The position numbers were made by a program, and so were the translations under genes. A stretch of DNA of 64,000 nucleotides, taken from Streptomyces venezuelae. GTDB taxonomy: Bacteria; Actinomycetota; Actinomycetes; Streptomycetales; Streptomycetaceae. Below the pieces are notes generated by a model. It saw only the letters and a program-made list of their open reading frames with translations. It searched no databases and was not told the origin of the DNA. Where the stretch lies: positions 7,688,001 through 7,752,000 of the forward strand of contig NZ_CP029192.1 in the NCBI RefSeq assembly GCF_008642315.1, in the 5' to 3' direction. Of this stretch, positions 1-64,000 are shown piece by piece (the first letter of the stretch is position 1; each line of letters opens with the position of its first letter).

Positions 1-548
1 ACCTGCGGCCGGGATTCGCCTTCGGCGGCTCCTGCCTGCCCAAGGATCTGCGCAGCCTGGTCCACGCCGCGCAGCGCGCCGACGTCTCGGTGCCCATCCT
101 GTCCCACGTCCTGCCCTCCAACGCCGACCACCTGCAGCGCGCGGTCGAACTGGTCGAGCGCACCGGCAAGCGGCGGGTGGGCATGTTCGGGCTCTCCTTC
201 AAGCCCGGCACCGACGACCTCCGCGAGAGCCCGCTCGTCGAACTCGCGGAGAGACTCTTCGGCAAGGGGTACGACCTGCGGATCCACGACGCCAACGTCA
301 GCCTCTCGCGGCTGATCGGCGCCAACCGCGAGTACATCGAGACCCGGTTGCCGCACCTCGCACAGCTGCTCGCCGACTCCGTCGACGACGTACTGGAGCA
401 CGCCGACGTGTGCCTGGTCGGGACCAAGGACCCGGCCGTGCTCTCGGCGCTGCCCCATGGCGAGGGACCGGTGCTCATCGACCTCATCCACCTTCCCGAC
501 GCCGACGCGCGCCGGACCGAACCTGGGTACGTGGGCCTTGCTTGGTAA
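1..548 (+). CDS. GDP-mannose 6-dehydrogenase (AlgD-like), 3' part
   Basis: The gene runs in from the left edge; 181 residues are readable from base 3. They open with the catalytic-cysteine signature GFAFGGSCLPKD (Cys codon at 33-35) and continue with GLSFKPGTDDLRESPLVELA, then IGANREYIE, and end in GLAW. This pattern fits GDP-mannose dehydrogenase (AlgD) better than bacterial UDP-glucose dehydrogenase, whose signature usually reads GGSCFPKD. AlgD oxidises GDP-mannose twice with NAD to GDP-mannuronate, the alginate precursor. The N-terminal NAD-binding domain lies outside the window. The gene is first in line of a long same-strand polysaccharide operon, which supports a sugar-nucleotide supply role. 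UDP-glucose dehydrogenase remains the main alternative. Confidence 0.85.
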   Translation, partial: LRPGFAFGGSCLPKDLRSLVHAAQRADVSVPILSHVLPSNADHLQRAVELVERTGKRRVGMFGLSFKPGTDDLRESPLVELAERLFGKGYDLRIHDANVSLSRLIGANREYIETRLPHLAQLLADSVDDVLEHADVCLVGTKDPAVLSALPHGEGPVLIDLIHLPDADARRTEPGYVGLAW

Positions 549-1803
549 TGCAATACGTGACGACCGGCCCCGCCGGCGCGCGCTGATCCTGGTGGAGAAC
601 CTGTCGGTGCCGTTCGACCGGCGGGTGTGGCAGGAGTGCACGACGCTCCGCGACGCGGGGTGGGCGGTGCACGTCATCTGTCCCCAAGGCACCAAACGGG
701 ACACCGAACCGGAGGCGGAGATCGACGGGGTGCGGATCCACCGCTACCCGTTGCGCGCCGCCACCGGCGGTCCCGCCGGTTATCTCCGGGAGTACGGATC
801 GGCGCTGTGGCACACGGCGCGGCTGATCCGCGAGGTCGGCCCGGTCCACGTGGTCCACGCCTGCAACCCGCCGGATCTGCTGTTCCTGCCGGTCCGGTGG
901 CTGACACGGCGCGGCGCACAATTCGTCTTCGACCAGCACGACCTGGTGCCGGAGCTGTACCTCTCCCGCTTCGACCGCGGCGAGGACCTCCTCTACCGCG
1001 GCGTGTGCGCGCTGGAACGCATGACGTACCGGGCGGCGGACATCGTGCTCGCCACCAACGAGAGCTACCGGGACGTCGCGGTGCGCCGCGGCGGCAAGCG
1101 GCCCGAGGACGTCTTCGTGGTGCGCAGCGCGCCCCAGGTCGACCGGTTCCAACCGGTGCCGCCCGAGCCGGAGTTGAAGAAGGGCAAGCCCCATCTGCTC
1201 TGCTACCTCGGCGTCATGGGTCCGCAGGACGGCGTCGACTACGCCCTGCGGGCCCTCGCGAAACTCCGCGACGAGCTCGGCAGGACCGACTGGCACGCCG
1301 TGTTCGTCGGCGCGGGCGACGCGTACGACGCGATGGTGGAGCTGTCACGGCAGCTCGGGCTCGATGACCAGGTGGAGTTCACCGGCCGCATATCCGACGC
1401 GGACCTGGTGCGGTACCTGTCCACCGCCGACGTCTGCCTCTCGCCCGACCCGCACAACCCGCTCAACGACGTGTCGACCATGAACAAGGTCCTCGAGTAC
1501 ATGGCGATGGGCAAGCCGATCGTCTCGTTCGACCTGCGCGAGGCCCGCGTCTCCGCCGGCGACGCCGCCGTGTACGCGCCCGCCAACGACGAGGCGCAGT
1601 TCGCGAAGCTCATCACGGAACTGCTCGACGACCCGGAGAAGCGCGCCCGCATGGGCGCGGTCGGCCAGGAACGGATCACCGGCCAACTCTCCTGGCAGCA
1701 CTCCCAGAAGCAACTGCTCGCCGCCTACGACGCCGCCTGCCGCGGACGCACCGCGGCGCCGAGAGCCGCCCCGGGACGAAAGGGGAGGAGGCGGCTCCGT
1801 TGA
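538..1803 (+). CDS. Family 4 glycosyltransferase
   Basis: This is a GT-B retaining glycosyltransferase of family GT4, expected to act on a lipid-linked sugar at the inner face of the membrane. It shows the N-terminal Rossmann domain opening ALILVENLSVPFDRRVW, the FDQHDLVPELY motif typical of WbuB-like enzymes, and the C-terminal GT1/GT4 domain with YMAMGKPIVSFD. The start is unclear. An upstream ATG at 457 would add residues that are only an out-of-frame reading of the dehydrogenase. TTG 538 is the nearest usable in-frame start but has no clear ribosome site. An ATG at 548, overlapping the dehydrogenase stop as TAATG, reads MQYVTTGPAGAR before hitting a stop in the neighbouring frame, so a one-base deletion near 575-583 is possible. 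The gene ends in a 4-bp overlap with the next. Confidence 0.85.
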   Translation: MLGNAIRDDRPRRRALILVENLSVPFDRRVWQECTTLRDAGWAVHVICPQGTKRDTEPEAEIDGVRIHRYPLRAATGGPAGYLREYGSALWHTARLIREVGPVHVVHACNPPDLLFLPVRWLTRRGAQFVFDQHDLVPELYLSRFDRGEDLLYRGVCALERMTYRAADIVLATNESYRDVAVRRGGKRPEDVFVVRSAPQVDRFQPVPPEPELKKGKPHLLCYLGVMGPQDGVDYALRALAKLRDELGRTDWHAVFVGAGDAYDAMVELSRQLGLDDQVEFTGRISDADLVRYLSTADVCLSPDPHNPLNDVSTMNKVLEYMAMGKPIVSFDLREARVSAGDAAVYAPANDEAQFAKLITELLDDPEKRARMGAVGQERITGQLSWQHSQKQLLAAYDAACRGRTAAPRAAPGRKGRRRLR

Positions 1804-3194
1804 GCGACGAAACGATACGACTGGCCACGATCGGCCAGGTACTCCGCCGCCGGTGGCGGCTCCTCGCGGTTCTCACCCTGGTGGGCGCCCTCGTCGGGTA
1901 CGGCGCCTCCGTGGTGCTGTTCCCACCCCGGTACACGGCATCGGCGTCCGTACTCCTGCCGGGGCAGTGGGAGGAGCGCGAACTGCTCACCCAGGCACAG
2001 GTCGCGACCAGCTCGTCGGTGGTCGACCGCGCGGCCGCCGAACTCGGCCTGAAGGGCGACGCCGCCACCGGGCTCAAGGACAAGGTCAGCGCCAAGGCCA
2101 CGAACGGGAACATCATCAAGATCTCGGGTACGGCAGAGAACCCGGAGCGCGCACAGGAGCTCGCCGACGGCATGGCACAGCAATTCGTCGGCTTCTCCGC
2201 ACGGCTCTCGGGCGGCAGCACCGACAACGGAACGGAGACGGGCCCCGAGGCCCTGCGCAAGAAGGTGGAGGCGACCAACCGCCGCATCAGCGACCTTGCC
2301 GACGCGGCGGACCCGGGACGGACCGTGGAAGGCGTACAGGCCCGCACGTCCCTGGAGAAGCTGCGTGCCTCGCTGGAGGAGGCCATGAAGAAGCTGGACC
2401 AGGCCGAGACCGTGTCCAGCAAGGCCGGCATGGTCGTCATGGGGAAGTCGCCCAGGCCGACCGGCGAGGCACCGCCGACGCGCACCCAGCTCATGGCCGG
2501 TGGGGCGCTCCTGTTCCTGGTGTCCGCCGTCATCGGCCACCTCGCCGCCGCCCGCACCAACCGCAGGCTGCGCACCGAACCCGAGATCGCCGCGGCCCTG
2601 CGCTCGGAGCTGCTCGGCACCGTCGACGTACCCGACGAAGGGCGCGCGCACCGGCCGGTCGGCCCCCGAGCGGCGGTCCGCCGGTTCCTCGGCCTCGACA
2701 CCCGCTGGGACACACCGGCCCCACAGCGCTCCGCCGACGAGGCAGGACGGCGGATCCGCTACCGGCGTGTGTGCGCCCGCCTCCGCAACAAGATGCCCGC
2801 CGCCCGGCGGCTGCTCCTCGTCGTGCCCGAGGGCGACGAGGTCGCCCACCGGGCCGCCGGGCAGCTCGTCGCCGAGTGCGCGAGCGACCCCACCGCGAAC
2901 GCCGCGAGCAGGGGATACCCCGTGCTGCGCGTGGTGGAGGTGCCCATCGGCCGGCCGGTGGTGCCCGACAGCGGCGCCGAGTCCGGTGCCCTGATCGTGC
3001 TCAGCGCCGGCAACTGGACCGCCGCCGAGCTCACCGGCATCGCCGAGGCGTGCGCGGACGGCAGGCACGAGGTCGTCGGCGTCGTCGTCGCGGGCGCGGT
3101 CCGCGCCCGCCCGGCACGCTCCGCCGACCAGCCGCCGGAGAAGGCCACCCTGGCCCTCGCCGTGCGCGGCGACGCGACGGGAGGCCCGGCGTGA
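1800..3194 (+). CDS. Chain-length determinant (Wzz/PCP-like) protein with degenerate kinase-like tail
   Basis: A 464-residue membrane protein. Transmembrane segments are at about 20-40 and 231-250, with an extracytoplasmic segment between, the layout of polysaccharide co-polymerases that set polymer length. The cytosolic tail (about 335-450) has a strand reading RRLLLVVPEG where a tyrosine (BY) kinase would carry its Walker A loop, and later strands IVLSAG and VVGVVVAG that resemble the kinase core, but no GxxxxGK motif and no tyrosine cluster. I infer a catalytically dead kinase-like domain. The start is TTG 1800, overlapping the previous stop by 4 bp and preceded by a strong AAGGGGAGGAG. 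The next gene encodes a second protein of the same type. Confidence 0.8.
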   Translation: MSDETIRLATIGQVLRRRWRLLAVLTLVGALVGYGASVVLFPPRYTASASVLLPGQWEERELLTQAQVATSSSVVDRAAAELGLKGDAATGLKDKVSAKATNGNIIKISGTAENPERAQELADGMAQQFVGFSARLSGGSTDNGTETGPEALRKKVEATNRRISDLADAADPGRTVEGVQARTSLEKLRASLEEAMKKLDQAETVSSKAGMVVMGKSPRPTGEAPPTRTQLMAGGALLFLVSAVIGHLAAARTNRRLRTEPEIAAALRSELLGTVDVPDEGRAHRPVGPRAAVRRFLGLDTRWDTPAPQRSADEAGRRIRYRRVCARLRNKMPAARRLLLVVPEGDEVAHRAAGQLVAECASDPTANAASRGYPVLRVVEVPIGRPVVPDSGAESGALIVLSAGNWTAAELTGIAEACADGRHEVVGVVVAGAVRARPARSADQPPEKATLALAVRGDATGGPA

Positions 3195-4720
3195 CGACGA
3201 ACACAACCGGCGAATCCCCGGCGCCCACCCCACTCTTCGACCTGCACTCCCTGGTGGTGTCGGTGCGCAGGCGCCGCCGCCTCTGGTGCTCACTGGCGCT
3301 CCTCGGGCTGCTGATCGGCGCGGCCCTCGCGGTCGTCATGCCGCCCCCGCCGAGCGCGGTGACCAAGGTGCTCGTCACCCACCAGGAGGACCAGCCCAAC
3401 GACACCGGAACGCTGATCCGCACCGACGTCGAGATCCTGGGGACCACCCGGATCGCGGGCAAGGCCCTGCAGGCCCTCAAGTCCTCCGAGAAGCCCGAGG
3501 ACTTCCTGCAGGACTACCGGGGCACCGGCCTGACCAACAACCTCATGCAGATCGACGTGACCGGGAAGGACGACGCCGAGGCGGTCGCCCGGGCCGAGGC
3601 GCTGGCCGACGCGTTCGTCGCCGACCACGTGCGGCGGATGCAGGCGGCCGCGAAGGCCGAGGCCAAGGCGCTGCGCGACCAGCGAGACCGCATGCGGGAC
3701 GAACTCAAGGAGGTCAACGCGTCGATCGGCGACCGGTCGCCGGAGACCGACCCGCAGGACTCCGCGAGCATCGAGTCCCTCTTCTCCCGCCGGGCCGAAC
3801 TCACCTCGCGCATCGCCGACTACGACCAGCGCGCCGAGGAAGCCCAGATGGGCACACCCAAGATCATCGCCGGTACGCAGATCGTGGACGCCCCGCGCGC
3901 GGTACAGCAGTCGCTGCCGAAGTCGGCCGCGACCAAGGCCGCGATCGGGCTCGTCCTCGGGCTCGTCCTCGGCCTCGCGCTGGCCGCCGTCACCTCGGTG
4001 GTGGCCGACCGCCCCGTGCTGCGCCGCGAGATGGCGGCGAACCTGGGCGCCTCGGTCATCGCGGAGCTGCCCCGCGTGCCGCGCCGCCCGGCCGGTCGCT
4101 GGCAGCTCAAACGCACCCGGGTGGCACGCGAACGGCTCGCCGCCTCCCTGGCCCGCACCGTTCGCGGCTCCAAGGAGCCGGTGTCGCTGCTGGAGTTGGG
4201 GTGTGCGCGCAGTACGAGCGCGATCGCCCTGGACGTCGCGGGGGAACTCGCGGCGGAGGGGCCCGTGGTCGTCATCGACGGCCTGCCCGGCTCGGAGCTC
4301 GCCGACAGCCGCCGCATACCCGCGGACGTGACCGTGGTCGGCGGCGAGCGCGCCGCGACCGTGTCGCACCAGGTGCGCCGCATCGGCGTCGGCTCGGTCG
4401 CGCCCGGCACGGCGTGGACCGACCTCCAGCACCTGGGCAGCCAGGCCGTGCTCGTCGTACGGGCCGGACACGGCAGCGCCGCGTGGCTGCACACCGTGGC
4501 ACGACAACTTGCCGACCAGCGCATCCCGTTGATCGGCGTGGTGCTGATCGACCCCGACCCGCGCGACCGGACCGACGGCACGCTGTGGGACGGACTGCAC
4601 ACCGCGCTGCGGGGCCCTCAGGAGCGGCCGCCCCGGCAGAACAGTGGGGGCCAGTCGCGCACCGAAAGGCCGTCGGTACCGGCCGCACGGGTCCCGTACA
4701 GCGACCAGGAGGCCAGGTAG
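3191..4720 (+). CDS. Second Wzz/PCP-like protein with pseudo-kinase domain
   Basis: A 509-residue protein starting at GTG 3191 and overlapping the previous stop by 4 bp. Transmembrane segments are at about 31-50 and 250-272. Between them is a Wzz-type domain with a charged coiled-coil stretch (about 145-220). After the second segment a cytosolic domain begins with LLELGCARSTSAIALDVA and VVVIDGLPG. This aligns in position with the Walker A and Walker A' strands of bacterial tyrosine kinases but lacks the P-loop lysine; QAVLVVRAG and IPLIGVVLID match later strands. It probably works with the neighbouring PCP protein in controlling polymerisation or export. A functional kinase may be encoded elsewhere, since none is seen in this window. 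Confidence 0.8.
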   Translation: MTTNTTGESPAPTPLFDLHSLVVSVRRRRRLWCSLALLGLLIGAALAVVMPPPPSAVTKVLVTHQEDQPNDTGTLIRTDVEILGTTRIAGKALQALKSSEKPEDFLQDYRGTGLTNNLMQIDVTGKDDAEAVARAEALADAFVADHVRRMQAAAKAEAKALRDQRDRMRDELKEVNASIGDRSPETDPQDSASIESLFSRRAELTSRIADYDQRAEEAQMGTPKIIAGTQIVDAPRAVQQSLPKSAATKAAIGLVLGLVLGLALAAVTSVVADRPVLRREMAANLGASVIAELPRVPRRPAGRWQLKRTRVARERLAASLARTVRGSKEPVSLLELGCARSTSAIALDVAGELAAEGPVVVIDGLPGSELADSRRIPADVTVVGGERAATVSHQVRRIGVGSVAPGTAWTDLQHLGSQAVLVVRAGHGSAAWLHTVARQLADQRIPLIGVVLIDPDPRDRTDGTLWDGLHTALRGPQERPPRQNSGGQSRTERPSVPAARVPYSDQEAR

Positions 4721-4723
4721 ACC

Positions 4724-6652
4724 ATGTGTGGCATCGCAGGAACATACCGATGGCCCGACGGCAAGGCGGTGACCGACCGGCTCACCGACGTCCTCGCCCA
4801 CCGCGGCCCCGACGGGTCGGGCAGGTACAGCCACCCCGCCGGTGACGGCGAGGTGCACCTCGGGCACCGCCGCCTGGCCATCATCGACCTGTCCGAGACC
4901 GGCGCCCAGCCGATGGTCTCGGACGGCCTCTCCCTCACCTACAACGGCGAGTTGTACAACGCGCCCGAGCTCCGCGCCGAGCTGACGGGCGCCGGGGTGC
5001 GCTTCCGCGGCACCTCCGACACCGAGGTGCTCCTCGAGGCCTGGCGGCGCTGGGGCACGGACTGCCTGCCCCGGCTGCGCGGCATGTTCGCGTTCGCCGT
5101 CTTCGACGAGCGGACCGGCGAACTGGTGCTCGCCCGCGACCAGCTCGGCATCAAGCCGCTGTTCCTGCTGCGGCGCGGCGGCGGCATGGTGTTCGCCTCC
5201 GAGCTCAAGGCGCTCGCCGCCGTGACCGGCGGATCACTCGACGTCGACCACGCGGCCCTGGTGGCCTCGCTCCTCTACTACTGGGTGCCCGACTCCCGGT
5301 GCGCGTTCCGCGAGGCGGAGAAGCTGCCGCCGGGCAGCTGGCTGCGGATACGGCCCGACGGCCGGGAGGAACGCGGCACGTACTGGAACCTGAGGGACGT
5401 CGCCGCCGAGGGCCGGGAGCGGGCCCGCAGCGGCGAACGCCCCGACCTGGCCGCCATCGTCGAGGAGTCGACCCGGCAGCACCTGCTCTCCGACGTGCCC
5501 GTGGCGACCTTCCTCTCCGGCGGCCTCGACTCCAGCTACCTCACCGCGCTCGCCGCCCGCCACCAACCCGGGATCTCCGCCTACACGATCGGATTCCGGG
5601 CCGCGGACGCCAAGTTCGAGGCGATGCCGGACGACCTGCGCTACGCCCGGCAGGTGGCCGAGCGGTACGGAGTCGACCTGCACGAGATCGAGATCGCCCC
5701 GAACGTCCTCGACCTGCTCCCGCAGATGACGTACTCCCTGGACGAGCCGATCGGCGACCCCGCCGCGATCAACACGTTCCTGATCTGCTCGGCCGCCCGG
5801 GAGGCCGGGGTGAAGGTGATGCTCTCCGGGATGGGCGCCGACGAACTGTTCGCCGGGTACCGCAAGCACCTGGCGAACCTGCTCGCGCTCCGCTACCAGC
5901 GCGTCCCGCGGCCGCTGCGGAGCGGGGTGTCCGGCATCGTGGACCGGCTGCCCGTCGCCACGGCGCGCCGCGGCTACCGCTCGGTGCGCTTCGCCAAGCG
6001 GTTCCTCTCCTTCGCGGGACTGCCGGAGGAGACCGCGTTCCGCCGCAGCTACACCATGTACGACCAGGACGAACTGCTCGCCCTCGTCGACCCGGACCTG
6101 GCGGGGACCGTCGACGACGTGCTGACCGAGCACGCGGACGTCTACCGGGACAACGACCTCGACGACCACGTCAACCGCATGTGCCTGACCGACGCCCGGA
6201 TGTTCCTGCCGGGCCTCAACCTCGCCTACACGGACCGCTCCAGCATGGCCGCGTCGACCGAGGTGCGCGTGCCGTACGTGGACGTCGACGTGGTCAGGGC
6301 GGCGTTCACCGTGCCCGGCGACCGCAAGATCGTCGGACGGCAGGGCAAGGCGGTCCTCAAGGAGGCCGCCACCTCGATCCTGCCCAAGGAGATCGTCTAC
6401 CGGCCCAAGGGCCTGTTCAGCGCGCCGCTGCGGGCCTGGATGAGCCGGGACCTGGCACCGCTGGTGCGCGAGGTCGTCAACGACGGCGTGCTCGTCAACT
6501 CCGGGATCCTGCGCCGCGACGCGCTGGCCCGCATGGTCGCCGAGGACGCCGCCGGGCAGCGGGACTTCTCCAAGCATCTCTGGCATGTGCTGACCCTCGA
6601 GTACTGGTACCGCGGCGCTGTCTCCGGCTCCGGCCGGAGCCAGGCGGCCTGA
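4724..6652 (+). CDS. Asparagine synthase (glutamine-hydrolysing) family amidotransferase
   Basis: A 642-residue AsnB-family enzyme. The N-terminal class-II glutaminase domain begins MCGIAG with the nucleophile Cys2 and has HRGPDG and the YNGELYN loop. The synthetase domain carries the ATP-pyrophosphatase loop LSGGLDSS at about 264-271 and the later GMGADELFAGY motif. The family activates a carboxylate as acyl-AMP and transfers ammonia released from glutamine. Within polysaccharide clusters such enzymes (for example WbpS) are proposed to amidate uronic acids. The dehydrogenase upstream makes a uronate, so sugar amidation is a more likely role here than asparagine supply. It lies 3 bp after the second PCP gene. 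Confidence 0.88.
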   Translation: MCGIAGTYRWPDGKAVTDRLTDVLAHRGPDGSGRYSHPAGDGEVHLGHRRLAIIDLSETGAQPMVSDGLSLTYNGELYNAPELRAELTGAGVRFRGTSDTEVLLEAWRRWGTDCLPRLRGMFAFAVFDERTGELVLARDQLGIKPLFLLRRGGGMVFASELKALAAVTGGSLDVDHAALVASLLYYWVPDSRCAFREAEKLPPGSWLRIRPDGREERGTYWNLRDVAAEGRERARSGERPDLAAIVEESTRQHLLSDVPVATFLSGGLDSSYLTALAARHQPGISAYTIGFRAADAKFEAMPDDLRYARQVAERYGVDLHEIEIAPNVLDLLPQMTYSLDEPIGDPAAINTFLICSAAREAGVKVMLSGMGADELFAGYRKHLANLLALRYQRVPRPLRSGVSGIVDRLPVATARRGYRSVRFAKRFLSFAGLPEETAFRRSYTMYDQDELLALVDPDLAGTVDDVLTEHADVYRDNDLDDHVNRMCLTDARMFLPGLNLAYTDRSSMAASTEVRVPYVDVDVVRAAFTVPGDRKIVGRQGKAVLKEAATSILPKEIVYRPKGLFSAPLRAWMSRDLAPLVREVVNDGVLVNSGILRRDALARMVAEDAAGQRDFSKHLWHVLTLEYWYRGAVSGSGRSQAA

Positions 6653-6677
6653 AACACGTAAAACAAGAGGAGCTCGG

Positions 6678-8867
6678 GTGAAACAGGTTGTGCAGAACTA
6701 CAAGAGCGGCGAACTGGCGCTGCTCGACGTGCCGGCACCGGGGTGCAAACCCGGCGGTGTCCTGGTGCGCAGCGCCTTCTCGCTGATCTCCACCGGAACC
6801 GAGCTCATGAAGGTGTCCGAGGCCGGCATGTCGATGGTGGGCAAGGCCCGCTCACGGCCGGACCAGGTGGCCAAGGTCATGCAGAGCGTGGCCACCAACG
6901 GCGTGCCCGCCACCTACCGCAAGGTGATGGGCAAGCTCGACTCCTACACGCCGCTCGGCTACTCGCTGTGCGGTGTCGTCGAGCAGGTCGGCGACGGGAT
7001 CGACGACGTGGCCGTCGGCGACCTCGTGGCCTGCGCCGGCAACGAGCACGCGCTGCACGCCGAAGTGAACTGGGTGCCCAGGAACCTCTACACCCCGGTG
7101 CCGGACGGCCTCGCGCCCCGGCACGCGGCCTTCGGCACGGTCGGCTCGATCGCGATGCAGGGCGTCCGCCAGGGCGAGCCGCAGCTCGGCGAGGTGGCGC
7201 TGGTCATCGGCCTCGGCCTGATCGGGCAGCTGGTCGTGCAGCTCCTCGTCGCGTCGGGCGTCCGCGTCGTCGGGGCCGACCCCGACCCGGCGCGCTGCGC
7301 ACTCGCCGAGCGGCTCGGCGCCGCGGCCTGCGGCGACCCCGCGTCCGCCGCCGTGGAGGCCGCCGTCGCCGAACTCACCGGCGGCCACGGCGTCGACCAG
7401 GTGTATCTGGCCGCGGGCGGCGGCAGCAACCAGCCCGTCGAGCTCGCCGCCCACCTGAGCCGGGACCGCGGCCGGGTCGTCGACATCGGCAAGTGCAGCC
7501 TGGACCTGCCGTGGAACGCGTACTACGAGAAAGAGCTCGACGTCCGGTTCTCCCGCAGCTACGGCCCCGGTCGCTACGACCCGTCGTACGAACTGGAGGG
7601 CCGCGACTACCCGATCGGTTACGTGCGCTGGACCGAGCGCCGCAACCTGGCGTGCTTCCTCGACCTCGCCGCCCGCGGCAGCGTCGACGTGGAGCCCCTG
7701 ATCTCCCACATCGCCGACTTCGACGCCGCCGTGGAGACGTACCAGAGCCTGAAGGACGGCGACCTGAAGGCCGTCGCCGTGCTGTTCCGCTACCCCGATC
7801 ACAAGGGGGAGGAGGGCGAGACGGTCGCTCCGGCGGTGACCGTGCCCGCGGTGCGGCTGAGCGGCGGGGCGTCGGCCCCGGCCCGTGTCACCAAGTCGCC
7901 GGTGCGCCTCGCGTTCGTCGGCGCGGGGAACTACGCGACGTCGATGCTGCTGCCGCACCTGACCGGGCGCGACGGTGTCGAGCTGTCGACCGTGGTCACC
8001 ACGACCGCGCTCTCCGCCGCCAACGCGAAGCGGAAGTTCGGCTTCGCCGAGGCGACCACCGACCTCGACGCCGTGCTCGGAGACAAGTCCATCGACGCGG
8101 TGTTCGTCGTCACCCGCCACAGCTCCCACGCCGACCTCACCAAGAAGGCGCTCCACGCGGGCAAGGCGGTCTTCGTCGAGAAGCCCCTGGCCCTCGGCGA
8201 GGACGAACTCGCCGACGTCCTGAAGGCCGTGGAGGAGTCCGGCAACGACCGCCTCCAGGTCGGCTTCAACCGCCGGTTCTCCCCGCTGCTTCGCGAGGCC
8301 AAGAAGCGGTTCGGCGCCCGGACGGGACCGGCCAGCGTCCGCTACCTGGTCAACGCGGGACGGCTCCAGCACGGTAGCTGGTACCTCCGGCAGGGCAGCG
8401 AAGGCACCCGGTTCGCCGGTGAGGGCGGGCACTTCATCGACACGGTGAGCTGGCTGCTCGACGCCGACCCGATATCGGTGTACGCGCTCGCCACCCCCGG
8501 CAACGACGACCTCCAGGTCGTCCTGCGCTACCCCGACGGCTCCACCGCCACCATCAGCTACGTGACCTCGGGCCCCGCCAGCCTCCCCAAGGAGACGCTG
8601 GACCTGGTCGCCGACGGCAAGGCGCTGCGGCTCGACGACTTCGTCCGCGCCTCCGTGTACGGAAGCAAGCGGTGGGTCAGCTCCCGGCTGCCCAAGGCAC
8701 GGGACAAGGGGCAGGAGGCCGAACTGGCCGCGTTCGTCAGGGCCGTGCGCACCGGCGGCGCCATGCCGGTGCCGCTGACGTCCTTGGCCGCCACCACGGC
8801 GGCCACCCTCGCCGTGCAGACCGGTCTGGCCGGCGGCGCGCCGGTGACGCTGGCGGGCGCCGAATGA
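6678..8867 (+). CDS. Bi-domain oxidoreductase (MDR plus Gfo/Idh/MocA)
   Basis: A 729-residue fusion of two oxidoreductase folds. Residues 1-365 form a medium-chain alcohol-dehydrogenase-like domain with the nucleotide loop VIGLGLIGQL. Residues about 405-729 form a Gfo/Idh/MocA domain with the Rossmann motif AFVGAGNYATSML and the catalytic lysine motif EKPLALG (Lys about 501). The family name for this fusion is bi-domain-containing oxidoreductase; it is common in exopolysaccharide clusters next to heparinase-like genes. Exact substrate unknown; oxidation, reduction or epimerisation of a sugar nucleotide is the usual proposal. The start is GTG 6678 with GAGGAG about 7 bases upstream. It overlaps the heparinase gene by 4 bp. 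Confidence 0.85.
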   Translation: MKQVVQNYKSGELALLDVPAPGCKPGGVLVRSAFSLISTGTELMKVSEAGMSMVGKARSRPDQVAKVMQSVATNGVPATYRKVMGKLDSYTPLGYSLCGVVEQVGDGIDDVAVGDLVACAGNEHALHAEVNWVPRNLYTPVPDGLAPRHAAFGTVGSIAMQGVRQGEPQLGEVALVIGLGLIGQLVVQLLVASGVRVVGADPDPARCALAERLGAAACGDPASAAVEAAVAELTGGHGVDQVYLAAGGGSNQPVELAAHLSRDRGRVVDIGKCSLDLPWNAYYEKELDVRFSRSYGPGRYDPSYELEGRDYPIGYVRWTERRNLACFLDLAARGSVDVEPLISHIADFDAAVETYQSLKDGDLKAVAVLFRYPDHKGEEGETVAPAVTVPAVRLSGGASAPARVTKSPVRLAFVGAGNYATSMLLPHLTGRDGVELSTVVTTTALSAANAKRKFGFAEATTDLDAVLGDKSIDAVFVVTRHSSHADLTKKALHAGKAVFVEKPLALGEDELADVLKAVEESGNDRLQVGFNRRFSPLLREAKKRFGARTGPASVRYLVNAGRLQHGSWYLRQGSEGTRFAGEGGHFIDTVSWLLDADPISVYALATPGNDDLQVVLRYPDGSTATISYVTSGPASLPKETLDLVADGKALRLDDFVRASVYGSKRWVSSRLPKARDKGQEAELAAFVRAVRTGGAMPVPLTSLAATTAATLAVQTGLAGGAPVTLAGAE

Positions 8868-10822
8868 GCATGAGCCCAACCTGGTACCTGCGGCGCCTCT
8901 CCCGGATGGGGCCGCGGGAGGTCGGCGGCCGCGTCGGCGACGTCGTGCGCAGGCGGCGCTGGCGGTCCGCGCCGCCCGCCTGCCCGCGCCCGGCCGACGC
9001 CCGGTTCACCGCCGTGCTGCCCGCGGGGGCGCTCGCCGCCGTGGAGCCGGAGGCCGCGAAGCGGCTCGTCGCCGAGGCGGACCGGCTGATGGCGGGGCAC
9101 GTCGAGTTCTTCGGCGTGGTCCGCGACGACCTGGTGGACCCGGACTGGTGGTTCGACCCGAAGACCGGGCGCCGCGCCCCGTGGGGCCACGCCTTCGACG
9201 TGCCGTACCGCGACGAGGACGCGGTCGGGGACATCAAGCAGATCTGGGAGCCGTCCCGGCACCAGTACCTCACCGTGCTCGCCGCCGCCTACGCGGTCAC
9301 CGGGGACGAGCGGTACGCGGAGCGGGTCGCCGAGCACCTGCGGTCCTGGTGGGCGGCGAACGCTCCGCTGCGCGGCGTCCACTGGATCAGCGGCATCGAG
9401 CTCGGCATCCGCCTCCTTTCGTGGGTGTGGATCCGCAGGCTGCTCGACACCTGGCGGGGCGCGGCCGACCTGTTCGAGAACAACCCGGTGGCGGTCAACC
9501 AGATCTGGCACCACCAGCGCTGGCTCGCCGCCTTCCCCAGCCGCGGCTCCTCGGCGAACAACCACGTCATCGCCGAGGCCGCCGGGCAGCTCGCCGCGTC
9601 CTGCGCGTTCGCGTGGTTCCCCGCCTCGGCGCGCTGGCGCGACGGCGCGCTGCGGTCCCTCGAACGGAACCTGCGCGGCAACACCTTCCCCTCCGGCCTC
9701 AACCGCGAACTGGCGAGCGAGTACCACGGACTCGTCCTGGAACTCGGCCTCGCCGCGGTGGCCGAGGCGGACGCCGCGGGCGTCGCCGTCCCCACGACCG
9801 TGCGCCTCGTGCTGCTGCGCATGACCGACGCGCTCGCCGCCGTCGTCGACAACCGGCTGCGGCCGCCCCGCCAGGGCGACGCGGACGACGGGCACGGACT
9901 CGTCGTGGACGGCCCGGGCACCGACCGCTGGGCCTCGCTCCTCGCCACCGGGGACGCCGTCTTCGGCCGGCTCGACTGGTGGCCCGAGGTGCCGGAGTCC
10001 GACGTGCGCACCCCGCTCCTCGCGGCGCTGCTCCGCCCGTACGCGAAGAACGACAGCCCGCGGCGCGTGACCCGCCCGAGGAGCCGTCCCGCCCACTTCG
10101 CCGACGCGGGCATGACCATCCTGCGCGGCCCGGAGAAGATCTGGTGCCGCTGCGACGGCGGCCCGCACGGCTTCCTCTCCATCGCCGCGCACGCCCACGC
10201 CGACGCGCTGTCCGTGGAGGTCAGGCACGACGGGGTCGACGTGCTCGCCGACCCGGGCACGTACTGCTACCACGGGCAGCCCGCATGGCGGCAGTACTTC
10301 CGCTCCACCCTCGGCCACAACACCCTGCAACTGGACGACGCCGACCAGTCCGTGTCCGGCGGCCCGTTCCTGTGGACCCGGCACGCCCGCACCCGCGTCC
10401 TGGTCGCCGACACCTCCGGCCGGAACGTGGCCCGCTGGTGCGCCGAACACGACGGCTACCAGCCCTCCGTACACCGCCGCCGCGTCGAACTGGCGTCGGA
10501 CGAGCAGGAGGTGCGGATCACCGACGAGGTGCAGGGCGCGCACCGGACCGTGCGCCTGGCGTTCCACCTCGGACCGGCGGTCACCGCGGAGCTCGAGGGG
10601 AACCGGGCCGCGCTCACCTGGACCCGCGACGGCGAGGAACGCTCCGCGGTGCTCGAACTGCCCGGCGACCTGAACTGGCGGGCGCACCGCGGCGAGAGCG
10701 ACCCCCCGCTCGGCTGGTACTCCGCCGGGTTCGGGCGCAAGGAACCCGCCATCACGCTGGTCGGCACTGGATCCGCCGACGGCGTGCGGGGGTTCACCTC
10801 CGTACTCAGGTTCCAGGGTTAG
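8864..10822 (+). CDS. Heparinase II/III family protein
   Basis: A 652-residue protein with the two-part architecture of polysaccharide lyases. An alpha/alpha-toroid domain (about 90-350, rich in Trp and containing RGSSANNHVIAEAAGQLAA) is followed by a beta-sheet domain with the HAHADALSVEV motif and LADPGTYCYHG near residue 440. The family cleaves uronic-acid polysaccharides such as heparin or alginate by beta-elimination. No signal peptide is evident, so it may act in the cytoplasm or leave by another route. Its position within a biosynthetic operon suggests polymer trimming or quality control rather than foraging. It starts at ATG 8864 in a 4-bp ATGA overlap with the previous stop. Confidence 0.85.
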   Translation: MSMSPTWYLRRLSRMGPREVGGRVGDVVRRRRWRSAPPACPRPADARFTAVLPAGALAAVEPEAAKRLVAEADRLMAGHVEFFGVVRDDLVDPDWWFDPKTGRRAPWGHAFDVPYRDEDAVGDIKQIWEPSRHQYLTVLAAAYAVTGDERYAERVAEHLRSWWAANAPLRGVHWISGIELGIRLLSWVWIRRLLDTWRGAADLFENNPVAVNQIWHHQRWLAAFPSRGSSANNHVIAEAAGQLAASCAFAWFPASARWRDGALRSLERNLRGNTFPSGLNRELASEYHGLVLELGLAAVAEADAAGVAVPTTVRLVLLRMTDALAAVVDNRLRPPRQGDADDGHGLVVDGPGTDRWASLLATGDAVFGRLDWWPEVPESDVRTPLLAALLRPYAKNDSPRRVTRPRSRPAHFADAGMTILRGPEKIWCRCDGGPHGFLSIAAHAHADALSVEVRHDGVDVLADPGTYCYHGQPAWRQYFRSTLGHNTLQLDDADQSVSGGPFLWTRHARTRVLVADTSGRNVARWCAEHDGYQPSVHRRRVELASDEQEVRITDEVQGAHRTVRLAFHLGPAVTAELEGNRAALTWTRDGEERSAVLELPGDLNWRAHRGESDPPLGWYSAGFGRKEPAITLVGTGSADGVRGFTSVLRFQG

Positions 10823-10830
10823 GGGGACGC

Positions 10831-12378
10831 GTGGGGATCAAGTGGCGGCAGTGGGCGCTGCCGGCGGCGCCGCTGGCACTCGCCCTGCTGGCGGTGACCG
10901 GCTGCGACAGCTCGTCGAATGAGCCGGGCACGCCCGGCACGTCGGACGCGCGGTCGAAGCCGACCGCCGCGCCGACCGCCTCCGTGGCACGGGTGTGCGC
11001 CAAGCCCGCCGCCGGCCCCGAGAAGGCGCCGGCGGGCGCGGTGACGGTAGACCCCGAGGTCGTCGGTGATCTCGCAGAGAAGACGAAGAGCAACCCCGCG
11101 AACACCACGTTCTGGCTCAAGCCGGGAAGGCACCGGCTCGAATCGGACCGGTACGCGCAGGTCATGACCAAGAAGGGCAACCGCTACATCGGCGCGCCCG
11201 GCGCGGTGCTCGACGGCCGCAAGAAGAACCAGTACGCGTTCAGCGGCACCGCGGCCGACGTCACCATCAGCCACCTCACCGTGGAGCGCTTCGTCGCGCC
11301 GCACAACGAGGGCGTCGTCAACCACGACATGGCCGACGGCTGGGTGATCGAGCACGCGAAGATCCAGCACAACTCCGGCGCGGGCCTGATGGCCGGGGCC
11401 CGGCAGCAGGTGCGCGACAACTGCCTGCGCGACAACGGGCAGTACGGAATGAACGCGTACAAGACCGGCGACTCGATCAAGGACCTGGTGGTCGAGGGCA
11501 ACGAGGTCGTGGGCAACAACACCGGCAACTGGGAGCGGCGCCGCCCGGGCTGCGGCTGCACCGGCGGCATCAAGTTCTGGGCCGTCGACGGCGCCGACAT
11601 CCGCGGCAACTGGGTCCACGACAACCGCGGCGCCGGGCTGTGGGCCGACAACAACAACAACGACTTCCGCATCGAGGGCAACGTCCTCGAAGCCAACGAC
11701 GGCGCCGCGCTCATGTACGAGACCAGCTACAACGCCGTCATCCGCAACAACACGTTCCGCAAGAACAACTGGGTCGAGGGCCGCAGGAACGCCGACCGCG
11801 GGGACGACTTCCCGTACGCGACGATCTACGTCTCCGAGTCCGGCGGCGAACCCCGGATCCACGCCCGCACCGACAAGATCGAGATCTACCGCAACGTGCT
11901 GGAGGACAACTGGAACGGCATCACCCTCTGGGAGAACGCCGACCGGTTCTGCAACAGCCCCGCCAACACCTCGACCGGCTACTGCACGCTGCTGGTCAAG
12001 GACACCGACAGCTGCAAGCGTCCGGGCATCACCAAGGCCCCGCTGTACGCAGACTGCCGCTGGAAGACCCAGCGCGTGGACATCCACGACAACCGCTTCG
12101 ACCTCGACCCGTCCGTCGTCGACTGCGGCGACGACTGCGCCCGCATGGCGATCATCTCCAACTACGGCACCTACCCCAAGTGGTCGCCGTACAAGGGCAG
12201 GCGGGTCTCCGAGGCGATCACCGAGAAGCAGCGCAACCGCTGGCACGACAACGACTACCGCGGGCCGTGGAACTTCGTCTCGGGCGACCAGACGCGCACG
12301 CTCGACTCGGGCCAGTGGCAGGACACCCCGCCCCGCCAGGACGCGGGCAGCACCTTCGTCCGACAGGGCGGTGGCTGA
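10831..12378 (+). CDS. Secreted lipoprotein with right-handed parallel beta-helix
   Basis: A 515-residue protein starting at GTG 10831, 8 bp after the heparinase gene. The N-terminus is a lipoprotein signal (hydrophobic stretch ending LLAVTGC, with a Ser-rich linker after the Cys). The remainder shows recurring N-rich turns such as IRGNWVHDNRGAGLW, IEGNVLEANDGAALM and IRNNTFRKNNW, spaced as coils of a right-handed beta-helix of the pectate-lyase/PbH1 type. Such folds bind or act on acidic polysaccharides as lyases or epimerases. The AlgG-type DPHD active-site motif is not seen, so I do not call an epimerase. Six Cys in the C-terminal third could form disulfides. It is probably anchored on the outer face of the membrane. 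Confidence 0.8.
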   Translation: MGIKWRQWALPAAPLALALLAVTGCDSSSNEPGTPGTSDARSKPTAAPTASVARVCAKPAAGPEKAPAGAVTVDPEVVGDLAEKTKSNPANTTFWLKPGRHRLESDRYAQVMTKKGNRYIGAPGAVLDGRKKNQYAFSGTAADVTISHLTVERFVAPHNEGVVNHDMADGWVIEHAKIQHNSGAGLMAGARQQVRDNCLRDNGQYGMNAYKTGDSIKDLVVEGNEVVGNNTGNWERRRPGCGCTGGIKFWAVDGADIRGNWVHDNRGAGLWADNNNNDFRIEGNVLEANDGAALMYETSYNAVIRNNTFRKNNWVEGRRNADRGDDFPYATIYVSESGGEPRIHARTDKIEIYRNVLEDNWNGITLWENADRFCNSPANTSTGYCTLLVKDTDSCKRPGITKAPLYADCRWKTQRVDIHDNRFDLDPSVVDCGDDCARMAIISNYGTYPKWSPYKGRRVSEAITEKQRNRWHDNDYRGPWNFVSGDQTRTLDSGQWQDTPPRQDAGSTFVRQGGG

Positions 12379-12379
12379 G

Positions 12380-13618
12380 ATGAGCACGGACACCGCGATA
12401 CGCCCGGCCGGCACGCCGAAGGCCGTCGGCATCGTCTGGGCGCTGCTCGGCCTCAACACGCTGGGCTCCGCCGGGGCGAAGACCATCGTCACCATTCCCC
12501 GCTCCCTCATCCAGATGGCCACCATGGGCGCGCTGGTCACCGCGTTCGCGCTGGCCCTCGCGCTCAACCCGCGGCTGCGCATCCGGCCCAGCGCGTTCGT
12601 CCTCCTGCTCACCCTGCTGCTCATCCCGAGCGTGCTCTCCAGCGCCAACCTGGAGGTCGGGTACGGCGCGCTGTTCCGCTGCTTCAGGCTCACGCTCTTC
12701 GTCGGCACGCTGTGGCTGCTCACCCGCTGGTGGGACGGCAGCCTGACCTTCGTACGCCACCACATCCGGATGTACTTCGTGGCGCTCTGCACGGTCGCCG
12801 TCGGCCTCGTCGTCGCGCCGGGCACGGCCATGCCCGAGTACTACGGCGGACGCCTCGTCGGCGCCCTGTGGCCGCTCACCCCGCCGCAGATCGGGCAGTA
12901 CGCCGCCGTGATCATCGGGCTCACCGTGCTGCTCCTCATCGGCCGCAGGACCACCAAGGGCAGTGGGGCGTTCGTCATCGTGCCCTCGCTCGTCCTGCTC
13001 GCCCTGACCCACACCCGTACGGCCACCGTCGGCATGCTCGTCGGGCTGACCCTGGCGATCTGCTCGCTCGTCATGACCAGCGCCGCCGCCCGCCGGTTCT
13101 TCGCCTGGACCGTGGCGTGCGTCACCGTCGGCGCGGTGGTGTTCTACTCCGCGATCCAGTCATGGTTCCTGCGCGGCCAGAGCCAGGAGAACTTCTCCAA
13201 CCTCACCGGCCGGGCCAAGGTCTGGGACGCCCTCCTCTCGGCGCCCCGCACGGCCGGGGAGAAGGTGTTCGGCACGGGCCTCGGCGACAAGTCGTTCGGC
13301 GGCCTGCCGATCGACAACAGCTGGCTGGCCGTCTACAACGAACAGGGCCTCACCGGCGTCACCCTCGTGGCGGCGATGCTCCTCGTCCTCGGCGGCGTCG
13401 CGCTGCTGCGGCCACCGTCCCTGTCGAGGGCCTGCGCGATCTTCCTGATCAGCTACGTGGGGATCTCCTCGTACACCGAGGCGGGCCTCGGCGACGCCTC
13501 GCCCTACCTGCTGCACCTGGGCCTGGCCGCCGCACTCCTCGCGACGCCCGCCACGCCCCCGCCCCTCTCGACGCCCGCAGTTCCCCGACGACACGTCCCG
13601 CGATGGGCCCGGAGGTGA
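12380..13618 (+). CDS. O-antigen ligase/polymerase (Wzy-like) membrane protein
   Basis: A 412-residue polytopic membrane protein with about ten hydrophobic segments. A Wzy_C-like signature DNSWLAVYNEQGLTGV lies in an extracytoplasmic loop near residues 312-328. Proteins of this family polymerise or transfer lipid-linked repeat units outside the membrane. Given the Wzx-like flippase and the two PCP proteins in the same operon, polymerase is the likelier role. ATG 12380 begins just after the preceding TGA (TGAGATG), arguing for translational coupling. Confidence 0.75.
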   Translation: MSTDTAIRPAGTPKAVGIVWALLGLNTLGSAGAKTIVTIPRSLIQMATMGALVTAFALALALNPRLRIRPSAFVLLLTLLLIPSVLSSANLEVGYGALFRCFRLTLFVGTLWLLTRWWDGSLTFVRHHIRMYFVALCTVAVGLVVAPGTAMPEYYGGRLVGALWPLTPPQIGQYAAVIIGLTVLLLIGRRTTKGSGAFVIVPSLVLLALTHTRTATVGMLVGLTLAICSLVMTSAAARRFFAWTVACVTVGAVVFYSAIQSWFLRGQSQENFSNLTGRAKVWDALLSAPRTAGEKVFGTGLGDKSFGGLPIDNSWLAVYNEQGLTGVTLVAAMLLVLGGVALLRPPSLSRACAIFLISYVGISSYTEAGLGDASPYLLHLGLAAALLATPATPPPLSTPAVPRRHVPRWARR

Positions 13619-13626
13619 CCTCAAGC

Positions 13627-14940
13627 ATGCACGCAGGACACGATCTGCACGACACGCACGACTTGCGCGTTCTCGTCGTGCACAACCGCTACTCCTCGGC
13701 CCAGCCGAGCGGCGAGAACAGGGTCGTCGACGAGGAAGTGGCGCTGCTGCGCGCGGCAGGCCACCACGTCGACGTCTTCGAGCGGCGCAGCGACGACATC
13801 GCCGCACGCTCCCTGCCGAGCAAGGCCGCCGTGCCGCTGCTCGTGCCGTGGAACCCGGCGGTCCGCACCGAGCTCGCCGCCCGGCTCCGCACCGAGCGGC
13901 CCGACGTGGTGCACGTCCACAACGTCTTCCCGCTCCTGTCGCCCTCGGTCCTCGCCGCCTGCGCCGACGCAGGCGTGCCCGCCGTCGCCACGCTGCACAA
14001 CTACACCCAGGTCTGCCCGCCCGGCACCCTGCACCGCGACGGCCGTCCGTGCACCGAATGCGTCGGCTCGAAGATGGCGCTGCCCGCCGTACGGCACGGC
14101 TGCTACCGCGACTCCCGTCTCGCGACGGTGCCGCTCGCGCTCAGCCTGACGGTCAACCGGCGGCGGTGGTGGTCCGGCGTGGAGCGGTTCTTCTGCATCT
14201 CCGCGGCGCAGCGCGACACCCTGGTGCGGTCCGGCATGCCGGCCGAACGGCTCACGGTCAAGCACAACTTCGTGCCCGACCCGGACGCCCGCAGGACGGG
14301 CGACGGCGAGCACGTGCTCTACCTCGGGCGCCTCGCGGAGCCCAAGGGCGTCGGGCTGCTCATGGCCGCCTGGGACGAGGTCGCGGCGAGCGGCGGGGTG
14401 GGCGTCCCGCTCGTGATCGCCGGGGCGGGGCCGCTGCAGCGGGAGGTGAGTGCCTGGGCCGAGGGCCGGGACGACGTGCGCTACGTCGGCCTCTGGGACC
14501 CGGAGCGGTGCCGGGAGGGCGTCGCGAAGGCGGTCGCCGTGGTGGCTCCCTCGATGGCCATGGAGACGTTCGGCCTGGTCGTCGCGGAGGGGATGGGGGC
14601 CGGAGTGCCGGCCGTCGCCGCCGCCCACGGCGCCTTCGTGGAGCTCATCGAGGACGGCGTCACCGGGCTGCTGCACCGGCCCGGCGACGCCACGTCGCTC
14701 GCGTCGTGCCTGCGCCGCGTGGCCACCGACCCGGCCGCCAACCGGGAGATGGGACGGGCGGCCCGGCGCCGCTACGAACAGGGGTTCAGCCCGGCCGTGG
14801 GCCTGGAGCGCCTGGAGGAGGGGTACCGCTCCGCGATCGCGGGGCGGTCCGGCGACGGGGAAAGCCCGTCGCCGACAGGAAGAGAAAGCACTGGCTCGCG
14901 GTGGGGGACACGCGCGAGCAGATATGGGGGGAACCGATGA
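13627..14940 (+). CDS. Family 4 glycosyltransferase
   Basis: A 437-residue GT-B glycosyltransferase. It contains VLVVHNRYSSAQPSGENRVV near the start (the N-terminal acceptor domain of this subfamily), VVHVHNVFPLLSP, and a C-terminal donor-binding domain with VLYLGRLAEPKGV and the EX7E-like region ETFGLVVAEGMGAG. ATG 13627 is chosen because GGAGGTGA ends 8 bases upstream. A GTG at 13615, overlapping the previous stop, is the alternative. It ends with a 4-bp overlap with the methyltransferase gene. It likely adds one sugar of the repeat unit. Confidence 0.85.
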   Translation: MHAGHDLHDTHDLRVLVVHNRYSSAQPSGENRVVDEEVALLRAAGHHVDVFERRSDDIAARSLPSKAAVPLLVPWNPAVRTELAARLRTERPDVVHVHNVFPLLSPSVLAACADAGVPAVATLHNYTQVCPPGTLHRDGRPCTECVGSKMALPAVRHGCYRDSRLATVPLALSLTVNRRRWWSGVERFFCISAAQRDTLVRSGMPAERLTVKHNFVPDPDARRTGDGEHVLYLGRLAEPKGVGLLMAAWDEVAASGGVGVPLVIAGAGPLQREVSAWAEGRDDVRYVGLWDPERCREGVAKAVAVVAPSMAMETFGLVVAEGMGAGVPAVAAAHGAFVELIEDGVTGLLHRPGDATSLASCLRRVATDPAANREMGRAARRRYEQGFSPAVGLERLEEGYRSAIAGRSGDGESPSPTGRESTGSRWGTRASRYGGNR

Positions 14941-16190
14941 CAGCATGCCGACTCTGTGGCTCGGCGACGCTGGCGAGCGTCGTCGACCTGGGGGCGACCC
15001 CGCCGTGCGAGAGCTTCCTCGCCGCGGACCAACTGGATCAGGCCGAGCCCGCGTACCCGCTGCACCTGCGGGTCTGCACCGACTGCTGGCTGGCGCAGAT
15101 CCCGCCGCTGATCAAGCCGGAGGAGACGTTCACGGAGTACGCGTACTTCTCCTCCTTCTCGACCTCCTGGGTCGAGCACGCCCGCACGTTCGTCGCCGGC
15201 GCGGTGGAGCGGGCGGGGCTCGGCGAGGACGCCTTCGTCGTCGAGGTCGCGAGCAACGACGGATACCTCCTGAAGCACGTCGTGGAGCGCGGGATCCGCT
15301 GCCTCGGCGTAGAGCCGTCGGTGAACGTCGGCGCCGCCGCACGGGAAGCGGGCGTCCCCACGCTCACCGAGTTCCTCTCCCCGGACACCGGCGCGGCCGT
15401 CCGCGCAGAGCACGGCCCGGCCAACCTGGTCGTCGCCAACAACGTGTACGCGCACATCCCCGACGTCGTCGGCTTCACCCAGGGGCTGCGCGCCCTGGTC
15501 GCCGACGACGGCTGGGTCTCCATCGAGGTGCAGCACCTGCTGACCCTCATCGAGGAGAACCAGTACGACACGATCTACCACGAGCACTTCCAGTACTACA
15601 CCGTCGCGTCCGCGATCCGCGCCCTCGCCAGCGGCGGACTCGCCCTCGTCGACGTCGAGCTGCTGCCCACCCACGGCGGCTCCATCCGCCTGTGGGCCCG
15701 CCCCGCCGAGGTGGCGGGCGAGCCGTCACAGCGCGTGGCCGACGTACTGGCCCGCGAGAAAGCGGCCGGGCTCCAGGAGCTCTCCGGGTACACCGAGTTC
15801 TCCGCCCGCGTGGCCAAGGTCCGCCGCGACCTCCTCAAGTTCCTCATCGAGGCGGCCGAACGCGGCGAGACCGTCGTCGGCTACGGCGCACCCGGCAAGG
15901 GCAACACCCTGCTCAACCACTGCGGGATCCGCCCCGACCTGCTCGCGTACACGGTCGACCGCAACCCGTACAAGCACGGCAGGTTCACCCCCGGCACCCG
16001 CATCCCGATCCTGGCGCCCGAACAGATCGCCGCCGACAAACCCGACTACGTCCTCGTCCTGCCGTGGAACCTGCGGGCCGAACTGGCCGAGCAGCTCGCG
16101 TACGTCCACGAGTGGGGCGGCCGTCTCGTCTTCCCCATCCCCGAACTGAGCATCGTCGAGGCCGCGTCCTCGAAGGAGGTCACAGCATGA
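14937..16190 (+). CDS. Sugar C-methyltransferase (class I SAM, TylCIII/NovU type)
   Basis: A 417-residue enzyme with three parts. There is an N-terminal zinc-binding segment (CRLCG near residue 4 and CTDCW near 46). A SAM-binding Rossmann core follows with VVEVASNDGYLLK. A C-terminal domain carries GYGAPGKGNTLLNHC. This is the architecture of the TylCIII/NovU C-methyltransferases, which put a methyl on C3 of 4-keto deoxysugar nucleotides and generate branched-chain sugars. The conserved YDTIYHEHFQYY segment is present. ATG 14937 overlaps the preceding stop. It opens a run of five overlapping sugar-modification genes. Confidence 0.85.
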   Translation: MTACRLCGSATLASVVDLGATPPCESFLAADQLDQAEPAYPLHLRVCTDCWLAQIPPLIKPEETFTEYAYFSSFSTSWVEHARTFVAGAVERAGLGEDAFVVEVASNDGYLLKHVVERGIRCLGVEPSVNVGAAAREAGVPTLTEFLSPDTGAAVRAEHGPANLVVANNVYAHIPDVVGFTQGLRALVADDGWVSIEVQHLLTLIEENQYDTIYHEHFQYYTVASAIRALASGGLALVDVELLPTHGGSIRLWARPAEVAGEPSQRVADVLAREKAAGLQELSGYTEFSARVAKVRRDLLKFLIEAAERGETVVGYGAPGKGNTLLNHCGIRPDLLAYTVDRNPYKHGRFTPGTRIPILAPEQIAADKPDYVLVLPWNLRAELAEQLAYVHEWGGRLVFPIPELSIVEAASSKEVTA

Positions 16191-16981
16191 AGGTCGTACT
16201 CTTCTGCGGCGGCTACGGCATGCGGATGCGCAACGGGGCCTCCGACGACGTGCCGAAGCCCATGGCGATGGTCGGCCCGCGCCCGCTGATCTGGCACGTC
16301 ATGCGCTACTACGCGCACTTCGGGCACAAGGAGTTCATCCTCTGCCTCGGCTACGGCGCCCACCACATCAAGGACTTCTTCCTCAACTACGAGGAGACGA
16401 CGTCCAACGACTTCGTGCTGCGGGGCGGCCGGACCGAGCTGCTCTCCACCGACATAGCCGACTGGACGATCACGTTCGCCCAGACCGGCATCGAGTCGCC
16501 GATCGGTGAACGCCTGCGCCGGGTCCGCCACCACCTGGGCGGCGACGAGATGTTCCTCGCCAACTACGCCGACGTCCTCACCGACGCCCCGCTGCCGGAG
16601 ATGATCGACAAGTTCTCCCGGCGCGACGCGGGCGCGTCGATGATGGTCGTGCCGCCGCAGTCCTCGTTCCACTGCGTGGAGCTCGGCGACGACGGCCTGG
16701 TCGGCGGCATCACCCCGGTGAGCGAACTGCCCATGTGGGAGAACGGCGGCTACTTCGTGCTCCGCCAGGAAGTCTTCGACCACATACCGGAGAACGGCGA
16801 CCTGGTCGCCGACGGCTGCGCCCAGCTCGCCAAGAGCGGCCGCCTCGTGGCGCACCAGCACCGCGGCTTCTGGAAGCCCACCGACACCGTCAAGGAGCGG
16901 GCCGCGCTCGACGACGCCTACACCCGCGGCGACCGCCCGTGGGCCGTGTGGGAGCGCGACAACGTCGGGGTGGGCGCGTGA
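16187..16981 (+). CDS. Sugar-phosphate nucleotidyltransferase (glucose-1-phosphate cytidylyltransferase-like)
   Basis: A 264-residue GT-A-fold nucleotidyltransferase. The N-terminal activation loop reads FCGGYGMRMRN in place of the usual GGxGTRL. It is followed by PKPMAMVGPRPLIWHVMRYY and LCLGYGAHHIKDFF, as in RfbF-type glucose-1-phosphate cytidylyltransferases. The family couples a sugar 1-phosphate to CTP, releasing pyrophosphate. A CDP-sugar together with the C-methyltransferase upstream would suit a branched deoxysugar pathway. Other nucleotide specificity cannot be excluded from sequence reading alone. Its start overlaps the methyltransferase stop by 4 bp (ATGA). Confidence 0.78.
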   Translation: MKVVLFCGGYGMRMRNGASDDVPKPMAMVGPRPLIWHVMRYYAHFGHKEFILCLGYGAHHIKDFFLNYEETTSNDFVLRGGRTELLSTDIADWTITFAQTGIESPIGERLRRVRHHLGGDEMFLANYADVLTDAPLPEMIDKFSRRDAGASMMVVPPQSSFHCVELGDDGLVGGITPVSELPMWENGGYFVLRQEVFDHIPENGDLVADGCAQLAKSGRLVAHQHRGFWKPTDTVKERAALDDAYTRGDRPWAVWERDNVGVGA

Positions 16982-17625
16982 TCAGGCTCGGGGCGGGCCC
17001 CCTGGAACGCGTCGTGGCGGTGGGCGCGCACTGCGACGACATCGCCATCGGGGCGGGCGGCACGCTCCTCACGATGTGCGCGGCACGGCCGGGCCTGCGC
17101 GTCGACGCGCTGGTGCTCTCCGGCGGCGGCAGCGAACGGGAGCAGGAGGAGCTGGCCGCGCTCGCCGCCTTCTGCCCCGGCGCCGAACTCGCCGTCACCG
17201 TGCTCAAGCTGCCCGACGGCCGGATGCCCGTGCACTGGGACGAGGCCAAGGCCGCCGTCGAGGAGCTGCGCGCACGCACCGAACCCGACCTGGTCCTCGC
17301 CCCGCGCACCGACGACGCCCACCAGGACCACCGCGGCCTCGCACAGCTGATCCCCACCGCGTTCCGCGACCACCTCGTACTCGGCTACGAGATCGTCAAG
17401 TGGGACGGCGACCTCGGCCGCCCCACCGCGTACCAGCCGCTGTCACCGGAGACCGCCGAGGAGAAGGTACGGCTCCTCCAGGAGCACTACCCCTCACAAC
17501 GGCACCGGCCCTGGTACGACCGCGAGGCCTTCCTCGGCCTCGCCCGGATCCGCGGAATCGAATGCCACGCGCGCTACGCCGAGGCGTTCGCCGTCACCAA
17601 ACTCGCTCTCAAGCTGGGGGATTGA
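16978..17625 (+). CDS. PIG-L family deacetylase
   Basis: A 215-residue zinc hydrolase of the PIG-L/LmbE family, which removes N-acetyl groups from sugars such as GlcNAc derivatives. The first metal motif is AHCDDIAIGAGGTL near residue 16, with Cys where Pro is usual in AHPDD. The second is DAHQDHRG near residue 116. GTG 16978 overlaps the previous stop by 4 bp. It lies within the sugar-modification cassette, so a deacetylated amino sugar in the polymer is a reasonable inference. Confidence 0.85.
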   Translation: MIRLGAGPLERVVAVGAHCDDIAIGAGGTLLTMCAARPGLRVDALVLSGGGSEREQEELAALAAFCPGAELAVTVLKLPDGRMPVHWDEAKAAVEELRARTEPDLVLAPRTDDAHQDHRGLAQLIPTAFRDHLVLGYEIVKWDGDLGRPTAYQPLSPETAEEKVRLLQEHYPSQRHRPWYDREAFLGLARIRGIECHARYAEAFAVTKLALKLGD

Positions 17626-17628
17626 ACC

Positions 17629-18654
17629 TTGCGCGTACTGCTCACCGGACACCAGGGCTACCTGGGCACCGTGATGGCCCCGGTGCTCACCGCCGCCGGA
17701 CACGACGTCGTCGGCCTGGACTCCGGCCTGTTCGCCGACTGCGTCCTCGGCCCGCGCCCCGCGGACCCGCCCGGGCCGCGCGTCGACCTGCGCGACGTCA
17801 CGCCCGACCACCTGACCGGCATCGACGCCGTGATCCACTTGGCCGCGCTCTCCAACGACCCGCTGGGCGCGCTCGCACCGGACCTCACGTACGACATCAA
17901 CCACCACGCGTCCGTGCGCCTCGCCCGGCTGGCCCGCGAGGCCGGAGTGCGACGCTTCCTGTACGCCTCCACCTGCTCCGTCTACGGCGCCGCGGGCGGC
18001 GGCGAACTGGTCGCCGAGGACGCTCCGCTGCGGCCCGTGACGCCGTACGCGGAGTCCAAGGTGCGGGTCGAGGACGACCTGCACGCCCTCGCCGACGACG
18101 ACTTCAGCCCGGTGTACATGCGCAACGCCACCGCCTTCGGCTACTCGCCGCGACTGCGCGCCGACATCGTCCTGAACAACCTGGTCGGCCACGCCCTCCT
18201 GTCCGGCGAGGTCCTCGTCCTCTCCGACGGCACGCCCTGGCGCCCGCTCGTCCACGCCGCCGACATCGCACGGGCCTTCACCGCCGCGCTCACCGCGCCG
18301 CGCGACGCCGTGCACGACCTGGCGTTCAACATCGGCAGCGAGACCAACAACGTCACGGTCGCCGAGATCGCCGAACAGGTCGCCGAGGCCGTGTCCGGCG
18401 CGAAGGTGCGGATCACCGGCGAGAACGGCGCCGACCCCCGCTCCTACCGCGTCGACTTCTCCCGGTTCCGCGCCGCGATCCCCGGCTTCGAGTGCGAGTG
18501 GACGGTTCTGCGCGGCGCTCTCGAACTCGCCGACGCCTACCGCAAGCACGGCCTGACCCGCGAGGACTTCGAGCAGCGCTTCACCCGCCTCGCCGTGCTG
18601 CGCGCGGCGTCCGACGCCGGCACCGTCGACGACACCCTGCGGTGGCGCCGATGA
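17629..18654 (+). CDS. NAD-dependent epimerase/dehydratase (SDR)
   Basis: A 341-residue extended short-chain dehydrogenase. The NAD-binding motif GHQGYLG is at residues 7-13. The active site shows STCSVYG and YAESK, that is Tyr-x-x-x-Lys. It is related to UDP-glucose 4-epimerase and NDP-sugar dehydratases and probably acts on the nucleotide sugar made by the adjacent nucleotidyltransferase; the exact reaction is not determinable. TTG 17629 is chosen since it sits 3 bp after the previous stop, after CTGGGGGA. It overlaps the next gene by 4 bp. Confidence 0.85.
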   Translation: MRVLLTGHQGYLGTVMAPVLTAAGHDVVGLDSGLFADCVLGPRPADPPGPRVDLRDVTPDHLTGIDAVIHLAALSNDPLGALAPDLTYDINHHASVRLARLAREAGVRRFLYASTCSVYGAAGGGELVAEDAPLRPVTPYAESKVRVEDDLHALADDDFSPVYMRNATAFGYSPRLRADIVLNNLVGHALLSGEVLVLSDGTPWRPLVHAADIARAFTAALTAPRDAVHDLAFNIGSETNNVTVAEIAEQVAEAVSGAKVRITGENGADPRSYRVDFSRFRAAIPGFECEWTVLRGALELADAYRKHGLTREDFEQRFTRLAVLRAASDAGTVDDTLRWRR

Positions 18655-19925
18655 CCGAGACCGGCAGGCGGATGCACGCGCTGGTGGAGCGGCTCTACCC
18701 GCTCTGCCGGAGCATCACGGGCGACGGCGTGCGCGCCACCCTGCAGATCGTCGACGAGTACGTCCCGCTCACCGTGCACGAGGTGCCGACCGGGACGCAG
18801 GTGCTCGACTGGACGGTGCCGCAGGAGTGGAACATCCGGGACGCGTACGTCGCCGACTCCACGGGCCGCAGGGTCGTCGACTTCGCCGCGTCCAGCCTGC
18901 ACGTGCTCGGCTACAGCGTGCCGGTCGCGGCGACCGTGCCGCTCGCCGAGCTGCGCGAGCATCTGCACACCCTGCCGGACCATCCGAGCTGGGTGCCGTA
19001 CCGCACCAGTTACTACAAGCCGGAGTGGGGTTTCTGCCTCTCCCAGGAGACCCTGGACGCGCTGCCGGACGGCGACTACGAGGTGCGCATCGACTCCACG
19101 CTCGCCGACGGCCACCTCACCTACGCCGAGCACGTCGTCCCCGGGCAGGTCGCCGACGAGGTGATCGTCTCCTGCCACGTCTGCCACCCGTCGCTGGCCA
19201 ACGACAACCTGGCAGGCATCGCGGTGGCGACGTTCCTCGCCCGGGCGCTGGCCGAGGAGAACCCGTACTACACCTACAGGTTCATCTTCGCGCCCGGCAC
19301 CGTCGGCGCGATCACCTGGCTGGCGCGGAACGCCGAGCGGATCGAACAGGTCAAGCACGGGCTCGTGCTGGCCTGCGCGGGCGACTCGGGGCGGCTCACG
19401 TACAAGCAGAGCAGGCGCGGCGACGCGGAGATCGACCGGGTGCTGCGGCACGTCCTCAACGTCTCCGAACGCCCGCACCGCATCGCCGAGTTCACGCCGT
19501 ACGGCTACGACGAGCGGCAGTACTGCTCGCCCGGGTTCGACCTCGGCGTGGGCTCCCTCAGCCGCACCCCGTACGCCGGATACCCCGAGTACCACACCTC
19601 GGCGGACAACCCCGACTTCGTCTCCCCGGAGGCGATGGCGGACACCCTGTCCGTCTGCCGCGAGGCGTTCGGCATCCTCGACCGCAACCGGACGTACCAG
19701 AACCTGAGCCCCTACGGAGAACCGCAGTTGGGGCGCCGCGGGCTCTACGACGCGCTCGGCGGCCGCAGCGACACCAAGCAGGCCCAGATGGCCATGCTCT
19801 GGGTGCTCAACCTCTCCGACGGCGACCACAGCCTGCTCGACGTCGCCGAACGGTCCGGGCTGCCGTTCGACGCCGTCGCCGTCGCGGCCGACGCCCTGCA
19901 CGGCGCAGGGCTGCTCAAGGCATGA
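18651..19925 (+). CDS. DUF4910 (aminopeptidase-like, M28-fold) protein
   Basis: A 424-residue protein that I recognise as the DUF4910/aminopeptidase-like family. Possible zinc-site residues are in SCHVCHPSLANDNLAG (about 181-196) and in GYPEYHTSADNPDF near residue 312. No signal peptide is visible, so it is cytosolic. Members recur in actinobacterial sugar clusters beside C-methyltransferases and nucleotidyltransferases, and their substrate is not established. It may hydrolyse an amide on a sugar intermediate, but that is inference. Starts at ATG 18651 in a 4-bp overlap and ends in another. Confidence 0.75.
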   Translation: MTETGRRMHALVERLYPLCRSITGDGVRATLQIVDEYVPLTVHEVPTGTQVLDWTVPQEWNIRDAYVADSTGRRVVDFAASSLHVLGYSVPVAATVPLAELREHLHTLPDHPSWVPYRTSYYKPEWGFCLSQETLDALPDGDYEVRIDSTLADGHLTYAEHVVPGQVADEVIVSCHVCHPSLANDNLAGIAVATFLARALAEENPYYTYRFIFAPGTVGAITWLARNAERIEQVKHGLVLACAGDSGRLTYKQSRRGDAEIDRVLRHVLNVSERPHRIAEFTPYGYDERQYCSPGFDLGVGSLSRTPYAGYPEYHTSADNPDFVSPEAMADTLSVCREAFGILDRNRTYQNLSPYGEPQLGRRGLYDALGGRSDTKQAQMAMLWVLNLSDGDHSLLDVAERSGLPFDAVAVAADALHGAGLLKA

Positions 19926-21229
19926 CGCCGATGACCACCGAGGGGGAGAAGACGACACCGGCCGAGCCCGCCGGGCCGAGCGCCAGGCGGGGTGTCATCG
20001 GCAGGCTGTCCTGGGGCCTCGCCGACCAGGCGGCCTCCAGCATGAGCAACTTCGCCGTGGGCGTCTACGTGGCCCGCTCCCTCGGGGTGACCGCGTTCGG
20101 CGTGTTCAGCCTGGCCTGGGTGACCTACGGCGTGGTGCTCAACGTCTCCCGCGGCCTGGCCACCGACCCACTCGTGGTCCGTTTCAGCGGCGTGCCGGAG
20201 AAGGCGTGGCGGACGGCGGCGGCCCGGGCGTCGGGCACCGCGCTCGGCACCGGCCTCGCCCTCGGCGCGACGTCCGTGGTCGTCGGCCTCGCCGTCGGCG
20301 GCCGTGTCGGCTCCGCGTTCGCCTGCCTCGGCGTCGTCCTGCCGGGGCTGCTCCTCCAGGACGCGTGGCGATTCGCGTTCTTCGCCGCGGGCGCCGGCCG
20401 CAAGGCGTTCGTCAACGACATCGTGTGGGGCGTCGCACTCGTGCCCGCCCTGCTGGTCGCGGCGCACATCGGCAGCGTGGGGGCGTTCGTCATCGCCTGG
20501 GGCGGATCCGCCGCGGTGGCCGGGGCGTACGGCTGCTTCCAGTCCGGCATCCGGCCCCGGGTGACCGGCGCGCGCGCATGGCTGCGCGCGCACCGCGACC
20601 TCGGCACCCGGTACCTCGTCGAGAACGTCAGCAACAGCGGCGCGAGCCAACTGCGGGCGTACGGACTCGGCGTCATCGTCGGCGTCGGCGCGGTCGGCGT
20701 CATCCGGGGCGCCGAACTCCTGCTCGGCCCCTTCATGGCCGTCCTGATGGGGCTCTCCCTGGTCACCGTCGCCGAGGCGGCACGGGTCCTGCGCAGGGCC
20801 CCGCACCGCCTCGGCCAGTTCTGCCTCGTCCTCGGCGGCGGGCAGGCCGCCGCCGCGCTGCTCTGGGGCGGGGCGCTGCTCCTCGTACCCGACCGGGCCG
20901 GGGAACTCGTGCTCGGCGACGTATGGGGCGCCGCGTCCGAGCTCATCGTGCCGGTCACGCTCGGCGTCGTCGGCGCGGGACTCGGCACCGGCGCCGCGGC
21001 CGGACTCCGCGCGCTCGGCGCGGCCCGGCGCAGCCTGCGCAGCCAGCTGTTCGCCTCCGCCTGCTACGTCGCGGGCGGACTCGGCGGGGCGGCGGCCGGC
21101 GGCACGGTCGGCTCGGCCTGGGGCGTCGCCGCCGCGACCGTCTGCGGCTCGGCCGTGTGGTGGCTGCACCTCCGGTGGGCCCTGCGCGAGCACCACCAGA
21201 ACACCCTTCGCGAAGTGAGGACCACATGA
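19922..21229 (+). CDS. Polysaccharide flippase (Wzx-like, MOP superfamily)
   Basis: A 435-residue integral membrane protein with about twelve hydrophobic segments. The first core segment, GLADQAASSMSNFAVGVYVA followed by RSLGVTAFGVFSLAW, is typical of Wzx/polysaccharide-biosynthesis translocases. It would flip undecaprenyl-linked repeat units outward for the Wzy-like polymerase. ATG 19922 overlaps the previous stop; an ATG nine bases later is the alternative. The soluble N-terminal 28 residues are charged and Pro-rich. Confidence 0.8.
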   Translation: MTPMTTEGEKTTPAEPAGPSARRGVIGRLSWGLADQAASSMSNFAVGVYVARSLGVTAFGVFSLAWVTYGVVLNVSRGLATDPLVVRFSGVPEKAWRTAAARASGTALGTGLALGATSVVVGLAVGGRVGSAFACLGVVLPGLLLQDAWRFAFFAAGAGRKAFVNDIVWGVALVPALLVAAHIGSVGAFVIAWGGSAAVAGAYGCFQSGIRPRVTGARAWLRAHRDLGTRYLVENVSNSGASQLRAYGLGVIVGVGAVGVIRGAELLLGPFMAVLMGLSLVTVAEAARVLRRAPHRLGQFCLVLGGGQAAAALLWGGALLLVPDRAGELVLGDVWGAASELIVPVTLGVVGAGLGTGAAAGLRALGAARRSLRSQLFASACYVAGGLGGAAAGGTVGSAWGVAAATVCGSAVWWLHLRWALREHHQNTLREVRTT

Positions 21230-22185
21230 CTGCAACTCGGGGCAGCAACCCGCGGCTGAGCATCGGCCTGCCCGTGTACAACGGCGAGGAGTACCTCGCC
21301 GAGTCCCTCGACGCCCTGCTCGGCCAGACCTACGAGGACTTCGAGCTGGTCATCTCGGACAACGCGTCGGCCGACGGGACCCAGGACATCTGCCGCAAGT
21401 ACGCCGCGCGGGACTCCCGCATCCGCTACATCCGGCTCACCCGCAACATCGGCGCCGCACCGAACCACAACTACGTGTTCACCGAGTGCCGCGGCGAACT
21501 CTTCAAGTGGGCCTCGCACGACGACCTGTACGCCAGGGACCTCCTGCGGCGCTGCGTGGAGGCCCTCGACGAGCGGCCGCACGTGATCCTCGCCCACGCC
21601 GACCAGGCCGTCATCGACGGCGACGGCAAGGTCAAGGTCCCCTACGAGTACACGCTCGCCACCGACTCGCCGCGCGCGCCCGAGCGCTTCCGCAGCATGC
21701 TGTTCGAGCCCGGCGGCGACGACTTCTACGGCGTGATGCGGGCCGACGTCCTGCGCCGCGTGAAACCGCACGACAGCTACCACCACGCGGACCGCACCTT
21801 CGTCGCCGAGATCGGCCTGCACGGCCCCTTCCACCAGGTGCCCGAACTCCTCTACTTCCGCCGCGACCACCCCACCCGCGCCGAACGCGCCAACCCCTCC
21901 AAGCGCTCCCGGTGCGTCAACCTGGACCCGAGGCGCGCAGGGCTGCTGCACCCCACGCCCCGTCTCCTCGCCGAGTACGTCGCCGGGTTCGTCTCGGCGA
22001 TCCGGCGGGCACCGCTCTCCGCGGCCGACCGGCGCGCCTGCTACGGCCACCTGGCCGCCTGGATGACCAGCCGGGCCCGCCCCGGCGCCGGTGAACGCGT
22101 CGAGGACCGCGCCCCCGTCGACCCCGCCGAGTCCGCCGTCTCCGTCGACGCCCTCGTGGCCGGACGTGAGGGGCGGGGGGCATGA
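21226..22185 (+). CDS. Family 2 glycosyltransferase
   Basis: A 319-residue inverting GT-A glycosyltransferase. It opens with LSIGLPVYNGEEYLAESLDA and ISDNASADGTQ, the GT2 nucleotide-binding core. ASHDDLY near residue 95 supplies the DxD-like metal motif. It has no transmembrane segment, so it is a peripheral cytosolic enzyme extending the repeat unit. Coupled at both ends by 4-bp overlaps. Confidence 0.88.
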   Translation: MTATRGSNPRLSIGLPVYNGEEYLAESLDALLGQTYEDFELVISDNASADGTQDICRKYAARDSRIRYIRLTRNIGAAPNHNYVFTECRGELFKWASHDDLYARDLLRRCVEALDERPHVILAHADQAVIDGDGKVKVPYEYTLATDSPRAPERFRSMLFEPGGDDFYGVMRADVLRRVKPHDSYHHADRTFVAEIGLHGPFHQVPELLYFRRDHPTRAERANPSKRSRCVNLDPRRAGLLHPTPRLLAEYVAGFVSAIRRAPLSAADRRACYGHLAAWMTSRARPGAGERVEDRAPVDPAESAVSVDALVAGREGRGA

Positions 22186-23411
22186 AGACCGCCTCACGGG
22201 TGGGCGTGTTCGGCCTGCTCGGCTCCGGCAACCTCGGCAACGACGGATCGCTCGAAGCCGTGCTCGGGTACCTGCGCGCCGAGCACCCCGACGCGGCCGT
22301 GGACGCGCTCTGCGGCGGACCCGAGGTCGTCACGGCCCGGTACGGGATTCCCGCCACCCGGCTGCACTGGAACCGCGGGGAGTACCGCACCGCGTCACGC
22401 GTGGGCGCGATCGCCACGAAGGGCGTCGGCAAGCTCGTCGACGTGGCCCGCACCGCCGCCTGGGTGCGCAGGCACGACGTGGTGATCGTGCCGGGCATGG
22501 GCGTCCTGGAGGCCACGCTGCCGCTGCGGCCGTGGGGCTTCCCGTACTCGCTGTTCCTGCTCTGCGCGAGCGGCAGGATCTTCCGCACCCGGATCGCGCT
22601 CGTCGGCGTCGGCGCCGCCCCCATCCGCGACCGGGCGACCAGGGCCCTGGTGCGCCGCTCGGCGCGCCTCGCCGCCTACCGGTCCTACCGTGACGACCTG
22701 TCCCGCGACGCGATGCGCGCCATGGGCGTGGACACGGCGCCCGACGAGGTCTACCCGGACCTCGCCTTCGCCCTGCCGACCCCGCCGCCGGGCACCACGA
22801 ACGGCACGGTCTGCGTCGGCGTCATGGACTTCCACGGCGGCAACGACGACCGTGCGCGGGCCGAGGAGATCCACCGGCGCTACCTCGAAGGGACCACCCG
22901 GTTCGTCCGTGCGCTGGTCGACGAGGGCAGGCCGGTCCGGCTGCTCACCGGCGACGCCTGCGACGCGTCGGTGGTCGAAGCGATCATCGACGCGGTGGAC
23001 TCACCGCTGGTCACCGCCGCCGAGACGGCCTCGCTCGCCGACCTGATGGAGGAGATGGCGGCCGCCGACTCCGTCGTGGCGACCAGGTACCACAACCTGG
23101 TCTGCGCACTGAAGGCAGGCACTCCGACACTCGCCCTCAGCTACGCGGCCAAGAGCGACGCGCTCATGGAACGCATGGGCCTCGCCGCCCACTGCCACCC
23201 GGCCCGCGAGGTCGACACCGACCGGCTCCTCGAACAGTTCCGTGCGCTGGAGAAGCAGTCGGTGGAACTGCGCCGCACGCTCGCCGACCGGAACCGGACC
23301 GCCGCGCGTCAACTCCGAGACCAGTTTGACGCGTTGACAGCGGCCCTGTTCCCCGGTGCCCGCACCTCTTCGACCCACACAGACGCCCACGCCCTGCGGG
23401 AGACACCGTGA
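22182..23411 (+). CDS. Polysaccharide pyruvyl transferase family protein
   Basis: A 409-residue GT-B-like protein. The N-terminal GLLGSGNLGNDGSLEAVLGY, the central VIVPGMGVLE, GVGAAPIRDR and the C-terminal ATRYHNLVCALKAGTPTLAL are hallmarks of the PssK/CsaB pyruvyltransferase superfamily. The family adds a pyruvate ketal from phosphoenolpyruvate to a sugar, giving negative charge. The fold is also used by other transferases. It overlaps both neighbours by 4 bp. Confidence 0.8.
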   Translation: MKTASRVGVFGLLGSGNLGNDGSLEAVLGYLRAEHPDAAVDALCGGPEVVTARYGIPATRLHWNRGEYRTASRVGAIATKGVGKLVDVARTAAWVRRHDVVIVPGMGVLEATLPLRPWGFPYSLFLLCASGRIFRTRIALVGVGAAPIRDRATRALVRRSARLAAYRSYRDDLSRDAMRAMGVDTAPDEVYPDLAFALPTPPPGTTNGTVCVGVMDFHGGNDDRARAEEIHRRYLEGTTRFVRALVDEGRPVRLLTGDACDASVVEAIIDAVDSPLVTAAETASLADLMEEMAAADSVVATRYHNLVCALKAGTPTLALSYAAKSDALMERMGLAAHCHPAREVDTDRLLEQFRALEKQSVELRRTLADRNRTAARQLRDQFDALTAALFPGARTSSTHTDAHALRETP

Positions 23412-23959
23412 AAGCCATCCAAGTCCCCGAGATCGACGGCGCGTTCCTCTTCGAGCCGACGCCGTACGCCGACGAACGCGGCTTCTTCAGCCGCACCTTC
23501 GACGCCGACGTGGTCCGCTCCGTGGGCCTCGACCCGCACGCCTTCGTCCAGGACAGCCTGTCCCGCTCGGCACGCGGCGTGCTGCGCGGGATGCACCTGC
23601 GCTCCGGCGCGGGCGAGGCCAAGCTCGTGCGGTGCTCGTACGGAAAGATCTTCGACGTCGTCGTGGACCTGCGGAAAGACTCGCCGACGTACCTGGGCCG
23701 GGCCTTCTTCGAGCTGTCCGACGAGACACAGCTGACCCTGTACATCCCCGCGGGGTGCGCGCACGGCTTCCAGGCGCTGACCGGGACCGCCGACACCTCG
23801 TACCGCATCAACCGCCCGCACGACCCGGCCGAGGACGTCACCATCGCCTTCGACGACCCCGAGCTCGCCATCCCGTGGCCGCTGCCGCCCGCGATGATGT
23901 CCCGGCGGGACCGCGAGGCGCCGAGCCTCGCCGAGGTACTGAAGCAGAAAGAGAGCTGA
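23408..23959 (+). CDS. dTDP-4-dehydrorhamnose 3,5-epimerase family protein
   Basis: A 183-residue cupin of the RmlC family and of normal length. It carries the catalytic histidine motif RGMHLR (His63) and the PAGCAHGFQAL strand near residues 116-126, and ends in DDPELAIPWP. RmlC enzymes epimerise C3 and C5 of 4-keto-6-deoxy nucleotide sugars. RmlA, RmlB and RmlD partners are not in the window, so it either draws on another dTDP-sugar pathway or serves the CDP-sugar pathway encoded upstream. The start is GTG 23408 in a 4-bp overlap. Confidence 0.85.
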   Translation: MKAIQVPEIDGAFLFEPTPYADERGFFSRTFDADVVRSVGLDPHAFVQDSLSRSARGVLRGMHLRSGAGEAKLVRCSYGKIFDVVVDLRKDSPTYLGRAFFELSDETQLTLYIPAGCAHGFQALTGTADTSYRINRPHDPAEDVTIAFDDPELAIPWPLPPAMMSRRDREAPSLAEVLKQKES

Positions 23960-23966
23960 ACGCACC

Positions 23967-25289
23967 GTGGACCACGAAGAGTTCTCCCTGCCCCGGTCGC
24001 GGGCCGCGAACGAACGACTGCACGCCATGATCCCCGGCGGCGCCCACACGTACGCCAAGGGCGACGACCAGTACCCCGAGGGCCTGGCCCCGGTCATCAG
24101 CCACGGCAGGGGCGCCCACGTGTGGGACGTCGACGGCAACCGCTACATCGAGTACGGCTCCGGCCTGCGGTCGGTCAGCCTCGGCCACGCCCACCCCCGC
24201 GTCACCGAGGCGGTGCGGCGCGAGATCGACCGCGGCAGCAACTTCGTCCGGCCGTCCGTCGTCGAGGCCGACGCCGCCGAACGCTTCCTCGCGACCGTGC
24301 CGACCGCCGAGATGGTGAAGTTCGCGAAGAACGGCTCCGACGCGACCACCGCCGCCGTGCGCCTCGCCCGCGCCGTCACCGGGCGGCAGCGGGTGGCGGT
24401 CTGCGGCGACCACCCGTTCTTCTCCGTCGACGACTGGTTCATCGGCACCACCCCGATGTCCGCCGGCATCCCCGAGTCGACCAGCGCGCTCACGGTCGCG
24501 TTCCCGTACGGGGACCTGGCCGCCACCGACGACCTGCTCACCCGGTACCGGGACGAGGTCGCCTGCCTGATCCTCGAACCCGCCCACACCGAGCCCCCGC
24601 CCGGCTACCTCGCCGGACTGCGCGACCTGGCCGACCGGCACGGCTGCGTCCTCGTCTTCGACGAGATGATCACCGGCTTCCGCTGGTCCGAGGCGGGCGC
24701 CCAGGGCCTCTACGGCGTCACCCCCGACCTGTCCACCTTCGGCAAGGCGCTGGGCAACGGGTTCGCCGTCTCCGCGCTGGCCGGGCGCCGCGCGCTGATG
24801 GAACGGGGCGGCCTGCGCCACGGTGACGAGCGCGTGTTCCTGCTGTCCACCACGCACGGCGCGGAGACGCACTCCCTCGCCGCCGCCATGGCGGTGCAGA
24901 CCGTGTACACGGAGGAGGGCATCACCGCGCGGCTGCACGCCCTCGGCGAGCGGCTGGCCGCCGGGGTGCGGGACGCCGCGGCGAGCATGGGCGTCGACGA
25001 CCACGTCGTCGTCCGCGGCCGGGCCAGCAACCTGGTCTTCGCGACGCTCGACGCGGACGGGCAGCCCTCGCAGCAGTACCGCACCCTGTTCCTGCGCCGC
25101 CTCCTCGCGGGCGGGGTGCTCGCCCCGTCGTTCGTGGTGAGCAGCGCGCTCGACGAGGCGGACATCGACCGCACCGTGGACGTGGTGGCCCAGGCCTGCG
25201 CGGTCTACCGGAAGGCGCTGGACGCGGGCGACCCCACGCCCTGGCTGGCCGGGCGGCCGGTGAAGCCGGTCTTCCGCCGCCTGGCGTGA
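23967..25289 (+). CDS. Class III aminotransferase (glutamate-1-semialdehyde aminomutase-like)
   Basis: A 440-residue PLP enzyme. The lysine motif TFGKALGNG places the Schiff-base Lys at 260. FDEMITGFRWSEAG holds the pyridine-binding Asp, and KNGSDATTAAVRLAR the phosphate-binding region. It resembles HemL and the HemL-like aminotransferases common in surface-polysaccharide clusters. Its place as the last gene of the operon (7 bp after the epimerase) suggests amino-sugar or side-group formation rather than haem synthesis. GTG 23967 start. It converges on the PAP2 gene with only 2 bp between the stops and no hairpin terminator visible. Confidence 0.85.
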   Translation: MDHEEFSLPRSRAANERLHAMIPGGAHTYAKGDDQYPEGLAPVISHGRGAHVWDVDGNRYIEYGSGLRSVSLGHAHPRVTEAVRREIDRGSNFVRPSVVEADAAERFLATVPTAEMVKFAKNGSDATTAAVRLARAVTGRQRVAVCGDHPFFSVDDWFIGTTPMSAGIPESTSALTVAFPYGDLAATDDLLTRYRDEVACLILEPAHTEPPPGYLAGLRDLADRHGCVLVFDEMITGFRWSEAGAQGLYGVTPDLSTFGKALGNGFAVSALAGRRALMERGGLRHGDERVFLLSTTHGAETHSLAAAMAVQTVYTEEGITARLHALGERLAAGVRDAAASMGVDDHVVVRGRASNLVFATLDADGQPSQQYRTLFLRRLLAGGVLAPSFVVSSALDEADIDRTVDVVAQACAVYRKALDAGDPTPWLAGRPVKPVFRRLA

Positions 25290-25291
25290 CG

Positions 25292-25987
25292 TCAGGAGCG
25301 GTCGGAGCGGCGGGAGTCCGCGGCCCGGTCGACCGCCCACGCGGTCAACGGCACCACCGTCAGGGCCGTGCACCAGCCGCCCAGCACATCGGTCGGGTAG
25401 TGCGCGCTCAGCGCCACTTGCGCCCAGCCCATGACGGCGCCCGCCACCAGTGCCGCACCGAGCACGAGTGACAGGCCGGCCGCCCTGCCGAGGCCGAGCC
25501 GGCCGGTCGCGATGAGCGCCACCGCGACCGCGAGCGCGGTGGCGAACGCGGTGTGCCCGCTCGGGTAGGACAGGTTGTCGGCGCCGTGAATGGTGCGCCC
25601 CACCACGGACTTGACGAGCGTCGTCGCCACCACGGCCAGCGCGGCGCCGACGACCACGAGCACCGCCCCGCGCCGGTGCCGCAGCAGCAGACAGCCCGCC
25701 ACCGCTGCCACGACCAGCAGCGCGGCCCCGGCGGGCTCGCCCCAGAAGTCCGTGGCCAGGGCGACGTTCCGCCACGTCCCGCGCACACTGTCCGCCGTCG
25801 GGTCGATGAACCACCTGTCGGCCCGGCCGGCCTCGCTGTGTCCCGCGTACTGGATTCCGATGACGACGGCCGTCAGCGCGGCGAGGACCGCGATCAGCCC
25901 GAGCCACGCGCGCAGCGCGGCGGGCAGCACGGCGGAAGCGGTGGTCGGGCGGCCGGTCACCGGCTCTTCCGTGGCAAGGCGTTCCAC
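25292..25987 (-). CDS. PAP2 family phosphatase, membrane-bound
   Basis: A 231-residue protein with about six transmembrane segments. PAP2 motifs are visible as KSVVGRTIHG (C1), YPSGH (C2) and ALSAHYPTDVLGG (C3). The C3 arginine of the usual SRxxxxxH consensus reads Gln here (AQVALSAH), and the Arg-Pro of C1 reads Arg-Thr, so activity may be altered. Substrates of the family include phosphatidic acid and undecaprenyl pyrophosphate; the latter would suit the neighbouring polymer operon, but they are on opposite strands. GTG start at 25987 behind a strong GGGAGGGGAAG. Confidence 0.78.
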   Translation of the reverse strand: MERLATEEPVTGRPTTASAVLPAALRAWLGLIAVLAALTAVVIGIQYAGHSEAGRADRWFIDPTADSVRGTWRNVALATDFWGEPAGAALLVVAAVAGCLLLRHRRGAVLVVVGAALAVVATTLVKSVVGRTIHGADNLSYPSGHTAFATALAVAVALIATGRLGLGRAAGLSLVLGAALVAGAVMGWAQVALSAHYPTDVLGGWCTALTVVPLTAWAVDRAADSRRSDRS

Positions 25988-26056
25988 CTTCCCCTCCCGT
26001 CAGGGCCGTTGACGCCGCTCTGCACGCAAGCCTAACCAACGTTCGCCACACATCGG

Positions 26057-28426
26057 TCAGTTCGAGGCGGGAAAGGACTGTTCGGTCCAGATGGTCTTGC
26101 CGGAGCGGCTGTACCGCGTGCCCCACCTCTGGACGAGCTGCGCGACGATGAGCAGACCGCGACCGCCCTCGTCCTCCTCGGTGCTGTGGCGCAGGTGCGG
26201 CGAGGTGTGACCGGGGTCGGCGACCTCGCACAGGAGGGTGCGGTCCCGGATGAGGCGTACCTGAATGGGACCTCCGGCGTACCGGACCGCGTTGGTCACC
26301 AGCTCGCTGACCACGAGTTCGGTGGCGAACGACAGCTCTTCGAGACCCCACGCGTGCAGCTGCCGGGTGGCCAGCTCCCGGGCCCGCCCCGGGGCCACCG
26401 CCTCCGCGGGCAGCTCCCATTCGCTGACCTGAGAGGCGTCGAGCTCGCGGGTGCGGACCAGCAGCAGCGCGGTGTCGTCGGCCGTCGGACCGCTCGGCAG
26501 GAGCTCCGCCACGGCCCGGTCGCAGAGCTCTTCGAGCGACGCGCCCCGTTCGCCGAGTACGCGCCCCAGTGTGTCGAGCCCGTGGTCGATGTCGCGGTCA
26601 CGGGCCTCGACCAGGCCGTCGGTGAACAGGGCCAGCAGGCTGCCCACCGGCAGCTCGATCTCCATCGACTCGAACGGCAGGCCGCCGAGGCCCAGCGGCG
26701 GCCCGGCCGGCAGCTCGGGGAAGGAGACCCGGCCGTCCGGGTCGACGACCGCGGGCGGCAGGTGCCCGGCCCTCGCCATGACGCAGCGCCGCGAGACCGG
26801 GTCGTAGACCGCGTAGAGACAGGTCGCCCCGGTCGTCACGTCGGCGTAGGCCGCGCCGGCCGCCCACGCACCGCCCCACTGCTCCTCCGCCGACTGCGCC
26901 ACCAGGTCGTCGAGCCGCGCCAGCACCTCCACGGGATCCATGTCCAGCTGGGCGAAGGCCCGCACGGTCGTGCGCAGCCGCCCCATGGTGGCCGCCGCCT
27001 GCAGCCCATGGCCGACGACGTCCCCGACCACGAGCCCGACCCGGGTGCCGGACAGCGGGATGACGTCGAACCAGTCGCCGCCGACCCCCGTCACGTCGTC
27101 CGTGGGCAGATAGCGGTGGGCGAGGTCGACGGCCGACTGCTCGGGCAGCTGCTGGGGCAGCAGCTGCCGCTGGAGGGCGAGGGAGGCGGTGCGCTCCCGG
27201 GCGAAGCGGCGGGCGTTGTCGAGGGACACGGCGGTACGGGCCACCAGCTCGTCGGCGAGCGCCACCTCACCGCTGTCGAAGGCGGCCGCGCCCGCGCCGC
27301 GCAGGAACGTGACGAGGCCGAGGACGCTGTTCCCGGCCCGCAGCGGCACGACCAGCTCCGACTCGTCGAGCACGAGACCGCCGGAGGAGAGGCTGCGGTC
27401 CTGGGGCGAGCCGGGGGGATACCGCACGGGGGAAGGGGTGCTGGACCCGCTGGCGCGGTCGGCCCGGTCGCCGGGGCAGCAGCGTGCGACCCGTACCAGC
27501 GACGCCGCCGCCGCGCCGCTGGTGGCAGGCACCTCGCCCTCCAGGACCGCCTGCGCCAGGTCGACGGTGACCTCGGCGGCGAACTCGGGCACCGCCACCT
27601 CGGTGATCTTCTCGGCGGTGACCCGCACGTCGAGGGCGCCCCCGACCCCGCGGCCCGCCTCGACGAGCAGGGCGAGGCGCCGCTGGGCCTTGTAGCGGTC
27701 GGAGATGTCGAAGGCGTCCTCGCAGACGCCGATCACGCGTCCGTCGGCGTCCTGGAGCCGGTAGTAGGCGCAGGACCAGAGGTGTTCCGTGTCCGGGTCG
27801 CTGGGCGGGCGGCCCTGGAAGTGCAGGTCCAGGAAGGGCTCGCCGGTGTCGAGCACGTGCCGCATGACCGCTTCGAGGGTCGGCGGATGCCCCTTCGTCA
27901 CGAACTTCCCGTCGGAGTACAGCTCGTCGGCCCGCATGCCGCGGAACTGGGCGAACGGGCGCCCTATCTCCCGCTCGTACGCCGTGTTGCACCAGGTCAG
28001 ACGCAGGTCGGTGTCGTAGATGCCGAGGCCCACGGGGGACTGGGTGGCCAGCCCGTGCAGCAGAGCGAGGCGCGCCTCCCACTCCCGGAGGGCCTTGAGC
28101 TCGGTGGCGACGAGCACGCGGACGGCCGGTCCCGCTCCCGGCAGCGTGCACACGGCGGTGGCGACGACCACCTCGTGCCCGTCACGGTGGCGGGCGACGC
28201 GGATCTCGTTCCCCTGGAACTGGAGCGGGGGACCGGAGGACGTCGCGCCCGGCGCCAGGAACGTGGAGACCGGCCGCCCGACGACGTCGTGCGCACCGTA
28301 GCCGAGGAGCCTCTCGGCGGCCGGACTCCACCCGATGACGATGTCCTGGGCGTCGATGACCGCCGTGGCCGCCCTGGTGACGTCGAGGGGACCACGGAAG
28401 TCGGCCTGCTCACGCCCTGCCGTCAT
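26057..28426 (-). CDS. PAS-PAS-GAF-SpoIIE (PP2C) phosphatase with HATPase domain
   Basis: A 789-residue multidomain signalling protein. In order it has a PAS domain (about 15-110, VIGWSPAAERLLGYG), a second PAS (about 125-245, ending VCEDAFDISDRYKAQRR), a GAF domain (about 255-400), a SpoIIE/PP2C phosphatase core (about 415-640, with GGDWFDVIPL and VVGDVVGHGLQAA) and a C-terminal anti-sigma-type ATPase (about 660-785, VVSELVTNAVRYAGGP). Such proteins dephosphorylate anti-anti-sigma factors and may bind sigma regulators through the ATPase. I chose ATG 28426. A GTG at 28483 would add 19 residues without a better ribosome site. Soluble; ligand unknown. Confidence 0.88.
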   Translation of the reverse strand: MTAGREQADFRGPLDVTRAATAVIDAQDIVIGWSPAAERLLGYGAHDVVGRPVSTFLAPGATSSGPPLQFQGNEIRVARHRDGHEVVVATAVCTLPGAGPAVRVLVATELKALREWEARLALLHGLATQSPVGLGIYDTDLRLTWCNTAYEREIGRPFAQFRGMRADELYSDGKFVTKGHPPTLEAVMRHVLDTGEPFLDLHFQGRPPSDPDTEHLWSCAYYRLQDADGRVIGVCEDAFDISDRYKAQRRLALLVEAGRGVGGALDVRVTAEKITEVAVPEFAAEVTVDLAQAVLEGEVPATSGAAAASLVRVARCCPGDRADRASGSSTPSPVRYPPGSPQDRSLSSGGLVLDESELVVPLRAGNSVLGLVTFLRGAGAAAFDSGEVALADELVARTAVSLDNARRFARERTASLALQRQLLPQQLPEQSAVDLAHRYLPTDDVTGVGGDWFDVIPLSGTRVGLVVGDVVGHGLQAAATMGRLRTTVRAFAQLDMDPVEVLARLDDLVAQSAEEQWGGAWAAGAAYADVTTGATCLYAVYDPVSRRCVMARAGHLPPAVVDPDGRVSFPELPAGPPLGLGGLPFESMEIELPVGSLLALFTDGLVEARDRDIDHGLDTLGRVLGERGASLEELCDRAVAELLPSGPTADDTALLLVRTRELDASQVSEWELPAEAVAPGRARELATRQLHAWGLEELSFATELVVSELVTNAVRYAGGPIQVRLIRDRTLLCEVADPGHTSPHLRHSTEEDEGGRGLLIVAQLVQRWGTRYSRSGKTIWTEQSFPASN

Positions 28427-28536
28427 GGCGCCACACCAGCCCCGTTCATCTTCCAAAGAATCCGCTGTCCGCGGGACGGGCACAACCGCGGTACGCCCAG
28501 TCAGCGGAGGCCCGGCGCCGTCGCCGCCGCGAATAC

Positions 28537-28764
28537 TCGGCGCTGGGTGCCCGGACAGGCCTGTGCGTGCACATGCGCGCGGCGGCGCTCGGCGTGTCGG
28601 CGATCGCCACGAGGCCCGCCCTGGCCTTCACCGTCGTCAAGCCGGCCGGCGCTGCGGCCCTGATCTGGCTCGGGGTGCGAGCTCTGACCTGCCGCCGCCG
28701 CTGGGACCGGGCCACCGGCGGGCTGTTCATGGCGGTGGGCGTCGGCGTGGCGGCGGTGGAATGA
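28537..28764 (+). pseudogene. LysE/RhtB-family exporter remnant
   Basis: Translation in the frame of 28567 gives a fragment containing HMRAAALGVSAI, LAFTVVKPAGAAALIWLGVR and a Thr-Gly-Gly-Leu ending helix. These match the second and third membrane helices of LysE-type amino-acid exporters and then jump straight to the C-terminal helix. The N-terminal helix and the central NPK region are missing. There is no credible start with a ribosome site. About 75 residues remain of a roughly 205-residue family, consistent with internal deletion and decay. Confidence 0.6.
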
Positions 28765-28795
28765 CGGTGTACGACACCGTCCCCTCGACCGCACA

Positions 28796-28807
28796 TGGTC
28801 TAGACCG
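28796..28807. promoter_or_regulatory. DasR-like (dre) operator candidate
   Basis: The 10-bp perfect palindrome GGTCTAGACC (28797-28806) with a 5' T matches 11 of 12 core positions of the DasR site TGGTCTAGACCA. The outer flanks do not match. It lies 66 bp upstream of the lactonase start, just before a TAGCGT at 28813-28818. DasR is the GntR-family repressor that responds to amino-sugar phosphates in Streptomyces. The match is by eye. Confidence 0.5.
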
Positions 28808-28872
28808 ACTGCTAGCGTCTGGCGCACGAGTGGCGCGACGGACGGGGCGCCCGGGGCGAGAGGGGACAAGTC

Positions 28873-29913
28873 GTGGTCGTCGGCAGGCAGGCGGGGCGGG
28901 CGTACATCGGATCCTTCACCGCGGCCGGGGGGCCGGGTGTGATCACCGCGTCCGTCGCGCCGGAGAGCGGGGCGTTGACCGTGCTCGGTGCCACGGACGC
29001 GGTCGCCGACCCGTCCTATCTCGCGCTCTCGTCCGACGGGGAGACGCTGTACGCGGTGAGTGAGACCTCCGACGGGGGCGTCGCCGCGTTCCGTACCGCG
29101 GGCGACAGGGCCGAGTTGACCGGGCCGCCCGTGCCCGTCGGGTCTGCGCCGACCCACCTCGCCCTGTACGACGGGCACGTGCTCACCGCCAACTACCGGT
29201 CGGGCAGCGTCACCGCCGTGCAGGTGCGCGGCGACGGGACCCTCGTCCCGACGCCGTCGAGCGAGCTGCGGCACACCGGTTCGGGACCGCACCCGCAGCG
29301 TCAGCAGAGCCCGCACGCGCATCAGGTCCTCGCGGACCCGAGCGGCCGCTGGGCGGTCAGTGCCGACCTCGGCACGGACTCCGTGCGCGTGTGCGCCTTC
29401 GGGGAGAGCGGGCTGACCCTGCACCGCGAGGTGGCGCTGCGTCCGGGGTCCGGTCCGCGGCACCTCGTGTTCCACCCGCGCGGCGACCGCGCGTACATCC
29501 TCAACGAGCTCAGCCCCACCCTCACCGTCTGCACCTGGGACGCCGCCGACGGCTCGCTCAAGCCGCTCGGCGAGCTGCCCGTCCTCGCGGAGGCCCCGGA
29601 GGGCGACACGTACCCCTCGGAGGTCGTGATCGCGCCCGACGGGCGGTTCCTGTGGGCCGCCACGCGCGGCCCGGACGTCATCTCGGTCATCGCGCTCGAC
29701 GAGACGGGCGACGTGCCGAGTCTGAAGGCGACGGTGCCGTGCGGCGGCACGTGGCCGCGCGACCTGGCGATCGATCCGGCGGGACGGCACCTGTACGCGG
29801 CCAATGAGCGCTCCGGGGACGTCACCTGGTTCGCGATCGACCAGGAGACGGGCATCCCGAGCCGTACGGGCTCCGTCGCGGCGCCCGCGGCCTCCTGCGT
29901 GGTCTTCGGCTGA
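28873..29913 (+). CDS. Lactonase family protein (6-phosphogluconolactonase-like beta-propeller)
   Basis: A 346-residue seven-bladed propeller of the Pgl/lactonase family. Blades repeat a pattern ending in phrases such as DPSYLALSSDGETLYAVSE, HQVLADPSGRWAVSADLG and PRDLAIDPAGRHLYAANE. The Pgl type hydrolyses 6-phosphogluconolactone in the oxidative pentose-phosphate route; some members act on other lactones or are structural. GTG 28873 is chosen with GAGAGGGGA nearby upstream. A DasR-like palindrome lies upstream and a strong hairpin terminator follows. Confidence 0.8.
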   Translation: MVVGRQAGRAYIGSFTAAGGPGVITASVAPESGALTVLGATDAVADPSYLALSSDGETLYAVSETSDGGVAAFRTAGDRAELTGPPVPVGSAPTHLALYDGHVLTANYRSGSVTAVQVRGDGTLVPTPSSELRHTGSGPHPQRQQSPHAHQVLADPSGRWAVSADLGTDSVRVCAFGESGLTLHREVALRPGSGPRHLVFHPRGDRAYILNELSPTLTVCTWDAADGSLKPLGELPVLAEAPEGDTYPSEVVIAPDGRFLWAATRGPDVISVIALDETGDVPSLKATVPCGGTWPRDLAIDPAGRHLYAANERSGDVTWFAIDQETGIPSRTGSVAAPAASCVVFG

Positions 29914-29925
29914 GAGACACGCCCG

Positions 29926-29975
29926 CGTACGACGACGGGCCCGCCCCCACATCGGGGCGGGCCCGTCGTCGTACG
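29926..29975. terminator. Bidirectional hairpin terminator
   Basis: A perfect 22-bp inverted repeat (arms 29926-29947 and 29954-29975) with a 6-base loop. It sits between the convergent lactonase and CbiX-fold genes, 13 bp after the lactonase stop. The stem is very GC-rich and there is no U-tract, as is common in Streptomyces. Confidence 0.9.
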
Positions 29976-29987
29976 TACGGGGTCGCT

Positions 29988-30932
29988 TCAGTGCGCGGGC
30001 GCACCCGAGGGCTGCTGCGGCGTGATGCCGAGCGCCGTCGTGTACTTGGCCAGCGCCAGCTTGCCGATCGCCGGGTAGGGGCCGATCGGCTCGGCGACGG
30101 ACAGGCCCGACTCCTTCGCGGCCGCCTCCAGCAGAGCGCTGTCGAGCTCCGGGCCGATCAGGTACGGCGCGAGGGCCAGCTGCGTCGAGCCGGAACCGCG
30201 CAGTTGCTCGGCGGTCGCGGCGATGGCGCCCTCCTCGTCGAGCGCGGCGGCCATCACCGGCACCGCGAGACGCGCGGCGAGCAGCATGCCGGTGATCCCG
30301 GCGGCCTGCACGGCCTCGTCGCCGCCGACGGTGGCCAGCACGATGCCGTCCGCGGCCGTCGCCACGGTGAACAGGCGGGCGCGGTCGGCGCGGGCGAGCC
30401 CGGCCTCCGAGAGGCGCACGTGCAGGGCCTCGGCGAGCAGCGGGTGCGGGCCGAGGACGTCGGTGAGCTCGGCGGCGGCACGGCTGTCCATGACGGCCTG
30501 CCGGACGCGCCGCATCAGCGCGGCGTCGGGGCCCGCGAGCAGCGGCACGACGACGGCGACAGGACCCTCGGGGTCGGCCACCTCGGCGCCCGCGGCACGC
30601 GCGCGCTCGACGCGGGCGGTGCGCTCCGCGGCCGCGTGCGCGAGCACGGAGTGCAGCGAGGGGAACTCGGGGAACGACGTGACGGTGGCGTCTTCCTCAC
30701 CGTCGAGGTAACCGATTCTGGCGTCGAGACCGGGCAGCTCGGAGCGGGCGATGCTCACGACTTCCTCGGCGAGGCCGCGCATGGTGGTGCTGGGGGCGCC
30801 CGGCACGGCGAGAACAAGTGCGGGCGCGCCCTCAGGAGCCGCGACGGGCTCCGGACGGCGGTGCCGGCCCGGCTGACGGGGGCGCGGCATTCGTACTGGC
30901 AGGCCGGATGCGGGCCCAGTGGGGGAGCTCAT
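29988..30932 (-). CDS. CbiX/sirohydrochlorin chelatase-fold protein lacking usual metal histidines
   Basis: A 314-residue protein with two CbiX-type half domains. The first strand reads ALVLAVPGAPS where chelatases have an AHGS motif, and the later PLLAGPDAALMRRV lacks the second usual histidine. The second half (from FTVATAADGIVLATVGG) also lacks His at the equivalent place, but keeps LALAPYLIGPELDSALLEAA, typical of the fold. Class II chelatases insert Co, Ni or Fe into sirohydrochlorin. Loss of the metal ligands suggests a non-catalytic or divergent role. ATG 30932 is chosen; an upstream in-frame start at 30962 adds ten residues. Confidence 0.68.
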   Translation of the reverse strand: MSSPTGPASGLPVRMPRPRQPGRHRRPEPVAAPEGAPALVLAVPGAPSTTMRGLAEEVVSIARSELPGLDARIGYLDGEEDATVTSFPEFPSLHSVLAHAAAERTARVERARAAGAEVADPEGPVAVVVPLLAGPDAALMRRVRQAVMDSRAAAELTDVLGPHPLLAEALHVRLSEAGLARADRARLFTVATAADGIVLATVGGDEAVQAAGITGMLLAARLAVPVMAAALDEEGAIAATAEQLRGSGSTQLALAPYLIGPELDSALLEAAAKESGLSVAEPIGPYPAIGKLALAKYTTALGITPQQPSGAPAH

Positions 30933-31027
30933 GCGCCCGCATGCTACTGGCTTGCGGGCCATCCCTGTTCGGGGAGGGTGCAGGTGGGCGGTATAAGTCC
31001 GTTTTTGTCTGATGAATTACGCAGAGG

Positions 31028-32056
31028 TCAACTGTCACCTTGTTCATGGTCACCCGCACCGTGGACGGAGAGCATGCGGGAGTCGAGCGGCAGTCGCAAC
31101 CGGCCCTCGGCGACATCCGCCGCTATGCGCACCGCGCCGTCGAGCGGATCCCCGGCCGCGGGGACCGGCCGCGCGTGCGGCAGTTGCTCCGCGAGCTCGG
31201 CGCGCAGGGGTGCGAGCAGCGGCTCGCCCAGGTTGAGGAGTCCGCCGGTGAAGGCGACGTCGCAGGCGTCCGCGACGGGGCAGACGGCGGCCGCCGCCTC
31301 GGCGATGTGGCGGGCAGCGGCCCGCAGGATGCCGTCCGCCACGGGGTCGTCCGCGGCGCATTCCGCCACGTGGGGCGCGAAGGAGGCGAGGACCGCGGGC
31401 CGGTCGGCGCGCGGATAGAGCTGCCCCGGCAGCCCGGCCGGCGGGCCGAACGCCGCCTCGGCGCGTGCGAGCAGCGCCCGCGAACCGCCGCGCCTGCCGT
31501 CGTGCGCCCGCATCGCCGCTTCGAGCCCGGCGCGACCGATCCAGGCGCCGCCGCCGCAGTCGCCCAGCAGGTGCCCCCAGCCGTCGGCGCGGCGCCAGGC
31601 GGTCAGATCCGTGCCGATCGCGATCATCCCGGTGCCCGCGGCGACGACGGCGCCGGGACGGTCGCCGAGCGCTCCCGCGTACGCGGTGACGGCGTCGGCG
31701 GCCAGCGCCGTGCGCCGTACGCCCAGCGCCCGGCCGAGCGCGGCGGGCAGCGCGGCGCGGAGGTCGTCACCGAGGGTCGCCATGCCCGCGGCGCCGACGG
31801 CGACGGCCGCGATCCGCCCGCCGCCCGCCTGCTCCAGCAAGCCCCGCGCCATGGGCAGCAGTTGCTCCACGAAGTGTCCGGCGTCGATGCCGCGCGGGCC
31901 GGTGCGCACCGGCGCGACGGCGCGCACCGGGTCGGGGCGGCGCATGCCCTGCGGGACGTGCAGGGCGGCCCGCAGCCCCGAACCGCCCGAGTCGACCCCC
32001 AGTACGCACTCCCGCACGGACTGCGACACCCGCTCCTCGGCTCCGTCCGATGTCAC
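31028..32056 (-). CDS. BadF/BadG-family kinase (N-acetylglucosamine kinase-like)
   Basis: A 342-residue ASKHA-fold kinase. The phosphate-1 motif [14 protein letters not shown] is at the start, followed by [12 protein letters not shown], a second phosphate loop [12 protein letters not shown] and [17 protein letters not shown]. These fit the eukaryotic-type GlcNAc kinase/BadF ATPase family that phosphorylates amino sugars with ATP. GTG 32056 overlaps the stop of the uracil-DNA glycosylase gene by 4 bp, so the two are co-translated. The amino-sugar link fits the DasR-like site nearby, but that site controls another gene. Confidence 0.8.
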
Positions 32057-32730
32057 GGCAGCCGCCAGTCCACCGGCTCCGCTCCCTGCTGGACCAGCAG
32101 GTCGTTGGCCCGGCTGAACGGGCGCGACCCGAAGAAGCCGCGGTCCGCCGACATGGGGGAGGGGTGCGCGGACTCCACCGAGGGCAACTGCCCGAGCAGC
32201 GGCCGCAGATTGCGCGCGTCGCGGCCCCACAGGATCGACACCAGCGGCTTGCCGCGCGCCGCGAGCGCCCGTATGGCCTGCTCCGTGACCTCCTCCCAGC
32301 CCTTGCCCCGGTGCGCGGCGGGCTTGCGCGGTGCGGTGGTCAGCGCCCTGTTGAGCAGCAGGACGCCCTGGCGCGTCCAGGGCGTGAGGTCGCCGTTCGT
32401 CGGCGCGGGCAGGCCCAGGTCGCTGTTCATCTCGCGGTAGATGTTGATGAGGCTGCCGGGCAGCGGCCGCACTTCGGGCGCGACCGAGAACGACAGGCCC
32501 ACCGCGTGACCGGGCGTGGGATAGGGGTCCTGACCGACGATCAGGACGCGGACGTCGTCGAAGGGCTGCTGGAAGGCGCGCAGGACGTTCGCCCCCGACG
32601 GGAGATAGGTGCGTCCCGAGGCGATCTCCGCGCGCAGGAAGTCCCCCATCGAGGCGATCCGTTCGGCCACCGGTCCCAGGGCCTCGGCCCAGCCGGTCTC
32701 GACGATTTCATGCAAGGGTCGTGGTGCCAC
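32053..32730 (-). CDS. ung: Uracil-DNA glycosylase, family 1
   Basis: A 225-residue family-1 enzyme of normal length that excises uracil from DNA in base-excision repair. The water-activating motif GQDPYP is at residues 66-71 (catalytic Asp68). The Ser-Pro loop [13 protein letters not shown] and the FNRAL-like strand LLLNRALT are present. ATG 32730 start. The kinase gene follows with a 4-bp overlap, and a hairpin lies just upstream. Confidence 0.95.
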
Positions 32731-32734
32731 GGCG

Positions 32735-32763
32735 TCACCCTACTGCCGTAACGGCAGGGGTGA
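32735..32763. terminator. Hairpin upstream of ung, terminator candidate
   Basis: Inverted repeat: TCACCC at 32735-32740 pairs with 32758-32763 and CTGCCG at 32743-32748 pairs with 32752-32757, with a TAA loop and a 2-base bulge. It directly follows the stop of the leftward BNR gene, so it could end that transcript before ung. Confidence 0.6.
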
Positions 32764-33849
32764 TCAACCGATGGCCGCGGCCCGCACGCACAGCACGTCC
32801 GGCAGGTGCGAGGCGAGCTGCTGCCAGGTGTCGCCGTCGTCCGCCGACGCGAACACCTCCCCGTTGCGGTTGCCGAAGTAGATGCCCGCAGGGTCGCAGT
32901 CGTCGCTGCACATGGCGTCGCGCAGCACCGTGCCGTAGTGGTCCTCGTCGGGCAGGCCCGTGCTCAGCGGCTCCCACGTCTCGCCGGCGTCGGTCGTGCG
33001 GTAGACGCGACAGCGGTGGTCGGCGGGGACGCGGTCGCTGTCGGCGGTGATGGGGAAGACATAGGCCGTGCCGCCGCGGTGCGGGTGCGCGACCACGGAG
33101 AAACCGAAGTCGGACGGCAGCCCGCCGCCGATGTCGGTCCAGTGCGCGCCCGCGTCGTCGCTGCGGTACACACCCCAGTGGTTCTGCAGGTACAGCCGGT
33201 CCGGGTCGGCGGCGTCCCGCGCCACTTTGTGCACGCACTGACCGAACTCGGGGTTCGGGTCGGGCAGGAACACCGCCGAGACGCCGTCGTTCGAAGGCGC
33301 CCAGTTCGCGCCGCCGTCCTCGGTGCGGAACACCCCGGCGGTGGAGACCGCGACCGTCACCGCGCGCGGGTCCCGGACGTCGGTCAGCACGGTGTGCAGG
33401 CCCTCTCCGCCGCCGCCCGGCACCCACTTGGACCGGGTGGGGTGTTCCCACAGGGGCCGCACGAGCGAGAAGGACTCGCCGCGGTCCTCCGAGCGGTACA
33501 GCGCGGCGGGCTCCGTGCCCGCGTACACGACGTCCGGCTCGGCGGCCGCCGGGTGCAGCTGCCACACGCGCTCCAGCGAAGCCCCGGTCTCCTTGGGGAA
33601 CTTCACGGCGGGCTTCGACGGCTCCGTCCACGTCCGCCCGAGGTCGTCGGAGTGGAAGACGGAAGGACCCCAGTGCGCGCTGTCACCGCCGGCCAGGAGG
33701 CGCGGGGTGGGGCCACGGTTGTCGATGGCCACCGAGTACACGGCCTGCGCGTTGAAGTACGGGCTGTCGTCGAACTCCCAGGCACCCCCTCGCCTGCGGC
33801 CGATGAACAGGCCCTTGCGGGTGCCTACGGTCAGGATGATGTCGGCCAT
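32764..33849 (-). CDS. BNR/Asp-box beta-propeller protein (sialidase-like)
   Basis: A 361-residue propeller with six Asp-box (SxDxGxTW-type) motifs: SDDLGRTW, SEDRGESF, TEDGGANW, SDDAGAHW, TTDAGETW and SADDGDTW. These occur in sialidases, Ycf48-like assembly factors and secreted glycosidases. There is no signal peptide, and I cannot place the sialidase catalytic Arg/Glu/Tyr set. Function is therefore unassigned; annotation as exo-alpha-sialidase would rest on fold only. ATG 33849 is preferred, with GGAGG ending 8 bases upstream, over GTG 33858. Confidence 0.75.
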   Translation of the reverse strand: MADIILTVGTRKGLFIGRRRGGAWEFDDSPYFNAQAVYSVAIDNRGPTPRLLAGGDSAHWGPSVFHSDDLGRTWTEPSKPAVKFPKETGASLERVWQLHPAAAEPDVVYAGTEPAALYRSEDRGESFSLVRPLWEHPTRSKWVPGGGGEGLHTVLTDVRDPRAVTVAVSTAGVFRTEDGGANWAPSNDGVSAVFLPDPNPEFGQCVHKVARDAADPDRLYLQNHWGVYRSDDAGAHWTDIGGGLPSDFGFSVVAHPHRGGTAYVFPITADSDRVPADHRCRVYRTTDAGETWEPLSTGLPDEDHYGTVLRDAMCSDDCDPAGIYFGNRNGEVFASADDGDTWQQLASHLPDVLCVRAAAIG

Positions 33850-33940
33850 GCCGACCACCTCCGGGACGTCGTTGTCTCAGGTACCGGTCAGTCTGCACCC
33901 CGGCACTGACAATCTCCCCCGGGGACGGCATCCGTGCAGG

Positions 33941-34861
33941 TCAGAGCCGTGTGTTCCGGCTCGCGGAGCCACCCGCGGCCAGCTCGTCCGCCACCTCCGC
34001 GATCGCCGCGGGCCCCACCCGGCAGCAGCCCCCGATCAGGCGCGCCCCGGCCTCCCGCCACCCCGCGACCTGCCCGGCCGAGAACCGGGCGGGCCCCCGC
34101 CAGCCCCGGGCGGCCGCGTCCCACTCCTCCCCGCTGTTCGGATAGACGACCACGGGCTTCCCGGTGACCCGCGCGGCGAGCCCCACCGCGGTCTCCGCGT
34201 CCCTCGGGTCGCAGCAGTTCACGCCGACCGCGATGACCTCGTCCGCGTCGGCGGCGAGCGCGAACGCCTCGTCGAGGGGCTGCCCCGCGCGCGTGCGCGT
34301 GCCCACGACGCTGTACGACAGCCAGGCGGGCACCCCGAGGCCGCGCACCGCCCGCAGCAGGGCCCGGGCCTCGTCGGCGTCGGGCACGGTCTCCAGGGCG
34401 AGGACATCGGGTCCGGCTTCGGCGAGGGTCTCGAGCCGGGGCCGGTGGAAGCGCTCCAGCTCGTCCACCGAGAGCCCGTACCGCCCCCGGTACTCGGAGC
34501 CGTCGGCGAGCATCGCCCCGTAGGGACCCGCGGACGCGGCCACCCACACCTCGCGCCCGGCGGTGGACCCGGCACGCCGGGCCAGTGCGACGCCGAGGCG
34601 CAGGAGCTCGCGGGTGCGCCCGGCGTCGATGCCGTGCCGCGCGTACCCCTCGTACGTCGCCTGGTAGCTCGCGGTGATCGCGACCTCGGCGCCCGCCTCG
34701 TAGTACGCGCGGTGGGCGCCCTCGATCGCGGCGGGCTCGTCGGCGAGCAGCCGCGCGGACCACAGGTCGTCGCTCAGGTCGTGCCCGGCGGCCTCCAGTT
34801 GGTTGGCGAGGCCGCCGTCGAGCACGACAGGGCGCTGGGCAAGGGCGTCGGCGAGTCTCAC
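33941..34861 (-). CDS. mmuM: Homocysteine S-methyltransferase
   Basis: A 306-residue TIM-barrel enzyme of the MmuM type, transferring a methyl group from S-methylmethionine or SAM to homocysteine. The zinc-cysteine motifs are GVNCCDPRD in mid-protein and GGCCRVGPAAI near the C-terminus. VVLDGGLANQLEAAGHDL at the start is a family signature. GTG 34861 overlaps the stop of the ABC ATPase gene by 4 bp, so it is the last member of the peptide-transport operon and may use imported methionine-containing peptides (inference). Confidence 0.9.
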   Translation of the reverse strand: MRLADALAQRPVVLDGGLANQLEAAGHDLSDDLWSARLLADEPAAIEGAHRAYYEAGAEVAITASYQATYEGYARHGIDAGRTRELLRLGVALARRAGSTAGREVWVAASAGPYGAMLADGSEYRGRYGLSVDELERFHRPRLETLAEAGPDVLALETVPDADEARALLRAVRGLGVPAWLSYSVVGTRTRAGQPLDEAFALAADADEVIAVGVNCCDPRDAETAVGLAARVTGKPVVVYPNSGEEWDAAARGWRGPARFSAGQVAGWREAGARLIGGCCRVGPAAIAEVADELAAGGSASRNTRL

Positions 34862-36948
34862 ACCGCCGACGCTAGCCGCTCCGAGGCCAGGGGGAAGTGG
34901 CAGGCCACCTGGTGTCCCGCGCTGTTCGGCGTGCTGACCGGCGGTTCGGTCGTGGCGCACACGTCCTGCGCGAGGGGACACCGGGTGCGGAAGCGGCAGC
35001 CCGACGGGGGCTTCGCGGCGGAGGGCGTCTCGCCTTCCAGCGGCGCGCGCTCAGGGCCCGTCCCCGCGGCCTGCGGATCGGGCAGGTTGACCGTGTCCAG
35101 GAGCCCGCGCGTATAGGGGTGCAGTGGATGCGCGTACACCTGCTCGGCGGGGCCCGATTCCACGAGCTTGCCCAGGTACATCACGCCGACGGTGTCCGCC
35201 AGATGGCGTACGACGGCCAGGTCGTGCGAGATGAACAGATACGCGAGACCGCGCTCGCGCTGCAGCTCCCGCATCAGGTTGAGGATCTGCGCCTGCACGG
35301 ACACGTCGAGCGCGGAGACCGGCTCGTCGGCGACCACCAGGTCAGGGGAGAGCGTCAACGCGCGGGCGAGACCGAGGCGTTGGCGCTGGCCGCCGGAGAA
35401 CTCGTGCGGGTAGCGGTGCACGGCGCCGCGCGGCAGGCCGACGGCGTCGAGGAGCTCGGCCACGAGTCCCTCCTGCTCGGCGCGGCCGCCGACGCCCTGG
35501 ATCACGAGCGGCTCGCGCAGGATCTCGCCGACCCGCATGCGTGGGTCCATCGCGGCGGTGGAGTCCTGGAACATCAGCTGGACGCGCCGCCGGTGCGCGC
35601 GCCGTTCGGCCCGTGACATCAGCGACGGGTCGGCTCCCTCGAAGCGCACCGCGCCGTCGGTCGGCTCCTCCAGGCCCGCGACGATCCGCCCGAGCGTCGT
35701 CTTGCCGCAGCCGGACTCACCGACCATGCCGAACGTCTCGCCCTTGCGGATCGTCAGCGAGACCCCGCCGACCGCGCTGACGGTTCCGCGACCGCGCGAG
35801 AACGCGCCGCCCTTGAGGGGGAACTCCTTGACGAGGGCGTCGAGTTCGAGGAGTACGTCACCGGGTTCGGCGGCTGCGGGCACGGGCGCGGGGACCACGA
35901 TCTCGTCCTCGGAGGCGGCCTCGACCTCGGCCGGTACCGGATGGAAGCACGCGAACCGGTGCTCCGGGCCCCGCGTCCCGTCGTCCACGAGCGGCGGCTC
36001 CGCCGTACGGCACTCGTCCGTGGCGAACGTGCAGCGCGGCGCGAAACGGCAGCCCGTGGGGCGCGTCGCGAGGTTCGGCGGCAGCCCGGGGATGGTGTGC
36101 AGCTCCGTGCCGCTGTCGGCCGCACGCTCGGGGAGCGCGGCGAAGAGTGCCTCGGTGTAGCGGTGGCGGGGGTGTGCGAACAGGCCGCGCACGTCGGCCT
36201 GTTCGGCGACCTTGCCCGCGTACATCACCGCGACCCGGTCCACCCGGTTGGCGATGACGCCCAGGTCGTGGGTGACCAGGATCATCGCCATGCCGAGCCG
36301 GGCGCGCAGATCGTCCACGAGCTCCAGGATCTGGTGCTGCGTCGTCACGTCGAGGGCCGTCGTCGGCTCGTCCGCGATCAGCAGCTTCGGCTCGCACACC
36401 AGCGCCATGGCGATCGCGACGCGCTGGCGCATGCCGCCGGACAGCTGGTGCGGGTAGGCCTTCATCCGCTCGGCGGGCTGCGGCATGCCGACGAGCCGCA
36501 GCATCTCCTGGGCGCGCGCCCACGCCTCCTTCCTGCCGATGCCGGGGCGGTGCAGGAGCAGCGGCTCCGCCACCTGCGCGCCGATGGTCATCGTCGGATT
36601 GAGGGAGGTCAGCGGGTCCTGGAAGACCATGCCGATGGTGTTCCCGCGGACGCCCTGGAGGACGGGCGCCGGGGCCGCCGCGAGGTCCTGTCCGTCGAAC
36701 AGGACGCGGCCCCCGGTGATCTCGCCGCCCGGCGGCAGCAGGCCGAGGACGCCGAGCGCGGTCATCGTCTTGCCGCAGCCGGACTCGCCGACGATGCCGA
36801 GGGCCTCACCGGGGGCGAGGGAGAGGGACACGCCGTCGAGGGCGTGGACGGTGCGTTCGCGCGAGGCGATGTCGACGCGCAGGTCCTCGATGGAGAGGAG
36901 GGGTTCGGTCGCGGGCCGGGGCTCGGCCGCGCGCAGGGGCTCGGTCAT
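34858..36948 (-). CDS. Dipeptide ABC transporter, fused two-domain ATPase (DppD-DppF type)
   Basis: A 696-residue fusion of two complete ATP-binding subunits. Walker A motifs GESGCGKT are at 54-61 and near 405. ABC signatures [15 protein letters not shown] and [15 protein letters not shown] and Walker [13 protein letters not shown] and [12 protein letters not shown] are all intact. Each half ends in the peptide-transporter Cys motif ([14 protein letters not shown] and [14 protein letters not shown]), which binds an Fe-S cluster in related systems. It powers uptake through the adjacent permeases. It lies 15 bp after the DppC-type gene and overlaps the methyltransferase gene. Confidence 0.93.
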
Positions 36949-36963
36949 CTGTCGTGTCTCCTG

Positions 36964-37869
36964 TTACTTCCGCAGCCGCACTTCGAACGCGTCACGCAGC
37001 CCGTCGCCGATGAAGTTGAACGCGGCGACGACCAGCACGATCGCGATGCCCGGCGGGAAGATCAGCCACCAGTAGCCGTTCTGGGTGTAGGTGATGCCGG
37101 CCGACAGCATCGATCCCCAGTCGGCCGACGGCGGCGGGATGCTCAGACCGAGGAACGCGAGATAGCTGACGTAGAGGATGGCGTCGGCGATCTGGAACGT
37201 GCAGTTGACGATGACCGTGCCGATGGCGTTCGGCACGATGTGCTTGAAGACGGCGCGCGTCCCGCCGCCGCCCATCATCCGCATCGCCTGCACGTACTCG
37301 CGGTTGCGCAGCGACAGGGCCTCGCCGCGCACCAGGCGGGCGGGGGACAGCCATGCGACGCCCGCGATGATCATGATGAGGACGCCCTTGCTGGGCGTGA
37401 TGATGGCGGCCACCACGACGAGCAGGAACATCGCGGGGATGGCGAGCGCCGCGTCCGTGATCCGCATCATCGCCGCGTCGACCCAGCCGCCGAAGTAGCC
37501 GGACACCGCGCCGTAGACGGTGCCGAACAGGGTGGCGAGCAGCCCCGCCGCGAGGCCGATCTCCAAGGACGTCTGTCCGGCGACCATCAGCCGGCCGACC
37601 ATGTCGTAGCCGAGGTCGGTGGTGCCGAGGAGGTGTCCCGAGCTGCCGGGCGGCAGGTTGGCCCGGGACAGATCGGTGTGGATCTGCTCGGTGTCGTACA
37701 CGAGCGGGCCGAGGTAGCTGAACGCGAGCAGCAGGAGCAGCACCACCACTCCGGTCAGGGCGAGCTTGTTGCCGGTGAAGACCCGGAGGGTGCGGCGGGC
37801 CAGTGACGGCGTGGCCTGCGCGGCGTCCTCGTGGCCTGGCGCGGTGACAGGGGCGACCGTGGTACTCAT
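36964..37869 (-). CDS. Peptide ABC transporter permease (DppC type)
   Basis: A 301-residue inner-membrane permease with an N-terminal OppC-type helix and five further helices. The EAA loop, which contacts the ATPase, reads RMMGGGGTRAVFKHIVPNAI. Residues 1-22 form a charged cytosolic tail. The start overlaps the DppB-type gene stop by 4 bp. Subunit of the peptide importer encoded by the flanking genes. Confidence 0.92.
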   Translation of the reverse strand: MSTTVAPVTAPGHEDAAQATPSLARRTLRVFTGNKLALTGVVVLLLLLAFSYLGPLVYDTEQIHTDLSRANLPPGSSGHLLGTTDLGYDMVGRLMVAGQTSLEIGLAAGLLATLFGTVYGAVSGYFGGWVDAAMMRITDAALAIPAMFLLVVVAAIITPSKGVLIMIIAGVAWLSPARLVRGEALSLRNREYVQAMRMMGGGGTRAVFKHIVPNAIGTVIVNCTFQIADAILYVSYLAFLGLSIPPPSADWGSMLSAGITYTQNGYWWLIFPPGIAIVLVVAAFNFIGDGLRDAFEVRLRK

Positions 37870-38825
37870 GCCACGCTCCGTATCCGGGGGTCGAGGACGG
37901 CGTACAGGACGTCGGTGAGCAGCGAGCCGACGACGGTGGCGACACCGACGACGAGCGTCACGCCGAGCAGGACGGGGAAGTCGGAGCCCTGCGCGGCGTT
38001 CCAGAACAGCAGCCCCATGCCGGGGTAGTTGAACATCGACTCGACGACGAGGGCGCCGCTGAACAGCGTCGGCAGATAGAGGCCGAGGAGCGTGGCGAGG
38101 GGGATCAGCGCGTTGCGCAGGACGTGCCTGACCATGATCCGGCGGCTCGACTGGCCCTTGGCCATCGCCGTGCGGACGTATTCCTCGGTGAGGTTGTCGA
38201 GGACCGCCGAGCGCATGTAGCGGCTGAACATCGCGACGATGCCGAAGGCCATGGTGACCACGGGCAGGACGAGCCCCGTGAAGTCGCCGAGGAGCGCGCC
38301 GATCGTCTCGCCCTGTGGTGCCTCCGCCGGGAAGACCGGCATGACCTGCGCGAACAGGATGATCATGATGAGGCCGAGGAAGAACACGGGCGTCGCGTAC
38401 AGCAGGAAGGCGAGGCCCGTCAGCGCGTAGTCCGACGCCTTGCCGCGCCGCACGGCCTGCAGCAGACCGAGCGGGACGGCGATGACGACCGCGAGGACGG
38501 TGGACAGGACCGTGAGGAGCAGCGTCTTCGGCAGACGCTGCTTCAGCAGGTCGAACACGGGCGAGTTGAGCTTGAAGGACTCGCCGAGGTCGCCGGTGAG
38601 CAGCCGCTTCACGTACATCGCGTACTGCGTCGGCAGCGAACGGTCGTACCCCTGCTGGTGGTTGAAGTGCTCGATCTGCTGCGGAGTGCCCTTCGGGCCG
38701 AGGATCGCGCGGGCGGGACCGCCCGGCAGCAGGTGCAGGAGCACGAAGACGATGACGGACACCAGGAAGAGGACGACGATCGCCTGGAGGAAGCGCTTGA
38801 CCAGAAAGCCGGTGAAGCCGGTCAC
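37866..38825 (-). CDS. Peptide ABC transporter permease (DppB type)
   Basis: A 319-residue permease with six transmembrane helices. The first helix is FLQAIVVLFLVSVIVFVLL, followed by a DppB-like extracytoplasmic loop. The EAA motif is near AMAKGQSSRRIMVRHVLRNA. It starts at GTG 38825, overlapping the substrate-binding protein gene stop by 4 bp. Forms the translocation path with the DppC-type permease. Confidence 0.92.
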   Translation of the reverse strand: MTGFTGFLVKRFLQAIVVLFLVSVIVFVLLHLLPGGPARAILGPKGTPQQIEHFNHQQGYDRSLPTQYAMYVKRLLTGDLGESFKLNSPVFDLLKQRLPKTLLLTVLSTVLAVVIAVPLGLLQAVRRGKASDYALTGLAFLLYATPVFFLGLIMIILFAQVMPVFPAEAPQGETIGALLGDFTGLVLPVVTMAFGIVAMFSRYMRSAVLDNLTEEYVRTAMAKGQSSRRIMVRHVLRNALIPLATLLGLYLPTLFSGALVVESMFNYPGMGLLFWNAAQGSDFPVLLGVTLVVGVATVVGSLLTDVLYAVLDPRIRSVA

Positions 38826-40663
38826 TTCTCGGCCCCCTTCTTCTTGACGTAGTACCAGTGCTGGGGCGCGAAGGTGACGGTCGGGTTCTGCGAGACGCCG
38901 CGCAGGTCGTTGCGGATCACCGAGACCTGGTACGCGGGGTTCGGCATCCACATCACGGGCAGCTGCTCGGCGAGGTACTCCCCGTACTCGTGCACGGCCT
39001 TCATGTCGGGGGAGTACTGCACGGCCCGGATGATGCGGTCCGCCTTCGTGTCGCTGTAGTTGCCGAAGTTGGCGGAGGCGCCCGTCGAGAAGAGCTGTTC
39101 GCCGCTGGGGTTGAGCGGGTAGTACCAGCTGCCGGCCGTCCCGAAGAACGACATGTCCCAGTCGCAGCCCGGATCCTTCGCCCTGCACGGAACGGAGTTG
39201 CCGAGCACCGAGTTCAGCGGCTGCTGGCGAACGGTCAGGTCGATGCCGCCCTTGGACAGGGACGACTTGAGCTCCTGCATCATGTTCGTCGTCTCGGTGG
39301 ACCCCGACTGGGAGAGCAGGGTGAGTTCGAGAGGCGTGTCCCTGTCGATGCCCTTGCCGCACTCGTCCGCGCCCGTGCCGGGACGTACGCAGCGGGCGGT
39401 GCCGTCCTTGGTCCGCCAACCGTGCCGCTCCAGCAGCGCCTTGGCCTTGGCGACGGAGAACGGGTACTGGTTCTTCTCCATCTTCTCGGACAGATACTGG
39501 CTCTTCGGCGTGACCGGCACCGGGCCGAGCGTCGGGGTCGCGCTGCCCTGCCAGACGACGTCGCTCATCGCCTTCTGGTCGACGAGGTGCTGCATGGCCT
39601 GCCGGATGTACAGCTGGTCCATCATCGGGCCGCCGTGCGTGGAGTTGAAGTTGTAGACGATGTACGTCGCCGCCCAGCCCTCCCATGGATCGACCCGGTA
39701 CCCCTTGTCCTCGAACTTCTCCTTCTGCGCCATCACCGACGGCGGGATGTATCCGTAGTCGACGCCGCCCGAACGCAGCACGTTGTACTCGGAGTCGGCC
39801 GTCGTGAACGGCTTGAAGACCACCTTGTCCAGGTGCGGGCGCTCCGACTCCGGGCCGGTGAACTTCTCGTTCGGCACGATCGTGACCTGCCCGCTGTCGC
39901 GCCAGCCCGCCAGCTTCCAGGGCCCGTTGACCGTCTTCCAGAGCGGGTCGGAGCCGTACGAGCCGAGGCTCTTCGCGTGCTTCGTCAGCCGCGCGAAGAC
40001 GGCCTTGGCGCCCGCGGGGGTGCGGTCCCAGTCGCCGATCCGCCCGCCGTCGCTCTTCGCGTCCCAGGCGTGCCGGGGGAGCGCACGCAGCAGGACCAGC
40101 TGATTGGCGGTGAACCAGTCCGGGTTGTACGCACGGGTCAGGTGCAGCCGCACCGTGTGATCGTCGAGCGTCTCGAACCGCTTGACGTTGTCGGGCATCG
40201 TGCCGACGGAGTAGTTGCTCCACTCCGCCTTGTTGGCCTTGACCAGGTTGAACCAGAACTCCAGGTCGCGGGCGGTGACCGGCGTGCCGTCGGACCACTT
40301 GACACCCTCGCGCAGCGGCACCGTCACGGTCTTGTTGCCGTCGCTGTACTTCGGCTCGAGACCCAGCGTGCCGGGCCCGTGCGTGGTCAGCTCCCCCTCC
40401 GCCGCGTCCTGCACGGCGTCGTACACCGGCATGAACATCAGTGAATAGATCCCGTAGTTGTACGAGGCGCCATAGCCCGGCGCGCCGATCGGGAAGATCC
40501 AGTTGGGCGTCGCCGACGGCGGCAGCGCCATCGTCGCGGTGCCGCCCTCGACCGGAGTGCCGCCGGTGGGGCCCATGTCGATGCGGCCGCCCTCGCGGGT
40601 GCAGCCGGTGAGGGCCGCCGCGAGGACGAGCAGCGCGGCCGCCGCGGACCTGAGTGAGCGCAT
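38822..40663 (-). CDS. Peptide ABC transporter substrate-binding lipoprotein
   Basis: A 613-residue family-5 solute-binding protein. It has a lipoprotein signal ending LAAALTGC (Cys21). ATG 40663 is chosen because the signal peptide starts there; an upstream in-frame ATG at 40771 would bury it. Family features include WSDGTPVTARDLEFWF and the IRQAMQHLVDQKAM region. It is anchored on the outer face of the membrane and delivers peptides to the DppB/DppC permease. First gene of the leftward operon, behind the promoter at 40726-40755. Confidence 0.92.
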   Translation of the reverse strand: MRSLRSAAAALLVLAAALTGCTREGGRIDMGPTGGTPVEGGTATMALPPSATPNWIFPIGAPGYGASYNYGIYSLMFMPVYDAVQDAAEGELTTHGPGTLGLEPKYSDGNKTVTVPLREGVKWSDGTPVTARDLEFWFNLVKANKAEWSNYSVGTMPDNVKRFETLDDHTVRLHLTRAYNPDWFTANQLVLLRALPRHAWDAKSDGGRIGDWDRTPAGAKAVFARLTKHAKSLGSYGSDPLWKTVNGPWKLAGWRDSGQVTIVPNEKFTGPESERPHLDKVVFKPFTTADSEYNVLRSGGVDYGYIPPSVMAQKEKFEDKGYRVDPWEGWAATYIVYNFNSTHGGPMMDQLYIRQAMQHLVDQKAMSDVVWQGSATPTLGPVPVTPKSQYLSEKMEKNQYPFSVAKAKALLERHGWRTKDGTARCVRPGTGADECGKGIDRDTPLELTLLSQSGSTETTNMMQELKSSLSKGGIDLTVRQQPLNSVLGNSVPCRAKDPGCDWDMSFFGTAGSWYYPLNPSGEQLFSTGASANFGNYSDTKADRIIRAVQYSPDMKAVHEYGEYLAEQLPVMWMPNPAYQVSVIRNDLRGVSQNPTVTFAPQHWYYVKKKGAEK

Positions 40664-40725
40664 GGCGATGGGCCTCCAAGGGGTACGGGGCCGGCCCGTG
40701 CCGGAGTACGACGGGCGGCGCCCGA

Positions 40726-40755
40726 ACGCTAGGCCGACCGCGAAAAACAAGTCAA
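40726..40755 (-). promoter_or_regulatory. Promoter of the peptide ABC operon
   Basis: On the minus strand, TTGACT (40750-40755) and TAGCGT (40726-40731) are separated by 18 bp. This resembles Streptomyces housekeeping promoters. The -10 ends about 62 bp before the lipoprotein start. Confidence 0.6.
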
Positions 40756-40818
40756 TAGCTTCATTCGGCAAGAAGTGGAAAAGCGGGAACCCCTGGCCAA
40801 CTTGGTTCGACTGGACTT

Positions 40819-40847
40819 AGTGTTCGTCCCGTTGTCGAACGAACACT
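40819..40847. promoter_or_regulatory. Inverted-repeat operator candidate for the ROK regulator
   Basis: Perfect 9-bp arms AGTGTTCGT (40819-40827) and ACGAACACT (40839-40847) flank an 11-bp spacer. A further GTTCGA/TCGAAC pair lies at 40805-40810 and 40835-40840. The site sits in the divergent region 54 bp upstream of the ROK start and is well placed for autoregulation. Confidence 0.65.
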
Positions 40848-40900
40848 GCCGAACAAACGCGTCGAAGTAACGAGCAAGACGACCACCTGGGGGCGGCCGT

Positions 40901-42094
40901 ATGACCGGAACACCACTCGGCGAGCCGGGCTCGGGGCAGCACATCCTGCACCTGGTCTCGTCGGGGGCGGCCACGTCCCGCGCCGACCTCGTGCGCGAAC
41001 TGGGCCTGGCACCCTCCACGGTCTCCCTGCGCGTGCAGGAACTCGTCGACGCCGGGCTGCTCACCGAGTCCGGCGAAGGCGCGTCGCGCGGCGGCCGCAG
41101 GCCCCGGCTGCTCCGGGTGGCCGCGCAGGGCGGTGTCGCCCTCGCCGCGGACCTCGGGAGCCACCACGCGCGGCTCGGCGCGGTCGACCTCGGCGGCACC
41201 GTCACCGACGCCGTCGACCTGCCGCACGACATCACCGCGGGCCCCGAGTCCGCCGTCGACTGGCTCTGCGCGCAGGCCGACGCGCTCGTCGCCCGGCAGC
41301 GCGCCGAGGGCCGCACGGTCCGCGCGTTCGGCGTCGCCTTCCCCGGCCCCGTGCAGCCCGGCACCGGTCGCGTCCTGAGCCCGTCCCGCATGCCCGGCTG
41401 GCACCGCTACCCCCTGCGCGACGTCCTCGCGGACCGGCTCGGCATCCCCGTCACCGTCGACAACGACGCCACGATGATGGCCGTCGGCGAACACCGCGTG
41501 GCCCGGCCCGAACTGGCACACCTCGTCGTCGTCAAGGCCGGCCGCGGCATCGGCAGCGGCGTCATCTCCGCGGGCCGCCCGCACGACGGCGCCAACGGCA
41601 GCGCCGGCGACATCAGCCACGTCCGCGTCGACGCGGCGGGCGACCGCCCCTGCAGCTGCGGCAACATCGGCTGCCTGGAGACCGTCGCCAGCGGGGCCGC
41701 CCTCATCCGCGAACTCGCCCTCCAGGGCATCGAGGTGTCCGACACCAGCGACCTGCTGCGGCTCGTCGCGGACGGCGACCCCCAGGCCACCACGCTCGTC
41801 CGCACCGCAGGCCGGCACATCGGCTCGGTCCTGTCCGTCGTCGTCAACTTCTTCAACCCGCAGGCCGTGGCACTCGGAGGTGTCCTCGCCACCGCGGAAC
41901 CGCTGGTCGCGGCCGTACGCGGCGTCCTCTACGAACGCTGCCTGCCGCTCGCCACGGCCGACCTGGAGATCACCACCACCGTGACGGGCGTCGACGCCGG
42001 CCTGCTCGGCGCCGGCCTCACGGCGCTGCGCCGCCACCCCCCGACCGCCTCCGGCCCCGCCCCCGCACCGCAGGAAGAGAGCGCACCCGCATGA
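40901..42094 (+). CDS. ROK family transcriptional regulator
   Basis: A 397-residue NagC/XylR-type protein. The N-terminal winged helix spans about 25-75 (TSRADLVRELGLAPSTVSL) and is followed by a sugar-kinase-fold ROK domain with the zinc motif CSCGNIGCLET. Such regulators normally respond to sugars or sugar phosphates. It is divergent from the peptide importer and coupled by ATGA to the M81 peptidase gene, so I infer it controls both. Start ATG 40901 with GGGGG about 6 bases upstream. Confidence 0.9.
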   Translation: MTGTPLGEPGSGQHILHLVSSGAATSRADLVRELGLAPSTVSLRVQELVDAGLLTESGEGASRGGRRPRLLRVAAQGGVALAADLGSHHARLGAVDLGGTVTDAVDLPHDITAGPESAVDWLCAQADALVARQRAEGRTVRAFGVAFPGPVQPGTGRVLSPSRMPGWHRYPLRDVLADRLGIPVTVDNDATMMAVGEHRVARPELAHLVVVKAGRGIGSGVISAGRPHDGANGSAGDISHVRVDAAGDRPCSCGNIGCLETVASGAALIRELALQGIEVSDTSDLLRLVADGDPQATTLVRTAGRHIGSVLSVVVNFFNPQAVALGGVLATAEPLVAAVRGVLYERCLPLATADLEITTTVTGVDAGLLGAGLTALRRHPPTASGPAPAPQEESAPA

Positions 42095-43683
42095 CCCCCT
42101 CCGCACACCCCCGCCGCCTGCGCATCGGCATCGGCGGCATCGGCATCGAGTCGTCCACGTTCTGCCCCCACCGCTCCACCACCGACGACTTCCGCCAGAC
42201 CCGCGGCCAGGACCTCCTCGACCGCTACACCTGGACGCGGGCCGACTCCGACCTCGCCGACACCGTCGAATGGGTGCCCCTCCTGCACGCGACCTCGCTG
42301 CCCGGCGGCCCGGTGGAAGCGGAGTCATACCTCATCCTCAAGGACGAACTCGTCACCCGCATCAGGGAAGCAGGCCCCCTCGACGGCCTGGTCTACGACA
42401 TCCACGGCGCCATGAGCGTCATCGGCCTCACCGACGCCGAGGCCGACCTCACCGAAGCGGTACGCGCCGCACTCGACTCCGTGGGCACCCCGGACGGCAC
42501 GGGACGCCCGATGATCTCGACCGCCATGGACCTGCACGGCAACGTCTCGCGCCGCTTCGCCGAACCCGTCGACCTGCTCACCGCCCACCGCCTCGCCCCG
42601 CACGAGGACGCGTGGGAGACCCGCGAACGCGCGGCCCGCAACCTGGTGCGCTGCCTGACGGAGGGCGTGCGTCCGCACCGCGCCTGGGTCCAGGTTCCCG
42701 TGCTCCTGCCCGGCGAGAAGACCAGCACCCGCCTGGAGCCCGCCAAGTCCCTCTACGCATCCCTCGCCGAGATCGAGAAGCTCCCCGGCATCCTCGACGC
42801 CGCGATGTGGGTCGGCTACGCCTGGGCCGACGAACCGCGCTGCCGGGCCGCCATCGTCGTCACCGGCGAAGACGCCGAACGCGCCGCCTCGGAAGCGGAG
42901 AAGCTCGCACGCCGCTACTGGGACGCACGCCGCGACTTCGTCTTCGTCGGCCCCACGGGCTCCGCCGAGGAGTGCGTCGAGAAGGCGGTGGCATCGGACG
43001 CGCGGCCCTTCCTCATCAGCGACTCCGGCGACAACCCCACGGCCGGCGGCGCGGGCGACCTCGCATACATGCTGGCCAGGCTGCTCGACAACGACGACAT
43101 CCGCTCGGGCAGGGTCACCGCGGTCCACCCCGGCATCACCGACCCGGTGGCCGTCGCCCGCTGCTTCGACGCGGGCGTGGGCGCGGAGGTCACGCTGAGC
43201 GTCGGCGGCAAGGTCGACGCGCAGCACGGCGGACCGTACGAACTCACCGGCACGGTCGTCGCGTTGCAGCGCGCCGCCGACCAGCAGGACCGGGCGGAGG
43301 GCGGAGCCTACGACCGCGGCGTCGACATGGCGGCCGTGCGCCACGGCGGCCTCACCGTGATCCTCGTCGAGCGCCGCAAGCCGTTCCACACGCTCGCCGA
43401 CTTCATGGGCCCGGCGGACGGCGGTCTCGGCATCGACCCCCGCACGTACGACCTCGTCGTCGTGAAGATCGGCTACCTGGAGCCCGAGCTCCACGACATG
43501 GCCGCCGACTGGCTCCTCGCGCTCACGCCGGGAGGCGTCGACCAGGATCTGCTGCGGCTCGGCCACCACCGGGTGGAGCGCCCTCTGTACCCGTTCGACG
43601 AGGACGCTTATGACAGTGGGGCGCCCGACCTGACACCGGTCGGACTCGACTCGCTCGCCCCCCATGCCCCGTCCGCACTGTGA
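42091..43683 (+). CDS. M81 family metallopeptidase (MlrC-like)
   Basis: A 530-residue protein of the MlrC/DUF1485 family. GGIGIESSTFCP near the start, VYDIHGAMSV, AMDLHGNVS and ISDSGDNPTAGGAG are family landmarks that include the probable metal ligands. MlrC is the last peptidase of microcystin breakdown, but most members have unknown peptide-like substrates. No signal peptide, hence cytosolic, matching intracellular processing of peptides brought in by the divergent ABC system. The start overlaps the ROK stop. Confidence 0.88.
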   Translation: MTPSAHPRRLRIGIGGIGIESSTFCPHRSTTDDFRQTRGQDLLDRYTWTRADSDLADTVEWVPLLHATSLPGGPVEAESYLILKDELVTRIREAGPLDGLVYDIHGAMSVIGLTDAEADLTEAVRAALDSVGTPDGTGRPMISTAMDLHGNVSRRFAEPVDLLTAHRLAPHEDAWETRERAARNLVRCLTEGVRPHRAWVQVPVLLPGEKTSTRLEPAKSLYASLAEIEKLPGILDAAMWVGYAWADEPRCRAAIVVTGEDAERAASEAEKLARRYWDARRDFVFVGPTGSAEECVEKAVASDARPFLISDSGDNPTAGGAGDLAYMLARLLDNDDIRSGRVTAVHPGITDPVAVARCFDAGVGAEVTLSVGGKVDAQHGGPYELTGTVVALQRAADQQDRAEGGAYDRGVDMAAVRHGGLTVILVERRKPFHTLADFMGPADGGLGIDPRTYDLVVVKIGYLEPELHDMAADWLLALTPGGVDQDLLRLGHHRVERPLYPFDEDAYDSGAPDLTPVGLDSLAPHAPSAL

Positions 43684-43693
43684 GGAGCCCCCT

Positions 43694-44527
43694 GTGAAGC
43701 GTGCTGCCGCTCTGTCCGCCCTGGTCTGCCTGCTGGCCGTCACCGCGGCGGCACCCGCCGCGCCCTCCTCGCACGACGAGGCCCGACGGCCGGACGGGCA
43801 TCAGGGCACCCATGGAACCCTCCTCGACTCCGTCCCGAAGAAGGGCGTACTGAAGGTCTGCACGACCGGCGACTACGCCCCGTTCACGAAGCTCGACCCC
43901 GCCGACGGCACGTACAGCGGCATCGACATCGACATGGCACGGGACCTGGCGAAAAGCCTCGACGCGAAGCCGAAGTTCGTGGCGACGACCTGGGCGAACC
44001 TGACGAAGGACGTGGCGTCCAGGCGCTGCGACATCGGTGTCGGCGGCGTCTCGATCACCCTGCCGCGCGCCCGGCAGGTCTCCTTCGGCGAGCCGACACG
44101 CGAGGACGGAAAGACGCCCGTCGTGCGCTGCGCGGACAAGGGCGAGTTCGGCGCGGGCACCCTCGCGGACATCGACAAGCCGGGCACGACCGTGATCGTC
44201 AATCCCGGCGGCACGAACGAGGAGTTCGCCCGCGCGCACATCAAGAAGGCGACGATCAAGCTGCACCCGGAGAACACCACGATCTTCCAGGAGATCATCG
44301 ACGGGCGGGCGGACGTGATGATGACGGACGCGAGCGAGACGCTCTACCAGTCGAAGATCCACCCCGAACTGTGCTCCCTCCACCCCGACAAGCCCTTCAC
44401 CTTCTCCGAGAAGGCGTACGCGACACCGCGCGGCGACGACGAGTTCAAGGAGTACGTCGACCAGTTCGTGCACCTGGCGAAGCACGACGGGACGTACGCG
44501 AAGTACGAGGCGGAGTGGATGAAGTGA
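43694..44527 (+). CDS. Secreted PheC-like cyclohexadienyl dehydratase (solute-binding-protein fold)
   Basis: A 277-residue protein with a Sec signal (KRAAALSALVCLLAVTAAAP) and no lipobox. The mature part has the type-II binding-protein fold. It contains the runs VNPGGTNEEFARAHIKKA, TIFQEIIDGRADVMMTDASE and HPELCSLHP, which closely follow my recollection of Pseudomonas PheC; the Glu of MMTDASE corresponds to the catalytic acid there. PheC converts prephenate to phenylpyruvate or arogenate to phenylalanine outside the cytosol. A plain amino-acid binding protein is the alternative. GTG 43694 follows GAGGAG, 11 bp after the peptidase stop. Confidence 0.72.
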   Translation: MKRAAALSALVCLLAVTAAAPAAPSSHDEARRPDGHQGTHGTLLDSVPKKGVLKVCTTGDYAPFTKLDPADGTYSGIDIDMARDLAKSLDAKPKFVATTWANLTKDVASRRCDIGVGGVSITLPRARQVSFGEPTREDGKTPVVRCADKGEFGAGTLADIDKPGTTVIVNPGGTNEEFARAHIKKATIKLHPENTTIFQEIIDGRADVMMTDASETLYQSKIHPELCSLHPDKPFTFSEKAYATPRGDDEFKEYVDQFVHLAKHDGTYAKYEAEWMK

Positions 44528-44547
44528 GCCGTGGCGTCGGCCGAGGC

Positions 44548-44585
44548 GGCCGAGGCGGCCCGGCACGGGCACCGGCCCTTCGGCC
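44548..44585. terminator. Imperfect hairpin between convergent genes
   Basis: GGCCGA (44548-44553) pairs with TCGGCC (44580-44585), and the GC-rich interior can pair further with bulges. It lies in the 59-bp gap between the converging PheC-like and SWIM genes. Confidence 0.35.
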
Positions 44586-44586
44586 T

Positions 44587-46794
44587 TCAGCTCTCCATGA
44601 GGGCGGGTACGGACGGTGGGGCCCAGGCCGCGGTGAGCAGTGAGGCGGTGGCCGCCCGGGTGTAGAGGGACGCGGCCAGCCACGCCCCCGCGTAGGCGTC
44701 GGGGTCGGCGGGGCGCAGGCGGCCGAGTGCGTCGTGCTCGCGGTCGGCGGCCGCCGTCGTGAGGCACTGGGCGCACTGGGCTCCCGTGGTGAGGCCCGCC
44801 GCACGCAAGCGGCGCGGGAGGTCGCCGGCGGTGTCCGCGGCGGCGACCCGCCGACCACCGGCCACCGCGCGGTCCACGGCGCGGCGCAGCAGGCCGAGTT
44901 CGGTGGGGAGGGCCGGGGGATCGGCGGCCGGGGGCGGTGTCGCGGTTTCCGTGTGCGGCGGCAGATGCGTGCTGTCGAGGCGCCGCAGGCCGAGATCGGC
45001 GCGGAACGGTCGCCCTTCGTGGCCGGTCCAGGATGCGGCCAGGGCGAGGACGCCGCCGGGCCGGTCGGGGGACACGCGCGCGACCACATGCAGGCAGAGG
45101 CCGGGGCGCGCGGCGAGCAGTCGCAGATTCTCCGCGTACGGCAGTTCGGGGCGCTCGTCCGGGGCGAGCAGGCGGAGCGTCGGCCCGCTGAGGACGGCGA
45201 ACAGGCCGGTCGCGGTGACCGCCCCCCGGAGGAAGACGAGGTCGCCGCCGGCCGACGTCCGCTCCTCGACGGGCGTCGACAACCAGGCGAGGGCGCGCGT
45301 GAGTTGAGTGTGCGGTGGTCGTTGCCACAGGTTGTCGAGCGGGGTCTGCGTCCACGCGGCGCCGGATGCCCGGACCGAGCGCACCTTGCTCCCCGCGCCG
45401 ATCCGGCCGTCCGGTGACACGGTCGGTGCGGTGAGGGTGGCCCCGCCGCCGTCGCCGAGGTCGCGCAGCGACAGCGCGCAGCCGCCGGGGACGGAGGCAC
45501 GCGCCGCCCGCAGGACGCGGTCCGGGCCGCCCGGCGCCACGTCGGCCAGGGTGCGGAGCTCTCCGTCCGGGGCCAGGGCGTAGGTCACGACTCCCGCGTA
45601 GCCCGACGCGGTCACCACCGGTTCCGTGAACAGGCCGTGCAGGCGCAGGGGTTGATCGGGGCGGTACGCACGGCGTGCGGTTCCGGTGAGGACGGGGTCC
45701 GCGGACCGCCGCGTCTTCAGCGCGTGCAGTACGTGGAGCACTTCGGTGACCTTGTGCGTCAGGTCCGCCAGCCTGAACGCCGGGTCCTCGGTGGAGGCCT
45801 CGCCGAGCCGCCGCGCCACGCGCACCGCGGCCGCGGCGGGCCGGTGCAGGCCGGCCAACCGCGCGGAGTGCGCCGCATGCAGAAGCCGCGCACGCTGCAC
45901 GGCCCCCACCCCGCCCCCGGCCCCGCCCGCCCCGACCACCAGAACGTCCACGGCCGCGGCCCAGAGGGCGAGGGCGCTTGTGGTCTGGGTCGGAGTCAGG
46001 GGTGGGTGGTTGGGGGCGGGCGGGGAGTGTGGCGGCTCGGGGTCGGGCGTGGGGTGCGAGAGCTCGCGGTCGAGGGGGGCGTGGGGCGGTTCGGGGGCCA
46101 GCGTGTCGTGCGGCCGTTCGGGGGTCGGCTTGGTGTGCGAGAGCTCGCGGTCGAGTGGGGCGTGGGGCGGCCTGGGGGCCAGCGTGTCGTGGGGCGGCTT
46201 GCGGTCGAGTGTGGCTTGCGGCAGTCCGGGAGGTGGGTTGCCGTGCGGCGGCTCGGGGGAGTCCGTGACGTTCGGTGGCTCGGGGGTGAGCGTGCGGTGC
46301 GGTGGTGCGGGGTCGGGTGAGGCGGTTGGTGGCTTCGGGGTGCCCGGGGCGTGCGGCGGCTCGGGGGCGCGCGGGGCGTTCGATGGCTCGGGGGCCGGAG
46401 GGGTGGGTGGCGGCTCCGAGGGGGTCGTGGGGTGCGGTGGGGCGGTCTCGGCGTCGGCCGGTTCCGGTGGCTCTTCCGCGAGCGGTGCCCGCAGCAGCAC
46501 CGCTGCTCTGTGCAGACAGGCGGGCGCGAGCAGACACGTGCAGGTCACGTCGTCCGCGGCGGTGACGGCACCGTGCGGCGCCGCGAGAGTCACCGCCGTC
46601 TCGTCGTCGACGCGGACGACCGCGCGAATGACGGTGCCGTCACCGTTCTCCGTGGCGTCGACCGGCCAGGCCGCCGCCTTGGCCACGGCGCCGTCGACGC
46701 GTTTGCGCAGCCGCGGCGGCAGCGGGCCGAGAGCGGTGGCGGCCACCTCGGGGGCCACCGGAGGCAGCGCGGAACGTACGGGCTGCTCGGTCAT
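44587..46794 (-). CDS. SWIM zinc-finger protein with Pro-rich repeat linker
   Basis: A 735-residue protein. The SWIM motif (Cys85, Cys87, Cys93, His95 in CTCLLAPACLH) lies in an N-terminal region shared with E. coli YehQ-type proteins; SWIM fingers bind DNA or protein. Residues about 105-275 are a Pro/His/Glu-rich low-complexity linker containing 27-residue repeats. The C-terminal 450 residues are a conserved-looking globular part without recognised catalytic motifs. ATG 46794 overlaps the stop of the VWA-fusion gene by 4 bp. It is the last gene of the MoxR-VWA operon. Confidence 0.82.
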   Translation of the reverse strand: MTEQPVRSALPPVAPEVAATALGPLPPRLRKRVDGAVAKAAAWPVDATENGDGTVIRAVVRVDDETAVTLAAPHGAVTAADDVTCTCLLAPACLHRAAVLLRAPLAEEPPEPADAETAPPHPTTPSEPPPTPPAPEPSNAPRAPEPPHAPGTPKPPTASPDPAPPHRTLTPEPPNVTDSPEPPHGNPPPGLPQATLDRKPPHDTLAPRPPHAPLDRELSHTKPTPERPHDTLAPEPPHAPLDRELSHPTPDPEPPHSPPAPNHPPLTPTQTTSALALWAAAVDVLVVGAGGAGGGVGAVQRARLLHAAHSARLAGLHRPAAAAVRVARRLGEASTEDPAFRLADLTHKVTEVLHVLHALKTRRSADPVLTGTARRAYRPDQPLRLHGLFTEPVVTASGYAGVVTYALAPDGELRTLADVAPGGPDRVLRAARASVPGGCALSLRDLGDGGGATLTAPTVSPDGRIGAGSKVRSVRASGAAWTQTPLDNLWQRPPHTQLTRALAWLSTPVEERTSAGGDLVFLRGAVTATGLFAVLSGPTLRLLAPDERPELPYAENLRLLAARPGLCLHVVARVSPDRPGGVLALAASWTGHEGRPFRADLGLRRLDSTHLPPHTETATPPPAADPPALPTELGLLRRAVDRAVAGGRRVAAADTAGDLPRRLRAAGLTTGAQCAQCLTTAAADREHDALGRLRPADPDAYAGAWLAASLYTRAATASLLTAAWAPPSVPALMES
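46055..46216 (-). repeat. Two 81-bp tandem repeats within the SWIM gene
   Basis: An 81-bp unit starts at 46055 and again at 46136, keeping frame and encoding a 27-residue Pro/His-rich unit beginning PPHAPLDRELSH. A diverged partial unit follows. Units differ at several bases, so this is not a recent assembly artefact. Confidence 0.75.
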
Positions 46795-49700
46795 CCTGTC
46801 GCTCCTGCCATGCGTTCGCCGACCCAGCGGGCCAGTTCCAAGGGGCTCAGCGCCGCGACCGGCATGCCCGCCGCCACCAACTGCCCCGCGACGCCCGTCG
46901 AGTAGCGAGGGCGCCCTGTGTCGTCGAGCGAGGCGCAGCCCAGGACATGGCAGCCCGCGTCGACCAGCGCCCGTACCTCGGACAGCAGCGGGCCGACGGG
47001 TCCGCCCTCCTCGAAGTCGCTGATCAGCACAACGAGGGTGCGCGACGGCACGGTCACGAGGGAGCGGGCGTGGCGCAGCCCGCGAGCGATGCTGGTGCCT
47101 CCGCCGACCCGCACCTCCAGGAGCAGGCCGAGCGGATCGTCCACCTGGTCGGTGAGGTCGAGCACCTCCGTGGAGAAGGCCACGAAGTGTGTGCTGAGCG
47201 CGGGCACCCCGGCGAGCACGGAGGCGGTGAGCGCCGACCAGATCGTCGACGCCTCCATCGACCCGGACACGTCCACGACCAGGACGAGCCGCCAGTCCGC
47301 CGCCTTCCGCGCCCGGGTACGGAACACGGGCCGCTCGGGCAGCACCGTCACCGTGCCGGTGGCCGGATCGCGCCGCGCGGTCGCCAGATTGGCCCGCACG
47401 GTCCGTGCGAGGTCCAGCGGCCCGCCGGGCCGCGAAGTGGGCCGGGGATGCGCGAAGCCGGTGACCGCGGGGCGCAGCCGCGTGGCCAGGGCCTCGGTCA
47501 GCTCCTTCACCAGGCGGGCCACCAGGGGGCGCAACCGGGCGAGTCGGCTCTCCGGCATGCCTCCCGCGTACGACAGGACGGTGCGCAGCAACTCCACGGA
47601 CGGCCGGACCGTCGCGGGGTCGAGCTCCATCGCCGCGTCGATGCGGCCGGCGTCCGCCGCCGCGGCCAGCACCTCTTCCCGTCCTCCGGGGCCGAACAGC
47701 GCGGCCAGCTCCTCCGACCAGCCGCGCACATCGGGGTACGAGGGGTCGGTGCCGCCTCCCGCCCCGTGACCGGCACCTTCCTCGCCACGGGACCCCTCCC
47801 CGCGCCCCGTCCCGTACAACTCGTCCAACGCGGAGGCCACCCGCCCCGCGCGACCTCCCAGCCCCCGCGACCGCCCGAGCAGCAGCCGCCAGCGCTCGTG
47901 GGCGCCGAGGACGGAGTCGGCGGGCGGGGTGGGGGCGGTCCTGGAGGCAGGGATCCGTGCAGGAGCAGACGAGTCGGCTGCGATCTCCCCGTACGAGGAC
48001 GGCACACCCGCCGTCAGCCACGCCGCGGCCAGCGCCTCCCGACCCGCCGCATCCGCCACCGCGAGCCGGGCGAGGGCCGCGTGGTCGGCGACCGCCGTCG
48101 GGAGTGCGTCCGCCGACAGGCCCGTACGGTCCTCCACGGCAGCGAGCATCCGCGTGCGCGCCGCGGGCGACAGCGTGTCGAAACCGGCGCGCAGGGCGGG
48201 CAGTCGGTCGAGGAAGGCGCGGTCCGTGAGGGACTCGACGCGTTCCAGGAGCGGGTCCATGGCCAGGCCGGTCTCCAGAAGCGGCCCCGCGGCCACCAGC
48301 GTGCCCCGCAGGAACGCGCTGAGCTCGGCGCGCAGTTCGGGCGTGGCCGCGCCGTCCACGCGTGACGCGAGCCGGACGCCGAAGCCGTCGGCGTCGCGCT
48401 GCCCGAGCAGCACCTGGGCCGTGCCCGCCGCGCCCCGGATCAGCGGGGTGCCCGCCGCGTCGAGGCGGGCCAGCGCGGCCGCGAGCCGCAGTCCGCCGCC
48501 CTCGTCGGCCGCGCGGACGGCGAGGTCCACCAGCGCGCGGGCGTCCGCCACTTCGTCGGAACCGGCGAGTCCGTCCAGAGCCCGCACCCCCGCCGCGCCC
48601 AACTCCTCACGCACGGCGGCGACCTCGGCGGCCCGCCACCCTTCGGGCAGACCCGGCATCTGGCCCGTCTCGATACGGTTCAACAGGTCCAGCCCCGCGA
48701 GCAACTCCGGAAGCGTGCCGGAAGCGGGCAGCAACTCGGCCGTCTCCGCGAGCCGTTCGGCCGTGAGTCCGGGCAGAGCGCAGTGCGCGGCGTCCGCGAG
48801 GCCGGAGAGGACCTGTGCCGCGGTCGGCCCGCCGTGCCGCACGTCCGCCGCGTGGCGCAGGCGCAACATGCCCGCCGACGCCTGTTCGAGGGTCACGCCG
48901 TGGACGCCCGCGACATCCAGCATCGCCGCCACCGACGGCGTCCACCCCACCGTCCAGCGCGTGGTGAGCGCGGCCGCCTCACCGATCTGGGCGACCTCGC
49001 CCTCCTCCCCGTACGGGACACGACAGACCGCCAGGCGCCGCAGGAACACGTCGCGCCGCAGGTCCCGCTCGGAGCGGTGCGGATCGAGGCGCAGCTCGCG
49101 GCGCGCGGGCGCCTCGGGCGTCGGCAGCGAGAGCGTGGCGAGGTCCGCTTCCACGGCGGGCCCGAGCCCCGACCGGGGTGTGCCCGGGGCGAGCCGTCCC
49201 CGGCGCTCTCCGACGAGCACCTTCTCCATGGCGGCGGCGACGACCCGCCCCCGGCCGAGCAGCTGCCCCTGCGTGAGAACGGTTTGCACGGCCTCGACGA
49301 GCTCCCCGCGACCGGCCGCGGGCAACCCGCGCAGCGCCGCCAAGTCTCGCGCCATCCGCACCACTTCACGCGCGTCCGCGGGACCGCTGGGGTGCCCGGC
49401 GGTACGGACCGCCGCACAGACGCGTACGGCGGTGACCAGCAACAGCTCGTCCAGCCGCCCGCCCTCACCACCCGCCAGGAACACTCCGCGCTGCCACTCC
49501 GGATCCCGGATCCCGGCCGGATACCCGGACCGCTCGTCCAGCAACGGATAGGCATACGGCACGAGGGAGGTGACCACGTCTCCCCCCGCGGACCCGCCCA
49601 CGGGCTCGGTCACCCCTGTACCGAGCCGTCCCGCACCCGGCGCCAGCGCCCCCGCATGAAACGCCCCCACCACGGCCGCGGCCCGACCGCCCGTGTGCTC

Positions 49701-50447
49701 GGCCAGGCGGCGCCGCATATGGGCCTCCCGCGCCAGGTCGTACGCCGACACCTCGCCCTCGTCCCTGCGCAGAGCCCAGCCCACCAACAGCGCGGCCCTC
49801 CGCAGCGCCTCCGCCGCGGCGCCCGGCGCGGCCGTCTCGACGAGACGGTCCCACAGGTCGTCCTCCGGGCGCAGTCCGGCCCGCGCCCGGAGCGCGGCCA
49901 CCAGACGGCCCCGGCCGGAGTCACCGACCTCGACGACCGACGCCGCCGACGCCGGTACCGCCTCCGACGCCCTCTCCGCCGAATCCCGGCACGCCAGCGG
50001 CAGGTCGAACGGCACCACCGGCACCTTCGCCTCCCGCGCCCACCGGATCGCCGCCAGCTCCGGCGAGAACTCCGCGAACGGCAGGAACACGAGCCTGCCC
50101 GCGCCAGCACCCGCACCGGTGGAGCCCGCCAGCGCGACGGGCGGCACCGTTTCCGGGTCCCCCAGGTGATCGAGCCAGGGTGCGAACTCCTCCGGCAGCT
50201 CCACGAACAGCACATCGGGCGCCGCTGCCGCCAGCATCCGGGGCAGGGCGGCGGCGAGCGCGGGGGAGTGGTGCCGCACACCGATCAAGTACGGGTCACG
50301 ACACCCGGCCAGCTCCTCGACCACCACCTCCGGCGACGGCTCCGGCCCAAGATCCCGACGCCCAGCTACAGCCACATCCGCCGCTACAACCGCCGCCGCA
50401 CCCCCAGCCGCACCCCCACCCTCACCCTCACCCTCACCCAAGATCAT
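46791..50447 (-). CDS. DUF5682-VWA fusion protein
   Basis: A 1218-residue protein in one uninterrupted frame. Residues 1 to about 770 match my recollection of the DUF5682 family (ELAGCRDPYLIGVRHHSPAL, FVELPEEFAPWL, VVGAFHAGAL). The C-terminal part ends in a von Willebrand A domain with a complete MIDAS: DVSGS at 1059-1063, Thr 1118 in GGGTS and Asp 1144 in ISDFEEGG. In many actinomycetes I expect these as two genes. ATG 50447 is chosen, with GGGAG 7 bases upstream and a 14-bp overlap with the MoxR gene. The residues just after the start are a Gly/Glu repeat. VWA proteins typically serve as MoxR partners. Confidence 0.82.
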   Translation of the reverse strand: MILGEGEGEGGGAAGGAAAVVAADVAVAGRRDLGPEPSPEVVVEELAGCRDPYLIGVRHHSPALAAALPRMLAAAAPDVLFVELPEEFAPWLDHLGDPETVPPVALAGSTGAGAGAGRLVFLPFAEFSPELAAIRWAREAKVPVVPFDLPLACRDSAERASEAVPASAASVVEVGDSGRGRLVAALRARAGLRPEDDLWDRLVETAAPGAAAEALRRAALLVGWALRRDEGEVSAYDLAREAHMRRRLAEHTGGRAAAVVGAFHAGALAPGAGRLGTGVTEPVGGSAGGDVVTSLVPYAYPLLDERSGYPAGIRDPEWQRGVFLAGGEGGRLDELLLVTAVRVCAAVRTAGHPSGPADAREVVRMARDLAALRGLPAAGRGELVEAVQTVLTQGQLLGRGRVVAAAMEKVLVGERRGRLAPGTPRSGLGPAVEADLATLSLPTPEAPARRELRLDPHRSERDLRRDVFLRRLAVCRVPYGEEGEVAQIGEAAALTTRWTVGWTPSVAAMLDVAGVHGVTLEQASAGMLRLRHAADVRHGGPTAAQVLSGLADAAHCALPGLTAERLAETAELLPASGTLPELLAGLDLLNRIETGQMPGLPEGWRAAEVAAVREELGAAGVRALDGLAGSDEVADARALVDLAVRAADEGGGLRLAAALARLDAAGTPLIRGAAGTAQVLLGQRDADGFGVRLASRVDGAATPELRAELSAFLRGTLVAAGPLLETGLAMDPLLERVESLTDRAFLDRLPALRAGFDTLSPAARTRMLAAVEDRTGLSADALPTAVADHAALARLAVADAAGREALAAAWLTAGVPSSYGEIAADSSAPARIPASRTAPTPPADSVLGAHERWRLLLGRSRGLGGRAGRVASALDELYGTGRGEGSRGEEGAGHGAGGGTDPSYPDVRGWSEELAALFGPGGREEVLAAAADAGRIDAAMELDPATVRPSVELLRTVLSYAGGMPESRLARLRPLVARLVKELTEALATRLRPAVTGFAHPRPTSRPGGPLDLARTVRANLATARRDPATGTVTVLPERPVFRTRARKAADWRLVLVVDVSGSMEASTIWSALTASVLAGVPALSTHFVAFSTEVLDLTDQVDDPLGLLLEVRVGGGTSIARGLRHARSLVTVPSRTLVVLISDFEEGGPVGPLLSEVRALVDAGCHVLGCASLDDTGRPRYSTGVAGQLVAAGMPVAALSPLELARWVGERMAGATG
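50417..50440 (-). repeat. Tandem hexamer repeat at a gene overlap
   Basis: Four copies of CACCCT (the last ending in A) read as GGGTGA-type hexamers on the coding strand. They encode the Gly-Glu run at the start of the DUF5682-VWA protein and include the stop codon of the MoxR gene (50434-50436). Slippage in hexamers would preserve frame. Confidence 0.7.
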
Positions 50448-51585
50448 CACGCAGCTCCCACAGCGTCCGCCACAGCCCCGCGCCGTCCTCCGCGCGCCGC
50501 CGCACCGGACCGTCCCAGTAGCCGAGCAGCCGCGCGTGGTCGGCCGGGTCGTCCTTGCGGACGGTGCCGAGGAGGTGGCCCGGCAGCGTACGGACGACAT
50601 CCCGCCCGTCGCCCAGATACGCCGCCCCGATCCCCATGGACGTGGCGACCTGCACCGCCTCCGCCGTCGACATGACCGTCGAGGGCCGCTCGACCTCCCA
50701 GCCCTCGGCGCTGCGCCCGGAGCGCAGGTCACGGAACGCGGTGACCAGCGCCTCCAGGACCGTGTCGTCGACGGAGAACGCGGCGCCGGAGCGGGCCAGC
50801 GCCGCCGTGGCCTGGCTGCGCACCAGCTCGGTCTCGGCGGCGAGGTCGCCGATCGGGCCGACCGTCTCGAAGTTGAAGCGCCGCTTGAGGGCCGCGGACA
50901 TCTCGGAGACGCCCCGGTCCCGCAGGTTGGCCGTGGCGATGAGGGTGAAGCCGGGCACGGCGTGCACCGTGCCGTCGTCGCCGTCGAGACCCGCCAGTTC
51001 CGGTACGGAGACACGGCGTTCGGAGAGCAGGGACACCAGGGAGTCCTGCACCTCGGGCAGGCAGCGGGTCACCTCCTCGACCCGCGCCACCGCGCCGCGC
51101 GCCATCGCCGTGAGCACCGGCGAGGGCACGAGGGCCTCCCGGCTCGGGCCCTTGGCGAGCAGCATCGCGTAGTTCCAGCCGTACCGCAGCTGGTCCTCCG
51201 TGGTGCCTGCGGTGCCCTGCACGGTGAGCGCGCTGGTGCCGCACACGGCGGCGGCGAGCAGTTCGGACAGCATCGACTTGGCGGTGCCCGGCTCGCCGAC
51301 GAGCAGCAGTCCGCGCTCGCCCGCGAGCGTCACCACACAGCGCTCCACCAGCTGCCGCTCGCCCACGAACTTCCCGGAGACGACGAGGCGTCGGCCCGCC
51401 CCGTCGACCAGCTCCTCGCCGCTCGAACCGCAGACGAAGAGCACCACCGCGCGGGGCGTCAGACGCCAGCCGGGCGGGCGCGGCCCGTCGTCGTACGCCG
51501 CGAGGAACGCCAGCTCCTCCGCGTACCGGTCCTCGGGCAGCTCCATCTGCCGCCCGACCGTGGGCTCCTGATCCTGCCGGTTCAT
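50434..51585 (-). CDS. MoxR family AAA+ ATPase
   Basis: A 383-residue AAA+ ATPase. Walker A GEPGTAKS is at 97-104, a Walker-B-like strand VARVEEVTR at 167-175, sensor 1 IATANLRDRG at 216-225 and an Arg finger region ALKRRFNFE. The Walker B Asp-Glu is read as Glu-Glu, a small departure. MoxR ATPases act with VWA partners as chelatases or complex-assembly chaperones; the partner is the next gene. It closely resembles YehL-type ATPases in layout. ATG 51585 overlaps the previous stop by 4 bp. Confidence 0.9.
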   Translation of the reverse strand: MNRQDQEPTVGRQMELPEDRYAEELAFLAAYDDGPRPPGWRLTPRAVVLFVCGSSGEELVDGAGRRLVVSGKFVGERQLVERCVVTLAGERGLLLVGEPGTAKSMLSELLAAAVCGTSALTVQGTAGTTEDQLRYGWNYAMLLAKGPSREALVPSPVLTAMARGAVARVEEVTRCLPEVQDSLVSLLSERRVSVPELAGLDGDDGTVHAVPGFTLIATANLRDRGVSEMSAALKRRFNFETVGPIGDLAAETELVRSQATAALARSGAAFSVDDTVLEALVTAFRDLRSGRSAEGWEVERPSTVMSTAEAVQVATSMGIGAAYLGDGRDVVRTLPGHLLGTVRKDDPADHARLLGYWDGPVRRRAEDGAGLWRTLWELRDDLG

Positions 51586-54500
51586 CGCCTGCCTCCCCTG
51601 CGGCCGCCCCGCGTCTCGAACTCCTCGTAGCCGGGCACGTCCCCGTCGACCACCCGCTGCCACGCCCGTGCGTACAGCTCGGGCACCGGGCACCCGGGCA
51701 CCTCGAACCGGAAGCCCGGCTCCGGGAGCAGCGGCTTCTTCCAGCTCTCCACGGGCAGCAGGGGCGCGCTGCGGTCGTGCCAGCCGCCGGGCAGGAAAAG
51801 CGTGCGCCCCGCCCGGGACCGCTTGGCCTCCACCACCAGGTCGGTGGCGGCGAGTTCCGCTCTGGCCTTCTTCAGACGGGCGGGCTTCCAGCCGGTCCAG
51901 GCCGCCTGGCGGCGGTCCGTCGGGTCGGGAAGCGCGAGGACCATCAGGTAGAGCACGGCCGCGTCCTCGGAGAGTTCGAGGCGGCGGGCCGCCTCGGGCA
52001 CCAGGTCGGGTGCGCCGACCAGTGGGTTCTGCGGTGCGCCCGCGGGCCCGTCGGCGGCGAGCAGCGTGGCGAACTCGTCGCTGATCAGGGTCCGCAGCGC
52101 CTTCAGCGCGTCGCTGTTGTCGGCGAGGCCGATGAGGAGCGTCAGTGCCGGGTGGTCCGGACCGCCCTCGGCGCTCGCGCCCGGCAGCAACGCCGACGGG
52201 CGCACCCACACGGCGTCCCAGTCGTTGCGGTGCTGCATCGGGGCGAGGACCAGCGCGGGGCCCGCGGCCACGAGCCCGAGGCCGTCCTCGCCGCCGCGCG
52301 GCGGCAGCCCGTACGCCTCCCGTACGTGTCCGCCGGTGACCTTGCCGTCCGTGCCCCAGCTCACCCGCAGGTCGAGCAGCAGGCCCGGGTCGGCGAGCCG
52401 TTCGCGGAGGAGGCGCAGCGTCTCGGGCAGCACCGGGCGCAGAGGGTCGCCGTACGGCAGGCGGTAGGCCAGCCAGCGCAGCATGTCCACGTACGGGACG
52501 AGATCGCGCCCTTCGAGGAGGGCTTCCGGGTCCTTCGGGCGCAGTCCGTCGCCGAGCGTCTGCTCGGTACGCCCGGTGAGTTCGGGCCGCGCCTCGGGGT
52601 TGAGGACGTGGTCGAGGATGGGACCCGGGCCGATCTCGGCGACCACCTGGGCGACCAGTTCGGGTGGGGCGACGCGGTGCCTGCCGCGGACCGCCAGCCA
52701 CAGCTCGCTGGTGGCGTCCAGTGCGCAGCCGGTCGTCCAGAGGGTGTTGACGCCGTTCGGGGCGGCGGGCAGCAGGGATGCCGTGAACTCCTGGCGCTGG
52801 GGGAGGGGCAGATCCTGCAGCGCCCCGCGCGCGGCCTTCGCCTCCGCACTCTTGGCGCCGAGCGGCTTCAGGAACTCGGCGGGGAGCAGCCCGTCCCTGC
52901 CGAACCTCCCCAGACCGGGCATGCCGAGCAGCAGCAGCGCCCCGGTGATCGGCCCGACGCCGATGCGCTCGGCGAGTTCCGTCGCCTGCTCCGGCCGGTA
53001 GGGCAGCGGCCCCCGCTCCCGCAGGAGCGCGAGCAGCCGCCGCAGCGAGGGCGCCCGGCGCGGGTCGTCCGGCTCGCCGTACACCTCGGCAGAGGTGAGG
53101 GCGAAGCCTTCCCACGCGCCGAAGGCGCCGGACGGGTCGTACTCGATGCCGTTCCAGAACGCGTCGTCCCCCTCCACGCGCTGGCACGACACGATCAGCA
53201 TGCGCCGCGCCCCCGCGGTGAGGACCTCGCCGACACGCTCCGGCCGGGCCTTGTACGACGTCTTGAGCCGCACCGCCCGCAGCCGCCCGCGCGGATCGAC
53301 GAGGACCGAGTCGTCATCGGCCCGCACCGCGAGGACGGCGTCGAGGAATTCGAGGAGGGCCGCGCGGTGTGCGTCCTCCGTCGTCGGCGCGGCGGCCCGC
53401 ACGGCGAGCGCCGCCATACCGGGCCCGGCGAGCGTCAGCCAGGCCACGCCGCTGCTGCCGAGACCCGCCTTGCCGTCCGGCGCCTTGGGGCCCAACACGC
53501 GGCGCAGCGCGGCGAGTTGCTCCATGGCGGAGGTGGCCTGCTCGGACCTGCCGTAGTAGTGGTACGACCCGGAGAAGTGCTGCGTGCCCGTCAGGCCCAC
53601 CGTGGCTTCGCGCAGCACACTGTCGAGGGCGTGCCGCACGGTGGGCGCGGTGTCCTGTCCGGCCTCCCTCTGCCGGTGCGCCCGCTCGGCGAGCGTGGCG
53701 ATCCGCTTGGCGCAGCGTGCGGTCTCCTCGACGAGCCCGGCCACGCCCAGCGCGAGCGCTTCGTCGGTGACGGCGGGCAGCAGTCGCGCGACGGCCTCGG
53801 CGGGGCTCTCGCCGCCGCGGACGGCGGCCAGGAGCGCGGCGGCATCGGTGTCGGTCACCGCGCGGAGCGCCGCGGAGCCCCGCTCGTCACGAGGCCGCAG
53901 CGCGTGCCAGTACCAGAGGGGCGGCAGGACACGGGTGCCCGCCGCGTGGGCGCTGCCCCGGTCGCCGATCTGCACGCGGGCGACGGCCACGCCGTCCGCG
54001 TCCCGCAGTTCGACCACCGACTCGTTCCAGCCGAGCTGGACCGGGTGGAGCACGGCGCCGGCGGGCAGCCGCAGGGGAGCGGTCGGGCGGCCGGCGTCCG
54101 TCGCCGGGCCCGAGGTGCCGTCGACGGAACACGCCCTGCGTGTCCCCGACTTCTCGTCGTACGCCACCCACCAGCCGAGCAGCCCGTCCTTGCTGCCGAA
54201 CGGGGAGCTCTCCAGGCCCGGCTCGACGGGCAGCAGCCTGCAGTGCTTCTCCTCCAGGCGCACGCCCGCCGCCGCCCCGGCGAGCGCGGAGTCGAAGAAC
54301 GCGGGCACCGAGGCCCGGCCCCGGCGGGCGCCCGCCGGGTCGTACTCGTACCAGCGGTCCTCGTGCAGCACCCAGGACGACACACCGTCCGAGGCGACCT
54401 CGCGGCGCTGCTCGGCGAAGGAGGTGTCCCCGGGGTGCACGGGACGCGCGCCGTACCACCGGCTGCCGTCCGGGAGCGGCAGCGAGACCGTACCCGCTCC

Positions 54501-56492
54501 GTACCACCCGTCCTGGAGGCCGCTCGGCTTGAACACGTCCGCGGGGCTGCCGGACCACACGGCCCGCCGCTCGCCGCCGTGCCCCGACGCGATCAGCCAC
54601 TGCCCGTCGACGAAACGCACCGTCGGTTCGCCGTACCCCGAGGACTTCGACGGCAGGCTCAACGTGCGCTGGTCCAGGACGCCTTCGGCGCCGACGAGTG
54701 CTACCTGCGTGCCGACCCGGACGATGAGCCCGGGCCACGCGTCCGCGCACTTGTACCACTGGCCGTCGAGGTGAGGATGGTGCCGGCCCGCCGCCATCGT
54801 GTTGACGTCGCCGAGCGTGCCGAGCGCCTCCTCCAGAGCAGGCCAGCCCAGCTCGTCGAAGATGCCCGACCGGAGCGAACGCGCGAGGACCGGCGCCGGG
54901 TCGAAGGTGACGATCCGCTCGACCGCTTCGGGCGCGGTGGCCAGCACGGCCGGCTTCGAGAACCGCGAGACGTTCCGCAGCAGCGCGTCCAGGCCCGGCA
55001 GTCCGATGGGCCGGGCGAGGTCCTCGGCGCGGTGTGCGAGCCAGTCCGCGAGGACCGTGCGCAGCGCCGGATGCTCCGCGACCCGCTCAAGGCGTGCGGA
55101 GGGCCCGGAGGCGGGGCCGTCGGCGGTCGAGAGGTTCTCCACGCCCTCCCGCAGCAGCGGTGCGAACCGGGCGTCCGAGGTGAGCGCCACCAGATCCCTG
55201 GCGCCCGCGCCGTCGTCCTGCAGCCAGTGCCGCAGCTCCAGGCCGCTCGCCTCGCCGGGCGGGTCGGCGACCGGCACCCCGGCCGCGAGCGCGGCGTCGA
55301 GGAGATCCAGGTCCGTCTCGCACCGCCAGCCGCGGTCGACGACGAGCCGCACCGGGGTGCCGTCCGCGATCAGCCGGGGCGCGAGCCGCTCCACCAGGGC
55401 CAGTTCGGCAGGGAGCCGGTTCGACGTGCGCCAGCCGCGCTGCCGGTGCCGCGCCCACGCGCCCAGCCACTCGGCGGCGCTCGCCGAGCCGTCGAGCAGC
55501 AGATCGATCGCCCCGCACCGGTCCAGGAGCGCGAGCCACGCCTCGTCGAAGGCGTCCTTGGAGTCGCCACCGGCCGTCGGCAGGAGCGTCAACAGCCGCT
55601 GCCGCACCGCGGGATCGGACTGCGCGAGCTCGGCGAGGGCGGGCAGCGCGGACTTCCAGAAGCTGCCCGCCGCACGCGTCATCGCGCCCGAGTGGATGAT
55701 CTCCCCGAGCAGCGAGCACTCCTCCGCGCGGGCGGTGAGCCCCGCGCCCTTCGCCAGCCGCCGCAGATCCTCCAGCATGCCCGCGTACGGGGCGATGCCC
55801 GCCGCACACCGCTGCAAGGAGAGCGTCCTGAACTGTTCGTAGGCCTCCTGGCCCGACAGCCGGGCCGCGAGACCCTTGGCGTGTTCGCGCAGCACCTTGC
55901 CGCTGAGCGCGCCCACGCCGGCGAACTCCAGGAACACCTCCCGCATCCGGTCCTCGTCGACCTCCAGCGCGTGCCGCTGCTCGGCCGCCCGCGCCTTTCC
56001 GAAGAACACCGAGGCCTGCTGGGCCGATTCGGCCGCGAGGAAGAGCCGCGCCACCTGTTCGTAGTACGTCGGCAGGAAGTGCGGCGCCGAACGGTCGAGG
56101 CGGTCCCCGATCTCGTCGAAGCCCTCCTTGGCCAGACCGGGCTTGCCGGTGACCAGGCGGGCAAGGCGCTCCATCTCCTTGACCACGGCGAGCGCGTGCC
56201 GCCCGTTGGCCGGGTCGTTGACCAGCGCCCAGGCGGGGAAGCCGAGCGACCGGCGCTGCACGCGCCCCACCGCGACGCTCGTGGGCGCGCCGAACCCCAG
56301 GTACTCCAGGGCGAGGTCCTCGGCGGGACCGATCGCCTCCGGCACCAGCCGCACCACCGTGCGCCCCTCCAGGACCGGGTGCGCGTACGCCCGGGCGGTC
56401 AGCGTGTCACCGGCCGCCCCTTTCCCGGACGCATCGTCACCGGCCGGTGGCAGCACCGCTCCCGCCTCCAACAGCTTCTGTTCCCCGTTCAC
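51582..56492 (-). CDS. Large uncharacterised protein of the MoxR-VWA operon
   Basis: A 1636-residue protein without a signal peptide, transmembrane segment or recognised catalytic motif. Residues about 1-620 look like alpha-helical repeats. About 630-960 are Trp- and Gly-rich with beta-strand patterns (DGQWYKCADAWPGLIVRVG, RWYGARPVHPGD, WVLHEDRWYEYDP) suggestive of a propeller. The rest is mixed helical. I recall similar proteins being labelled DNA-binding in databases, but I see no clear DNA-binding motif. GTG 56492 is chosen because it overlaps the upstream stop by 4 bp; earlier in-frame starts only read through the neighbouring gene. It is a probable scaffold or target for the ATPase pair. 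Confidence 0.8.
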   Translation of the reverse strand: MNGEQKLLEAGAVLPPAGDDASGKGAAGDTLTARAYAHPVLEGRTVVRLVPEAIGPAEDLALEYLGFGAPTSVAVGRVQRRSLGFPAWALVNDPANGRHALAVVKEMERLARLVTGKPGLAKEGFDEIGDRLDRSAPHFLPTYYEQVARLFLAAESAQQASVFFGKARAAEQRHALEVDEDRMREVFLEFAGVGALSGKVLREHAKGLAARLSGQEAYEQFRTLSLQRCAAGIAPYAGMLEDLRRLAKGAGLTARAEECSLLGEIIHSGAMTRAAGSFWKSALPALAELAQSDPAVRQRLLTLLPTAGGDSKDAFDEAWLALLDRCGAIDLLLDGSASAAEWLGAWARHRQRGWRTSNRLPAELALVERLAPRLIADGTPVRLVVDRGWRCETDLDLLDAALAAGVPVADPPGEASGLELRHWLQDDGAGARDLVALTSDARFAPLLREGVENLSTADGPASGPSARLERVAEHPALRTVLADWLAHRAEDLARPIGLPGLDALLRNVSRFSKPAVLATAPEAVERIVTFDPAPVLARSLRSGIFDELGWPALEEALGTLGDVNTMAAGRHHPHLDGQWYKCADAWPGLIVRVGTQVALVGAEGVLDQRTLSLPSKSSGYGEPTVRFVDGQWLIASGHGGERRAVWSGSPADVFKPSGLQDGWYGAGTVSLPLPDGSRWYGARPVHPGDTSFAEQRREVASDGVSSWVLHEDRWYEYDPAGARRGRASVPAFFDSALAGAAAGVRLEEKHCRLLPVEPGLESSPFGSKDGLLGWWVAYDEKSGTRRACSVDGTSGPATDAGRPTAPLRLPAGAVLHPVQLGWNESVVELRDADGVAVARVQIGDRGSAHAAGTRVLPPLWYWHALRPRDERGSAALRAVTDTDAAALLAAVRGGESPAEAVARLLPAVTDEALALGVAGLVEETARCAKRIATLAERAHRQREAGQDTAPTVRHALDSVLREATVGLTGTQHFSGSYHYYGRSEQATSAMEQLAALRRVLGPKAPDGKAGLGSSGVAWLTLAGPGMAALAVRAAAPTTEDAHRAALLEFLDAVLAVRADDDSVLVDPRGRLRAVRLKTSYKARPERVGEVLTAGARRMLIVSCQRVEGDDAFWNGIEYDPSGAFGAWEGFALTSAEVYGEPDDPRRAPSLRRLLALLRERGPLPYRPEQATELAERIGVGPITGALLLLGMPGLGRFGRDGLLPAEFLKPLGAKSAEAKAARGALQDLPLPQRQEFTASLLPAAPNGVNTLWTTGCALDATSELWLAVRGRHRVAPPELVAQVVAEIGPGPILDHVLNPEARPELTGRTEQTLGDGLRPKDPEALLEGRDLVPYVDMLRWLAYRLPYGDPLRPVLPETLRLLRERLADPGLLLDLRVSWGTDGKVTGGHVREAYGLPPRGGEDGLGLVAAGPALVLAPMQHRNDWDAVWVRPSALLPGASAEGGPDHPALTLLIGLADNSDALKALRTLISDEFATLLAADGPAGAPQNPLVGAPDLVPEAARRLELSEDAAVLYLMVLALPDPTDRRQAAWTGWKPARLKKARAELAATDLVVEAKRSRAGRTLFLPGGWHDRSAPLLPVESWKKPLLPEPGFRFEVPGCPVPELYARAWQRVVDGDVPGYEEFETRGGRRGGRR

Positions 56493-57388
56493 CGTGCTCC
56501 CGCCCCGTCCTCGTCGGACTCGCCGTACTCGTTCTTCACCACGCGGCCCGCGTGCACAAGGGCCGCCATCCGGACCCCCTCCGACCAGGCCACGGGCCCC
56601 ACCTCGCCGAGCGGCACCCGACGGCCGCCCGCGGCCCGCCATTCGAGCCCGCCCGTGCGGGTCTCGCTCTCGGGATAGTCGTCACCGAGCCAGTACGCCG
56701 CTTCGAGTGCGCGGCCGTCCTCCGTCAGCGCGCACACCGCGTAACCTCCGCGCACGCGGTAGCCGTAAGCCGTCGCTCTCGCCGTCGCGTGCCGCAGCTC
56801 CTCGAACGCCGCGTCGGCGTACGCACCCCACTCCAGGGCCGCCGCATCGACGGACTCCGGGCGCGGCCACACCTCGCGGAACAGCTGGTCCAGGCCCTGC
56901 TCGACGCCCAGTTCGGCGGCGAACTCCCGCAGATCCGCCAGGTCGTCGAGGAGCACCGGATGCGGTATCAGGATCTGCTCGGCGTCGAGCCGCACCGAGT
57001 CGCCGTCCAGGTCGACGATGCCCAGGCCCCGCTCCGGGTCGGCGTCCCGCAGGAACCCGGCACGCGCCACATCGGCGTCGCCGTCCGCGCCGACCGGCGC
57101 CACCACCAGGTCCCGCAGCGCCCCTTGCCAGGCCGCGTCGGGCCATACCTCGACGAGGAGCCGTGCGGGCACGGGCAGCGAGCGCACCAGCCACGTGTCG
57201 ACCTGGGCGCGGCACTCGCGCTCGTGCCGCTCAAGCCACTCGGCGAGCTGGCGCAGCCGCACCACTTCGGCGTCGTCGCGCAGCTTCGCGGGGACCTGTT
57301 TCAGCATGCGCCCCGCGGCGTTCCTGCACAGCACCCGGGTGCCGTCCAGGGTCACCGCGTACCCACCCGCCGCCTCTACCCAGCTCAT
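56489..57388 (-). CDS. DUF4132 domain-containing protein
   Basis: A 299-residue protein. The central part (PVPARLLVEVWPDAAWQGAL, then ILIPHPVLLDDLADLREFA and GVEQGLDQLFREVW) fits the DUF4132 domain, which in E. coli forms the C-terminus of MolR/YehI. Function unknown; no catalytic residues are assigned. This appears to be the first gene of the MoxR-VWA operon. The start is ATG 57388 behind GGGAGGGG. Family assignment is by recalled pattern. Confidence 0.7.
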   Translation of the reverse strand: MSWVEAAGGYAVTLDGTRVLCRNAAGRMLKQVPAKLRDDAEVVRLRQLAEWLERHERECRAQVDTWLVRSLPVPARLLVEVWPDAAWQGALRDLVVAPVGADGDADVARAGFLRDADPERGLGIVDLDGDSVRLDAEQILIPHPVLLDDLADLREFAAELGVEQGLDQLFREVWPRPESVDAAALEWGAYADAAFEELRHATARATAYGYRVRGGYAVCALTEDGRALEAAYWLGDDYPESETRTGGLEWRAAGGRRVPLGEVGPVAWSEGVRMAALVHAGRVVKNEYGESDEDGAGAR

Positions 57389-57548
57389 GACAGGACCCCT
57401 CCCAGACCTCCTGCTTTCCATGTCGATCACAGTAGGTGAGGGGTCTGACAATTCTGCCGCCGGAGGTCGCGAGGTCGCGGGGGCCGCGGGTCCGCTGGGG
57501 AGGCGGGCGCCGCCGTTTGGAAACGACGGCGCGGGAAACCCGGTCGGC
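57389..57548. promoter_or_regulatory. Divergent control region, MoxR-VWA operon and VOC gene
   Basis: 160 bp between divergent genes. A locally AT-richer segment (about 57416-57456) carries TTGTCA on the minus strand, a possible -35 for the operon, but I cannot fix a matching -10. No strong inverted repeat is seen. Confidence 0.35.
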
Positions 57549-57932
57549 ATGACCGTCCACAAGAACACCGTGCTCGTACTCGACTGCTCCGAGCCCGAAG
57601 GGCTCGCCGAGTTCTACGCCGGACTGCTGGGCGCCGATGTGCGGTTGAGCAAGGACCCCGACTACGTAGAGGTCACGAACGACAGCGGGGTCTGCCTGGC
57701 CGTGCACCGGGAGCGTGACTACATCCCGCCCAGCTGGCCCCGCCCCGAGGACTCGCAGCAGGCGCACCTGAGGATCATGGTCGCCCGGCACGACATGGAC
57801 GAGGCGGAACGCGAGGCGGTCGGTCTCGGCGCGCGGCCCATCGTGACGAAGGACAACAGCGGCCCCCGGGACACCCGGACGTACTCCGACCCGGCCGGGC
57901 ACTCCTTCACCCTGGCGGCCATCCCCGAGTGA
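57549..57932 (+). CDS. VOC family (glyoxalase-like) protein
   Basis: A 127-residue single VOC unit with two beta-alpha-beta-beta-beta modules (NTVLVLDCSEPEGLAEFYAG and the C-terminal RTYSDPAGHSFTL). The family includes glyoxalases, dioxygenases and resistance proteins; many binding-only members exist. In-frame starts further upstream lie inside the neighbouring regulatory region. ATG 57549 gives the normal length. Confidence 0.85.
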   Translation: MTVHKNTVLVLDCSEPEGLAEFYAGLLGADVRLSKDPDYVEVTNDSGVCLAVHRERDYIPPSWPRPEDSQQAHLRIMVARHDMDEAEREAVGLGARPIVTKDNSGPRDTRTYSDPAGHSFTLAAIPE

Positions 57933-57978
57933 CCGGGGAGGCCCGGGGCCGCTGACGTGGTCCAGTCGCCGATGTGGA

Positions 57979-58959
57979 TCAGTCGCTGTTCCCCGGGATC
58001 AGGAACAGATGGATCGACTGGTCCTTCGCGCGGAACCGTTCGTTCGCCGCGCCCTTCTTCGCCCGGTCGGACACGATCACCACGTGGTCGGCGGAGACCC
58101 AGGACACGCCTTCGGGGTTGCCGTAGACCGTGCGGCCCTTGCCGTCCGTGGGCAGGCGGTGGACCGTGCCCTCGTCGACCTCCCACTTCTTGGTGTCGAT
58201 GCGGCCCACCCACAGAGCGGACGACGCCTGCGACAGGACGGCGATGCGGCCGTCGCGCACGGACACGCCGCTGTAGTCCTCGAACGGCAGCGACTTGGGC
58301 AGCCGGATCGTGGCCGTGTTGCTCCAGCGCTTGCCGTCGCGCCGGAAGACCTGGATGCGTCCGCCGCCCGGCGTCCTGCCCTTCTTGCCGCCCGCGCACC
58401 AGTTGCCCTCGCACAGTGCGAGGAGGTGGCCCGTGCCCGAGCGGTCGACCCACTCCAGGCCCTCCATGCCCTTGTTGGCGTCCGCGATGTCGAAGTCGAG
58501 GTGCGCGGAGCCGATCGGGCGCAGCTTCGCGTCGTACTCCTGGACGCGGGCGCGGAAGCCCTTGGGCTTGACCGGTTCGGCCTCGCTCAGCGTGTAGTAG
58601 TGGTCGCGTGCCGCGTCGTGGGCGAGGTCCTCGAACCCCTCGTTGGCCTCCGAAGCGGGCTTCTTCTTGGTCTGCTTGTGGCTGAGGACGCCGTTCTCCG
58701 GGGCCTTGGGCGACAGTTCGCTGCTCACCCGGATGAGGGAGGGCAGGTTGTCGCAGACGATCAGGAAGGCGCCGTCGCGGTAGAGGACACCGCTCGCCTC
58801 CAGACGGGTGCCTGCGCTGTCCCCGATCAGGTCCTGGATCTTGGCTTCCTTGACGAGGCGGAGCTCACGTGCGGCTTCGGCCTTGTTCCTGCCGGTCTTG
58901 TCCGTGCCGGACTTGTCCCTGCCGGTCTTCTCCTTGCCGTTCTTCTTCGTCGCGGTCAT
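57979..58959 (-). CDS. Hypothetical propeller-like protein paired with CotH
   Basis: A 326-residue protein that I do not recognise. A Lys/Gly/Asp-rich N-terminal 30 residues precede repeated strand patterns (LEASGVLYRDGAFLIVCDN, EGLEWVDRSGTGHLLALCEG, YSGVSVRDGRIAVLSQ, EGVSWVSADHVVIVSD) consistent with a beta-propeller, perhaps SdiA-regulated or phytase-like. No signal peptide. ATG 58959 overlaps the CotH gene stop by 4 bp, so the two are translationally coupled. Confidence 0.7.
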   Translation of the reverse strand: MTATKKNGKEKTGRDKSGTDKTGRNKAEAARELRLVKEAKIQDLIGDSAGTRLEASGVLYRDGAFLIVCDNLPSLIRVSSELSPKAPENGVLSHKQTKKKPASEANEGFEDLAHDAARDHYYTLSEAEPVKPKGFRARVQEYDAKLRPIGSAHLDFDIADANKGMEGLEWVDRSGTGHLLALCEGNWCAGGKKGRTPGGGRIQVFRRDGKRWSNTATIRLPKSLPFEDYSGVSVRDGRIAVLSQASSALWVGRIDTKKWEVDEGTVHRLPTDGKGRTVYGNPEGVSWVSADHVVIVSDRAKKGAANERFRAKDQSIHLFLIPGNSD

Positions 58960-60698
58960 GAGGGAAGTACCTCCATCGCGCCAGGGAACGACGCCCCACT
59001 GGCGCCGTTGGGGTAGGTCTTGCGCAGCTCGGCGAGCTGCTGACGCGCGTGGTCGTAGCGCATGCGCGTGTAGTGGAAGATCCCGTACGTGAACTGCGAG
59101 CCCCGGCTCAGCTCCCACTGCCGGTACGCCGCTCGGTACACCTCGTCGTTGGTGAACTGCCGCCCGGTGAAGGGCTGTCCGTGCGGGGTGGCGGACTCCG
59201 CGTAGGCGGCGGGAGCGATGAGCTGCCACAGCCCGTCGGTGTGCCCGGACCCCTCCGCGCCGAGCAGCGCGGCGATCCGCTCGGGTTCGAACTCCGTGTC
59301 CAGGAGGTACTCGAGGTGGTCGAGGTAGTACTGGCAGAAGTCGTGGTGCCTCAGCAGGTTGGTGAAGAGCGGCAGCCGTGACACCTGGTGCGGCGCGTGC
59401 GTGATCCGGCAGTAGTTGCGGGTCATCGCGGGCCAGTCGAGGAGGTCCGTGTACTGCCACTGCGTCGAGAAGAAGTCGATGCCCGAGCTGTTGTCGTAGT
59501 CCCAGGGGATGAACGTGAAGTACGGGCGGGACATGAAGCCCGAGGGGTCGCCGAGCCTGCCGGAGTTGTAGAGGTAGTAGTTCGACGGCGTCGCGAAGTA
59601 GTTGTCCCAGCTGCCCAGGAGGACGTTGGCGCCCGCCCACCGCAGGAACGCGGGCACGTTCAGGATCCGCTCGACCGCCTCACGGAACGCGTCGGACGTG
59701 AACTTCCGTTCGTCGCCGGGGAGTTGTACGCCGTTGATCGTGCGGACGAGGGCGGCGAGGTCGTCGTAGGTGGCGGTGGCCGGATCGTCCTCGTTCGTCT
59801 TCAGGCGGTAGGTGCGGTCGTCCTCCCTGCTGCCCGCGGTGAAGTACTGCCGGCCGCTGTCGACGCCGTCGGTGCCGGGGCGGTGCTCCAGGGTCGCGCA
59901 GCCGACGTCGCCGCAGTACGCCTTGTAGAGGTTGCCCTCGGAGTTCTTGCCGAAGTGGTCCTTGAGGAACTTCTTGTCGACCTGCTCGATGACCGAGAAG
60001 AGGCCCATGTAGCGGTCGTTGATCGTGAACGTGGCGTATGTGTGCTGCGCCGCCGGGATCCCCGCCCGCTCCAGGAGCCGCCAGGCGACGGCCTCGCGCA
60101 TCTGCGACGGGTCGTTGTACATCGCCTTGAGGTTGATCCGCTCCATGCCGAAGAGGCGGTCCTCGCTCGCGCCGACCTCGAAGTCGATCTTCCAGGAGCG
60201 CTTGGGCGCGTGCGCCGTGAGATTGCCGCTGTTGACCATGGAGAAGGCCGGTGTCGCGAGCAGTGTGTCGTCCGGCGTGCCGCTCCGCGCCAGGGACAGC
60301 CGGGCGCCCGGTGGTGCCTCCACGACGTCGTCGGCCGTCAGGACACCGGGCGGCCAGCCGGTGACCTTGACCTGATACATGTCCTGAGCGAAGAACTCCG
60401 CTTTGTCCACGGCCGCTTCGAGGTAGGCGTCCACCATCCGGCCGATCTCGGTGACCCGGCCGTCCGCGTCGAGAAGGACGAGGTCGCCGTTCCCCGTGAG
60501 GTCCGTCTGCTCGGCGAGCAGCAGCTCGAACAACGCGCTGAACTCGGCTTTCGTCCGTAATGCGGCATCGGACTGACCCGCTGCCGCGTTGGCACGCTCC
60601 GCGTTCCGCCGCGCCGTGCCCGGTGGCAGCGCGGAGACCGCGACGATCTGGTTCTTGAAAACGTCCCGGAACGTGCCCTTGCCGATGATCCTGTCCAC
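58956..60698 (-). CDS. CotH kinase family protein
   Basis: A 580-residue protein of the CotH family, atypical protein kinases known from Bacillus spore coats that phosphorylate partner proteins. Family landmarks are PKRSWKIDFE, NDPSQMREAVAWRLLERAGI, GLFSVIEQVDKKFLK, and the later FIPWDYDNSSGID, which holds a probable metal-binding Asp. No signal peptide is seen. The partner gene immediately downstream may encode its substrate. ATG 60698 start. Confidence 0.83.
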   Translation of the reverse strand: MDRIIGKGTFRDVFKNQIVAVSALPPGTARRNAERANAAAGQSDAALRTKAEFSALFELLLAEQTDLTGNGDLVLLDADGRVTEIGRMVDAYLEAAVDKAEFFAQDMYQVKVTGWPPGVLTADDVVEAPPGARLSLARSGTPDDTLLATPAFSMVNSGNLTAHAPKRSWKIDFEVGASEDRLFGMERINLKAMYNDPSQMREAVAWRLLERAGIPAAQHTYATFTINDRYMGLFSVIEQVDKKFLKDHFGKNSEGNLYKAYCGDVGCATLEHRPGTDGVDSGRQYFTAGSREDDRTYRLKTNEDDPATATYDDLAALVRTINGVQLPGDERKFTSDAFREAVERILNVPAFLRWAGANVLLGSWDNYFATPSNYYLYNSGRLGDPSGFMSRPYFTFIPWDYDNSSGIDFFSTQWQYTDLLDWPAMTRNYCRITHAPHQVSRLPLFTNLLRHHDFCQYYLDHLEYLLDTEFEPERIAALLGAEGSGHTDGLWQLIAPAAYAESATPHGQPFTGRQFTNDEVYRAAYRQWELSRGSQFTYGIFHYTRMRYDHARQQLAELRKTYPNGASGASFPGAMEVLPS

Positions 60699-60782
60699 GT
60701 CGGCCTCCCTGGGGGCCCTGGGTGAACCTCCCTCTCTACGCCCGGCACCACATGACCGCCAGACCGAGAATCGGCCTGGCGG

Positions 60783-61085
60783 TCACGGCTCGGTCCACCG
60801 GCACAGCAGCCGCACGAACCCGATCAGCGTGAGCGACCACAGGCCCGCGAAGGCCCAGACCATGCCGGCGCTCGACGTGGTGAGGCCGATGAACAGGAGC
60901 GTGCCGGACAGCGCGGCGAAGACCGCCACGGTGAGCGGGTGCGGACTGTTCGCGAGGGCCGTGCGCATGCGGGGCCCGAGCCGCAGGAGCCACAGGCGGG
61001 CCGTGAGCTGCCGGTCCCGGCGCAGGACCGTCTCCAACTCGTCGAGGATGCGCTGCTCGTGCTCCGGAAGTCGACCTGTCGACAT
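60783..61085 (-). CDS. DUF3040 membrane protein
   Basis: A 100-residue protein. The N-terminal LPEHEQRILDELETVLRRD is the DUF3040 signature, followed by two transmembrane helices (about 47-65 and 72-90). Common in actinobacteria; function unknown. ATG 61085 is preferred because the signature begins right after it; an upstream start at 61145 adds twenty unsupported residues. Confidence 0.8.
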   Translation of the reverse strand: MSTGRLPEHEQRILDELETVLRRDRQLTARLWLLRLGPRMRTALANSPHPLTVAVFAALSGTLLFIGLTTSSAGMVWAFAGLWSLTLIGFVRLLCRWTEP

Positions 61086-61219
61086 CGTCGCCCCTCTTAC
61101 GCAGTCGTCCGCAGTAAGGTCCTGGTGCCCACCATGACCCATCATGAACGAGGAGCGCGGTGAGCGAGAGGCGCGCGCCGGCAGTCTCGGAGGCGGCCAG
61201 AGGCCCGGGGTGGCGGCGC

Positions 61220-62311
61220 TCAGACGGAGCGGTGATACTGCTCCGGCACGTGTACCTCCGCGCCGAGCTCACGCGCCGCACGCCGCGCCCACGAGGGGTC
61301 GCGCAGCAGTTCGCGGCCCAGCAGCACGGCGTCCGCCTCGTCGTTGGCGACGATCTTCTCGGCCTGCTCGATGTCGGTGATCAACCCCACCGCGGCGACC
61401 GGCAGCTCCGTCTCGGCCTTGACCCGTGCGGCGAAGGGGACCTGGTAGCCGGGCTCGACGGGGATCCGGACGCCGGACGCGTTGCCGCCCGTGGACACGT
61501 CGAGCAGGTCGACGCCGTGCTCCTTGAGGTCGGTGGCGAATCGCACCGTGTCGTCCGCGGTCCAGCCGGCCTCCTCCAGCCAGTCGGTGGCGGAGATGCG
61601 GAAGAACAGCGGCTTGTCCTCGGGCCACACGGCCCGTACGGCGTCGACGACTTCGAGGGCGAAGCGCGTGCGGTTCTCGTACGAGCCGCCGTACGCGTCG
61701 GTGCGCCTGTTGCTGTGCGGGGAGAGGAACTCGCCGATCAGGTAGCCGTGGGCGCCGTGGATCTCGGCGATCTCGAAGCCGGCGTCCAGCGAACGCCGGG
61801 CGGCGTCGGCGAACTGGCCCACGATCTCGCGGATCCGCTCGACGGTGAGCTCGGTGGGCACGGGGTGCCGCTCGTCGAAGGCGACCGGGCTGGGTGCGAC
61901 CGGCTGCCACCCGTGCTCGTCCGCGCCCACCGGGGCGCCGCCCTTCCAGGGGCGGTCGGTGGACGCCTTGCGGCCCGCGTGGGCGAGCTGGATCGCGGGG
62001 ACGGTGTCCTGGCTCTTCAGGAAGTCCGTGACGCGGCGGAACGCGGCGGCCTGGGTGTCGTTCCAGATGCCCAGGTCGTACGGGCTGATACGGCCCTCGG
62101 CGCTGACCGCGGTGGCCTCGACGATGATCAGGCCGGTGCCGCCGGCGGCACGCGCGGCGTAGTGCGCGAAGTGCCAGTCGCGCGGCGCCCCGGCCTCGGC
62201 GCCCTCGGGGGCCGCGGAGTACTGGCACATCGGAGGCATCCAGACCCGGTTCGGGATGGTCAGGGATCGCAGGGTGTACGGCTCGAACAGCGCGCTCACG
62301 GCGGGCTCCAT
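61220..62311 (-). CDS. NADH:flavin oxidoreductase (YqjM-type old yellow enzyme)
   Basis: A 363-residue FMN-binding TIM barrel. It has MPPMCQYSA near the start with the YqjM-class Cys, IQLAHAGRKAS, HGAHGYLIGEFLSPHSNRR and a C-terminal phosphate-binding GRELLRDP. The family reduces activated alkenes with NAD(P)H. ATG 62311 is reported; GTG 62299 with GGAG upstream is an alternative. Divergent from an ArsR-type regulator that probably controls it. Confidence 0.92.
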   Translation of the reverse strand: MEPAVSALFEPYTLRSLTIPNRVWMPPMCQYSAAPEGAEAGAPRDWHFAHYAARAAGGTGLIIVEATAVSAEGRISPYDLGIWNDTQAAAFRRVTDFLKSQDTVPAIQLAHAGRKASTDRPWKGGAPVGADEHGWQPVAPSPVAFDERHPVPTELTVERIREIVGQFADAARRSLDAGFEIAEIHGAHGYLIGEFLSPHSNRRTDAYGGSYENRTRFALEVVDAVRAVWPEDKPLFFRISATDWLEEAGWTADDTVRFATDLKEHGVDLLDVSTGGNASGVRIPVEPGYQVPFAARVKAETELPVAAVGLITDIEQAEKIVANDEADAVLLGRELLRDPSWARRAARELGAEVHVPEQYHRSV

Positions 62312-62347
62312 TCCTGAGGGGTTCCTCGGGGGTGATGTGCTCCTCGT

Positions 62348-62378
62348 ACGATAGACCTCGTAGTACGGCGCATGTCAA
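62348..62378 (-). promoter_or_regulatory. Promoter of the flavin oxidoreductase gene
   Basis: Minus strand: TTGACA (62373-62378) and TATCGT (62348-62353), 19 bp apart. Located 37 bp upstream of the start codon. A facing -10-like TACAAT for the regulator gene is at 62395-62400. Confidence 0.55.
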
Positions 62379-62384
62379 ACTACG
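62359..62384. promoter_or_regulatory. Operator candidate between OYE and ArsR genes
   Basis: CGTAGT (62359-62364) and ACTACG (62379-62384) form an inverted repeat that overlaps the -35 of the leftward promoter. CTCGTA is repeated at 62343, 62357 and 62391, and TCGTACGA (62344-62351) is a palindrome. A likely binding site for the adjacent ArsR-type protein. Confidence 0.5.
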
Positions 62385-62481
62385 ACGGTTCTCGTACAAT
62401 GGGGCGCGGGGTGCCGGAGGACGCAGGACGCACCAGCCAGTCAGAGTCATAGCCAGAGCCAGAGGACGAAGTGGAGCCGCC

Positions 62482-62865
62482 ATGACGACCGCCGCCGCGA
62501 CCGGCAGCGCGAGCAGCAGGACGCTCGCTCACCCCGAGCCCGGGGACGTCCGCCTCGAATCCGTGCTGCACGCGCTGGCCGACCCGATGCGGATGCGCGT
62601 CGTCCGGGAGCTGGCCCGGGAGGAGGGTGCCGCGGGCCTCTCCTGTTCGTACTTCGCGCTGCCCGTCACCAAGTCGACCTGTACGCACCACTTCCGGGTG
62701 CTGCGCGAGAGCGGCGTCATCCGGCAGATCTACCGGGGCACGACCAAACTCAACGTGCTGCGCCGCGACGACCTCGACACCCTCTTCCCCGGCCTCCTCG
62801 ACAGCGTCCTTGACGCCGCGACCCGCCAGGAGACCCGCCTCGGGGGTTCCCCGACGGGCTCCTAG
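62482..62865 (+). CDS. ArsR-type winged-helix regulator
   Basis: A 127-residue regulator. LADPMRMRVVRELAREE and the recognition helix TKSTCTHHFRVLRESGVIRQ are those of ArsR-family repressors. A single Cys in the recognition region and one upstream (SCSYFA) could sense thiol-reactive compounds, which would suit control of an alkene reductase; that is inference. ATG 62482 follows GGAGCC. It overlaps the stop of the convergent gene by 4 bp. Confidence 0.88.
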   Translation: MTTAAATGSASSRTLAHPEPGDVRLESVLHALADPMRMRVVRELAREEGAAGLSCSYFALPVTKSTCTHHFRVLRESGVIRQIYRGTTKLNVLRRDDLDTLFPGLLDSVLDAATRQETRLGGSPTGS

Positions 62866-63866
62866 CGAGGCCCGGGGATGGAGGACAGCAACGTCTCGCG
62901 GTCGGGCTCCTCGAAGTGCTGCTCGACGGCCGAACGGACCGCCTCCGGCGCGGTCTTGGCCATCTCGGCGAGAACCTCTCCTCTGAGTGAGGCAGGGGCC
63001 CACGAGGTGGCGTAGACGAGCGTGTCCACCCACTCCGCGTTCGCGGCGGCCAGCGCGCCGCCGTGGGCCCAGAGCCAGTCCGGGTCGTAGTCCCGGAACG
63101 TCAACGGCGCGTCGCTGGGGCCGACACCGGCGAGCGCGAGCTCCTTGGCCAGGGCGAGAGCCGGCCCGTCCACGGGGGCGCCGTCGGCGTCCACCACCAG
63201 CAGCCTCTCGTGCAGCAGCAGGGCCGCGCCGTCGAGCAGGGACGACGAGGCGCGGCGCGGGTCCGGGGTCTTGCCCAGCCACTCCCTGCGCCCGGCCACC
63301 GAGCCCGCGAGCAGTTCGGCTCCCGCGGCGTGCCGCTCATTGGTGAAGAAGTCGTAGGCCTCCCTCACCAGGCGCGGGTCCTCGGCGCCGAGCAGGCCGG
63401 CCACGGCCCGGCTCAGCACCGTCTGTTCGGCGCCGAGCAGGCGGTGGAGCCGGGTGATCCACCGGGCGTACAGTTCGACGCCGGGCGGATCGAAGGGTGG
63501 GCGCAGCGCCGCCTCGACGACCAGCGCATCCCAATCGACAGCCTCGTTCAGCTCCACCCCGTCCAGAACGGAGGGGAGTTCGAAGTCGGGGTGCCCGCCG
63601 CACACCCAGTCCGTGAACGCCGGGTGCAGGTCGTCCGATTCGGACCCGATCCGGTAGCTCCAGACCGTGTCACGGCGGTGGCATCCACAGGCGTAGCGCC
63701 GGTGCTTGCCGTCCGGCAGCACTTCCGACCGCACCGGTTCACCGCAGCTCGTGCAGCACAGCGCGTTGCAGCCCACGAGGGACGCCCAGCCGAACTCGAA
63801 GGGCTCCGTCGGCAGCCAGAAGCGCGCGCCCACCAACTCGGGGTAGGGACCGCAGAATGTCGTCAT
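62862..63866 (-). CDS. Hypothetical protein with N-terminal Cys-rich motif
   Basis: A 334-residue protein that I do not recognise. The first 90 residues hold CNALCCTSCG, CGCH and CGGH, enough to form one or two zinc sites. The rest is predicted mainly helical. No signal or membrane segment. Near LTFRDYDPDW there is a segment with acidic and aromatic residues, but nothing catalytic is identified. ATG 63866 start. Confidence 0.7.
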   Translation of the reverse strand: MTTFCGPYPELVGARFWLPTEPFEFGWASLVGCNALCCTSCGEPVRSEVLPDGKHRRYACGCHRRDTVWSYRIGSESDDLHPAFTDWVCGGHPDFELPSVLDGVELNEAVDWDALVVEAALRPPFDPPGVELYARWITRLHRLLGAEQTVLSRAVAGLLGAEDPRLVREAYDFFTNERHAAGAELLAGSVAGRREWLGKTPDPRRASSSLLDGAALLLHERLLVVDADGAPVDGPALALAKELALAGVGPSDAPLTFRDYDPDWLWAHGGALAAANAEWVDTLVYATSWAPASLRGEVLAEMAKTAPEAVRSAVEQHFEEPDRETLLSSIPGPR

Positions 63867-63869
63867 GCC

Positions 63870-64000
63870 CTAGTTCCCGTTCTTTCCGGCAGGCGTCGTT
63901 TCACCGGGGAACCTGCCGTCCTTGCCGCAGGCGCGCAGTTCGTCCTCGGTGAGCGGCTTGATGTTCCGGTAGATCCCCTGCGTCGGATCGTACTCACAGC
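63870..64000 (-). CDS. C-terminal end of an unidentified protein
   Basis: Partial gene cut by the right edge. Reading leftward, 42 residues end at a TAG (63870-63872), including CEYDPTQGIYRN and ACGKDGRFPGE. The frame is open to the edge with G/C-rich third positions. It lies 3 bp before the start of the leftward hypothetical gene, so the two are probably in one operon. No function is assigned. Confidence 0.55.
   Translation of the reverse strand, partial: CEYDPTQGIYRNIKPLTEDELRACGKDGRFPGETTPAGKNGN

Follow-up and report, generated by a model that had tools for sequence, protein, structure and literature searches.

A MoxR-DUF5682-VWA operon of Streptomyces venezuelae related to the E. coli yeh genes carries a promoter motif that suggests control by DNA damage

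Introduction

The yeh genes are widespread yet unexplained. In E. coli, yehF and molR are listed among the SOS genes (PMC11002266, PMC3978071), and in D. radiodurans the DUF4132 protein DRA0166 is a DdrO target that shows an IrrE-dependent rise with mitomycin C (PMC8533742). M. smegmatis without pafBC has lowered MoxR1 and MoxR2 among other proteins (PMC5656591). In the literature searched, three papers mention DUF4132 and none mentions DUF5682. Here we analysed a gene cluster of S. venezuelae which, judged by its sequence, belongs to the family of the E. coli yehI/L/M/P/Q genes and forms one of its actinomycete branches ('type B'). It had earlier been called a candidate undescribed system, whereas the gene set is already known in E. 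coli, though without known function. A role in DNA damage would be a first testable job for the family.

Results

Five overlapping genes keep their order across type-B loci

The window is the whole stretch of 64,000 nucleotides analysed. The five overlapping genes that an earlier note had reported in it were confirmed on the minus strand, with the lengths and the overlaps between neighbours (4, 4, 14 and 4 bp) given there. The labels of that note did not follow the gene order and its domains do not fall one to a gene; the true order is short DUF4132 protein, 1636-aa giant, MoxR, DUF5682-VWA fusion and SWIM protein. The features are as follows.

57388 to 44587, minus strand: operon of five overlapping ORFs (299, 1636, 383, 1218 and 735 aa)
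57429..57451, minus strand: promoter motif of the PafBC/RecA-NDp type, TTGTCAGACCCCTCACCTACTGT, whose end lies 40 bp upstream of gene 1
56489..57388, minus strand: gene 1, 299 aa, short DUF4132 protein (PF13569, E 4.4e-25; domain 56759-57313)
51582..56492, minus strand: gene 2, 1636-aa giant with a GTG start (ORF without Pfam match)
53970..54752, minus strand: all-beta section of the giant, residues about 581-841, probable beta-propeller
50434..51585, minus strand: gene 3, 383 aa, YehL-clade MoxR AAA+ ATPase (AAA_5, E 1.8e-38; AAA domain 50875-51312)
46791..50447, minus strand: gene 4, 1218 aa, DUF5682-VWA fusion, equivalent to YehM-YehP (PF18934 and PF05762 in one ORF)
49644..50291, minus strand: DUF5682 N-terminal alpha/beta domain (from an alignment of 166 sequences and a structure model)
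46821..47489, minus strand: VWA domain with intact MIDAS (DxSxS, T, D)
44587..46794, minus strand: gene 5, 735 aa, SWIM zinc-finger protein (motif CTCLLAPACLH at 46510-46542)

Profile searches upheld the DUF4132 and DUF5682 assignments (E 4.4e-25 and E 5.8e-182), and the same gene set was found far beyond the source strain, both at loci of relatives and in genomes of the genus. The gene order was identical at 16 further type-B loci that were fetched, among which a contig end cuts inside the giant at L013, the SWIM frame is short at L018 and a 2.9-kb gap with a second giant match occurs at L028. Because these 16 loci keep the order, the five-gene arrangement is more than chance. Within 121 genomes of the genus, the type-B locus is patchy, with a near-full giant in just 47, a distribution that is unusual for a core repair function and counts against one; the short DUF4132 gene lies at most 300 bp upstream of 47 of the 48 near-full giants. 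DUF5682 of some type occurs in 117 of the 121 genomes by a PF18934 family search, in which the matches listed go down to 648 bits and the window's own copy scores lower. MoxR-DUF5682-VWA is a near-invariant core: at the 69 DUF5682 loci with enough flank, MoxR is adjacent in 68 and a VWA gene is present in 68, lying within 1.5 kb at 65 of the latter. The giant and the short DUF4132 protein are type-B additions to this core.

Patchiness of this kind would suit an anti-phage or conflict system akin to the vWA-MoxR ternary systems and induced by phage DNA damage, as would a general likeness to the MoxR-vWA ternary conflict systems described in part of PMC7159879. However, the five proteins gave two PADLOC matches, both to MoxR and at chance level (E 0.032 and 0.1), the bpMoxR profile stayed under its cut-off (22.4 vs 27 bits), and DUF5682 of some type is nearly universal in the genus, as counted above. 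The 62 flanking ORFs of 15 type-B loci matched 36 PADLOC models, and each of the 25 listed had one member, which is what one protein kinase would give. These flanking ORFs lent no support to a defence-island setting. No variable effector slot was noticed; Pfam and PADLOC recognised no known effector domain, and DUF5682 as a putative hydrolase could be one. A conflict system, which the earlier note had raised as a possibility, is unsupported by these chance-level matches and ordinary neighbours, and we regard it as improbable.

The MoxR ATPase and its partner proteins place the operon in the yeh family

The gene 3 product shares 47% identity with E. coli YehL. In the MoxR tree, type B (17 taxa) was monophyletic and sister to a clade with E. 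coli YehL (support 0.995); the deepest root support was 0.0, and one MRP outgroup (L130) and three taxa were not included. YehL identity and tree together support the earlier idea of a conserved, NTP-driven set built on MoxR and VWA, and its homology to the yeh genes of E. coli. Walker A is intact in this MoxR. Walker B reads E-E in it and in 110 of 110 sequences of the family checked, a D-to-E change that might alter ATPase activity.

The short DUF4132 protein runs co-linear with the last ~270 aa of YehI (hhalign E 4.6e-5, probability 69%). A Pfam search gave no match for the giant and a comparison with PDB sequences nothing meaningful; 1134 relatives were found at E 0.001 among 7985 scored candidates, and the protein probably consists of helical parts plus the beta-propeller section. 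The giant showed no similarity to YehI in sequence, and the idea that it is a homologue of the N-terminal part of YehI was not borne out by this comparison (hhalign probability 0.4%). The SWIM gene lies downstream of MoxR and DUF5682-VWA, as in YehL/M/P/Q-type systems. Its Pfam SWIM match is below threshold (E 0.017, 15.1 bits vs a cut-off of 19.6); the CxCx5CxH motif is intact and is present in 23 of the 23 type B and C homologues checked.

A PafBC-type motif precedes the operon

On the two strands of the window, the published core TGTC(AG/GG/AC)-N10-TA-N3-T matches at a single place, the site before the operon, and the reversed core matches nowhere. This site differs from the longer consensus tTGTCRgtg-N8-TannnT by 2 mismatches, both at lower-case positions. 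With at most 2 mismatches, the longer motif was found before 15 of 16 type-B operons, compared with 2 of 85 background upstream regions; the published core stands before 12 of the 16, compared with 3 of 81 background regions, and is absent before the other 4. Sites with at most 1 mismatch occurred somewhere in the ~20-kb stretch at 5/6 type A, 3/6 type C and 4/5 type D loci, those of types A and C mostly just upstream of SWIM, MoxR or YehI genes, and at only 12 of 32 named actinobacterial loci. No sigma-70-like promoters or terminators were found at the locus, and type-B operons have no consistent SOS box (GAAC-N4-GTTC) before them.

As a positive control, the source genome was scanned for the motif, which gave 24 perfect sites and none for the reversed pattern. 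The frames behind them match recA, uvrA, uvrB, pcrA, radA, dnaX, ung and ogt, together with a RarA-like ATPase and a type A SWIM gene. According to part of a 2022 paper (PMC9380542), an initial search had indicated that the M. smegmatis PafBC motif is apparently not conserved in S. venezuelae; the 24 sites, many of them before classical repair genes, bear on that question. The main text of PMC8151990 mentions neither MoxR nor SWIM nor DUF4132. In E. coli, yehF has a LexA-like box that ends 7 bp upstream of it, and LexA-like boxes at 19 other proteobacterial loci were scattered weak matches without pattern.

The motif suggests that DNA damage turns on the five-gene operon. Of the earlier wording 'stress or conflict', the first half thereby gains support and can be narrowed to DNA damage. 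A regulator of molybdate or cofactor use would follow from molR, the name once given to the E. coli locus for molybdate use (cited in PMC8533742). This is very improbable: in D. radiodurans, genes of molybdate metabolism such as moeA or moeB were unresponsive when the DUF4132 gene responded (PMC8533742), and no molybdenum family appears by name among the 25 of 69 flanking families listed.

Conserved residues of DUF5682 suggest a possible link to TIKI/TraB hydrolases

Gene 4 matches PF18934 (E 5.8e-182; DUF5682 match 47574-50246) and PF05762, VWA_CoxE (E 1.9e-63), and overlaps the MoxR gene by 14 bp, so that DUF5682 and VWA are encoded beside MoxR. Invariant in the DUF5682 domain are H59-H60, E83, D148, W199, E204, R240-E241 and G261-H264 (P0004 numbering), in an alignment of 166 sequences; for the 80 loci obtained by scanning, the pattern used biases RHH, P and SPE. 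The structure model reached a pLDDT of at least 85 in 18 of the first 24 ten-residue blocks; the C-terminal part is long and helical.

The resemblance of the His, Glu and Arg residues to those of TIKI/TraB hydrolases is suggestive. His, Glu, Arg and His stand in register with TIKI and are invariant in the 166 rows; a second Glu is without a sure counterpart. An hhalign comparison of DUF5682 with TIKI gave E 0.026 (probability 1.9%), which 2 of 200 column shuffles reached; the first comparison, against YbaP relatives with a less diverse profile, gave E 0.08, similar to a control at 0.11. Membership of the Pfam TraB, ChaN or Ere families was not borne out, as hmmscan returned one chance-level TraB match (E 0.46) in 17 proteins and none of the three in 10 further DUF5682 proteins. 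The genomes of relatives contain the ChaN family in 2/31 and the TraB family in 0/60, and there is therefore no local TraB set for a profile. DUF5682 had no match among PDB sequences. No TIKI chain was recognised among the 50 of 837 PDB matches listed, which is compatible with the fold all the same, and the PDB matches in the Foldseek and VIA rows listed were mostly to other domains. At rank 18 stood a viral TraB-family model (E 0.11, probability 0.99, TMt 0.43; location of the aligned region not given).

These invariant residues would suit a metal site equally well. The operon might then encode a MoxR-VWA chaperone for assembly or metal insertion, of the CoxD/E or chelatase kind, in which the His and Glu of DUF5682 hold metal for a target enzyme without hydrolysis, and its control by DNA damage would reflect a repair enzyme as client. 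The VWA is of the VWA_CoxE type, and MoxR-VWA pairs are described as maturing complexes in parts of PMC3893208 and PMC7159879. However, His-Glu...Arg-His are reminiscent of TIKI hydrolases in how they are ordered and spaced, no conserved client gene was noticed beside the core in an unsystematic look, and type-B neighbours vary, as none of the 25 families listed (of 69) accounts for more than 3 of the 62 flanking ORFs. We consider a chaperone rather unlikely.

Discussion

Our preferred reading, held at about even confidence, is that the five genes specify a YehL/M/P/Q-family AAA+ remodelling machine, induced by DNA damage and equipped with a TIKI/TraB-like hydrolase and with target selection. 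DNA damage would lead PafBC, or an equivalent activator, to start transcription at the motif at 57429-57451. The YehL-type MoxR ring would assemble and work with the VWA domain and its Mg-MIDAS, a domain that the fusion tethers in cis to DUF5682. The N-terminal domain of DUF5682 may be a hydrolase of TIKI/TraB-like type, a peptidase being the simplest case. Target choice would fall to the giant, the SWIM finger and the short DUF4132 protein. The target would most likely be a protein bound to DNA that is damaged or being replicated, and the machine would extract, cleave or release it.

A wider and tentative reading, in which our confidence is well short of even, is that the whole MoxR-DUF5682-VWA-SWIM family is a so far unrecognised machine of the DNA-damage response, which came separately under PafBC control in actinomycetes, under LexA control in E. 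coli and under DdrO control in Deinococcus. A TIKI-fold peptidase, fed by the AAA+ ring, would remove or cleave proteins where DNA is damaged, and type B would have gained the giant propeller scaffold for a second target class. A biological role for the family would follow from the motif at loci of all four actinomycete sub-types, taken with what ties the E. coli and Deinococcus genes to DNA damage.

Comparison with known systems

The PafBC/RecA-NDp regulon of mycobacteria has the same motif in the same orientation, and in the source genome too repair genes such as recA stand behind it. The regulon is known from another genus, whereas here it is the motif that points to a putative PafBC dependence.

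The paired His, the Glu and the Arg of DUF5682 recall those of TIKI, TraB, ChaN and Ere in order and spacing. It differs from that superfamily in its long helical C-terminal part and VWA partner, and it has no significant profile similarity to the YbaP family.

The vWA-MoxR ternary systems (VMAP, iSTAND, FtsH, beta-propeller), as described in part of PMC7159879, likewise combine MoxR and VWA with a conserved third component, and type B also has a probable beta-propeller. In type B, however, the third component is DUF5682, no effector slot was noticed, the vWA is fused to DUF5682 and the propeller-like section lies on the separate giant. The main text of PMC7159879 does not mention YehL, TraB or SWIM.

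RavA-ViaA of E. coli also pairs a MoxR ATPase with a VWA protein. The Walker B of RavA is the usual D-E, in contrast to the E-E of the YehL-type family, and the annotated neighbours of ravA-viaA include neither a DUF5682 nor a SWIM gene.

The E. coli cluster yehF-yehH-yehI-yehL-yehM-yehP-yehQ contains homologous MoxR, DUF5682, VWA and SWIM genes and a DUF4132 protein. In type B, by comparison, DUF5682 and VWA are fused, DUF4132 is reduced to 299 aa, the 1636-aa giant is added, and the motif upstream is of PafBC type, in contrast to the LexA-like box that precedes yehF in E. coli.

Gene order, layouts and conservation of the operon

The window covers 7.69-7.75 Mb on the single contig, 8.94 Mb long, that makes up the genome. 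Its five open reading frames and their overlaps were just as the earlier note had written, and the domain list in that note, read as a gene order, was corrected from 5' to 3' on the minus strand:

57429..57451, minus strand: RecA-NDp/PafBC-type promoter motif before gene 1
57388 to 44587, minus strand: five-gene operon
Gene 1, minus strand: short DUF4132, 299 aa
Gene 2, minus strand: giant without a Pfam match, 1636 aa
Gene 3, minus strand: MoxR, 383 aa
Gene 4, minus strand: DUF5682-VWA fusion, 1218 aa
Gene 5, minus strand: SWIM, 735 aa

DUF5682 was found in 36 of 41 genomes, counting the window's own, and 33 fetched stretches were read and sorted into four layouts, named here A to D.

Layouts of DUF5682 loci
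Type A: MoxR-DUF5682-VWA, with a SWIM gene nearby
Type B: layout of the window
Type C: E. coli layout
Type D: MoxR and DUF5682, preceded by VWA

A FastTree phylogeny of 107 MoxR sequences was rooted with RavA and one MRP, with three taxa left out and the deepest root unresolved. Type B (17) was monophyletic (support 1.0) and sister to type C (54 taxa; 0.995), and type A (22 taxa) was sister to type D (0.998). The Walker B motif is E-E in all 110 aligned YehL-type MoxR proteins from DUF5682 loci, whereas it is D-E in RavA and the MRP outgroup.

Scanning for DUF5682 across named genomes gave 567 confirmed stretches, of which the best 80 were kept and the 69 with enough flank were counted. The 80 span Actinomycetota, Proteobacteria, Bacteroidota, Planctomycetota, Acidobacteriota, Myxococcota and others. 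Because loci were picked for having DUF5682, the counts show association and not prevalence: MoxR adjoins DUF5682 in 68/69, VWA lies within 1.5 kb in 65/69 and anywhere in 68/69, and SWIM and a DUF4132/YehI protein occur in 53/69 and 51/69, respectively. The single exception, L097, is without MoxR and VWA, and the giant was found in none of the 69. Genes of the set co-occur well outside the window's strain.

Giants and fusions were also seen in other stretches. DUF4132 and the giant share one 1619-aa ORF at L137:8354-13213 (-), and L142:8305-12816 (-) may be another such case. In seven 20-kb stretches (L132, L133, L134, L138, L139, L140 and L141) a giant of about 1380-1650 aa stands alone, and nothing else of the system was matched. 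At L136:12722-19989 (-), a DUF4132-giant pair adjoins a cluster of Hsp70, TPR and Ser/Thr-kinase genes. In Kitasatospora phosalacinea, DUF5682 and VWA occupy one open frame (L085:8143-12681 (+)) at a locus with YehI-type genes, possibly a second independent fusion.

A DNA-damage promoter motif precedes most type-B operons

An element common to most of 16 type-B upstreams (the window and 15 loci) was found, which we take to be the RecA-NDp/PafBC motif. Its sole looser-form match anywhere in the window lies 40 bp before gene 1. Published consensuses are a longer form, tTGTCRgtg-N8-TannnT (PMC5656591), and a looser one, TGTC(GG/AG/AC)-N10-TA-N3-T (PMC8151990). The longer form, allowing 2 mismatches, occurred in 15/16 type-B upstreams (L019 has 3) vs 2/85 background upstreams from outside the systems (Fisher p 7e-15), and the looser form matched in 12/16 (all but L018, L019, L023 and L029) vs 3/81 (p 1e-9); the p values overstate independence because the 16 loci are related, and the two backgrounds differ slightly because excluded zones differ. 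The reversed longer pattern never scored better than 3 mismatches. A first background of 291 upstreams, which included these systems, gave 11 with at most 2 mismatches, and 7 of its 9 upstreams with at most 1 mismatch belong to genes in loci of types A, C or D.

As a positive control, the own genome was found to hold 24 perfect sites (L147-L170) vs none for the reversed pattern, which differs from a report that an initial search suggested a lack of conservation of the motif in S. venezuelae (PMC9380542). The frames directly downstream were picked by script, and most belong to DNA repair or replication. Sixteen match recA, uvrA, uvrB, pcrA, radA, dnaX, ogt, ung, RarA-like ATPase, DinG/YoaA-like, Hel308-like and SNF2-type helicases, a RecD2 HHH protein, a PD-(D/E)XK nuclease, thyX and ribosomal S6. 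One further site precedes a type A SWIM gene, and the other seven precede a sigma factor, a transporter, a TPR protein, a VWA-like protein gene with a sub-threshold Pfam match (L170:388-1446 (-)) and three frames without a family match.

Sites with at most 1 mismatch also occurred anywhere in the ~20-kb stretches of 5/6 type A, 3/6 type C and 4/5 type D loci. Of the six type A loci, four carry two sites in opposite directions, facing SWIM and MoxR, and in type D the site is followed by a gene that itself precedes VWA. Such sites were present in 12/32 named actinobacterial loci (reversed pattern 0/32) and in 2 of the 48 others (reversed pattern 2). Among the DdrO targets of Deinococcus radiodurans is the DUF4132 protein DRA0166, which becomes more abundant with mitomycin C in a response that depends on IrrE (PMC8533742).

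The best-supported role of the operon is a DNA-damage-induced AAA+ machine: DNA damage would induce the operon, and its product may act on a target through a hydrolase step. The earlier note had also raised the possibility of a conflict system. Among 62 flanking ORFs of 15 type-B loci, 36 PADLOC models were matched, and those among the 25 listed were each in one member, a pattern that a single protein kinase would give; the window operon is surrounded by glyoxalase-like, CotH kinase, solute-binding protein, M81 peptidase, ROK regulator and FMN oxidoreductase genes. These flanks argue against a defence island.

DUF5682 as a possible hydrolase

A set of 166 DUF5682 sequences shares, without exception, the residues R-H-H, E, D, W, E, R, R-E, M and G-x-x-H, although conservation of R-H-H, P and SPE is biased because 80 rows were found with patterns containing them. 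In YehM numbering the arrangement is His-24-Glu ... Arg-27-His, which resembles that of TraB-family YbaP (26 and 24) and of the TIKI endopeptidase (28 and 29; PMC6254334). The structural model has the two His sites and Asp where strands end or directly beyond, Glu within a strand and Arg within a helix. Against a YbaP-relative profile the motifs fell into register with E 0.026 and a probability of 1.9% (controls E 0.18-0.78), and 2/200 column shuffles scored as high; a previous alignment, made with a profile of lower diversity, reached E 0.08 and did not outperform a control (0.11). A viral TraB-family model ranked 18th among the matches (E 0.11, probability 0.99, TMt 0.43), the listing giving no aligned region, and 4/120 homologues listed bear the UniRef name 'ChaN family lipoprotein'. 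Two results speak against a relation to these hydrolases: Pfam TraB gave only one chance-level match in DUF5682 proteins, and no TIKI chain was recognised among the PDB matches listed. The link to TIKI/TraB is suggestive.

Relation to the E. coli yeh genes

E. coli K-12 has the order yehF, yehH (pseudogene), yehI (DUF4132), yehK, yehL (MoxR), yehM, yehP (VWA) and yehQ (SWIM). A LexA-like box, AACTGGATAAAATTACAGGG, lies at 6448-6467 of the 26-kb E. coli stretch (L012), with 13/20 matches and its end 7 bp before yehF; two further weak matches lie elsewhere in that stretch. The name molR refers to the yehF-yehI region. An SOS-gene table includes yehF, with values up to 1.14 (PMC11002266), and molR is named among SOS genes (PMC3978071).

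The likeness to this set pointed out in the earlier note is upheld: the window's MoxR shares 47% identity with YehL, YehM is a DUF5682 protein (E 2.4e-98), gene 4 matches both YehM and YehP, and the last ~270 residues of YehI align co-linearly with gene 1 (hhalign E 4.6e-5, probability 69%). YehI compared with the giant gave no match. The E. coli yeh set is the nearest known relative of the operon, and type B is a new version of it.
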